Assembly (NCBI GenBank): GCA_018061645.1
Contig: JAGOTT010000011.1
Coordinates: forward strand, 1-33,540
Direction: 5' to 3'
Length of the DNA stretch: 33,540 nucleotides
DNA from: Candidatus Moraniibacteriota bacterium
Lineage (GTDB): Bacteria > Patescibacteriota > Minisyncoccia > Moranbacterales > UBA1568
Shown: positions 1 to 33,540 of the stretch, piece by piece
Position numbering within the stretch: position 1 is the first letter of the stretch
How the letters are laid out: every line of letters starts with the position of its first letter
The notes under the pieces: model-generated
Seen by the model: only the letters and a program-made list of their open reading frames with translations
The model's database searches: none
What the model was told of the DNA's origin: nothing
Position numbers and translations under genes: made by a program

Positions 1-2439
1 GACGACCTCTATGCGCAGATCCCGCGGGTCAAGGAACTCGTTGCCGCGTTCAATATCCCGATCTATGAGCACGAGGGGTTCGAGGCGGACGATTGTGTGG
101 GGACGATCGCACGACAGGCGGAACGCGAAGGAATCGAGGCGATCATCGTGACTGGGGACAACGACGCGCTTCAGCTCGTCTCGCCGCTCGTCAAAGTGTT
201 TTCGATACGCAAGGGGATCAAGGATCTCGTACTCTACGATCGCGCCGCGGTCATCGAAAAGTACGGCTTCCCGCCGGAATCGATTCCCGACTACAAGGGG
301 CTCGCGGGTGACGCGTCGGACAATATCCCCGGGGTCGCGGGTATCGGCGCCAAGACGGCGACGGATCTCCTGAAAGCGTACGGAACACTCGAGACGATCT
401 ATGAGAACCTCCCGGAGGTGAAGGAGTCCGTGCGGAAGAAGCTCGAAGCGGACAAGGAACGCGCGTTTTTCTCGAAAGACCTCGGGACGATTCGGACGGA
501 CGCACCGGTCTTGTTTGATCCGGAGAAGTGCGTGACGCACGATTATGAGCGCGAGAAGGTCGCGGCGATGTTCCGTGAACTCGGGTTCTATAGCCTTTTG
601 AAAAGAATCAGTGGGCAAGGAGTAGGGAGCAAGGAGCAGGGAATAGGAGAAAAGAAACAAGGAACAAGAAACAAGAAACAAAAAATCCTGAAAGAAAAAA
701 CCGAAACCGAGAAACTCCTTGGTTCGATCGATGGGGACGCGGCGGTGTGGATCCATGTTGGTGAGGCATCCCTTTTTGGTGGGGCGGGGATTTCGATGGT
801 GGAAATAGCATTTCAGAAAGACTGGATTGCCGCGTCGAAGACTCATCGCAATGACAAGGAAAAAGAAAGCATTACGGTGACGGTCGAGTGGAATGAGGAG
901 ACGAAGAAATCGCTCACGGAATTTTTCGAGGACGAAAACAAGAAGAAGATTTTCTATGACGCGAAGGCGGCATGGCACGCATTGAAAAAGGAGGGCATCG
1001 AACTCCAGGGAATCGCGTTCGACGCGATGATCGCGGCCTACCTTCTCCAGGCGGGGACGCGGGTGGAATTCGACCATCTCGTCATCGCGGAATTCGGGGA
1101 GGAAGGGCTTGGGCGGAAGGCGGAATCGCTGCTCGGACTCTCGAACAAGCTTTCGGAAAAAATAGCCGAGATAAGCAAAGAACAGAACTTGGAGGTTCGA
1201 CCTCCAAGTGAGGAGTGGAACATGGGGAGGCTTTTTTCGGAAATTGAGATGCCGCTCATTCCTATTCTCGCCGAAATGGAGCAAAACGGCATCCGGCTCG
1301 ATACGGGAAAATTCAAGGCGCTTTCGGATGAACTCGGGTTGGAGATAACGGAGATAGAGAAAAAGATATACGACCTCGCGGGGCGGGAGTTCAACGTGAA
1401 TTCGCCGAAGCAGCTTGCGGAAATCCTTTTCACGGATCTGCATATCCCGACCGCGGGAATCAAGAAGACGAAGACCGGTATCTCGACCGCTTCGCCCGAG
1501 CTCGCGAAACTGAAAGAGTATCCGATCGTGTTCCTGGTCGAGGAGGAGCGGGAACTCTTCAAGCTCAAGACGACCTACCTCGACGCATTTCCGTCGCTTG
1601 TCGATTCCCGCTCCCGGCTCCACACGACGTACCAGCAGGCGGTGGCGGCGACGGGGCGGCTTTCGTCGACCGAACCGAACCTGCAGAACATTCCCGCGCG
1701 GGAGAAGTGGAGCGAGGCGATCCGGAGCGCGTTTCTCGCGGAAGAGGGAAATCTTTTGGTCGGTGTCGATTATTCGCAGATCGAACTCCGGGTGATGGCG
1801 CATGTGTCGGGGGATGCAAGTCTTGTGTCCGCCTTCGAGCGGGGAATCGACGTGCACCGCGCGACAGCGATGGCGGTCTACGAGGTGAAAGCGGAAGACG
1901 TGACGCCTGATCAGAGGCGCGAAGCCAAGGTGTTCAACTTCGGACTCATGTACGGGATGAGCGCGTACGGGCTCGCGCAGTCGCTCGGCATCGACCAGAA
2001 AAAGGCGGCGGATTTCATCGCGATGTATTTCGAGAAATTTCCCGGCGTCGCGACGTATATGGAGAACATGAAGGCGTCCGCGAAGGAAAAGGGGTACGTC
2101 GAGACCGAACTCGGGCGGCGGCGGCTCGTTCCGGAAATCCAAAGCGGCAATCCACAGCTCGCGAAGGCGGGGGAGCGGATGGCGATCAACATGCCGATTC
2201 AGGGACTCGCGGCGGATATCATGAAACTCGCGATGCTCCGTGCGGAGAAACTCGTTTCGCGGTATGACGGGAAGGCGAAGATGCTCCTTCAGGTGCACGA
2301 CGAACTCATTTTCGAGGTCGAGGAGGGGATTTCGGAGGCGTTCGCGGCGGAGGTGAAGCGGGAGATGGAAGCGGCGTATGCGCTTCGCGTGCCGCTTATC
2401 GCGGAGATCGCGGTCGGGAAGAACTGGGGAGAGATATGA
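1..2439 (+). CDS. polA: DNA polymerase I, 5' end cut by window edge
   Basis: Replicative repair and RNA-primer removal polymerase. The frame is open from base 1, and by comparison with the family about 80-90 N-terminal residues lie outside the window. Visible residues 1-200 are the 5' nuclease, with a GDNDALQLV motif near 53 and the helix-hairpin-helix GDASDNIPGVAGIG near 103-116. Residues about 245-390 match the 3'-5' exonuclease fold, but I cannot see the DxE catalytic motif, so proofreading is probably lost. The polymerase domain is intact: TGRLSSTEPNLQNIP, motif A DYSQIELR (from D590), motif B with K643 (KVFNFGLMYG), motif C VHDE (H766, D767). The linker between nuclease and exonuclease-like domains, about residues 205-230, is encoded by a 7-base repeat and is Lys/Gln/Gly-rich. 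It ends at TGA just before a second repeat block and a terminator. Identity is very secure. Confidence 0.97.
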   Translation, partial: DDLYAQIPRVKELVAAFNIPIYEHEGFEADDCVGTIARQAEREGIEAIIVTGDNDALQLVSPLVKVFSIRKGIKDLVLYDRAAVIEKYGFPPESIPDYKGLAGDASDNIPGVAGIGAKTATDLLKAYGTLETIYENLPEVKESVRKKLEADKERAFFSKDLGTIRTDAPVLFDPEKCVTHDYEREKVAAMFRELGFYSLLKRISGQGVGSKEQGIGEKKQGTRNKKQKILKEKTETEKLLGSIDGDAAVWIHVGEASLFGGAGISMVEIAFQKDWIAASKTHRNDKEKESITVTVEWNEETKKSLTEFFEDENKKKIFYDAKAAWHALKKEGIELQGIAFDAMIAAYLLQAGTRVEFDHLVIAEFGEEGLGRKAESLLGLSNKLSEKIAEISKEQNLEVRPPSEEWNMGRLFSEIEMPLIPILAEMEQNGIRLDTGKFKALSDELGLEITEIEKKIYDLAGREFNVNSPKQLAEILFTDLHIPTAGIKKTKTGISTASPELAKLKEYPIVFLVEEERELFKLKTTYLDAFPSLVDSRSRLHTTYQQAVAATGRLSSTEPNLQNIPAREKWSEAIRSAFLAEEGNLLVGVDYSQIELRVMAHVSGDASLVSAFERGIDVHRATAMAVYEVKAEDVTPDQRREAKVFNFGLMYGMSAYGLAQSLGIDQKKAADFIAMYFEKFPGVATYMENMKASAKEKGYVETELGRRRLVPEIQSGNPQLAKAGERMAINMPIQGLAADIMKLAMLRAEKLVSRYDGKAKMLLQVHDELIFEVEEGISEAFAAEVKREMEAAYALRVPLIAEIAVGKNWGEI
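613..690 (+). repeat. Degenerate heptad repeat inside polA
   Basis: Successive 7-base units (GAGCAAG, GAGCAGG, GAATAGG, then AAACAAG, GAACAAG, AAACAAG, AAACAAA) keep a constant 7-base phase. Three units make 21 bases, so the array stays open in the coding frame and yields a basic, Gln/Lys-rich linker. The composition is much more A-rich than the flanking polA sequence. It closely resembles the block just after the polA stop codon. Confidence 0.8.
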
Positions 2440-2445
2440 AGAAGC

Positions 2446-2496
2446 GACAAGAAACAAGGAACAGGAAACAGGGAACGAGAAAAACACGGACAAGAA
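2446..2496 (+). repeat. Heptad repeat downstream of polA
   Basis: Units AACAAGG, AACAGGA, AACAGGG and AACGAGA follow each other with 7-base phase, starting a few bases after the polA stop and running into the terminator stem. The words are almost those inside polA (613-690), and the reverse complement of those at 17001-17035. Confidence 0.8.
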
Positions 2497-2518
2497 AAAA
2501 CTCCCGAGAGGGAGTTTT
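2497..2518. terminator. Bidirectional terminator polA / 2517 gene
   Basis: Stem AAAACTCCC / GGGAGTTTT with loop GAGA. The A-run on one side and T-run on the other make it work in both directions. It ends polA transcripts and those of the convergent leftward operon, whose last stop codon overlaps the stem. Confidence 0.85.
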
Positions 2519-2828
2519 ATGATGTGAGTCCGCGGATATTTCTGATCCGGATCTTTCTTGGTTCGTCATCGATCGGTTGATTCGGGCAATCCGGACAGCT
2601 GTCCGTTTCCAGATAATCGCCATCATGAAGGTCGTTTCGGGAAAGACCGTTTTCATCGAGGAACGTCCCGTTCACTTCCGCGATCATTCCGCACTTCACG
2701 CAGAATTCCCTCGCGACCGATTCCTTTGATTCGAGCGGAGAGAGGATGGTTTCGATGTCCGGCCGATCCTTCGCTTCGGATTTCCGTTCGATCGTCCGTC
2801 CGATGAGCATGTCAGGAAATTCTTTCAT
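2517..2828 (-). CDS. Small protein with two CxxC pairs (putative zinc-binding)
   Basis: A 103-residue protein that I do not recognise as a named family. It has CVKC near residue 43 and CPDC near residue 79, separated by about 32 residues, a spacing that could hold one zinc ion. The first 40 residues are charged and probably helical, and the C-terminus is basic (PRKIRIRNIRG). Its ATG overlaps the stop of the upstream gene by four bases (ATGA), so translation is probably coupled and both products may act together. No membrane segment or signal peptide is visible. A nucleic-acid-binding or structural role is possible, but nothing in the sequence decides this. Confidence 0.7.
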   Translation of the reverse strand: MKEFPDMLIGRTIERKSEAKDRPDIETILSPLESKESVAREFCVKCGMIAEVNGTFLDENGLSRNDLHDGDYLETDSCPDCPNQPIDDEPRKIRIRNIRGLTS

Positions 2829-3469
2829 AGGGTGGTTCGCTCCTCTTTTTCAGGGATAAATGTTTTTTCCGTAGGTCTCCCGGTAAGCCGATTGAAGATG
2901 AGTGATGCTACGGTTTTTGCGACTCGTCCGATGATATCGTCGAATTTTCCGACGGAGATATCCTGTGCGAATGTCTCGACATCGACCTGTCCGACGCTGA
3001 AAAGTATATCGGCTTTCCATGCATCCTTCCCGGGTTTCATCGTGATATCGAGCGTGATGCGGATTGGATCTTTTCCGGTGACTTCGAATTCAAGAAACGC
3101 ATCGATGCCGTGATATCGGTCGAGTGGGGATCCGACGGAGGTATAGAACTTGAGATTCCTGTGAAGCTCCTGCGGAAGTCTTGGCATGGAACTGAGTGCG
3201 GCTTCACGGAGCTTTTTCGCGAAGACTGGACTTGGCATGACGGGGTCTTCCCATGGCTGGTGCTCCTTTGCAAGCTTGATCGATGCCGCATAGGGAACGT
3301 ATCTTCCGTCCAGATGCTCGTTTCTCGGGAGATCGACTGAGCCCATCACGCGTTCCGCGGATTTCCCCGCGCCTTCACGAAGTCCGTTGTCCTGCCAACC
3401 GGTATTTTCGTATCGCATAAATCCGTTTGTCTTCACCAAGGATACCATATCCGGAATCGGAATGTCCAA
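2825..3469 (-). CDS. Hypothetical protein, start uncertain
   Basis: Up to 214 residues from a TTG at 3469; the first ATG in frame is at 3448. Neither is preceded by a recognisable ribosome-binding site. The frame is the same as that of the upstream gene (3527-4063) and stays open from that gene's TGA onwards, reading as plausible protein (PLFKEAVIATAHRCRGDF), so readthrough or a broken single gene is possible. The middle contains GIDAFLEFEV followed by ITLDITMKPG, a pattern of acidic residues on predicted strands that faintly recalls PD-(D/E)xK nuclease folds; this is only a guess. No transmembrane segment. It overlaps the downstream CxxC gene by four bases. Confidence 0.65.
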   Translation of the reverse strand: MDIPIPDMVSLVKTNGFMRYENTGWQDNGLREGAGKSAERVMGSVDLPRNEHLDGRYVPYAASIKLAKEHQPWEDPVMPSPVFAKKLREAALSSMPRLPQELHRNLKFYTSVGSPLDRYHGIDAFLEFEVTGKDPIRITLDITMKPGKDAWKADILFSVGQVDVETFAQDISVGKFDDIIGRVAKTVASLIFNRLTGRPTEKTFIPEKEERTTL

Positions 3470-3526
3470 AAGAAAATCGCCACGACACCGATGTGCCGTG
3501 GCGATGACCGCTTCTTTGAATAACGG

Positions 3527-4063
3527 TCACTGCGTGTTCTCCTCGCGCGCATCCCTGAGAAGCTCGGTGAGGATGGTTTCGGGCGTGACGACCGGAGTCG
3601 GTCGGCAGAGCGCACTGATCTCCTTCGCTGTTCCGGATTTTTCGTCGATATTATTGGCTTGGCTGATCCGTTTTGCCAGAAGCACAAGGTGCGGGTAGAC
3701 GATTGCGCGCACTTTTCCGAACGCGCGCATTTCCGGATCCGTCCTTCCGAACGATTCCCGTTCACCTGATTTTTTCGGATAGGGAATGAACATGTTGTCC
3801 ATGGCGGCAAACATCCTTTCTTCCAATGCTTCGTTCAGCGAATCAAGCGCGGATTCCAGTTGTTCGCGCGGATGGTTTTGACAGACCGCTTCTTCCACCG
3901 ATCCGCTTTTCCGGATCCGGACCGAAAGAATGGAATATTCAGGAAATTCTTCGAGATGTTTTTTTGCTTCGGTAATCGCTTCCCCGAGACCGTCGCGCAT
4001 GAACCAGACGAGTCGGTCGATGGTGTCGTCGAAAGGGATCGAGTAGGTTTCCTGGCCGGGCAT
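3527..4063 (-). CDS. Hypothetical protein, first gene of leftward operon
   Basis: 178 residues, soluble, mixed alpha/beta by eye, with a run of acidic helices (residues 25-95). I do not recognise the family. The start is well supported: an AGGAG box lies about six bases before ATG at 4063. The gene has its own promoter region with a perfect palindrome (4092-4107). It ends in TGA at 3527-3529, and the next gene continues in the same frame. The three genes 4063 to 2517 form one transcription unit closed by the terminator at 2497-2518. Confidence 0.7.
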   Translation of the reverse strand: MPGQETYSIPFDDTIDRLVWFMRDGLGEAITEAKKHLEEFPEYSILSVRIRKSGSVEEAVCQNHPREQLESALDSLNEALEERMFAAMDNMFIPYPKKSGERESFGRTDPEMRAFGKVRAIVYPHLVLLAKRISQANNIDEKSGTAKEISALCRPTPVVTPETILTELLRDAREENTQ

Positions 4064-4091
4064 GATAGACTCCTTTCCGTTTGGTTTGTTA

Positions 4092-4134
4092 AATAACGTC
4101 CGTTATTCATGCCATGTCCGGAGAAAAAAGTCAA
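4092..4134 (-). promoter_or_regulatory. Promoter with palindromic operator for 4063 operon
   Basis: On the minus strand a TTGACT box (4129-4134) is followed by a weak -10 region. It overlaps or adjoins a perfect inverted repeat AATAACG-GA-CGTTATT (4092-4107), which lies about 29 bases before the start codon. A dyad at the expected transcription start is a typical repressor site. The -10 box is not clear, so the exact start point is uncertain. Confidence 0.5.
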
Positions 4135-4136
4135 GA

Positions 4137-4164
4137 AAAAACCCGGCCATTCGGTCGGGCTTTT
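4137..4164 (-). terminator. Terminator after the 4182-4553 gene
   Basis: On the minus strand a GC stem (CCCGACC / GGCCGGG with one G-U pair, loop GAAT) is followed by a T-run. It lies about 17 bases after the stop at 4182 and separates that gene from the next leftward operon. Confidence 0.75.
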
Positions 4165-4181
4165 GTCTATAAGGAAAGATG

Positions 4182-4553
4182 TCAGGAGCGTGCGGCGTAT
4201 GCTGGGAGCATCCGCCTGATGGCGTTCGGTTTCCCGGCGTTCTCGGATTTCCGTATCAGCGCTTCGATGTACCGCTTCAGGTTTCCGTGAGCGGAAAGGA
4301 TGTGGGCGAGCCGTTTCCTGCCGAGTTCGCGGATTGGGTCTTCGCCTTCCCCCGAGAGCTGCCGGAAGAGCTTGCTGTCGGTCTTGAAATCGAGCACGGA
4401 ATGGATGTGGGCGGTTTCCCGGAGTATGCGGTCGAAATCCGCGTTCTTTTCGAGATCGACGGAGCCTCTGAACTTCTTCAGGGTACCATCCAATAGCCTG
4501 ATGGCAGCATTGGTTTCATCGAGCATCCGCTTCAGCTGTTGCATCTCGGTCAT
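4182..4553 (-). CDS. Hypothetical helical protein
   Basis: 123 residues, charged and almost certainly all-helical. The first 35 residues (MQQLKRMLDETNAAIRLLD) show a heptad-like pattern of hydrophobic residues, so a coiled coil or helical bundle is likely. Cysteine-free, no membrane segment. An AGGAG ribosome-binding site stands about five bases before ATG at 4553. It has its own terminator. I cannot assign a function. Confidence 0.65.
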   Translation of the reverse strand: MTEMQQLKRMLDETNAAIRLLDGTLKKFRGSVDLEKNADFDRILRETAHIHSVLDFKTDSKLFRQLSGEGEDPIRELGRKRLAHILSAHGNLKRYIEALIRKSENAGKPNAIRRMLPAYAARS

Positions 4554-4640
4554 CGCGTTCTCCTGTCGTTGATTGGAAAGGTGCTGCGTACTACGGAGTC
4601 AAATAAACAACATAGGAGGATTCCTGTCAAGCGCGTCGTG

Positions 4641-4649
4641 TGATACAAT
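4641..4649 (+). promoter_or_regulatory. Extended -10 promoter for DUF3048 gene
   Basis: TGATACAAT matches an extended -10 element (TG, one base, then TACAAT at 4644-4649). No good -35 box is visible. The predicted start gives a short leader of roughly 22 bases before ATG at 4678. Confidence 0.45.
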
Positions 4650-4677
4650 AAAATCCGTAAAATGTTCCGAAAAAAAT

Positions 4678-5790
4678 ATGCAAGGAAGACAAAAGGTCGT
4701 GATCGCCTTGGCTGCGATGACCATCGCCGGAATCGTGGTCTATTTCTCGTACGGTCGCGACGCGATCCGTCGTGCGCAGGTGGAGCGGCTCACGATCGAA
4801 AACGATTCCGTTCCGGCAAAGACGTCGTCCAATCCGATGAATTCCGGCCCGGTGAGTGCGTTCTCCGGTATCGCATGCGAGCATTGGAGTCGCCGTCCGG
4901 TCGCGGTCATGCAGCCGGCGGATCTTTCCGCCCGACCGGCAGCCGGATTTTCGCAGGCGGACATGGTGTTCGAAATGCCGGTCATCACGGCGACGATAAA
5001 CCGGCTTATGACGGTGTATCAGTGTGCGCTTCCGACGGAGGCCGGGGCAGTCCGCTCGTCGCGACACGATTTTCTCCATCTGGCCAAGAGCATCGGCGCC
5101 ATCTATGTTCATTGGGGCGGATCGCATTTCGCGCTCGATCGGATAAAGGAGGGAATTCTCGACAACATCGACTGCACGGGGGCCGCGGGGAATTCCGCCG
5201 GCGGAGATGTCTGTTATCGCGCGGAACAGGCGAATGGCATGAAATACGAGGACACGAGCCGAGTGAACGTCGAGAAGGCGTTCGACCGCGCGAAAGAGCT
5301 CGGATACGGTCTGGAGAACTCGTTTTCCGGGTATCCGCATCGGGCGGAAACGGATGCTGCGGATCGCCCATCGTCCGGACACCTTCGCATCGGATATCCG
5401 GGGAAGGGGGAGGTCGAATATTCGTACGACCGTGATATGAACGCCTGGAAGCGGACCTGGGGAAACATTCCGGATACCGATCGCAACGACGGATCGCGGA
5501 TCGCACCGAAGAACGTCGTCGCGCTCTTCGTGGAATCCGAGCAGATCGAGGGACAGTACAATAACCTCAATTTCGGCGATCCGTGGTATGACCAGGCCGT
5601 CTCCGGAGACGCATTTTACTTCATCGAAGGGAAACAGACGAAGGGATCCTGGAAGAAGGACAAGTCGGATCTCGGCAGCAAGCTGCTCCTACTCGATCAG
5701 GGTGGATCGGAAGTGGCATTCGTTCCGGGGCAGATCTGGGTGAATGTTGTCGAGCCGGGAACGGCATTCGAATGGACGCCGATGAATTGA
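4678..5790 (+). CDS. DUF3048 (YerB-like) membrane-anchored protein
   Basis: 370 residues. I place the start at 4678 rather than the upstream in-frame ATG at 4573: the protein then begins MQGRQKVVIALAAMTIAGIV, a short basic stretch followed by one membrane helix, and the promoter lies between the two candidates. The DUF3048 domain follows. Its conserved beginning is recognisable as RRPVAVMQPADLSARPAAGF then ADMVFEMPV near residues 75-110, and the segment VRSSRHDFLHLA near 130. The C-terminal half has the VVALFVESEQIEGQYNN strand region. The family is found in Gram-positive and CPR bacteria and its biochemical role is not established. The protein probably sits outside the membrane, anchored by its N-terminus. 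A strong terminator follows, so it is monocistronic. Confidence 0.85.
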   Translation: MQGRQKVVIALAAMTIAGIVVYFSYGRDAIRRAQVERLTIENDSVPAKTSSNPMNSGPVSAFSGIACEHWSRRPVAVMQPADLSARPAAGFSQADMVFEMPVITATINRLMTVYQCALPTEAGAVRSSRHDFLHLAKSIGAIYVHWGGSHFALDRIKEGILDNIDCTGAAGNSAGGDVCYRAEQANGMKYEDTSRVNVEKAFDRAKELGYGLENSFSGYPHRAETDAADRPSSGHLRIGYPGKGEVEYSYDRDMNAWKRTWGNIPDTDRNDGSRIAPKNVVALFVESEQIEGQYNNLNFGDPWYDQAVSGDAFYFIEGKQTKGSWKKDKSDLGSKLLLLDQGGSEVAFVPGQIWVNVVEPGTAFEWTPMN

Positions 5791-5814
5791 GTCGTATCAA
5801 ACGATGATTCGAAG

Positions 5815-5838
5815 AAAGGCGGCGGAAGCCGCCTTTTT
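5815..5838 (+). terminator. Terminator after DUF3048 gene
   Basis: Stem AAAGGCGGC / GCCGCCTTT with GGAA tetraloop and five T. Confidence 0.9.
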
Positions 5839-5871
5839 CGTGTATACTGGGGATATTCTCATCGGATACCT

Positions 5872-6855
5872 ATGATTACGCTTCTCTACGGGAAAGACCG
5901 GTTCCGATCCATGCGTCGTCGATCGGAACTGAAAGACGCCTTTTTGGCCGAATATAAAGACGGTGAAATCGTCTCGTTCGACATGGCGTCGGGTCCGGGC
6001 TCGTTTCCGAAGTTTCTTTCCGAAGCGGTCGCTACCGATCTGTTCGGCTCCCGCCGGTTCCTCGATGTCAGGATATCGTTTCCCGACCGCAAGGATGATA
6101 CAGAGGAAGCTGTGGATCCCGGCCTGTCCGAGAAAATAGCGGTGGCGGTCGCGGAAACGGATTTTTCCGGTGTAGACGGGGTCTTCTTTTCTCTCTCTGT
6201 GCCGAAGGCGAAGGATCCGCTTTTTACGCTTCTCAAAAAGAAGGCGGATGTCGTCGAGGAATGGAAACCGCTTGCGCCTGAAGAGGTACGTTCGTTCCTT
6301 ATGGCGGAGACGAAACGTGTTTCGACGGACGTGTCGTTTTTGAGACCGGTGCTTGAGCGGATGACCGCGCTTTTCGGAACCGACTCCGCGAAGCTCTCTA
6401 GTCTGGCACGGACACTTGCGACCTATAAGGAATCCGGAGAAATCGCTCTTTCGGATTTCGATCTTTTCGTGTCGGAGGTCCCGAAGGAACTCTTATTCGC
6501 GGCGCTCGACGCGCTCGTTTCGGGAAACCGCGGGAGAGCGGTCACGATGCTGCTCGAGGAGGTACGCGGGGACAGCGGTGGTGTGCCGAAACTCTTCGGG
6601 CTCCTCGCCTGGCAGCTTCGTGAGCTCATCAAGGTCCGTGGGGAATATGACAAGGGGAATATGCGTTCGGACGGGATCGCTGCCGCGTGCGGTATGAAGC
6701 CGTTTGTCGCGGGGAAACTCCTCTCCCGGATTTCCGGATTCCCGCTCGCGCGGCTACGCAGCGGATTCAATCTTCTCTCGTCGCTTGACGAGGATATGAA
6801 ACTCGGGCGGAAGGACCCGGAACTCGCGTTGACCCTGTTCGTGGAAAAGTTCTGA
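5872..6855 (+). CDS. holA: DNA polymerase III, delta subunit
   Basis: Clamp-loader subunit that opens the sliding clamp. 327 residues, normal for the family. The N-terminus MITLLYGKDRF corresponds to the degenerate AAA+ start (xFLYGxDxF), which lacks a working Walker A as expected for delta. The central WKPLAPEEVRSFL region and the C-terminal helical collar (LFGLLAWQLRELIKVR, then SSLDEDMKLGRKDPELALTLFV) are characteristic. No clear ribosome-binding site is present; a possible -10 box TATACT lies at 5843-5848, giving a short leader. It converges on rpsT, a neighbourhood common in bacteria. Confidence 0.93.
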   Translation: MITLLYGKDRFRSMRRRSELKDAFLAEYKDGEIVSFDMASGPGSFPKFLSEAVATDLFGSRRFLDVRISFPDRKDDTEEAVDPGLSEKIAVAVAETDFSGVDGVFFSLSVPKAKDPLFTLLKKKADVVEEWKPLAPEEVRSFLMAETKRVSTDVSFLRPVLERMTALFGTDSAKLSSLARTLATYKESGEIALSDFDLFVSEVPKELLFAALDALVSGNRGRAVTMLLEEVRGDSGGVPKLFGLLAWQLRELIKVRGEYDKGNMRSDGIAAACGMKPFVAGKLLSRISGFPLARLRSGFNLLSSLDEDMKLGRKDPELALTLFVEKF

Positions 6856-6881
6856 TATCAAAGAATAGTGAGTAGTCAACA

Positions 6882-6908
6882 AAAAACCCGCCGGGAGGGC
6901 GGGGTTTT
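6882..6908. terminator. Bidirectional terminator holA / rpsT
   Basis: Stem AAAAACCCGCC / GGCGGGGTTTTT. A- and T-runs on both sides serve the two convergent genes. Confidence 0.88.
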
Positions 6909-6920
6909 TAAATGCGGAAG

Positions 6921-7214
6921 CTATTTCTTTGCCGGTGCGGTTTTCTTTGCCGTTGCTGCCTTCTTCACGAGGGCGTTGAGGCGGGACTTCTTCCGGGCGG
7001 CGGTGTTCTTCTTGATGATATTCTTCTCCGCAGCCTTATCGAGTGACTTCTGAGCTTTCTTGTATTCCGCCTGCGCGGTTTCGAGATCGCCTTTGGCGAC
7101 CGCTTCGCGGGTCTTCTTGATCGCGCTCCGGAACACGCCGGTGACGATCTTGTTCTTCACCGTCTTGCGGGCGGCAACCCGCATGTATTTCTTCGCGTTC
7201 TCCTTGATAGGCAT
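6921..7214 (-). CDS. rpsT: 30S ribosomal protein S20
   Basis: 97 residues, highly basic. The sequence MPIKENAKKYMRVAARKTVKNK and the following SAIKKTREAVAKGD, then LDKAAEKNIIKKNTAARKKSRL, is the standard S20 pattern; S20 binds 16S rRNA early in 30S assembly. The C-terminus has an Ala/Lys tail (KKAATAKKTAPAKK). The start lacks a Shine-Dalgarno sequence; instead a TAGCTT-type repeat block sits directly upstream (7219-7256). In some bacteria S20 represses its own translation through its leader, and the structured leader here (GCATG/CATGC stem at about 7288-7301) could serve that, though this is inference. Confidence 0.96.
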   Translation of the reverse strand: MPIKENAKKYMRVAARKTVKNKIVTGVFRSAIKKTREAVAKGDLETAQAEYKKAQKSLDKAAEKNIIKKNTAARKKSRLNALVKKAATAKKTAPAKK

Positions 7215-7218
7215 AGCA

Positions 7219-7256
7219 ACTAGCTTATTAGCTTCATTAGCTTCCTAGCTTTTTAG
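7219..7256 (-). repeat. AAGCTA-type repeat in rpsT leader
   Basis: Four or five degenerate units of 8-9 bases (AGCTAGGA, AGCTAATGA, AGCTAATA) end five bases before the rpsT start. A 21-base stretch beginning CTAGGAAGCTAATG is identical to the repeat directly before ruvA (10664 onwards), in the same orientation relative to the gene. Confidence 0.8.
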
Positions 7257-7315
7257 GATAGAAGCTGAAGCCTCGGATAAAAAATAGGCATGGAAACATG
7301 CGCTGAGACCTCCTG

Positions 7316-7344
7316 TTTGTACCACGCCTTCCGTATTTTGGCAA
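7316..7344 (-). promoter_or_regulatory. Promoter for rpsT
   Basis: On the minus strand TTGCCA (7339-7344), a 17-base spacer and TACAAA (7316-7321). The predicted leader is about 95 bases and contains a GCATG/CATGC hairpin and the repeat block. Confidence 0.6.
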
Positions 7345-7380
7345 GCCACGGTCGCTCACGGGCGACGCGGCGGGCATCCA

Positions 7381-7409
7381 AAGAAAAAGACCCGAGGTTT
7401 CGGGTCTTT
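7381..7409 (-). terminator. Terminator after receiver-like gene
   Basis: Ten-base perfect stem AAAGACCCGA / TCGGGTCTTT followed on the minus strand by a T-rich run. It closes the leftward radical SAM block. Confidence 0.88.
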
Positions 7410-7422
7410 GAAACGGTTGTGC

Positions 7423-7968
7423 TCATGGCATGATTTCGGAAAGGAGCGTGATAGCCTTTCCCCAATCCTTCTTGTCGAGGATGACGGGAATCTTTCCGGC
7501 CGGATGGAGCGGTGCGAGCGTCGTCGCGAGCCGAGGCACGAATCCGACTTCGTGGTGGTCCGTATCGGAACAGACGACGACCGGGACTTTGTGCTCGATG
7601 GCCATGAGGATCACATCGATCCCATTCGCCTGCACGCCTTTTCCGCGTCCGCCAGGGAACATGAGATCGGTCAGGATGCCGACACTCGGAAACGCATTCC
7701 GGAATCCAGGCGATTTTTCATCACCGAATACCTTCTTGAGCCCCGCGTTCGCTTCGGAGAGATTCCGGGCGGTCATGATAGACACGATTCCGTCGCCGAC
7801 CTTGTATGCTTTCCAGTCCGGAAGCCCGAGTTTTTCTTTGGCAACCTCGAGCCCGAGATAGGCGCCCGACTCATCCAAAGGGATGCCGAAGTGATTCTTG
7901 ACCGCCTGTTCTGCGGCGATGATTTCCTCGTCCTTGTCTTCAACGATCAGGATGACGATGTTGGTCAT
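7423..7968 (-). CDS. Response-regulator receiver-like protein
   Basis: 181 residues from ATG at 7968, chosen because GGAGAG stands at good distance before it. The frame is also open from an ATG at 8121 that overlaps the stop of the 61-residue gene, which would add about 51 poorly structured residues. The N-terminus MTNIVILIVEDKDEE looks like the beta1 acidic pocket of a receiver domain. GILTDLMFPGG near residue 95 resembles the phosphoacceptor loop (D-L-M-x-P-G), and VVVCSD near 130 the beta4 strand. DKKDWGKA near the end may supply the conserved Lys. Insertions make it longer than a usual receiver (about 120 residues), and no output domain is visible. It is the last gene of the block with the radical SAM enzyme. 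A true phosphorylation role is uncertain. Confidence 0.65.
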   Translation of the reverse strand: MTNIVILIVEDKDEEIIAAEQAVKNHFGIPLDESGAYLGLEVAKEKLGLPDWKAYKVGDGIVSIMTARNLSEANAGLKKVFGDEKSPGFRNAFPSVGILTDLMFPGGRGKGVQANGIDVILMAIEHKVPVVVCSDTDHHEVGFVPRLATTLAPLHPAGKIPVILDKKDWGKAITLLSEIMP

Positions 7969-8117
7969 GATGCTCTCCAGCCCCAGATCTCCCCCGGGAA
8001 CGGGTTGCGAAGTATTCGCGATATTTGATTCAGAGAACGTGATCTCTAAAAATCTCCAAACGGATTTGGAAACTTTATAGAGTGGGCGATTTGATGCGGC
8101 TCGCCCGAGCCGTTTTG

Positions 8118-8303
8118 TCATGTCTCCTTATGACCTGGTTGGTCGTCCTCATCCGGGACGGGAACATCGATGACCGGCAGCAGCGTCCCGGCCGCCTTCC
8201 GCTGAGCGAGGTATTCATCGCTCGGAACCGCCGCGGTCGTCGGAAGTGGAACGGAGGTCACTACGATCGTACCGCTGTCAATCTTGATGCTCATCTTTTC
8301 CAT
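8118..8303 (-). CDS. 61-residue peptide, possible radical SAM substrate
   Basis: Small gene with an AGGAGA ribosome-binding site five bases before ATG at 8303. The N-terminal half is compact and strand-like (MEKMSIKIDSGTIVVTSVPL); the C-terminal half is Pro/Asp-rich and hydrophilic (VIDVPVPDEDDQPG). It has no cysteine and no signal peptide. It lies between a radical SAM gene and the receiver-like gene in one orientation, with a hairpin upstream (8341-8368) and another just after its stop (GGCTC/GAGCC, about 8098-8111). Location and size fit a peptide substrate of the enzyme, but there is no recognisable leader or core motif, so this is only a hypothesis. It could equally be an unrelated small protein. 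Confidence 0.6.
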   Translation of the reverse strand: MEKMSIKIDSGTIVVTSVPLPTTAAVPSDEYLAQRKAAGTLLPVIDVPVPDEDDQPGHKET

Positions 8304-8340
8304 GGCTGTCTCCTATGTGATGGAAAGAACTGATCTCTAT

Positions 8341-8377
8341 GAGATTTCAATCATCTGATTGAAATCTCAATGGAGAG
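8341..8377 (-). promoter_or_regulatory. Perfect intercistronic hairpin before the peptide gene
   Basis: Inverted repeat GAGATTTCAAT / ATTGAAATCTC (11 of 11 pairs, 6-base loop, 8341-8368) between the radical SAM stop and the peptide start. No T-run follows in the direction of transcription, so it is not a simple terminator; it may protect or process the mRNA, or bind a protein. Its right flank (TTGAAATCTC, AA, TGGAGAG) recurs in variant form in the leader of the radical SAM gene at 9509-9537. Confidence 0.7.
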
Positions 8378-8408
8378 GAGAAACATCGTATTTCCCCGGT
8401 CCGTTTCT

Positions 8409-9449
8409 TTATTTTCTTTTCAGGAGCGTCTGGACAAGGCGTCGCTCGGCATCGGCGAACCGGTTCGCGACGGCGAGCAGGTGTTTTTCGGTAGCTGTTT
8501 CGGCGAACTTCGCGTCGGCGACATCGGCATCCGCATGGAAGTTTCCGGTCCAGAGCAGTGTCCGTTCCCCGAAGGTCTGTACGCTTAGTGGCTTGTACAC
8601 GATGACCGTGCCATTCTCAAGTTCGGTGCGGAGTGCGTCGCCTTCCTGGCGAATAGTCCAATCGTATCTTTTGAGGAGTGGCAACAGCGGTTCGACGTGC
8701 TTCGGGTCGTAGAGATTGATGAGCTTCGGCATACCGCCGACGACTTTCTTGAATGCTTCCCGGATGCCTTCAGCGTCGAAGAGCGGCATATTGCGGTTGA
8801 AGTTCTCCTGTACGCCGAGGACCGGATTACACGACATCGCGATGTTCTCTTTTGTGAGTAGTCCCTCGAATTGTTCCCATTGGTCGATATTGAGCGGCGA
8901 GAAAGTCGCTGACACGACGGGACGGAGCGCTTCGCGTGACACCTCGTCTTGTCGTTCCTCCGCGATCCGGTTCATCTTGCGGATGGCGGCGAGGGCGATT
9001 TCGAACGACCCTTTCTTGTTCCTCTGACGGTCATGATCCTCCGGGACACCGTCGAGCGATATGTTCACGTATTCGTAATATTTGAAAAGCTCCGGATGCG
9101 ACAGGATCGTGTAACCGTTGTCGACGATTCCAACCTTTTTCCCTGAGCGCTCGCAGTATTCTTTGATGAATTCGGCGGCTCGTGGCGTGAGGATCCTTCC
9201 GGCGTAGGCGACGTCGGCGTTCCAGGAAACGATCTTTTCGATCTGACGGCTCCAGTCGTGCGTTCGTTTGCCGTAGTCGATGCCGTCGTGGTTCCAATAG
9301 CAATGTGAACATTTGAGATTGCATCTCGGTTCGAGCACCGCTATGACCAGCCTCGGGTCGGCTATCGTTTCGAATTTTTTTCCGCTGAGCAATATATCCA
9401 TCGGAGAAAGCGAAGGTGTCGATATTTTGCTTCGAGTAGATTGTTTCAT
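8409..9449 (-). CDS. Radical SAM protein without SPASM domain
   Basis: 346 residues. The cluster motif CNLKCSHC (C43, C47, C50) is the CxxxCxxC that binds the 4Fe-4S cluster for S-adenosylmethionine cleavage. Further radical SAM marks are VGIVDNGYTIL near 120 and NISLDGVPEDHDRQR near 145, as in the PqqE/anSME/heme-D1-like branch. Only two other cysteines are visible (EYCERSG and MSCNPVLG), so the C-terminal SPASM auxiliary-cluster pattern is absent. Substrate unknown. The start at 9449 has no Shine-Dalgarno sequence. Another frame beginning at about 9495 (MDTESQPLIIQDDDYE) has a GAGAG box and looks protein-like up to the overlap, so a frameshift at the 5' end cannot be excluded. A long structured leader precedes it, and a TrmB-like regulator is divergent. 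Confidence 0.88.
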   Translation of the reverse strand: MKQSTRSKISTPSLSPMDILLSGKKFETIADPRLVIAVLEPRCNLKCSHCYWNHDGIDYGKRTHDWSRQIEKIVSWNADVAYAGRILTPRAAEFIKEYCERSGKKVGIVDNGYTILSHPELFKYYEYVNISLDGVPEDHDRQRNKKGSFEIALAAIRKMNRIAEERQDEVSREALRPVVSATFSPLNIDQWEQFEGLLTKENIAMSCNPVLGVQENFNRNMPLFDAEGIREAFKKVVGGMPKLINLYDPKHVEPLLPLLKRYDWTIRQEGDALRTELENGTVIVYKPLSVQTFGERTLLWTGNFHADADVADAKFAETATEKHLLAVANRFADAERRLVQTLLKRK

Positions 9450-9777
9450 AGTCGTCGTCTTGAATGATGAGTGGCTGCGACTCCGTATCCATTTTCTCTC
9501 GACCAGGCTTCAAATCGTATTGAAACCTCGTGGAGAGAGGGAAGCGGATGGCTTCCCCGAGAAATCCTTGCGCGCTACTTGCGCGGACGAGGAGCCTTTT
9601 CTCCTTTTGATCCTGCACCGAATGGCATAGATTCGCCTTAATGGTTAGGATTGTCGCGCTGTTCCCGGCATGGTATTTCAGCCGACACGGAAGCATACTC
9701 TTTTGGTAAAAATATTTCAGTAAATTTTCTTATATACAAAAATAATGCTTTATATAAAAATTAATTATACTATAAAA
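9450..9777 (-). promoter_or_regulatory. Long leader and promoter region of radical SAM gene
   Basis: No gene is seen here apart from the uncertain frame noted for the radical SAM start. The part near 9700-9777 is very AT-rich and carries a minus-strand TATAAT at 9764-9769, without a good -35. If that is the promoter, the leader is about 300 bases. It holds stems CGCGC/GCGCG (9571-9585) and GGGAAGC/GCTTCCC (9539-9557), and a motif TTCAA...TTGAAACCTC...TGGAGAG (9509-9537) that matches the flank of the hairpin before the peptide gene. A long structured leader implies post-transcriptional control. Confidence 0.5.
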
Positions 9778-9806
9778 TTGACAGTAATCTTGTCATTTGA
9801 TATGAT
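9778..9806 (+). promoter_or_regulatory. Consensus promoter giving leaderless mRNA, with dyad
   Basis: TTGACA (9778-9783), 17-base spacer, TATGAT (9801-9806), then six bases to the ATG at 9813, so transcription should start at or next to the A of the start codon. TGACA-N7-TGTCA (9779-9795) forms a dyad over the -35 and spacer, a likely operator for autoregulation. Confidence 0.8.
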
Positions 9807-9812
9807 ATATGC

Positions 9813-10601
9813 ATGAAAGACGAGACGAAATCGGCATATCTGCTCGAATTGAAAAAGCCGGAAGAGGCGGTGCTTTTGGTACTTTCCTGCGAGCCGATGT
9901 CCGTCGCGGAAATCGCGAGGAAGTCCGCATTGCCGCGTATGACCGCTTTTTCCGCGCTGCAGTCGCTCAAGAGACGGAGGCTGGCGGAGCGGTCACTCGT
10001 CGGAAAGCGGCATTTCTGGGCGCGCACGGAAACGAATAGAGTGAGCGGCTTGCTCCAGATGACATTCGATGCCCTTATCAATCCAGGCAGTCACGGCGAG
10101 CAGAAGCTGTTCATCAAGACGTATTCTGGATCCGGAGAACTCTTTTCCGTGCTCAAGGAGCTTCTCGAAGCGCATGCCGGCGAGCGATTGTACGGTTTTC
10201 AATCGACCAAGTCCGCGAAAGAATGTATCGAGACGCTCGGAACGGAGCGGGTCGTCGCCATCAATAATCTCATCAAGGAGAAGGGAATCATCGTCGAGGC
10301 GGTGCTCGGGAAAAGCTTTGCGGAAATGGGTAAGGAATACGGTTCGGAATGGCAAGAGAGCTATGTCGGGCGCGCGGCGGCCATCACGGTCGTGCCGGAG
10401 GAATTCCTGGACCTCGGGGTAGATATATTTGTGTTCAATCATTCGCTCCTCATCTTCCACTGGAAGGAAGAGGCGCTGGTTCAGATCATGCATCCGGAGG
10501 TCGTTCGCACGTTCCGAAAACTGACGCAGGCATTCGCTCTGCTCGGGCGGAAGGTCGATATAAACGCGCTTGTGGCTGAATCGACGGGGAAGAAAGAATA
10601 G
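9813..10601 (+). CDS. TrmB-like transcriptional regulator
   Basis: 262 residues. Residues 12-70 form a winged helix-turn-helix (EEAVLLVLSCEPMSVAEIARKSALPRMTAFSALQSLKRRRLAER), the usual N-terminal domain of the TrmB family. The rest (about 95-255) resembles the ligand-binding, PLD-like C-terminal part of such proteins (GERLYGFQSTKSAKECIETLG; LDLGVDIFVFNHSLLIFHW). TrmB-like regulators are frequent in CPR genomes and mostly of unknown ligand. The promoter dyad suggests that it controls itself and perhaps the divergent radical SAM gene. No Shine-Dalgarno sequence is needed because the mRNA is predicted to be leaderless. Confidence 0.8.
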   Translation: MKDETKSAYLLELKKPEEAVLLVLSCEPMSVAEIARKSALPRMTAFSALQSLKRRRLAERSLVGKRHFWARTETNRVSGLLQMTFDALINPGSHGEQKLFIKTYSGSGELFSVLKELLEAHAGERLYGFQSTKSAKECIETLGTERVVAINNLIKEKGIIVEAVLGKSFAEMGKEYGSEWQESYVGRAAAITVVPEEFLDLGVDIFVFNHSLLIFHWKEEALVQIMHPEVVRTFRKLTQAFALLGRKVDINALVAESTGKKE

Positions 10602-10663
10602 GGATGTGGCGCGGAATCCAGCTATTTGGTATGGTGGAGGAAAGATTTCCCATATTTTTCTGC

Positions 10664-10698
10664 CTAGGAAGCTAATGAAGCTAAAAGCTAGCAAGCTG
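10664..10698 (+). repeat. AAGCTA-type repeat in ruvA leader
   Basis: Units AGCTAATGA, AGCTAAA, AGCTAGCA, AGCTGC end six bases before the ruvA ATG. It shares 21 identical bases (from CTAGGAAGCTAATG) with the block before rpsT. There is no Shine-Dalgarno sequence between repeat and ATG. Confidence 0.8.
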
Positions 10699-10703
10699 CT
10701 TAT

Positions 10704-11276
10704 ATGTTTGCACAATTGTCGGGGAAAATCGTCGCCGTGAAACAAGGGTTCGTGGTACTCGACGTGAACGGAGTCGGATATAAGGTGTCCGTGTCCGCGT
10801 ATACGCTCGGCAAGGTCGCGGGCGTGGGCGAGGCGGTGTTTCACATCCATACGCATGTCCGGGAGGATCAGCTTGCGCTCTACGGATTCCTCGGGGAGGA
10901 CGAACTTGATATGTTCGAGCTTCTCATCTCGATTTCAGGGATCGGTCCCAAGGCCGCGCTCGGGATTCTTTCCATCGCCGATCCGGACACGATCAAGATG
11001 GCGATCATCAACAGGGATCCGTCCGTCCTGACGCAGGTTTCGGGCGTAGGAAAGAAGACCGCTGAACGCGTTATTATCGAGCTGCAGAACAAGGTTTCCG
11101 CGCCGTCCGGAAAATCCGCAGGGCAGACGATGCCGGATCATGAAGCATTGCAGGCGTTGCTTTCGCTCGGGTACAACGTGTCTGAGGGGCGGGAGGCGCT
11201 CAAACTCGTATCTCCCGACGTCGGGGATATCGGCGAGCGTATCCGTGCCGCACTCAAGCTTCTCGGGAAGAAATAG
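10704..11276 (+). CDS. ruvA: Holliday junction DNA helicase subunit RuvA
   Basis: 190 residues, full length. RuvA forms the tetramer that holds four-way junctions for the RuvB motor. The N-terminal OB fold (MFAQLSGKIVAVKQGFVVLDVNGVGYKV) leads to THVREDQLALYGF. The two helix-hairpin-helix motifs ISGIGPKAALGIL (about 74-86) and VSGVGKKTAERVI (about 112-124) bind DNA, and the C-terminal domain III (EALQALLSLGYN) contacts RuvB. ruvB and ruvC are not nearby. The FemAB-type gene follows after 11 bases, so the two are probably co-transcribed. Confidence 0.97.
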   Translation: MFAQLSGKIVAVKQGFVVLDVNGVGYKVSVSAYTLGKVAGVGEAVFHIHTHVREDQLALYGFLGEDELDMFELLISISGIGPKAALGILSIADPDTIKMAIINRDPSVLTQVSGVGKKTAERVIIELQNKVSAPSGKSAGQTMPDHEALQALLSLGYNVSEGREALKLVSPDVGDIGERIRAALKLLGKK

Positions 11277-11287
11277 GAATCGAAGTC

Positions 11288-12310
11288 ATGAATCACGAAT
11301 CACGAATCACAAATCCTGATTTTCTCCAATCGGAAGGTTGGCTCCGGTTTCAGGAGGAGGCGGGACACGAAATCGTCCGGGTGACGAGTGCTGGTTTTCC
11401 CGTAGGCGGAATCGTTCACTCGCTTCCGATCGTGGGAAGATACCTGTATACCCCTCGATACCCATCTCTGGGAATTTCAAATTTCAAATTTCAAATTTCA
11501 AAAGTAATTGAAGAAGCGAGAAGTCGAGGGTGCGGATGGGTGCGGGTGGAGCCGGGGACGGAAGCGATACGAGACGAGATTCTTCGCCTCGCTCAGAATG
11601 ACAAACTTAAAACAGTGAAGGCGTCGCACGACATGCAACCGCGCGAGACGTTTGTCATCGATATTTCGAAGGATGAGGATATGCTGCTCGCGGAGATGAA
11701 ATCGAAGACGCGATACAATATCCGGCTCGCGGAGAAAAAAGGCGTGCGGGTATTCCTATCGAACAATGAAAGATTCCGGAAGGCGTTCGTCGATCTCGTA
11801 ACGGGAACCGCGGATCGGAAAGGAATCGTGCCGCATCCGCGGAAGTATTACGAGAAAATGCTCGAGACGCTTCTCGGCGACACTGCGACTCTTTTCGTCG
11901 CGGAACACGAGAGCGATATCCTCGGGGTCAACCTTATGGTTTTTCATGATGGTACCGCGACATATCTCCATGGCGGATCGGCGGATGTGAAGCGCGAGTA
12001 CATGGCGCCGTTTCTCCTCCAGTGGGAAGCGATCAGGGAGGCGAAGCGTCGTGGGTGCACGAGATACGATTTCGGGGGCATCAGAACAGTCAGCAGTCAA
12101 CAGTCAGCAGTCAACAAGAAACAATCGACATCAAACAACGGATGGGAAGGAATTACGAGGTTCAAAATCGGGTTCTCACCGGCGACCGAACCGATCGTGT
12201 TTCCCGGGTGCTACGATATCGTCCTCTCACCGGCGCGGTATTTTCTGTACCGGTTTTTCTCCATCTTTCGTGCCCATGTCACGCGTATCAGGAAATCGGC
12301 CGGTGTATAA
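11288..12310 (+). CDS. FemAB-type aminoacyltransferase gene carrying four repeat insertions
   Basis: 340 residues, related to FemX/FemAB enzymes, which use aminoacyl-tRNA to add the peptide cross-bridge on lipid II. Recognisable are LQSEGWLRFQEEAGHEIVRV at the front, SKTRYNIRLAEKKGVRV near 137-153, a GNAT-like core (TATLFVAEHESDILGVNLMVFHDGTATYLHGGS) and the closing FKIGFSPATEPIVFPG. Four stretches look foreign: the first ten residues (GAATCAC repeat), NFKFQISK near 63 (ATTTCAA repeat), RDEILRLAQNDK near 96 (a REP-like element) and QQSAVNKKQST near 270 (CAGTCAA repeat). All keep the frame. They probably fall in loops; whether the enzyme still works is unknown. The neighbour is a MurE-like ligase, which fits a wall role. 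Confidence 0.88.
   Translation: MNHESRITNPDFLQSEGWLRFQEEAGHEIVRVTSAGFPVGGIVHSLPIVGRYLYTPRYPSLGISNFKFQISKVIEEARSRGCGWVRVEPGTEAIRDEILRLAQNDKLKTVKASHDMQPRETFVIDISKDEDMLLAEMKSKTRYNIRLAEKKGVRVFLSNNERFRKAFVDLVTGTADRKGIVPHPRKYYEKMLETLLGDTATLFVAEHESDILGVNLMVFHDGTATYLHGGSADVKREYMAPFLLQWEAIREAKRRGCTRYDFGGIRTVSSQQSAVNKKQSTSNNGWEGITRFKIGFSPATEPIVFPGCYDIVLSPARYFLYRFFSIFRAHVTRIRKSAGV
11290..11317 (+). repeat. GAATCAC heptad repeat at start of FemAB-type gene
   Basis: Three exact GAATCAC units and one variant (AAATCCT) with 7-base phase. The ATG overlaps the first unit. Confidence 0.85.
11474..11501 (+). repeat. ATTTCAA heptad repeat in FemAB-type gene
   Basis: Four exact copies of ATTTCAA in tandem, translated NFKFQIS. 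Confidence 0.88.
11573..11602 (+). repeat. REP-like element in FemAB-type gene
   Basis: The stretch GAGATTCTTCGCCTCGCTCA followed by GAATGAC is a widespread bacterial intergenic repeat type; read in this frame it gives the tell-tale peptide DEILRLAQND. Here it lies in a coding region. Confidence 0.75.
12087..12135 (+). repeat. CAGTCAA heptad repeat in FemAB-type gene
   Basis: CAGTCAG and CAGTCAA alternate twice (12087-12114), then decay into CAAGAAA and CAATCGA. The 7-base phase is exact. Confidence 0.88.
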
Positions 12311-12311
12311 T
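12306..12311 (+). promoter_or_regulatory. -10 box giving leaderless murE-like mRNA
   Basis: TGTATAATG: a perfect TATAAT overlapping the FemAB-type gene's TAA stop and ending six bases before the ATG at 12318. No good -35 box. The same geometry occurs at 9801 and 19539. Confidence 0.6.
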
Positions 12312-12317
12312 GATTCC

Positions 12318-13577
12318 ATGCGATATTTTCTCTCGAAACTGTTTCCTCAACCGGTCAAGAATCTCCTGCATCTCGCGGAGGCGATTCTCGCATCCTGGTA
12401 TTTCGGGCGTCCCGCGCGACGGATGGTCATCATCGGCGTGACGGGGACGAACGGCAAGACGACGACCGCGAACATCATCGCACGCATCCTCGAGGAAGAC
12501 GGGAAAAAAGTCGCGCTCGCCTCGACGATCAACTTCCGCATCGCGGGAAAGGAGACCGTGAACGCGTCGAAATTCACGACGCTCGGCGGGTGGAGGCTTC
12601 AGCGATTTCTTCGGGATGCGCTTCTCGCCGGATGCACGTATGTCGTGCTCGAGGTGTCGTCGCACGCGCTCGATCAGCGGCGCGTATCCGGTATCGCGTA
12701 TGAGGTGGCGGTCGTGACGAACGTGACGCGTGAGCACCTCGATTATCACAAGACGATGGAGGCGTATCGTCGCGCGAAACGGCGGCTCTTCGACGGAGCG
12801 GAAAAATCCGTCGTGAATCTCGATATGTGGGAACCGGAATTCTTTCTCGAGGGTGCAAAAGAGAAACGGACGTATAGTCGAACCGACGCTTCCGCCGACT
12901 TTTTCGCGGAGGGGATCGAATCGACGCTCAAGGGATCCGGATTTTCCATCGCCGGTGTCCCGTTCTCGATCAACCTCCCAGGCATGTTCAATGTCGAGAA
13001 CGCGCTTGCCGCGATCGCCGCAACGTCCTCGATCGGGGTACCGCTTCTGACTGCGGCGAAGGCGATCGCGAAGATATCGCTTGTTCCCGGCCGGATGGAA
13101 CGGATTCCGAACCATCTCGGCGCGACGATACTCGTCGACTACGCGGTGACGCCGGATTCGCTCGAGAAACTCTATGAGCTCGTGTCCTCGATGCGGAAAG
13201 GGGACGCGAAGATCGTCGCCGTTTTCGGGGCGTGCGGAGAGCGTGATCGGGGGAAGCGTCCCATCATGGGAGAAATCGTTTCGTCGCAGGCGGACGTCGT
13301 GATTCTCACGAACGAGGATCCCTACCACGAGGATCCGCAGCGGATACTCGACGAGATCGAGGTCGGCATCAAAGGGAAAGAAAAGAATGTGGATTTCTTC
13401 AGAATTTTCAATCGGCGCGAGGCGATCGCGAAGGCGCTCTCGCTCCTTCGTCCGGACGATATCCTGCTTGTCACGGGTAAGGGCGCCGAGGAGACGATGG
13501 CGCTCGGCGACGATCGGATTCCTTGGAACGACCGGAAAGTGATCGAGGAGGAGTTACTAAAGGGAATGAGCGCGTAA
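12318..13577 (+). CDS. murE: MurE-like Mur ligase (UDP-MurNAc-tripeptide synthetase type)
   Basis: 419 residues from ATG at 12318; the frame is open further upstream but overlaps the FemAB-type gene and reads as nonsense. Mur ligases add an amino acid to UDP-MurNAc-peptide using ATP. The P-loop GVTGTNGKTTTAN lies at about 43-55; NVTREHLDYH and the Lys-bearing YRRAKRRLF follow near 135-155; the C-terminal domain has GERDRGKRPIMGE and NEDPYHEDP near 310-340, and TGKGAEETM near 390. In MurE the region of NEDPYHEDP holds the DNP(R/A) motif that selects the third amino acid; here it is atypical, so the added residue cannot be predicted. The usual N-terminal UDP-binding domain of about 90 residues is reduced to about 40. 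It is closed by its own terminator. Confidence 0.88.
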   Translation: MRYFLSKLFPQPVKNLLHLAEAILASWYFGRPARRMVIIGVTGTNGKTTTANIIARILEEDGKKVALASTINFRIAGKETVNASKFTTLGGWRLQRFLRDALLAGCTYVVLEVSSHALDQRRVSGIAYEVAVVTNVTREHLDYHKTMEAYRRAKRRLFDGAEKSVVNLDMWEPEFFLEGAKEKRTYSRTDASADFFAEGIESTLKGSGFSIAGVPFSINLPGMFNVENALAAIAATSSIGVPLLTAAKAIAKISLVPGRMERIPNHLGATILVDYAVTPDSLEKLYELVSSMRKGDAKIVAVFGACGERDRGKRPIMGEIVSSQADVVILTNEDPYHEDPQRILDEIEVGIKGKEKNVDFFRIFNRREAIAKALSLLRPDDILLVTGKGAEETMALGDDRIPWNDRKVIEEELLKGMSA

Positions 13578-13583
13578 AAAAAG

Positions 13584-13611
13584 AAACCGGCGTCCAATCG
13601 GATGTCGGTTT
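13584..13611. terminator. Bidirectional terminator murE / 13619 gene
   Basis: Stem AAACCGGCGTCC / GGATGTCGGTTT (two non-Watson-Crick pairs), loop AATC, A/T runs on both sides between convergent genes. Confidence 0.8.
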
Positions 13612-13618
13612 TCGTTTG

Positions 13619-13996
13619 TCAGTCGAGCGGAACCGGTACGGCGAGAGCGAGTTTTCCTGATTCGGAAATCAGTCGCTCTATCATGTTGATGACGCGCCGT
13701 TCGTCCATGCGGCCGAGAAGCCCGGTATATATGACCTGTGCCGCCGCGTTCACATCCTCGTCCTCCGCGTAGGCGATGATGCGGGAAATCCCGATTCTGC
13801 CGATACCGGCTTTATCGAGAATGGATTTTCCGGTGAATTTTTCCGGTCGTTCCTCGATGAAGCGTTCCTCGACGAGGACGACGGTTCGACGGCATATCCC
13901 ATCTTCCTCATCATCGCAGATGAGACGGATGATACGAAGATATTTCAGCCGAATTTCCGAGATATCAAGAACGGTTGCGGAATCTTCCGTAGTCAT
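13619..13996 (-). CDS. Hypothetical protein
   Basis: 125 residues from ATG at 13996, chosen for its AGGAGG box four bases upstream; a longer frame to 14116 would read through the promoter. The protein is soluble, with an early helical, basic segment (ISEIRLKYLRIIRLICDDEED), a region of strands and turns (TVVLVEERFIEERPEKF) and a helical C-terminal half (GRMDERRVINMIERLISESG). The family is not recognised. It has its own promoter. Confidence 0.7.
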   Translation of the reverse strand: MTTEDSATVLDISEIRLKYLRIIRLICDDEEDGICRRTVVLVEERFIEERPEKFTGKSILDKAGIGRIGISRIIAYAEDEDVNAAAQVIYTGLLGRMDERRVINMIERLISESGKLALAVPVPLD

Positions 13997-14029
13997 GGAT
14001 CCTCCTGGCAAGGAACGAAAACAGATTCC

Positions 14030-14058
14030 GTTGTACTCCATGGAATCCGTTTCGTCAA
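14030..14058 (-). promoter_or_regulatory. Promoter for 13996 gene
   Basis: Minus strand TTGACG (14053-14058), 17-base spacer, TACAAC (14030-14035). The start is about 27 bases before the ribosome-binding site and ATG. Confidence 0.6.
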
Positions 14059-14081
14059 ATGGTCGCGGATCCGCGCGTTGT

Positions 14082-14522
14082 CTATTCGAAGATGAAGATG
14101 AGAAGCATGGTGCCAAGGAAACCCACCAATGCGCCGACGACGACTTCGCTCACGCGGTGCCCGACGCGCTCCTTGAGGTGCGGGAACTTGGTTTCGTCGA
14201 CATTCTCCTTCAGCTGGTCGATGAGCATGTTGAGATAGCGTCCCTGATCGCCGAGGTACATGCGGATGCGCGCCGCGTCGTCGATCAGAATGAAGGCGAA
14301 CGCGAGTGAGATGGCGAACGCTCCGGAGTGGAGCCCCTCGTACCACCCGATCGAGGTCGCGAGCGAGATGGCGAACGCGGTATGTGCCGAAGGCATGTGT
14401 CCGTGCGTGAACATGTATTCCGGTTTCCATCCGTGCTTTACGGTGAAGATGACGAACTTGAGCGCCTGTGTCCCGATGCCGACGACGATCGGTATGAGAA
14501 CGACGAGATATGGCTCGAACAT
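14082..14522 (-). CDS. DUF212 / divergent PAP2-family membrane protein
   Basis: 146 residues with four likely membrane helices. The conserved HGHMPSAHTAFAISLATS near residues 40-57, IDDAARIRMYLGDQ near 80-93 and RVGHRVSEVVVGALVG near 118-133 are the signatures of the divergent PAP2 family (DUF212, YuiD in Bacillus), related to acid phosphatases and vanadium haloperoxidases. The His, Ser and Arg positions of the phosphatase site are recognisable. A role on a membrane lipid phosphate such as undecaprenyl pyrophosphate is possible but not shown. The start at 14522 lacks a Shine-Dalgarno sequence. Confidence 0.88.
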   Translation of the reverse strand: MFEPYLVVLIPIVVGIGTQALKFVIFTVKHGWKPEYMFTHGHMPSAHTAFAISLATSIGWYEGLHSGAFAISLAFAFILIDDAARIRMYLGDQGRYLNMLIDQLKENVDETKFPHLKERVGHRVSEVVVGALVGFLGTMLLIFIFE

Positions 14523-14670
14523 ATTTTTTCTAGGTTGTAGAGGCTTATAGGGACGTTAGAATACGAACTTTCGTGGCTGTTTCTTCTATCACTCTATCAC
14601 CTATTTCTCTATTCTTCCAGGCGTGTCTACGCCATGCTACACTGTACCGGTTATCAGTGAGCGAAAAAAC

Positions 14671-16950
14671 ATGAAATTCTGGGAAGAGGGACTGAATTCG
14701 GAGCAGCGGAAAGCGGTGCTTCAAACGGAAGGGCCGGTGCTTATCCTGGCCGGCGCCGGATCGGGGAAGACGAAAACGCTCACCCACCGGATCGCGTATC
14801 TTATCGCTGAAAAGGGCGTGGCTCCGGGGAATATCCTCGCGGTGACTTTCACGAACAAGGCGGCCGGCGAGATGAAGGATCGTATCGGCGCACTCCTCGC
14901 GAAGGCCGCGGAAGCGAGTGCGGAGCCGATTTCATTTCACGGGATGCCGGTCGTCGGGACGTTCCATGCGGTCTGTGCGCGGATCCTCAGGCGCGATATC
15001 GGCGTCATCGGCTACGAGACGAATTTCAATATCCTCGATGCGGACGACCAGGTGAGCATCGTGAAGACCGCGATGAAGGAACTCGAGATGAATCCGGATC
15101 AGATCAAACCGCGCTCCGTGCTGGAGGCGATATCGCGCGCGAAGAGCGATTTTCTCGATGAGGAGGATTACGAGGTCCGCGCGGGAAGTTATTACGAGGA
15201 GCTCGTCGCCAAGGTGTACAAACGATATCAGGCGGAACTCCGGAAGACCGGCAGCCTCGATTTCGACGACCTTCTTCGGCTCACCGTGAAACTGTTCAAA
15301 CAGTCGCCGGAGACACTCACGCGGTATCAGGACACCTTCCGATACGTCATGGTCGACGAGTACCAGGATACGAACCCGTTGCAGTATCTTCTCGTCCAGT
15401 CGCTCGTGAAGAAACATCGCAACCTCTTCGTCATCGGTGACGACTACCAGTCGATCTACGCGTGGCGGCAGGCGGACATAAAGAACATCCTCGAATTCGA
15501 GCGTGACTATCCGGAAGCGGTCGTCATCATGCTCGAGCGGAACTACCGATCGACGCAGATCATCCTTGATGCGGCTGGCGGGGTCATCGCGCGGAACAGG
15601 AGTCAGCGGGAAAAGAAGCTCTGGACGGAGACGAAGGAGGGCGAGCTCATCACCGTCAAGTCCATGCGCGACGAGCTCGAGGAGGCGGTGTTCGTCGCCC
15701 GGACGATCCGCGACGGACACGGATCAGGGAAACGGTTCGGCGACTTCGCCATTCTCTATCGGACGAATGCTCAGTCCCGCGCGCTTGAGGAGGCGCTTCT
15801 CCGCGCATCCATCCCATATCGCATCGTCGGCGGACTCAAATTCTATCAGCGAAAGGAAGTGAAAGATGCCATCGCGTATCTGCGACTCCTCCAGAATCCC
15901 AAGGATACGCTCGCGCTCTCGCGTGTCATCAACGAACCGAAGCGGACGATCGGCGATGCGACGCTCGCGAAATGGATGGCGTACGCGGACAGTCGCGGAC
16001 AGGATCCGCTCGAAGCCGCGCGGTCGATCGCCGCAGACAAGAGCGGTATCCCGGAAAAGAAGATTCTCATCATCCGCGCATTCGCGAGTCTCTTCGAGCC
16101 GCTCAAGCTGGAGATGATAAAGGAAAAAACCTCCATGAAGTTCTCGTTTCTCCTCGAGGTGCTCGCGACGGAGTCCGGGTATCTTCTGTCGCTTCATGAT
16201 GGAACAAGCGAAGGATCGGATCGGGAGGACAATGTCCGCGAGCTTTTCGGTGTCGCGAAAAAATACGATGAGTGGCCGCTTTCCGAGGGTGCGCGGATGT
16301 TCCTCGAGGAAGTCGCGCTCGCGTCCGACACCGATTCGATCGAGACCGGTGCCGACTCGGTTCATCTCATGACATTGCACAGCGCAAAGGGACTCGAGTT
16401 CCCGATCGTCTTCATCGCGGGTCTCGAGGAGGGAATATTCCCGCATTCGCGGAGCGCGTTTTCGGAGGACGACCTTGAGGAGGAGCGGCGGCTCATGTAT
16501 GTCGGTCTCACTCGGGCGAAGGAGAAACTGTATCTTCTCTCCGCCGAACAACGTATGATCTTCGGTTCGACGAACGTGAATCCGTCATCCCGATTCATCG
16601 CGGAAATCCCGTCGCATCTCATTGCGGAGACGGTCGAGGAGGAACCCTCGTACTTGTCCGGTTTCGGCATGCGTCGACCGAAGGGACGAGGCGGTGCGTA
16701 TGCGCGGACCGGAAAACTTTCCGATATTTCCGATTTCCAGGCGTCCGTCGCACGGCTTCCGAAGAAGGCGGAGGGCGCTCCGGTTAAACCGGCCGCAGCC
16801 TTAGATCTCCGTCCGGGGGACAACGTGACGCATCCGGACTTCGGCGGCGGTGTCGTCATCTCCATCGTCGGCTCCATCATCTCGGTCGCCTTCAAGAAAG
16901 TCGGCGTGAAAAAGATGATGCTCGGCGTCGCGCCGCTTTCGAAGGCATAG
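14671..16950 (+). CDS. pcrA: UvrD/PcrA-type ATP-dependent DNA helicase
   Basis: 759 residues from ATG at 14671 (MKFWEEGLNSEQRKAVLQ); the in-frame ATG 48 bases earlier is less likely. 3'-5' superfamily 1 helicase of repair and replication. Q-motif LNSEQRKAV, Walker A AGAGSGKTKTLTHR near 26-39, Walker B VDEYQDTN near 228-235, motif III GDDYQSIYAWR, motif IV LERNYRS, motif V LMTLHSAKGLEFP, motif VI YVGLTRAKEKLYL. The C-terminus (PGDNVTHPDFGGGVVISIVG) is the Tudor-like domain that binds RNA polymerase in PcrA. uvrD and pcrA are not distinguishable by eye. Repeated CTATCAC/CTATTTC words stand about 50-90 bases upstream. Confidence 0.96.
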   Translation: MKFWEEGLNSEQRKAVLQTEGPVLILAGAGSGKTKTLTHRIAYLIAEKGVAPGNILAVTFTNKAAGEMKDRIGALLAKAAEASAEPISFHGMPVVGTFHAVCARILRRDIGVIGYETNFNILDADDQVSIVKTAMKELEMNPDQIKPRSVLEAISRAKSDFLDEEDYEVRAGSYYEELVAKVYKRYQAELRKTGSLDFDDLLRLTVKLFKQSPETLTRYQDTFRYVMVDEYQDTNPLQYLLVQSLVKKHRNLFVIGDDYQSIYAWRQADIKNILEFERDYPEAVVIMLERNYRSTQIILDAAGGVIARNRSQREKKLWTETKEGELITVKSMRDELEEAVFVARTIRDGHGSGKRFGDFAILYRTNAQSRALEEALLRASIPYRIVGGLKFYQRKEVKDAIAYLRLLQNPKDTLALSRVINEPKRTIGDATLAKWMAYADSRGQDPLEAARSIAADKSGIPEKKILIIRAFASLFEPLKLEMIKEKTSMKFSFLLEVLATESGYLLSLHDGTSEGSDREDNVRELFGVAKKYDEWPLSEGARMFLEEVALASDTDSIETGADSVHLMTLHSAKGLEFPIVFIAGLEEGIFPHSRSAFSEDDLEEERRLMYVGLTRAKEKLYLLSAEQRMIFGSTNVNPSSRFIAEIPSHLIAETVEEEPSYLSGFGMRRPKGRGGAYARTGKLSDISDFQASVARLPKKAEGAPVKPAAALDLRPGDNVTHPDFGGGVVISIVGSIISVAFKKVGVKKMMLGVAPLSKA

Positions 16951-16973
16951 AATCACGGGTTGGTTTCAAACAA

Positions 16974-16998
16974 AAACAAACTCCTCGGAGTTTGTTTT
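16974..16998. terminator. Bidirectional terminator pcrA / xer
   Basis: Ten-base stem AAACAAACTC / GAGTTTGTTT with CTCG loop and T-run, between convergent genes. Confidence 0.88.
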
Positions 16999-17000
16999 TT

Positions 17001-17035
17001 TGTTCCCTGTTTATTGTTCCCTGTTTATTGATTTA
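17001..17035 (-). repeat. Heptad repeat forming the xer 3' end
   Basis: Plus strand TGTTCCC, TGTTTAT, TGTTCCC, TGTTTAT, TGATTTA with 7-base phase. In the minus-strand gene it encodes the last residues (SINREQ) and the stop codon. The reverse complement (GGGAACA, ATAAACA) is close to the words after polA. Confidence 0.85.
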
Positions 17036-17961
17036 CGCTTCCCATGGAACTTCTCGTGGATTTCGCGGAGACGTTCATTCGTGACGTGCGTGTAGATCTG
17101 GGTCGTGGTGATGGACGCGTGGCCGAGCATCGCCTGGACCGATCGTATGTCGGCGCCGTTCTGGAGAAGGTCGGTCGCGAAGGAGTGGCGGAGTGTGTGC
17201 GGGTGAACGTCCTTTATGATACCCGCCTTTGTCGCGGCGCGTTTCACGATGCGCTGGACGGAGCGTTCGGTGATCCGGAGCCCCTTCCCGCCGCCGCGCT
17301 CTTTCCCCTCGCCTTTTTTCGGAACGGAGACGAAGAGCGCCGGATCCATATCGGTGCGTTTTTCGAGGTATCGGGCGATCGCGTCTCGCGCGTCGTCGGA
17401 GAGGAAGACGACCCGAAGCTTCGACCCCTTCCCGCGGACTGAGAACTCGCCTTTTTTCAGGTTCACCTGGTCGCGGTCGAGCGAGGTGAGTTCGGAGACA
17501 CGGAGCCCTGCGGAAAAGAGGAGTTCGAGCATGGCGCGGTCGCGTCGTCCGCGGAGGCTGCCGTCGCCGGAAGCGGAGAGGAGCTGCCGTATTTCGTTCC
17601 ATTCGAGAAAATCGACCTGCCGGTCCGGCGTCTTGCCGATCTCGATCTTCTCGGCCGGGACGCTTCCGATATCTTCCTTCGAGAGGAACTTGAGGAAAGA
17701 GCGTAGGACGACGACGTGGAGGTTTTGGGTGCTCTTCCTGAGAGTCTCGCCACGACCGTTTTCGGCACGGTTCATCCAGATCCGGTAGCTCCTGATCTTC
17801 TCAAGCGTGATATCTTCCGGACGAATCACGTTTCCCCATTCAAAGAACTTCGAAAGCACCCGACCGTAGCTCTCGATCGTTTTCGGGGAACGCGAAAGCT
17901 CGATTTCCAGGTGTTCGAGGAATCGGGAGGCGAGTTTCCGGATGGGATCGGTGTCTTTCAT
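17011..17961 (-). CDS. XerC/XerD-type tyrosine recombinase
   Basis: 316 residues from ATG at 17961 (MKDTDPIRKLASRFLEHLEIELSRS); a longer frame to 18084 exists but reads like non-coding sequence. N-terminal SAM-like core-binding domain (15-100), then the catalytic domain with all active residues: R154 in AGLRVSELT, K178 in RGKGSK, H255 and R258 in HPHTLRHS, H281 in LGHAS, Y290 in TTQIYTHV. Such enzymes resolve chromosome dimers at dif together with FtsK; a single Xer protein is used in some bacteria. No dif-like site was identified. The extreme C-terminus is made from a heptad repeat. A TATAAT box at 17977-17982 lies 15 bases before the start. Confidence 0.93.
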   Translation of the reverse strand: MKDTDPIRKLASRFLEHLEIELSRSPKTIESYGRVLSKFFEWGNVIRPEDITLEKIRSYRIWMNRAENGRGETLRKSTQNLHVVVLRSFLKFLSKEDIGSVPAEKIEIGKTPDRQVDFLEWNEIRQLLSASGDGSLRGRRDRAMLELLFSAGLRVSELTSLDRDQVNLKKGEFSVRGKGSKLRVVFLSDDARDAIARYLEKRTDMDPALFVSVPKKGEGKERGGGKGLRITERSVQRIVKRAATKAGIIKDVHPHTLRHSFATDLLQNGADIRSVQAMLGHASITTTQIYTHVTNERLREIHEKFHGKRKSINREQ

Positions 17962-17976
17962 AGGCGGTTCGACCCC

Positions 17977-17982
17977 ATTATA
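17977..17982 (-). promoter_or_regulatory. -10 box of xer gene
   Basis: Minus-strand TATAAT preceded directly by TG; no good -35. The predicted leader is only some eight bases, shorter than usual for Shine-Dalgarno initiation. Confidence 0.5.
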
Positions 17983-18077
17983 CATGGGAACCGGATCCCC
18001 TGTTTTTCCATGTCGTTCGGTATTCAATAAAATTGCTTTTATAAGCCAAAAACAAGCACAAAGCCTTGACAAAATCA

Positions 18078-18106
18078 TTGACATCCATGGCGGAAGGGGC
18101 TATACT
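18078..18106 (+). promoter_or_regulatory. Consensus promoter of LysM-CHAP gene
   Basis: TTGACA (18078-18083), 17 bases, TATACT (18101-18106). A second TTGACA lies 12 bases upstream. Transcription should start near 18113, leaving a leader of about 145 bases. Confidence 0.8.
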
Positions 18107-18125
18107 CTTCCTTGCGTAAAAATTA

Positions 18126-18258
18126 GGACTGGGGCCGATGGCTTGGCGGCTTCTTTTTTATTAAAGAGGCGCCCCGCCTACCGTCCCATGTCTCGCGAAA
18201 GGGATTTTCCCTATAAAACTTCTTCGTATCAAAGAGCTCCTTTCCAGGGTTCTGGAAA
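18126..18258 (+). ncRNA. Structured mRNA leader of the wall hydrolase gene
   Basis: Nested stems can be read directly: GGAC (18126-18129) with GTCC (18183-18186); GGGGC (18131-18135) with GCCCC (18171-18175); GCTTCTTT (18149-18156) with AAAGAGGC (18163-18170), one G-U pair, loop TTTATT. Downstream GGGA/TCCC makes a small hairpin, and TTTCCAG (18241-18247) pairs with CTGGAAA (18252-18258), whose last base is the A of the start codon. No Shine-Dalgarno sequence is free. Consistent with a cis-acting RNA controlling translation; it does not fit the ydaO (c-di-AMP) pattern as far as I can see. Confidence 0.5.
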
Positions 18259-19430
18259 TGGCGACCGACCGGTATGCCGTCTTCGAGACGGCGGTCCATA
18301 AGATACAGCGGGAGATACTCGATGCCTTCAAGGGAGGCTTCGGACGGCATTTCGCGGAGCCGTTCCGGAACTACGGCGCGTTCTCGCTCGTGGTGTCGAG
18401 CGCCCTTCTCGTCTCCATAACGAATGTCACCCAGGAACAGGGCTCCGAGAGCCCGGTGTTCGGTTCCTTCCGGAGCACGGTGTCCGAGACGTCCGAACAG
18501 CCGCGGAAGCGGTTCGCTATGGAGCAGCCGGCGGTCGCGAATCTTTCCCTTGTTCCGCTTGCGAGTCCGGATTCTCCGGTCGATCCGACGGAAAAGCCTG
18601 TCGAGGAAGGCGATGATCTCGCTTTCCAGAGCGGAGCGCTTCTTTCCGCGCAGACGGACGCGACTATCGCCAAGGATCCGGAGGAGGAAGGCGGCGTGTC
18701 CATCTATACCGTCGTCGACGGCGACACGGTTTCCGGTATCGCCAAGAAGCACGGTATCACGGTGAATACCATCCTGTGGGCGAACGACCTCGACAATGTC
18801 GACTCTATAAAGCCCGGTGATCAGATATTCATCCTGCCCGTCGCGGGACTCTCGCACAAGATAGCGTCCGGCGAGACGCTCGATTCCATCGTCTCGAAAT
18901 ACAAGGCCGACCGCGACAAGGTGATCGCGTTCAACGAGCTCCCGGCGAACGGCGAGATCAAGGTCGGCGAGACCATCGTCATTCCTGACGGATACAAGGA
19001 GGTTCCGCGGCCGACGCCCGCCGATACCGGCATCGCCCGCCGCGAGTACGCGTCCTCGTCCTCATCCGGAAACATCACGGACGTTTCCGGAATCGGAAAG
19101 AAGCTCGAAGGCAAGGCGGGGACCGGACACAAATTCCCGTACGGATACTGCACCTGGTATGTCGCGCAGAAGCGGTACGTACCGTGGCGCGGCAACGCCG
19201 GAACCTGGCTCTACCATGCCCGGGCGATGGGGTATAAGACGGGGAAGTCGCCGGCCAAGGGAGCGATCGTCGTGACGACCGACAACGCCTACTACGGCCA
19301 CGTCGCGCTCGTCGAGAGCGTCGGAAAAGGGACGATCACCGTGTCCGAGATGAACTACCGTGGCTGGGGCAAGGTGAACAAGCGCGTCGTCGCGACGAAC
19401 AGCCGGTCGATCAAGGGATACATATACTAG
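18258..19430 (+). CDS. Exported peptidoglycan hydrolase, two LysM and CHAP
   Basis: 390 residues. A basic N-terminal stretch leads to one membrane helix at about 38-58 (NYGAFSLVVSSALLVSITNV), either anchor or uncleaved signal. A Pro/Glu/Ser-rich spacer follows. LysM repeats at about 150-195 (YTVVDGDTVSGIAKKHGI) and 200-246 (HKIASGETLDSIVSKYKA) bind glycan. The CHAP domain (about 290-390) has the catalytic Cys298 in YGYCTWYVA and His348 in YYGHVALVE, with MNY near the end. Such enzymes cut peptide bonds in peptidoglycan for growth or division. It is transcribed from a consensus promoter and a folded leader, so expression is probably tightly controlled. Confidence 0.93.
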   Translation: MATDRYAVFETAVHKIQREILDAFKGGFGRHFAEPFRNYGAFSLVVSSALLVSITNVTQEQGSESPVFGSFRSTVSETSEQPRKRFAMEQPAVANLSLVPLASPDSPVDPTEKPVEEGDDLAFQSGALLSAQTDATIAKDPEEEGGVSIYTVVDGDTVSGIAKKHGITVNTILWANDLDNVDSIKPGDQIFILPVAGLSHKIASGETLDSIVSKYKADRDKVIAFNELPANGEIKVGETIVIPDGYKEVPRPTPADTGIARREYASSSSSGNITDVSGIGKKLEGKAGTGHKFPYGYCTWYVAQKRYVPWRGNAGTWLYHARAMGYKTGKSPAKGAIVVTTDNAYYGHVALVESVGKGTITVSEMNYRGWGKVNKRVVATNSRSIKGYIY

Positions 19431-19434
19431 GACA

Positions 19435-19469
19435 ATGTCAAATTCCAAATGACAAATATCAAACGGAAG
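19435..19469 (+). repeat. Heptad repeat after LysM-CHAP gene
   Basis: ATGTCAA, ATTCCAA, ATGACAA, ATATCAA and ACGGAAG in exact 7-base phase, starting five bases after the stop. The words match the left arm near 29.18 kb. Confidence 0.85.
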
Positions 19470-19486
19470 CGGGGATAGGGACTGAT

Positions 19487-19512
19487 AAAAGAGCGGCGGA
19501 AACGCCGCTTTT
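19487..19512 (+). terminator. Terminator after LysM-CHAP gene
   Basis: Stem GCGGCG / CGCCGC with GAAA loop (19493-19508), flanked by AAAA and TTTT. Confidence 0.88.
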
Positions 19513-19515
19513 CGC

Positions 19516-19544
19516 TTGTAGAAAAGGAAAATCTGTGGTATAAT
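19516..19544 (+). promoter_or_regulatory. Promoter of the TA-like pair, leaderless geometry
   Basis: TTGTAG (19516-19521), 17 bases, TATAAT (19539-19544), six bases, ATG at 19551. The mRNA should begin at the start codon. Confidence 0.75.
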
Positions 19545-19550
19545 GTATCT

Positions 19551-19817
19551 ATGAAAATCCATGATTTTATCAAGGAGCGGAAATATCTCATCTGGTATGT
19601 GAGCGATTATGATGCGCTCGACGCGGAGGCTATCGTCGAGGCGACGCTCAACTATGGTGACTGGGACGATGTTCAAAATCTGATAGGAATTCTCGGCATG
19701 CGGGAAGTCGCCAAGATTTTCCGCGAGAAATCGAAACCGTCCGGCATGGGTCGGACGAACTATCGGCCGGAAATCAGGAACTATTTCAATCTTTATTTCG
19801 CGAAATATGCTTCATGA
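19551..19817 (+). CDS. Putative antitoxin paired with AbiEii-like toxin
   Basis: 88 residues. The pattern YVSDYDALDAEAIVEATLNYGDWDDVQNLIGILGMREVAKIF resembles small partners (DUF6922-like) often found before AbiEii nucleotidyltransferases; I recognise the type rather than a named gene. It lacks the winged helix of classical AbiEi antitoxins. The gene overlaps the next start by 11 bases, so translation is coupled. Predicted to be made from a leaderless mRNA. Confidence 0.65.
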   Translation: MKIHDFIKERKYLIWYVSDYDALDAEAIVEATLNYGDWDDVQNLIGILGMREVAKIFREKSKPSGMGRTNYRPEIRNYFNLYFAKYAS

Positions 19818-20421
19818 CGAAATCCTAAATGAAGAGCAGAAGAAACTACTTCCGTTTCTCGGCGTGTTTCGTGATGATTTCGGAATGGTCGGCGGTACGG
19901 CCATCGCACTCCATATCGGGCACCGCGAATCTATCGACTTCGATCTCTTTTCCGTCGGTCCGATCGGTACGGATGCGATTCGCCGGAAACTTGCCGGTTC
20001 CGGATCGGAACTTCGCGCGATGATCGATACCCCGGATGAATATACCGTTCTTGTCGGGGATGTGAAGATGACCTTTCTCCGGTATCCGTTCCCGATAGAA
20101 TTTCCAATTCCGTTCGGCGATGTCGCGAATCTTCCGGACGTACTCACGCTCGCTGCGATGAAGGCGTATGCGCTCGGGCGACGCGCGAAGTGGAAGGACT
20201 ATGTTGATCTGTACTTCATCATGAAAGACCGGCATACGATCGGAGAGATAGCGGGGAAAGCATCCGAACTGTTCGGCGGTGAATTCAATGAGAAGATTTT
20301 CCGGGCGCAGCTCGCGTATTTCGAAGACATCGATCATTCCGAGAAGGTCGTTTTCATGCCTGGTTTCGAGACGGACGAGTCCGTCATAAAGGATTTTCTG
20401 GTGCAAGTATCGATTTCGTGA
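19807..20421 (+). CDS. AbiEii/AbiGii-type nucleotidyltransferase toxin
   Basis: 204 residues. The nucleotidyltransferase signature GGTAIALHIGHRESIDFDLF (from G29) has the GG-T and the metal-binding pair D44 and D46. Later, LTLAAMKAYALGRRAKWKDYVDLYFIM near 115-142 is the second conserved block of the family. AbiEii enzymes act as type IV toxins; some add nucleotides to tRNA acceptor ends. The protein is shorter than classical AbiEii (about 300 residues) but has the core. Expressed with the small upstream gene and ended by a terminator at 20447-20469. Confidence 0.85.
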   Translation: MLHDEILNEEQKKLLPFLGVFRDDFGMVGGTAIALHIGHRESIDFDLFSVGPIGTDAIRRKLAGSGSELRAMIDTPDEYTVLVGDVKMTFLRYPFPIEFPIPFGDVANLPDVLTLAAMKAYALGRRAKWKDYVDLYFIMKDRHTIGEIAGKASELFGGEFNEKIFRAQLAYFEDIDHSEKVVFMPGFETDESVIKDFLVQVSIS

Positions 20422-20446
20422 CGCATGGATCCGTGTACTCTCAAGA

Positions 20447-20469
20447 GGCGGCGGGAACGCCGCTTTTTT
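20447..20469 (+). terminator. Terminator after AbiEii-like gene
   Basis: Stem GCGGCG / CGCCGC, loop GGAA, six T. Confidence 0.88.
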
Positions 20470-20480
20470 CGTTGCCGCAT

Positions 20481-20515
20481 GACCGCTTGATGACCGTTGA
20501 CAAAAGTAAGCGGTC
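20481..20515. other. Inverted repeat in the 20422-20772 intergenic region
   Basis: GACCGCTT (20481-20488) and AAGCGGTC (20508-20515) are perfect 8-base arms 19 bases apart. TTGACA lies between them but no -10 follows at proper distance. Possibly a regulator site. The rest of this 351-base gap holds a terminator, a promoter, a leader attenuator and a REP-like element; I see no gene. Confidence 0.45.
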
Positions 20516-20568
20516 GTGGAGTTTTGTTTACGGTTTTTTCCCGCTATGAAAAGCCATGGAAAAAAAAT

Positions 20569-20597
20569 TTGACAAACGTACGAGGTTGTTGTATAAG
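20569..20597 (+). promoter_or_regulatory. Promoter of lipoprotein gene / secretion cluster
   Basis: TTGACA (20569-20574), 17 bases, TATAAG (20592-20597). The leader is about 170 bases. Confidence 0.75.
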
Positions 20598-20602
20598 GGA
20601 AG

Positions 20603-20645
20603 GCTCCGCGAAAGGGGAGCAGGTCGGGCTCGCGCCCTCCTTTTT
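20603..20645 (+). promoter_or_regulatory. Attenuator-like hairpins in the leader
   Basis: GCTCC/GGAGC (20603-20620) followed by GGGC-TCGC-GCCC (20626-20637), then TCC and five T. The position right after the promoter suggests a transcription attenuator. The stem is short, so efficiency is uncertain. Confidence 0.45.
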
Positions 20646-20664
20646 CTTTAACAAATCCTTAACC

Positions 20665-20740
20665 CGTCATTGCGAGCGCAAGCGAAGCAATCCAGATCCT
20701 GATAAACAGGAAGACCCTGGATCGCGGAATCGCGATGACA
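20665..20740. repeat. REP-like palindromic element
   Basis: Begins CGTCATTGCGAGCGCAAGCG and ends CGCGATGACA; the outer parts (CGTCATTGCGA..CAATCCAG and CTGGATCGCG..CGATGACA) are imperfect inverted copies. This word is common between genes in many unrelated bacteria. It sits inside the leader of the lipoprotein gene. Confidence 0.75.
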
Positions 20741-20772
20741 TTCTCTCTCATTTTTCCTCAAAGGAGGATGCC

Positions 20773-21237
20773 ATGAAAACCCCACTCAAGTCCGTACTCG
20801 CGACCCTTGTCGCTCTGTTTCTGACCCTGTCCCTCTCCGGCTGTCTCGAGGAGGGAGCGAAAACCGCTTCGCAAGGCGGTGCTGCCAGCTCTTCGGTGTT
20901 CCAGACCACAAAAGAAGGTGTTCTCGGAAGTGATGGAACAATTAAGTTTTATCTTCCGGCTGGGACAGGAGCCCTGGCAATAAAATTCAATTCTTCTAGC
21001 AATCGTATGGCAAGCAAGGCTTCCATCGAGAAAATGCTTGCGGACTCCGGCGTAAATATCGAAATGTCAAACGATACTCGCTTCGGTTTGTACTACCAAA
21101 TCAGGGTGTCGAAGAAAAGGATTCTTATCAGTCTTCCGGTGACAGGAATAAAAAACGTCGTGCCTTACGGATTGAATGGATCGCCGGTTTTCGAATGGAA
21201 TTATGTCAATGGGTTTGTCTTTGACTCTCGGGCATAA
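20773..21237 (+). CDS. Lipoprotein, first gene of the secretion cluster region
   Basis: 154 residues from ATG at 20773, preceded by AGGAGG at five bases. The N-terminus MKTPLKSVLATLVALFLTL ends in the lipobox LSGC, so Cys25 should be lipidated. The rest is Ser/Gly-rich, then a small strand-rich domain (GTIKFYLPAG; RFGLYYQIRVSKKRILISLPV). Family not recognised. A small lipoprotein before a VirB6-like gene recalls VirB7, but no homology is visible and a strong terminator separates the two. From about 20940 the base composition becomes more AT-rich than the neighbours. Confidence 0.78.
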   Translation: MKTPLKSVLATLVALFLTLSLSGCLEEGAKTASQGGAASSSVFQTTKEGVLGSDGTIKFYLPAGTGALAIKFNSSSNRMASKASIEKMLADSGVNIEMSNDTRFGLYYQIRVSKKRILISLPVTGIKNVVPYGLNGSPVFEWNYVNGFVFDSRA

Positions 21238-21264
21238 GGATTTTGCAACTTCAATTGAGTGTTT

Positions 21265-21292
21265 GGCCTTTCGTTTCTTGAAAGGCCTTTTT
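21265..21292 (+). terminator. Terminator after lipoprotein gene
   Basis: Stem GGCCTTTC / GAAAGGCC, 7-base loop, five T. Confidence 0.9.
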
Positions 21293-21346
21293 ATTTACTT
21301 TTTTTTATGGTAAACTTCTACGAGGAATGTTTTGCCTCGTGCTCAT

Positions 21347-23704
21347 ATGATCTCGAAAAAAATAAAAAGACAGAAGACTCTTGTTTTAGCTACTTCCCTC
21401 TTGTTTTTGTTTGCGTTTTTATTTGATATTCAGTTTGTTAACGCCGATACTTTCATGGATTGCGCTCCTGGCGCTGACGGATTCATGGATTGTATATCTT
21501 CAAACGGTGCGCAAGGTAATGCTGGCGGTAATCCATTCTTGTGGGTTATAAATGAAATTCTATATGCGGTATTCCAGTTGGTGTCCTTTCCTGTTTCTTG
21601 GGCGGCGATGCTTTTTGGTTTGACGGTGGACCCTGTTGCGGTGAATACCATGTTTACGATGCCGGCTATTTATCTGCTTTGGCAGATGGTTCGGGATTTT
21701 TTCAATCTTTTCTTCATTCTTACCCTTCTCTTTATCGCCTTTGCGACGATATTTCAAATCGACTCCTTCAATTACAAAAAAACGCTCGGGAAGCTGCTTC
21801 TTATGGCGCTGCTTGTGAATTTCAGCTTTCCGATTGCAAGATTCGTTATTGATGCCGCCAATGTCCCCATGTACTTCTTCATGGAGAGCATGTTCACTAA
21901 TAAATCAGCGGCAAAGGCACAGGATGTCGCAAGTGTCGCATTCGGGATATCGAATCTTGAGAACGTGCTTCTTGGAACGACCCCTGGTACGGAGCTTAAT
22001 ATCAAAGGGGATAGTAGCCTTACGCTCAGACTCCTTGTCGGAATCATTTTTATGTTTCTGTTCGGAGTGTCCTTATTAGCGCTCGCCGTTTTGTTTCTCA
22101 TTCGTTCTCTGATGCTTGTTATTCTCATTATATTTTCTTCCGTTGGGTTTGCAGGTATGGTTATACCCGGATTCCGCCAGTATGCGACGAAGTGGTGGGA
22201 CAATTTGCTTAAGTATGCGCTCTTTGGTCCTGCGGCAATGCTTATGATGCTTGTCTCCATAAAATTTATGGAGGGATTTAGCGGTGCCGGCGGGATAGGA
22301 AATTCCAAAACAATCGCTGGCGTAAATTCATCGGTTGCCGCATCTGACGGCTCTGGGCAATATCTCGCCGGAATGGTTGCTGTAATGGCCCCGATTGTTC
22401 TTATCTGGATGTCTATCGCAATCGGGCAGACGATGGGCATCCACGGGGCGGGGATGGTGACGGGTCGCGCGCAGCAGTTCTCCAAGTGGGCCGGCCGGAA
22501 GGCGAGCGGCGCGGACGCCGCGACGAAACGCTGGAGAGCCTACTCCTCGGAACGTGAAAAACGTGCGAACGCGAAGTTCGCCGCGACAAATATCGGTACG
22601 CGACTTGCGACGAAGGCGAATTCGAAGCTTGATCAGTTGAGTGCGAAGAGAATCGGTGGTCGGTTCGAAACCGAGGCGGCGCGGCTCGCGCGGTCACAGG
22701 AGGCCGAGCGCCAGAAAGCGCGTGTTGCAGAAGCGAAAAAGACGCATATGCTTGATCAGACGAGTGATAAGGATCTGCTCGAGATGAAGCGACAGGCCGC
22801 TGTAGGGAAGGCGAAGACGAAGGATCAGAAAGCGCTTCATGTGGCGGCGACGCAGGAAATCTCGAAGAGGAAACTCGATGAGAGTTCCGGGGAACCTGGA
22901 CATGGTTATACTCAGGCGGAAGCGGAACAGGATATGCATACGGTACGTGAGAACTTTGCCGAGATGCCTGGTGGCGTGAGTAATGCCGTTTCCGACGATA
23001 CGCAGAAGCAGATGGCGCAGCCGTACGGCGAAGCGGCATTCAAGGACAAGAACGGAGTTCTTGATGAGAAGAAGATGCGCGAAGCGATCCGCAGGGGAGA
23101 AATCGACGCAGCCAAGATTTCAGGTGCTGGTATCACTCAGAACTTCATGCGGCTGATGGCAGCTGAAGGAAAACTCAATCAGCAGGTCGTTAAGACGCTC
23201 AAGGAGAACAACCCGACCGTGGATATAGACAGTCATCTTGATGGAGCTCTGGATCAGATGACAAATGACATGGCGGCGCCTGGTGGCGCGTATGCTACGG
23301 CAAGTCCTGAAGAGAAGAAACGGATGGAAAAATCGTATACGGAAATGCAGAAGAACTACGTGTATGCAACCGGGAAGTTCCATAGTTCGGCAACGGAAAC
23401 TGACAAGAACAATGTCATGAAGAAGGCCGACCACGAAACGCTGATGAAGATGGCGGATACAAACAAAGCGGAATTCGACAAGGAGGCGGCGAGACTCGCG
23501 CAGATGGCTGGACCAGGAAAGACAGCCGCTATTTTGGCGAAGATGTCCGAGGAAGGGAAAGATATCCAGGGTGCTGTCGATAATTTGAATCTGGCCGCTA
23601 ACGCCTTCGCTCTCCCAGGAACACCGCAAGATCTTGCGCAAAAAGCAGCTGACAAAGCAGTTAAGCGTATGCAAGGGGATTATCGTTTCGATGGTATTGT
23701 TTAA
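21347..23704 (+). CDS. VirB6/TrbL-like polytopic membrane protein
   Basis: 785 residues from ATG at 21347; a TTG at 21332 with AGGA at suitable distance is an alternative. N-terminal helix (about 12-32), then at least six hydrophobic segments up to about residue 365 (e.g. FFNLFFILTLLFIAFATIF; LLVGIIFMFLFGVSLLALAV; LMLVILIIFSSVGFAGMVI), the layout of VirB6/TrbL channel proteins of type IV secretion systems. Trp-containing KWWDNLLKYALFGPAAMLMM is typical of CPR members. Residues about 370-785 are soluble, charged, Ala/Lys/Glu-rich and probably helical. Codon use changes abruptly near 22430: the membrane half is AT-rich, the soluble half GC-rich like the rest of the window, suggesting a mosaic origin. 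Confidence 0.8.
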   Translation: MISKKIKRQKTLVLATSLLFLFAFLFDIQFVNADTFMDCAPGADGFMDCISSNGAQGNAGGNPFLWVINEILYAVFQLVSFPVSWAAMLFGLTVDPVAVNTMFTMPAIYLLWQMVRDFFNLFFILTLLFIAFATIFQIDSFNYKKTLGKLLLMALLVNFSFPIARFVIDAANVPMYFFMESMFTNKSAAKAQDVASVAFGISNLENVLLGTTPGTELNIKGDSSLTLRLLVGIIFMFLFGVSLLALAVLFLIRSLMLVILIIFSSVGFAGMVIPGFRQYATKWWDNLLKYALFGPAAMLMMLVSIKFMEGFSGAGGIGNSKTIAGVNSSVAASDGSGQYLAGMVAVMAPIVLIWMSIAIGQTMGIHGAGMVTGRAQQFSKWAGRKASGADAATKRWRAYSSEREKRANAKFAATNIGTRLATKANSKLDQLSAKRIGGRFETEAARLARSQEAERQKARVAEAKKTHMLDQTSDKDLLEMKRQAAVGKAKTKDQKALHVAATQEISKRKLDESSGEPGHGYTQAEAEQDMHTVRENFAEMPGGVSNAVSDDTQKQMAQPYGEAAFKDKNGVLDEKKMREAIRRGEIDAAKISGAGITQNFMRLMAAEGKLNQQVVKTLKENNPTVDIDSHLDGALDQMTNDMAAPGGAYATASPEEKKRMEKSYTEMQKNYVYATGKFHSSATETDKNNVMKKADHETLMKMADTNKAEFDKEAARLAQMAGPGKTAAILAKMSEEGKDIQGAVDNLNLAANAFALPGTPQDLAQKAADKAVKRMQGDYRFDGIV

Positions 23705-23715
23705 AGAGACTCGGT

Positions 23716-25131
23716 ATGGCAGGTCTTATCGAAAAAGCGAGGCAACTTCCGGCGGATCTGAAAACGCTCTTCTTCGGCGACGACCCGATGATTGCCGGGG
23801 AAGAAGCTTGCTTCCTGTACGGGTTTCCGGAGGAGAAGATTTCGGCCGTGACGCTTCCGCTTGGGGCGATATTCGTGGGTGATATGAAACTCGGCGACTA
23901 TCCGTCCGATATTGCAGCGAAGGCGGGGGTCGATGAGGCGACCGCGTGCGGGATCGCCTTCGAGGTGAACAAGCGGATATTTCTCAAATTCCCGGAACAT
24001 TTCAAGGATGCGGAAGCTTTGCAGCGGGATTGGGAAAAGAAAAAGAAACCGCCGGTCATGAGCGAGGAGGAGGCGAAGAAGAAAGTCTTCGAACTGGAGC
24101 CGTGGCTTTTGGAAAAGGACGAGGACGCTGTGGCGCAGGAAAACGCGGTTCAGGAGTCACATGTGAAACTCTCGCTTCTTGCGGCACTCGGGAAATACGC
24201 GCGGCTCGGGGAGCAGGCAATCACTTCCTCGCGACTCACGCTTAAAGGGAATCCGGAGCCGGTTCGGGGAAACCTCGTCAACTGGCTCAAGGTGTACCGC
24301 GACGAGCTCGGGGTCGGGTATCACGATCCGGTGCTCCGTGCGAAGTTTCTCTTCAACTCGCCGAACGCGAAGAATATCTCCTCCGAGGAGCGTGAGCGAC
24401 TCAATCTTATCCTGCGCTCTGTCGAGGAAAACGCGCCGCTCGATATCGACCTCTCGAAGATGGAAATCGTGTTCCCGTCGTTTACCGTGACGGAACCGAA
24501 GGCTCCCCCGACACTCGTGTCAAAAGAATCTTCCGGACAAACTCCGATGCGATCGGTGCCTGCGTCGGTTCCCGTTCCCAGTGTTCCATTGCCGACTCCT
24601 GGCGTGCAGCCGGCGCCCGCGCCGAAACGGCAGGGGATGTTCTCTTCCGCGTTTACCACGCGTCCGACGGGGAGCGGCTCCCCGGCTCCTTCCGGCTCCG
24701 GAAATACGGCTCCGGAAGCCCCTGCTGGCCAGGGCGGGTTCCGTGTGGGGAAAGGTATGCATTTCACGAGTCTCGAGCCGAAATCATCCGCTCCTGTCGC
24801 GCCCTCTGCTGTTCCGGCTCCGGTCGTCCCGCAGCCTCCGACGCAATCGCAGCCTGTCGGAGGTGGCTTCTCCTTCTCGTCGAAGCACGCGTTCCCATCC
24901 GAGCACACCGAGGAGGGAGGGTTGTCGATCAACCGCTCTTCCGGGGAAACATTGCCCTCCGGGCAGGCGTTTTTCAAAGGGAGTGGCACAGCACCCGCTT
25001 CTGCCGCTCCGTCCGTTCCGAAACCTGCAAAACCCGCGATGAGCCCGTTCCAGATCCGTCCGGTGAGTCTCCATGGAAAGTCCGGTGACGAGGATATGGG
25101 ACGGATAGTCGACCTTCGGAACGAAGGTTAA
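23716..25131 (+). CDS. Cytoplasmic protein of secretion cluster, Pro-rich tail
   Basis: 471 residues, not a named family to me. Residues 1-265 are folded: a short segment MAGLIEKARQLPADLKTLFFGDD, a possible small winged or helical domain with PLGAIFVGDMKLGDYPSDIA, then helical parts with RGNLVNWLKVYRDELGVGYHDPVLRAKFLF. Residues about 266-450 are Pro/Ser/Ala/Gly-rich with repeated PVPSVP, APAP and GSGSPAPSGS, so disordered. The end (MSPFQIRPVSLHG) may be a short interaction motif. It starts 12 bases after the VirB6-like gene and is followed by a weak AAGCGC/GCGCTT hairpin (25131-25145). Possibly an assembly or coupling factor for the machine. Confidence 0.65.
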   Translation: MAGLIEKARQLPADLKTLFFGDDPMIAGEEACFLYGFPEEKISAVTLPLGAIFVGDMKLGDYPSDIAAKAGVDEATACGIAFEVNKRIFLKFPEHFKDAEALQRDWEKKKKPPVMSEEEAKKKVFELEPWLLEKDEDAVAQENAVQESHVKLSLLAALGKYARLGEQAITSSRLTLKGNPEPVRGNLVNWLKVYRDELGVGYHDPVLRAKFLFNSPNAKNISSEERERLNLILRSVEENAPLDIDLSKMEIVFPSFTVTEPKAPPTLVSKESSGQTPMRSVPASVPVPSVPLPTPGVQPAPAPKRQGMFSSAFTTRPTGSGSPAPSGSGNTAPEAPAGQGGFRVGKGMHFTSLEPKSSAPVAPSAVPAPVVPQPPTQSQPVGGGFSFSSKHAFPSEHTEEGGLSINRSSGETLPSGQAFFKGSGTAPASAAPSVPKPAKPAMSPFQIRPVSLHGKSGDEDMGRIVDLRNEG

Positions 25132-25152
25132 AGCGCATGGCGCTTTTCGGAT

Positions 25153-25190
25153 CACAAAGCCCAGACCACAAACATCCAAACAAAGCACAA
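25153..25190 (+). repeat. Left heptad arm of the four-helix-bundle cassette
   Basis: CACAAAG, CCCAGAC, CACAAAC, ATCCAAA, CAAAGCA in 7-base phase, running into the ATG of the next gene. Its reverse complement aligns with the right arm 25558-25611 (shared CTTTGTTTGG), so the arms are inverted terminal repeats of roughly 40 bases. Confidence 0.8.
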
Positions 25191-25549
25191 TGCCTGAAAG
25201 CACGAACAAATACCGGGATCTCGAGAAGCGGACGACTGAATTTGCAAAAAGAATCATCAGACTTTGCAAGGCGCTTCCGACAAACACCATCAATAGGCGG
25301 CTCGTGGATCAGATTGTCCGTTCCGCCGGATCGGTTGGAGCGAATTATCGTGAAGCGAACGAGGCGGTCGGGAAAAACGATTTTGTGTATCGTCTTCGGA
25401 TCGCGCGAAAGGAATGCAAAGAAACAGAGCACTGGTTGGAATTGATAATGGAAACGAATCCCGACTTCGAGGAGAGAATGGGAGAGATTTTTCAGGAATG
25501 CATCGAATTGAGAAATATCCTTTCAGCGATCATCGAAAAATCAAAGTAA
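25190..25549 (+). CDS. Four-helix-bundle protein (23S rRNA intervening-sequence family)
   Basis: 119 residues. The pattern KYRDLEKRTTEFAKRIIRL, then QIVRSAGSVGANYREANEA and RIARKECKETEHWLELI, is that of the IVP/TIGR02436-type four-helix bundle, first seen in intervening sequences of 23S rRNA genes and related to Avd of diversity-generating retroelements; its function in free-standing form is unknown. It forms basic surfaces that may bind nucleic acid. Here it interrupts the secretion cluster and is flanked by inverted heptad repeats. The start codon is provided by the left repeat and has no Shine-Dalgarno sequence. It looks like cargo of a small mobile or repeat-associated cassette rather than a part of the secretion system. 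Confidence 0.9.
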   Translation: MPESTNKYRDLEKRTTEFAKRIIRLCKALPTNTINRRLVDQIVRSAGSVGANYREANEAVGKNDFVYRLRIARKECKETEHWLELIMETNPDFEERMGEIFQECIELRNILSAIIEKSK

Positions 25550-25557
25550 GACGTTTA

Positions 25558-25611
25558 GATTTTGAAATTTGTACTTTGTTTGGTTTTTGTGTTTTGAGGA
25601 TTGTGTTTTCT
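25558..25611 (+). repeat. Right heptad arm of the four-helix-bundle cassette
   Basis: TTGAAAT, TTGTACT, TTGTTTG, GTTTTTG, TGTTTTG, AGGATTG, TGTTTTC in strict 7-base phase, ending five bases before the PrgI-like ATG. It is the inverted counterpart of 25153-25190. Confidence 0.8.
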
Positions 25612-25616
25612 AGCGT

Positions 25617-26012
25617 ATGATGTTCAATGTCCCACAATTCATCGATGTCGAGGACAAGATCGCGGGTCCGCTCACCTGGAGGCAGCTCCTCTGGATGATC
25701 GGGATGGGCGCGGTCGTGCTCATGCTGTTCATGTTCCTGGACGGCGCGCTCCTCTTCGTGGCCGCGGTGCCGATCGTGCTTCTGTTTCTCCTGTTCGCAT
25801 TTTACCGTCCGAACGGACAACCGTTCATCCAGTATGTCATGAGCGCCTTTTTCTTCCTGTTCCGTCCGAAGGTGATGATGTGGGACCGTCCGGTCGGAGG
25901 GATGCTCCGAAAGCCCGTGACGAGGAAAGCGGAACCGGCCGAAAACAGGGCATCGAAGATCGTGACGACCGAAGAGATCCGACGAATCGCGGAAATGGTG
26001 GACAGACGATAA
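25617..26012 (+). CDS. PrgI-family membrane protein
   Basis: 131 residues. FNVPQFIDVEDKIAGPLTWRQ is the standard PrgI-family opening, followed by two membrane helices (LLWMIGMGAVVLMLFMFL and LLFVAAVPIVLLFLLFAFY) and a short soluble tail containing FLFRPKVMMWDRP. Members stand before VirB4/TraC-like ATPases in Gram-positive and CPR type IV systems and probably play a VirB3-like role at the inner face. There is no Shine-Dalgarno sequence; the heptad repeat abuts the start. ATG at 25620 is an alternative. Confidence 0.88.
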   Translation: MMFNVPQFIDVEDKIAGPLTWRQLLWMIGMGAVVLMLFMFLDGALLFVAAVPIVLLFLLFAFYRPNGQPFIQYVMSAFFFLFRPKVMMWDRPVGGMLRKPVTRKAEPAENRASKIVTTEEIRRIAEMVDRR

Positions 26013-26017
26013 TATCG

Positions 26018-26152
26018 AAAACACAAAGCCCAGTGCACAAACATCCAAACAAAAACACAAGGCACAAAAATCCAAACGGGATCTAGTTTGTGTTTTCATG
26101 TTTTGTAATCCGTGCTTTGTTTGGTTGTCTGTGGTTTGAAAGTTGTGTTTTG
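26018..26152. repeat. ORF-less inverted heptad element (MITE-like)
   Basis: Left arm 26018-26080 (CACAAAGCCCAG, CACAAACATCCAAACAAA, then further units) and right arm 26085-26152 (GTTTGTG, CTTTGTTTGG, GTTGTGTTTT) are inverted and degenerate with 7-base phase. The outer words are the same as those flanking the four-helix-bundle gene about 400 bases away. Together the arms could form one long imperfect hairpin. The right arm ends nine bases before the next ATG. Confidence 0.8.
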
Positions 26153-26160
26153 CGAAGCCT

Positions 26161-26850
26161 ATGGAATTTCTCAATAAAAAAAAGAAAATCTCGTCCGGAG
26201 CCTCGTCCACGCAGAAATACGTGGATGTCGAGGAGGTGCGTGACGGCGTGATGGTGCTCAAATCCGGGGCGCTTCGGGCTGTGCTGCTGGCCTCTTCGGT
26301 GAACTTCGATCTCAAGTCGAGCGAGGAGCAGGACGCGATCATTTCCCAATATCAGAATTTCCTCAACTCGCTCGATTTTCCCGTGCAGATCATCGTGCAT
26401 TCGCGGCGTTTCCGTATCGAGCCGTATCTCGAGAAACTTACGGAGCAGGAGAAGAGCCAGGAGAACGAACTCCTGCGCTTTCAGATATCGGAATATCGGA
26501 ATTTCGTGAAAAACCTGACCGAAGTCTCAAACATCATGTCGAAGTTTTTCTACGTGGTGATTCCGTTTTCTCCTTCGGAGACGGATTCCGGCGGATTTTT
26601 CGCGAAACTCGGTGGCATGTTCCGACCCGCCGAACATATGAATGCCCGGGGAGAATTGTTCGAGACCTACAAGAGTCAGCTTCTCCAACGCGTCGAACAG
26701 GCGTCCGCCGCGCTTTCCGGGACCGGTGTCCGTACCAGCATGCTTTCGACGGAAGAAGTCATCGAGCTGCTCTACAATACCTACAACCCGTCGCTCTATA
26801 CGACGACGGTCGTCCGGAGCGTCGATCAGATGGAAATAAAGAATCGTTGA
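26161..26850 (+). CDS. TraC/VirB4 N-terminal-domain-like protein
   Basis: 229 residues from ATG at 26161. STQKYVDVEEVRDGVMVLKSGALRAVLLASSVNFDLKS and the long charged helices that follow (EEQDAIISQYQNFLNSLDFPVQIIVHSRRF; EPYLEKLTEQEKSQENELLRFQ) match the N-terminal domain that precedes the motor of TraC/VirB4 ATPases. No Walker motifs. The ATPase itself is encoded by the next gene, four bases on, so the usual two-domain protein is split into separate polypeptides, as is common in Gram-positive and CPR systems. Likely a cytoplasmic or membrane-associated partner of the ATPase. Confidence 0.83.
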   Translation: MEFLNKKKKISSGASSTQKYVDVEEVRDGVMVLKSGALRAVLLASSVNFDLKSSEEQDAIISQYQNFLNSLDFPVQIIVHSRRFRIEPYLEKLTEQEKSQENELLRFQISEYRNFVKNLTEVSNIMSKFFYVVIPFSPSETDSGGFFAKLGGMFRPAEHMNARGELFETYKSQLLQRVEQASAALSGTGVRTSMLSTEEVIELLYNTYNPSLYTTTVVRSVDQMEIKNR

Positions 26851-26854
26851 TCAT

Positions 26855-29176
26855 ATGGCCGATCGAATCATCTTCAAGGAAGACCTCAACAAGAAAAAGT
26901 CGCTTTTCGGCTGGCTCGGCTTCGGGAAGAAGAAGCAAGAGCTTCCGATGCGCGCGACCTCGGCACAGGCCCCGGTTCGGACGGAAATACCGCGCCCGGC
27001 CCCGTCTCCGTTCGTCGCTCCGCCGGCCTTCGCAGCCGCACCGGCGCCTTCCCGTGAAGAGCATGGCACGCACGCGTCGAACCTTCTCTATCCGTCGGAG
27101 CCGAAAGCCGAAACGGTCACGCCTGTCCTCGCAGCAGCTCCTCCGGTTTCTGCGCCGGTCTATGTGCCCGAGCCGATTCCCGATGAGCCGCGTCCGCAGG
27201 GGGATCCCGTTCCGGAAATTCCTGTCGCGCCCGTTCAGGCGCCTCCCCGGGAACGCGAACCGGCCCGACCGACCGATTCGGGGAGTTTCGCCGTCCCGCG
27301 ATTCCAGCCGTTTACCGCCGCTCCCGTGTCGGCAGACCGGATCCGACCGCAGGAACCAATCGTCCATCCGACCGCCGTATCGGAGAAGAGGTCGCCCGCT
27401 CTTTCGGAAAGCGAGATGCTGTATGAGAAGGGTGTCGCGACCCTCAAGGATCTCATCGCGCCTCCGGCGATCCGCCTCACGCCGAACGTGATCCAGGTCG
27501 GCGAGGTCGCGTCCCGGACGCATTTCATCGTTGCGTACCCGAAATACCTCGGGACGAACTGGTTTTCACCGATCATCAACCTTGATGCTCCGATGGATAT
27601 CGCCTTTTTCATCCATCCGATCGACACGCGCGACATCGTGCAGGATCTCCGTCGCGCGGCGACACAGGTGCAGTCGCAGATCTCGATCGAATCCGAAGAA
27701 GGGAAAATCCGCGATCCCGTGCTCGAATCGGCGCTCGAAAACATCGAAGAACTCCGCGACAAGCTTCAGCAGGGGACGGAAAAATTCTTCCGGTTCGGGC
27801 TCTATATGACGATCTATGCCAAGGACGAGAAGTCGCTCAACGAGCTTTCCCAATCGATCGAGGCGCTGCTCGAAGCCCAGCTCGTCTTCACGAAGCCGGC
27901 CGTACTCCGCATGGATCAGGGATTCGTCGCGACCAGACCGCTCGCGATGGATTCGCTCGATATCGCGAACAACCTCAATACCTCGCCGCTTTCCACGACA
28001 TTTCCGTTCGTCTCCTCGGATCTTTCGAGCAACGAAGGCGTGCTGTACGGCATCAACCGGCACAACAACTCGCTCGTGCTTTTCGATCGGTTCAATATGG
28101 AGAACGCGAACATGGTTGTCTTCGCGAAATCCGGCGCCGGAAAAAGCTACACCGTAAAACTCGAGGTGCTCCGTGCTATGATGATCGGTACGGCGGTCAT
28201 CATCATAGACCCGGAAAACGAGTACAAGCACCTCTGCGAGACGGTCGGCGGGACATTCATGAACATCGCGCTCAACTCTCAGGCGCATCTCAATCCGTTC
28301 GATCTGCCGAAAGTCGCGAAATCAGACGACGATGAAAGTGACGGCGTGTTCCGGAGCCATATCGCGAACCTGATCGGGCTCCTCCACCTTATGCTCGGAT
28401 CGGTGACACCGGAAGAGGATTCCATCCTCGACCGGGCGATCCGCGAGACATATGCCATCCGTGACATCACCGAACTCTCGAATTTCTCGGCGCTCACCGC
28501 AACCTCGTATCCGACGATGGCGGATCTCTATGCGGTACTGCAGAACCTCGAGGGAGCGGAGTCGCTCGCGGCACGGCTCGAGCGGTATACCGAAGGTGTA
28601 TTCGGGGGATTTCTCAACAACCAGACGAACATCTCGATGGACAAGCAGCTCGTCGTCTTCAACATCCGGGATCTCGAGAACGAGCTCCGACCGATCGCGA
28701 TGTACGTGGTGCTCCAGTACATATGGAACGAGATGCGGACCGCCATGAAAAAGCGCCTGGTCGTCGTCGACGAAGCGTGGATCATGATGCAGAACGAGGA
28801 CGCGGCCGCTTTCATGTTCGGGATCGCGAAACGGTGCCGCAAGTACTACACGGGACTCACGACCATCACCCAGGACATCGCCGACTTCATGGCGTCGCGA
28901 TACGGGAAGCCGATCGTGACGAACTCGTCCATGCAGCTCCTTCTCAAGCAGTCGCCTGCGTCGGTCGACCTCATCGCCGAGACCTTCTACCTGACCGACC
29001 ACGAGAAATTCCTTCTCCTCGAATCGAACGTCGGCGAAGGCATCTTCTTCGCGGGGACCAAGCATGTCGCGATCAAGGTCATTGCCTCGTACTCGGAGGA
29101 TCAGATCATCACCTCCGACCCGCGCCAACTCCTCGAGATCGAGGCGGCGAAGAAGGAATTCGATGAGAAGCAATAG
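26855..29176 (+). CDS. VirB4/TraC-type conjugation ATPase
   Basis: 773 residues. Residues about 1-30 are basic (KEDLNKKKSLFGWLGFGKKK); about 30-170 are Pro/Ala-rich and disordered; about 185-400 form the N-terminal partner region (YPKYLGTNWFSPIINLDAPMDIAFFIHPID). The RecA-like motor has Walker A AKSGAGKSYT (about 424-433) with IIIDPENEYKHL after it, and Walker B VVVDEAWIMM with D639 and E640. ITQDIADFMASRYGKPIVTNSSMQLLLKQSP near 675-705 is the standard VirB4 end region. It powers assembly or substrate transfer of the type IV machine. The stop is followed at once by a heptad repeat. Confidence 0.95.
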   Translation: MADRIIFKEDLNKKKSLFGWLGFGKKKQELPMRATSAQAPVRTEIPRPAPSPFVAPPAFAAAPAPSREEHGTHASNLLYPSEPKAETVTPVLAAAPPVSAPVYVPEPIPDEPRPQGDPVPEIPVAPVQAPPREREPARPTDSGSFAVPRFQPFTAAPVSADRIRPQEPIVHPTAVSEKRSPALSESEMLYEKGVATLKDLIAPPAIRLTPNVIQVGEVASRTHFIVAYPKYLGTNWFSPIINLDAPMDIAFFIHPIDTRDIVQDLRRAATQVQSQISIESEEGKIRDPVLESALENIEELRDKLQQGTEKFFRFGLYMTIYAKDEKSLNELSQSIEALLEAQLVFTKPAVLRMDQGFVATRPLAMDSLDIANNLNTSPLSTTFPFVSSDLSSNEGVLYGINRHNNSLVLFDRFNMENANMVVFAKSGAGKSYTVKLEVLRAMMIGTAVIIIDPENEYKHLCETVGGTFMNIALNSQAHLNPFDLPKVAKSDDDESDGVFRSHIANLIGLLHLMLGSVTPEEDSILDRAIRETYAIRDITELSNFSALTATSYPTMADLYAVLQNLEGAESLAARLERYTEGVFGGFLNNQTNISMDKQLVVFNIRDLENELRPIAMYVVLQYIWNEMRTAMKKRLVVVDEAWIMMQNEDAAAFMFGIAKRCRKYYTGLTTITQDIADFMASRYGKPIVTNSSMQLLLKQSPASVDLIAETFYLTDHEKFLLLESNVGEGIFFAGTKHVAIKVIASYSEDQIITSDPRQLLEIEAAKKEFDEKQ

Positions 29177-29292
29177 GAATGACAAATACCAAATGGCAAA
29201 TGTCAAATCAAGCCCGAATGTAGAAATGACAAATTGAGCTTTTAACTTTGGATTTGGTTTGGCATTTGATATTTGGATTTTGGCATTTCTCC
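29177..29292. repeat. Third inverted heptad element
   Basis: Left part ATGACAA, ATACCAA, ATGGCAA, ATGTCAA; right part TTTGGAT, TTGGTTT, GGCATTT, GATATTT, GGATTTT, GGCATTT, both in 7-base phase and inverted to each other. It fills the whole space between the ATPase stop and the next ATG, which follows directly. Confidence 0.83.
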
Positions 29293-29293
29293 T

Positions 29294-29611
29294 ATGGGTA
29301 TTCTCCCGATCCTCGTCATCGTCTTTTCCGCGCTGAACGACATCCTTGATTTCGCGACGGCCTATTTTCCGGGGATCAACGAGGTGATCACCTTCATGTT
29401 CGCTTCGATCATCGGGATGCTCGTGTTTTTTGAGGCGCTTCAGAAAAAGCTCGCGAACGAGAAGGGTATCGGAAAGATGGTCGCGAAGAAGCTCCTCACG
29501 CTTCTCGCGGCATCGCTCGCCGAGTCGTTCCCGGTATTCGGTTTACTGCCGTTTCAGACCATCGGCGCGGTCGTGATGGGAATCATAAAAACCGCTCCGC
29601 AGAAGAAATGA
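29294..29611 (+). CDS. Small membrane protein of secretion cluster
   Basis: 105 residues from ATG at 29294. Two or three hydrophobic segments (GILPILVIVFSALNDILDFA; VITFMFASIIGMLVFFEAL; FPVFGLLPFQTIGAVVMGII) with a basic loop KKLANEKGIGKMVAKKL between the second and third. Family not recognised. Small integral proteins are usual after VirB4 in CPR clusters; a VirB2/VirB3-like role is conceivable but unsupported. No Shine-Dalgarno sequence. Confidence 0.75.
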   Translation: MGILPILVIVFSALNDILDFATAYFPGINEVITFMFASIIGMLVFFEALQKKLANEKGIGKMVAKKLLTLLAASLAESFPVFGLLPFQTIGAVVMGIIKTAPQKK

Positions 29612-29676
29612 GTGGGGTCTACAGGATCGGGAAAAAGTGATATGATGGAATCGACATAAAAACGGTAAAAAAACCT

Positions 29677-30336
29677 ATGCAATCACTCGCATTCCTCTCG
29701 CCCAAGAGACAGTTCGTCGCGGCGGGACTCATGGCGATCGGCGCGCTTCTCCTCTACTATTTCTTCCCGTTCGACGAGAAGCTCAACGATTCCGTCCAAG
29801 CGGTCGTGTCCGGCGCGGTCTTCTTTCTGCTCCTGCCGATCCTATACGTGAAGCTGATCCTCAAGGAACCCGTCTCCGTGATCGGTTTCCGTGGGAGCAG
29901 TCGGAGTCATGGGTGGATTTCCGTTCCGCTCGTCGTCGTGCCGATTTTGTCCGTGCTCTATCTGCTGGTGCGGTATTACCCGGTCGAGGAGGGATATTAT
30001 ATCCCGTCGCTCGCGGAATCTTCCTTTCCGATATTCCTACTTTACGAGATAGCGCTCGTCGGAACGATCGCGTTCCTTTACGAAGTTTTTTTTCGGGGTT
30101 TCGTACAGCTTCTCTGGCTCCGCGATCTCGGTCTGTGGTCGGTATTCATCCAGGCCGGAATCTTCTTCGCATTCGTGCTGTTCACTGACGGGGTGACGTG
30201 GCAGAGTGTCCCGATGATCCTTTCAGCGTTCGCAGCCGGTTTCACTGCGCACTATACCCGGTCGATCTGGTATTCATGGATCGCCGCGTGGCTTCTCCTG
30301 TTTCTTTCCGAAACTTACCTTCTTACTTTGGGCTAA
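29677..30336 (+). CDS. CPBP-like membrane protein with degenerate protease motif
   Basis: 219 residues, about six to seven membrane helices. FLYEVFFRGFVQLLWLRDLGLWSVFIQAGIFFAF lies where CPBP (Abi) intramembrane proteases carry EExxxR. Here the first Glu is Tyr (Y-E-V-F-F-R), and the following conserved His of FxxxH is not seen. The protein is therefore probably an inactive relative or has another role. A possible -10 box TATGAT at 29641-29646 gives a short leader. It lies between two secretion-cluster genes. Confidence 0.65.
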   Translation: MQSLAFLSPKRQFVAAGLMAIGALLLYYFFPFDEKLNDSVQAVVSGAVFFLLLPILYVKLILKEPVSVIGFRGSSRSHGWISVPLVVVPILSVLYLLVRYYPVEEGYYIPSLAESSFPIFLLYEIALVGTIAFLYEVFFRGFVQLLWLRDLGLWSVFIQAGIFFAFVLFTDGVTWQSVPMILSAFAAGFTAHYTRSIWYSWIAAWLLLFLSETYLLTLG

Positions 30337-30348
30337 TCGCACAAACAT

Positions 30349-33285
30349 ATGAATATATCGAGCACGAAGAGTCGCCGCACAATTTCTTCCGCATTCGCGC
30401 TTGCGCTCGTCATGCAGCTTGTCTTCCCGATGCAACTCTTGGCGATGTTCGGTGGCGGACCGAAGATACCGTCCCCATCCAAGGTCGCGAAGGAAATGGA
30501 ACAACGGTATCATATCAATACCGAGTCCGTACAGAATATCGGGGAGGGCTTCAATGTTGCAGATAGCAAGAAAACCACTCCGGAAGTTTCCGTATTCTTC
30601 AGTCCATCGGATCCGCGGGAGGGGCAAAAAATCACCGCGAAAGCGTTCCCGATGTATTTTTCGAACGAGAATCAACATCTCTACTACACCTGGTATCTCA
30701 AACGAACCGGCTGCGATCTTGGTCCGGCGGGAGGGAAGCCGGCATACTGCAATGCCGATGGTTCCGGCAACATCACCGTGAATGATTGGAAGGTCGCCGC
30801 TGGAAGGATACTGGCTACCGATAACGCCGATAAGGCGGGGTTTGACTATGGAAGTAGCACGGATTCAGATTCATACAGTGCCCAATACGGTGGCGGGAAT
30901 CAGGTAAATACTTCGGGTGACTGGTGCTATCTCGCCGATCAGAGCAGTGGGACAATTTATGAATTGGTTACTAAGGCCACTTCGGACAGTTATACATGTG
31001 GAGCTTTGTATGAACCTGGTTGTGTTTCCGGTTCAGACACGATCGATCCGGCAGCGTTCAATGCTAGCGCAAGCGCGGACGCTCTTGGCAACTCGTCTGT
31101 TTCGGTTGTTGGAAGCACATTTGTCAATACGTCCACATATGAGTCAGTCGGATCGCCGGATTGCAAGAACAACACCCCGACGTGCCCATCCGGGACGGTT
31201 GCGCGGTGTATCCTGAAGGCTAAAATGGATTCGACATTTGATTATAATGCCGATACAGCTGGGATAGGCTGTACATCCGGAAGCGTGGTTGCCGGAGGCT
31301 CGAAATGTTCGTTCCACCTGTTTCCCTGGCCGGATACGAACCTGGATGGAAACATCGCGGCAGGAGAGAAGAATGATTCCGGGGACGGAGCATTCGGGGT
31401 CAATGAAGAGAATTTCTGGGGGACAAATCCGAATGATCCCGATACCGCGGATAATGGCAATAAGGATGAGGCGAACGTGGTCGGGCTCGGACGGGATACT
31501 TTCACCTGGAATTATCAGCAGGGCGATATGCTCGGGGTCGTCGTTGAAGGGGTCTCGATGATTACGACGAAACACAGCGACTCTTCGTCGGCTATCATGT
31601 GGGCTTTTCCAAAAAACGACTGCGCTGTTCTCGGTAAGGGATCCTATAGCCAAACCATAAAAGGATATTCCGTGAAAATTCCGACAACTGACATGACCGT
31701 TGATGACGTGAATGCCTGTCTGGATGACAATCTTCTGGATCCGCTCGAAGGCGGTCAAGGAAGCTCGAAAAAGCTCGAGGTGGAGGTTTCCGCGACCCCT
31801 GAAAATCCTGTGAACGACGAGACGACCGAGGGATGGGGCGATACGGTTTCGGCCTTCGTGTCGGTGTCCAATTCATCGCGTGCTTCTTCCGAGCTTTCAT
31901 ATGACTGGACGGTGTCCATCAGTGATAATCCGAACACGGGATGGAAGGATATCACCGCCAATCTCAAGACAGAGGGACTCCTTCAGAACTCTGCGGGAAA
32001 CGGACTCGATTCCATATCGATCGAACTCAATATGCAGACAGCGTTTCTGACCCCACTCGGATTCAATGGTGTTGATCCTCTCTATCTCAAGATCGCTCCG
32101 ACGGTGAAAGAGAATTTCTCCAATGCAGTTGTTCGCGAGGGGAAGAGCGACGTGATTGTCCGGGTTCTGAATACGACGAACAAGATCGTGGCATATAGGA
32201 CGAGCGCGGAACTTGCCGGTGGATCATACAAGGTGACATTCGACAGTGATTTGGCTCCGGCTGCGCCCGGAGTGCAACTGGCTCCGATGTGTAATAACTA
32301 TTATGGTGATTTGAGTCCAGGAGCTCTCGCTCTTGCCGGTGTGACGCTGGAGGAGGCTGTGAAAGCAAACCTCAACCGCATCGCCTGCCGGGTCGTGAAG
32401 AACGAGATCATCGGTCTCAAATTTTCCGATGAAGCGGGTCTTTCCGATTTCAGGTGGACACTCAATGACAGGCCGGTAACCTGCTCGACGAATGTCTCGG
32501 CTGCGTGCGGAAACGGGGTATTCTTCGCCGTTGCCGGTAATCCTGGAGAGACGTATTCCATCAAGGCGAGCGCCGTGGATACGGCAACCGGAAAGTCGGT
32601 GACGCTCGTCCGGACGTTCCAGATCGTCGAACCGGAAGTTGTGATCGAATCGGATGATTTGGCTCTTTCGTGGCCGAAATACGTCGGATCTCATACGGAT
32701 CTTGCCGGGAACGTATTCGATGAATACAGCGACGTCGCATTCGAGACAGAGGGAGCTGGGAATATCAAACTGAAGGCGCGGTTCCTGCCGGGTTCGGCGA
32801 GATTTCTGTCCTCGGATTTCGGTCCGGACTTGTCGTTCGGTACGGCCGACGATGTGTCGAGGAGAATATGGTTGGTAGACGATATCGAGGTGCCGGAGAC
32901 CGCGCCCGGGTCGCTTGCGATAGACTATGCTCCGGTGACGCCGAAGGTTGCCGGAGAGGTGTACAATATCTCCTTCAACGCGTTGCTCGTGCAACCTGTC
33001 GAGAAGCGGCAGGCACTCAAGGATATCTGGGGGATAGATACGCTCGCATCATCCGAAATCCGGGTATCACAGAGCATCCAGATGGATGTCGTCGAACTCG
33101 AGTATATCGTGCAGGGTCCGAAAAAATTCTTTGCTGCCATATCGAGCTATCTTCCCGCGTCGATACTCTTCGCCTTCAAGATCACGCTTTCCATGGCGCT
33201 ACTCCTCTTCACCGTGGGATTCGTATTCGCGCTTATTCCGGCCGAGCCGCGGACGGATGAGGTGATTCTGTCACGACGAAGCTGA
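30349..33285 (+). CDS. Large exported protein with C-terminal membrane anchor
   Basis: 978 residues. A basic start and hydrophobic stretch (SSAFALALVMQLVFPMQLLA, about 13-32) act as signal. Ectodomain residues 35-930 are Ser/Thr/Asn/Gly-rich and strand-like with many cysteines in pairs in the first 300 (e.g. CDLG.., YC, WCYL, CGALYEPGC, CKNNTPTC), suggesting disulfides. Near 324-376, PDTNLDGNIAAGEKNDSGDG and NPNDPDTADNGNKDE are Asp/Asn-rich loops like thrombospondin-3 or dockerin calcium sites. A single C-terminal helix (SILFAFKITLSMALLLFTVGFVFALI, about 937-962) anchors it. No family assigned. Size and position suggest the surface or pilus-associated part of the type IV machine. No Shine-Dalgarno sequence is visible before ATG. 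Confidence 0.8.
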   Translation: MNISSTKSRRTISSAFALALVMQLVFPMQLLAMFGGGPKIPSPSKVAKEMEQRYHINTESVQNIGEGFNVADSKKTTPEVSVFFSPSDPREGQKITAKAFPMYFSNENQHLYYTWYLKRTGCDLGPAGGKPAYCNADGSGNITVNDWKVAAGRILATDNADKAGFDYGSSTDSDSYSAQYGGGNQVNTSGDWCYLADQSSGTIYELVTKATSDSYTCGALYEPGCVSGSDTIDPAAFNASASADALGNSSVSVVGSTFVNTSTYESVGSPDCKNNTPTCPSGTVARCILKAKMDSTFDYNADTAGIGCTSGSVVAGGSKCSFHLFPWPDTNLDGNIAAGEKNDSGDGAFGVNEENFWGTNPNDPDTADNGNKDEANVVGLGRDTFTWNYQQGDMLGVVVEGVSMITTKHSDSSSAIMWAFPKNDCAVLGKGSYSQTIKGYSVKIPTTDMTVDDVNACLDDNLLDPLEGGQGSSKKLEVEVSATPENPVNDETTEGWGDTVSAFVSVSNSSRASSELSYDWTVSISDNPNTGWKDITANLKTEGLLQNSAGNGLDSISIELNMQTAFLTPLGFNGVDPLYLKIAPTVKENFSNAVVREGKSDVIVRVLNTTNKIVAYRTSAELAGGSYKVTFDSDLAPAAPGVQLAPMCNNYYGDLSPGALALAGVTLEEAVKANLNRIACRVVKNEIIGLKFSDEAGLSDFRWTLNDRPVTCSTNVSAACGNGVFFAVAGNPGETYSIKASAVDTATGKSVTLVRTFQIVEPEVVIESDDLALSWPKYVGSHTDLAGNVFDEYSDVAFETEGAGNIKLKARFLPGSARFLSSDFGPDLSFGTADDVSRRIWLVDDIEVPETAPGSLAIDYAPVTPKVAGEVYNISFNALLVQPVEKRQALKDIWGIDTLASSEIRVSQSIQMDVVELEYIVQGPKKFFAAISSYLPASILFAFKITLSMALLLFTVGFVFALIPAEPRTDEVILSRRS

Positions 33286-33312
33286 TCTTTGCGGGCAATA
33301 GCAATAGTATCG

Positions 33313-33343
33313 AAAAACCGCTCCCGTATGGGAGCGGTTTTTT
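33313..33343. terminator. Strong bidirectional terminator
   Basis: Stem AAAAACCGCTCCC / GGGAGCGGTTTTT with loop GTAT, T- and A-runs at both ends. It ends the secretion cluster on the plus strand and can end a transcript coming from the other side. Confidence 0.9.
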
Positions 33344-33424
33344 CGCGATACAGCGTGTGCCGAAGGAGAGACTCGCCAGCCCAAGGCTGGTCCGCCTTGG
33401 GCGGAAACTCTTCTCTGTGTCTCT
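33313..33424 (-). ncRNA. Candidate structured small RNA on minus strand
   Basis: Minus-strand boxes TTTGGA (33448-33453), 17 bases, TACAAT (33425-33430) predict a start near 33418. The transcript would fold into TCCGCC/GGCGGA and CCAGCC/GGCTGG hairpins or one longer GCCCAAGGC/GCCTTGGGC stem (33379-33402), and end at the terminator 33313-33343 after roughly 105 bases. No ORF of note. An AGAGA/TCTCT pairing could close the structure. The -35 box is weak, and the CCAAGG palindrome may be an ordinary intergenic repeat. Confidence 0.35.
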
Positions 33425-33540
33425 ATTGTACCAAACTCGCACCTATTTCCAAAACAAAGTGAGGTAATGACTTCGCACGCTCCGCGTGCGTGGTGGCTTG
33501 AAACTGCCCCGTACGCTCGAAGAAAGCCCCACGCACTGGC
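33425..33540. other. Edge region without recognised gene
   Basis: It holds the possible minus-strand promoter and a perfect GCACGC/GCGTGC hairpin (33475-33489, 3-base loop). I see no coding frame or RNA gene before the window ends. Confidence 0.4.

Follow-up and report, generated by a model that had tools for sequence, protein, structure and literature searches.

A Moraniibacteriota gene for an intervening-sequence protein, bounded by inverted heptad arms, as a probable copy of a small mobile cassette family

An intervening sequence (IVS) in the 23S rRNA gene of Coxiella burnetii carries an S23p open reading frame (ORF) between complementary ends, which form a 28-bp stem and are cut by RNase III (PMC4990558). 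Two to three GACAGAT heptamers stand directly upstream of the S23p ORF, in a number that varies among strains, and transposition is listed among the ideas on how such intervening sequences arose (PMC4990558). Proteins of the same family, the 23S rRNA-intervening sequence proteins (IVP/S23p), have been noted with rRNA insertions of CPR bacteria (PMC11270868), their genes have been found in cas loci (PMC3936711), and their homology to Avd has been reported (PMC10053308). Heptamers of the TAACTGA type, which lie close to start codons and occur unevenly among phyla, have been described without a mechanism (PMC4679880). In the openly available literature, we found no paper that brings IVP genes together with heptad arms and with mobility, and none that links heptamer repeats (TAACTGA, STRR) to IVP genes.

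We analyzed an IVP gene in the genome of Candidatus Moraniibacteriota bacterium (GCA_018061645.1). The window, by which we mean the whole stretch of DNA analyzed, consists of 33,540 nt of contig JAGOTT010000011.1 (positions 1 to 33,540, forward strand). The gene and its surroundings comprise the following features.

25132-25612, + strand: entire cassette, the extra DNA relative to same-genus genome G011, from the stop of the Pro-rich ORF to the start of the PrgI-family gene (edges uncertain by a few bases)
25153-25190, + strand: left inverted arm (CACAAAG CCCAGAC CACAAAC ATCCAAA CAAAGCACAA), defined by its inverted match to the right arm
25190-25549, + strand: IVP/S23p gene (PF05635/TIGR02436), encoding a 119-aa four-helix bundle with an Avd-like fold
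25569-25605, + strand: right inverted arm (CTTTGTTTGG TTTTTGTGTTTTGAGGATTGTG), defined by its inverted match and by lag-7 periodicity

In profile searches, the protein encoded at 25190-25549 matched TIGR02436 (E = 3e-27; 95.1 bits versus a cutoff of 24) and PF05635 (E = 9e-21; 74.5 bits versus a cutoff of 33.8), both of which are named "23S rRNA-intervening sequence protein." Upstream lies a Pro-rich ORF that ends at 25131, and downstream lies a PrgI-family gene that starts at 25617 (PF12666), in an operon that includes a VirB4-like ATPase (26855-29176). The initial annotation had described a four-helix-bundle gene that interrupts a secretion cluster, and this is the arrangement that we recovered. 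The cassette resembles IVSs of the Coxiella and Leptospira type in its protein family, its length (about 0.43 to 0.48 kb), its complementary ends, and its heptamers. It also shows two features by which IVSs and transposons are recognized, namely, an S23p ORF enclosed by complementary, inverted ends and terminal inverted repeats. Unlike an IVS, however, it sits between protein genes of an operon (the Pro-rich ORF and PrgI) and not within rDNA, it is accompanied by gene-less derivatives in multiple copies, and its heptad arrays are extended on both sides. The annotation's view that no element of such a make-up had been described needs qualification, since the Coxiella IVS already combines a protein of this family with inverted ends and upstream heptamers, although the arrangement was not generalized (PMC4990558). 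The arms are also similar to the TAACTGA heptamers of Beggiatoaceae and cyanobacteria (PMC4679880) and to cyanobacterial STRR, which are likewise 7-nt tandem words in intergenic positions, near start codons, and patchy across distant phyla. Neither TAACTGA nor the Coxiella GACAGAT occurred as a repeat in the loci examined, so these particular links rest on the published papers and on analogy.

All of the arm words named in the annotation were present in the flanks of the IVP gene, and its claim that the two arms are inverted copies was borne out. When reverse-complemented, the right arm aligned with the left arm along about 38 nt, with a single gap, and none of 2,000 mononucleotide shuffles matched as well. 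Periodicity at lag 7 was strong in the right arm (25552-25611; 0/2000 dinucleotide shuffles) and modest in the left arm (82/2000). The left arm directly adjoins the start codon of the IVP gene, with CACA followed immediately by ATG. Throughout the window, the only lags to reach 25/35 matches were 7 and its multiple 14, and lag-7 runs of this strength also occurred at several other places.

To characterize how general these arms are, we compared IVP loci from three sources. The first set contained 87 loci from many phyla, made up of the best 80 relatives from 84,980 species together with seven copies from the genome itself. Lag-7 periodicity was called when a run of 18/28 or more lay no more than 160 nt from the gene, on the upstream or the downstream side, and 3,872 segments from the same loci served as controls. 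By this measure, 60% of upstream and 67% of downstream flanks were periodic, compared with 3.4% of controls, while lags other than 7 were found in 0 to 7% of the IVP flanks. A second set, drawn evenly over the host's phylum (30 loci in 30 genomes), gave nearly the same values (60% and 63% versus 5.2% of controls; Fisher, P = 4e-13), and inverted arms matched better than direct ones in 29 of its 30 loci. The third set held ten plasmid loci from cyanobacteria, Chloroflexota, and Treponema, in nine of which the upstream and the downstream flank each had a lag-7 run of 20/28 or better; L142 had such a run downstream only. The words of the plasmid arms were wholly different (CGTAAAT with CCCCAAT, ATTCGTA, ATTCAAA, AAAAGTA, CAATTCG, GATGAAG, and others).

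Lag 7 was the best of lags 5 to 12 in 107 of 125 IVP loci. When inversion was assessed in 94 loci, the arms scored better than all 20 shuffles in 83, and the inverted match exceeded the direct match by 82 loci to 10. Arms with a clear signal had a median length of about 50 nt. Period and inversion were thus constant across loci, and the word was free. A strict period of 7 had to be rejected, as a few divergent IVP genes had arms with a period of 9 (L157, L160, L175, and L001; e.g., CATTAGCTT and AAGTTCATA) or 8 (L179; GTTAACGG). Had IVP homologs mostly lacked heptad arms, the annotation's proposal would have failed; instead, both locus sets and the plasmids confirm that inverted heptad arms are real and general. 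Of 192 genomes sampled from the host's phylum, 112 had an IVP gene.

Comparison with related genomes revealed an empty counterpart of the window site. In G011 (L089), 3 nt separate the stop of the Pro-rich ORF from the PrgI start codon (GAATAG-CGT-ATG), with a junction that reads GAACGAATAG-CGT-ATGATGTTCAAT, while the window reads GAACGAAGGTTAA, about 481 bp of cassette, and then CGTATGATGTTCAAT. The PrgI gene is present in 27 of the 28 genomes of the host's family, and none of the 26 other carriers, two of them from the same genus, has an IVP gene upstream of it, contrary to what would be expected of a gene kept at one place in all relatives. Two distant Patescibacteria (L013 and L068) likewise have an IVP gene just before PrgI in the same operon. 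Copy number was patchy, ranging from zero to eight per genome in the family, with seven, one, and zero copies in the three genomes of the genus. The IVP gene and its inverted arms of 7-nt words constitute one inherited unit with a patchy distribution, empty orthologous sites, and gene-less derivatives, which agrees with the small mobile cassette that the annotation had proposed.

Four sites on cyanobacterial plasmids provided further pairs of occupied and empty loci. At one, L138 was occupied, with its IVP gene antisense to the operon, and L145 to L147 were empty. At another, L148 carried a clean insertion, with a terminal inverted repeat of 28/31, where L145 to L147 had a 3-nt gap. In L139, the IVP gene separated cas2 from cas1, two genes with a spacing of 2 nt in L154, and a cytosine methyltransferase (MTase) gene was disrupted in L140, L141, and L153 and intact in L149 to L152. 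Insertion was accompanied by a loss of about 30 nt at L138 and about 270 nt at the MTase site, so some junctions may be secondary. No consistent target-site duplication or common target motif was found at the compared pairs. At the window site, AGCGcATG (25132) and AGCGtATG (25612) could be a degenerate duplication, although as a target duplication AGCGyATG is only suggestive. We also considered whether the heptads are copied from the target. This idea was rejected: CAATTCG (MTase), TACTTnn (cas1), and CTACwCC (L148) were suggestive, but neither the window nor L138 followed the pattern. A search of phage records for close occupied and empty pairs returned two weak matches only.

Several plasmid cassettes (L135, L136, L137, L139, L142, and L143) were located in defense-related operons, alongside DISARM drmD/MmeI, helicase/methylase, or cas1/cas2. 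In three loci from different lineages (L005, L008, and L009), the cassette lay just upstream of what appears to be the same gene, whose product starts with MKxLFLNYEYPPLGGG and looks glycosyltransferase-like by eye.

The window also contains two hairpins of inverted heptad arms that lack a gene.

26019-26158, no strand assigned: gene-less 140-bp hairpin with the same two arms as the cassette, in the gap that separates the PrgI gene from the following ORF (arm similarity)
29164-29288, no strand assigned: heptad hairpin with inverted arms and no gene, in a different dialect (GACAAATACCAAATGGCAAATG), following the VirB4-like gene (lag-7 periodicity, inversion)

The arms of the first hairpin resembled those of the IVP cassette left to left and right to right (0/2000 shuffles each). 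Matches to this 140-bp sequence numbered 27 in its own genome, 28 in the sister species G011, and none in another sister species, G012, with a few more in other genera. Sixteen gene-less copies aligned with sharp common ends (AAAACACAAA...TTTGTGTTTT) and shared a conserved CCAAACAAAnCACAA box plus its mirror, and many gene-less copies directly adjoined a start codon. The hairpin at 26019-26158 was absent from the orthologous gap in G011, and at three occupied hairpin sites of the genome the family was absent from both G011 and G012. At one of these sites (L205), a hairpin of the CACAAA type occupied an intergenic gap that held a heptad array of the GATGCGG type in G011 (L227); such different dialects indicate that intergenic gaps are used repeatedly. 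The hairpin at 29164-29288 was supported by lag-7 periodicity in its left (0/2000) and right (5/2000) arms against dinucleotide shuffles and by inversion (0/2000). Across 802 kb of IVP-bearing loci, we counted 66 strong heptad arrays away from the IVP gene, 29 of which had an inverted partner.

A family of short, multicopy elements whose ends are shared with a gene-bearing element is what defines a MITE, and the 26019-26158 family has these properties. The gene-less hairpins behave as a MITE family, and we presume that the IVP cassette is its autonomous partner. Like MITEs and the REPINs of REPIN/RAYT systems, the hairpins are short, dispersed, nonautonomous inverted-repeat elements with ends that match a gene-bearing partner. 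In contrast to those systems, there is no transposase or RAYT (HUH), the partner is a four-helix bundle, and the arms have a period of 7 with lineage-specific words. One observation that sits uneasily with this partnership is that G011 has the gene-less family together with only a single IVP gene, which has a different arm dialect.

The annotation's suggestion that the arms may be recognized by the IVP protein gained indirect support from covariation of the two. In a rank-based Mantel test, the 5-mer profiles of the arms were correlated with the distances between IVP proteins (r = 0.66; 0/500 permutations), and the correlation was maintained when local background composition was held fixed (partial r = 0.656; 0/500 permutations). 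Protein distance itself was barely correlated with local background composition (0.12). Furthermore, the nearest relatives of the window protein (L008 to L010) had the same CCAAACAAAnCAC words beside the start codon. Neutral flanks are not expected to be alike at such protein distances, which argues that the protein reads the arms or that the two are maintained together. Recognition of the arms by the IVP protein is therefore likely as judged from sequence, although the correlation could partly stem from descent of the whole unit. The two arms also appear to change in concert, as suggested by L153, in which both are one heptad shorter than in L140 and L141.

The AlphaFold2 model of the window protein was a confident four-helix bundle (pLDDT 93.5). 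Its best Foldseek matches were the S23p proteins 2rld and 2gsc, each a deposition of five chains. Next came Avd (4dwl) and Avd within the ribonucleoprotein of a diversity-generating retroelement, or DGR (8ub7), with TM scores of about 0.7 to 0.8. Sequence identity to DGR Avd (PDB 4DWL and 8UB7) was about 11%, and homologs on both sides are pentameric. Unlike a DGR, the window operon has no adjacent reverse transcriptase (RT), template repeat, or variable repeat. Residues Q41, S48, N52, E55, and E78 were invariant in 50 IVP sequences, and W82 and E75 were nearly so. Profiles and structure identified no transposase (DDE, HUH, serine or tyrosine recombinase) in the cassette, whose sole gene encodes the four-helix bundle, and profiles, model, and Foldseek revealed no known recombinase, nuclease, or polymerase fold in the protein. 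Any catalysis must consequently come from elsewhere.

Taken together, we consider it probable that the unit, including the proposed recognition of its ends by the IVP protein, is one copy of a small mobile cassette family. Under this model, the IVP protein would form a pentamer of four-helix bundles, as its homologs do. It would bind the heptad words of the two arms, probably on nucleic acid that is single-stranded or folded into a hairpin, and would bring the ends together. It would act as an end-recognition factor, with copying and insertion carried out mostly by host enzymes, and would serve its own cassette as well as, in trans, the gene-less copies. Because the mirrored arms can pair in the transcript, the cassette would form a stem, which may be excised from operon mRNAs or tolerated in them. 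Stem formation could likewise allow a cassette to persist within 23S rRNA genes, in the form of the known intervening sequence, and the 23S rRNA IVS is probably a special case of the mobile cassette.

Despite its fit to the occupied and empty sites, this model has to be weighed against others. The cassette could be retro-mobile, that is, a folded RNA copied by an RT, with the Avd-fold IVP protein acting as Avd does in a DGR. We regard this as unlikely, even though Avd and the DGR ribonucleoprotein follow S23p among the structural matches and the gene-less copy folds as RNA into a long hairpin (z = -3.4). RTs were not associated with IVP in the family: they occurred in 11 of the 19 genomes that have an IVP gene and in 4 of the 9 that lack one (28 genomes), and dependence on an RT was accordingly rejected. 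None was found in the seven operon genes scanned, and RT matches in the genome itself were restricted to another contig, where they are split over two partial frames. Covariation of an RNA stem was rejected as well: in 16 gene-less copies, the arms of a copy were no more complementary to each other than to the arms of other copies (permutation P = 0.998). Left arms of gene-less copies were closer to other left arms than to mirrored right arms, which, with the lack of covariation, favors recognition of words over mere stem formation.

It is somewhat less likely still that the heptad arrays are independent REP-like or MITE-like repeats moved by another agent, with the IVP gene as passive cargo. 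The many strong arrays away from IVP genes and the situation in G011 are compatible with such a scenario. However, in the majority of loci, from different phyla, the IVP gene has an arm immediately on either side, and the dialect tracks the IVP protein sequence and not host composition, neither of which is expected from random capture. A stationary regulatory cassette, in which IVP would be a nucleic-acid-binding regulator acting at heptads near start codons, as has been suggested for the TAACTGA repeats of Beggiatoaceae, seems improbable. Gene-less copies do adjoin start codons, and translational regulation through heptamers at such positions was proposed by MacGregor in 2015 (PMC4679880). 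Yet patchy, unlinked positions and empty orthologous sites indicate mobile DNA rather than a conserved regulon, as do the disrupted methyltransferase gene and the other dialect in the same gap of the sister species. Lastly, pairing that arises by chance between low-complexity flanks, one A/C-rich and the other T/G-rich, would accommodate the weak left-arm periodicity of the window copy, but it is refuted by all of the cross-locus tests and has a negligible probability.

The arrangement is real and general, and it probably represents an undescribed class of mobile cassette. We see the chances as evenly balanced for the broader proposition that IVP genes form a new class of autonomous mobile elements in many phyla, with no recognizable recombinase, heptad ends that coevolve with a pentameric protein, and MITE-like offshoots, and that the IVS and many heptamer repeats are its footprints. 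If true, this would give a function and a class of mechanism to a very common protein of unknown role ("four helix bundle protein"), a reason for the presence of S23p ORFs in 23S rRNA genes, and an origin for the scattered heptanucleotide repeats that earlier authors left unexplained. The known range of mobile DNA would also grow by a kind that has no known recombination enzyme, as the only protein of the cassette resembles no known DNA-moving enzyme.

Elsewhere in the window, heptad arrays overlap coding sequence. Arrays of the ACAAGAA type lie in the frame of polA, where they encode the peptide KEQGIGEKKQGTRNKKQ, and at the polA end (605-706 and 2429-2490), as if heptad elements had been domesticated in frame. 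Three more arrays, of the dialects AATCACG (11268-11332), ATTTCAA (11456-11524), and CAGTCAA (12074-12142), are located within or at the start of an ORF at 11288-12310, with peptides such as NHESRITNPD, ISNFKFQISKV, and SSQQSAVNKKQ.
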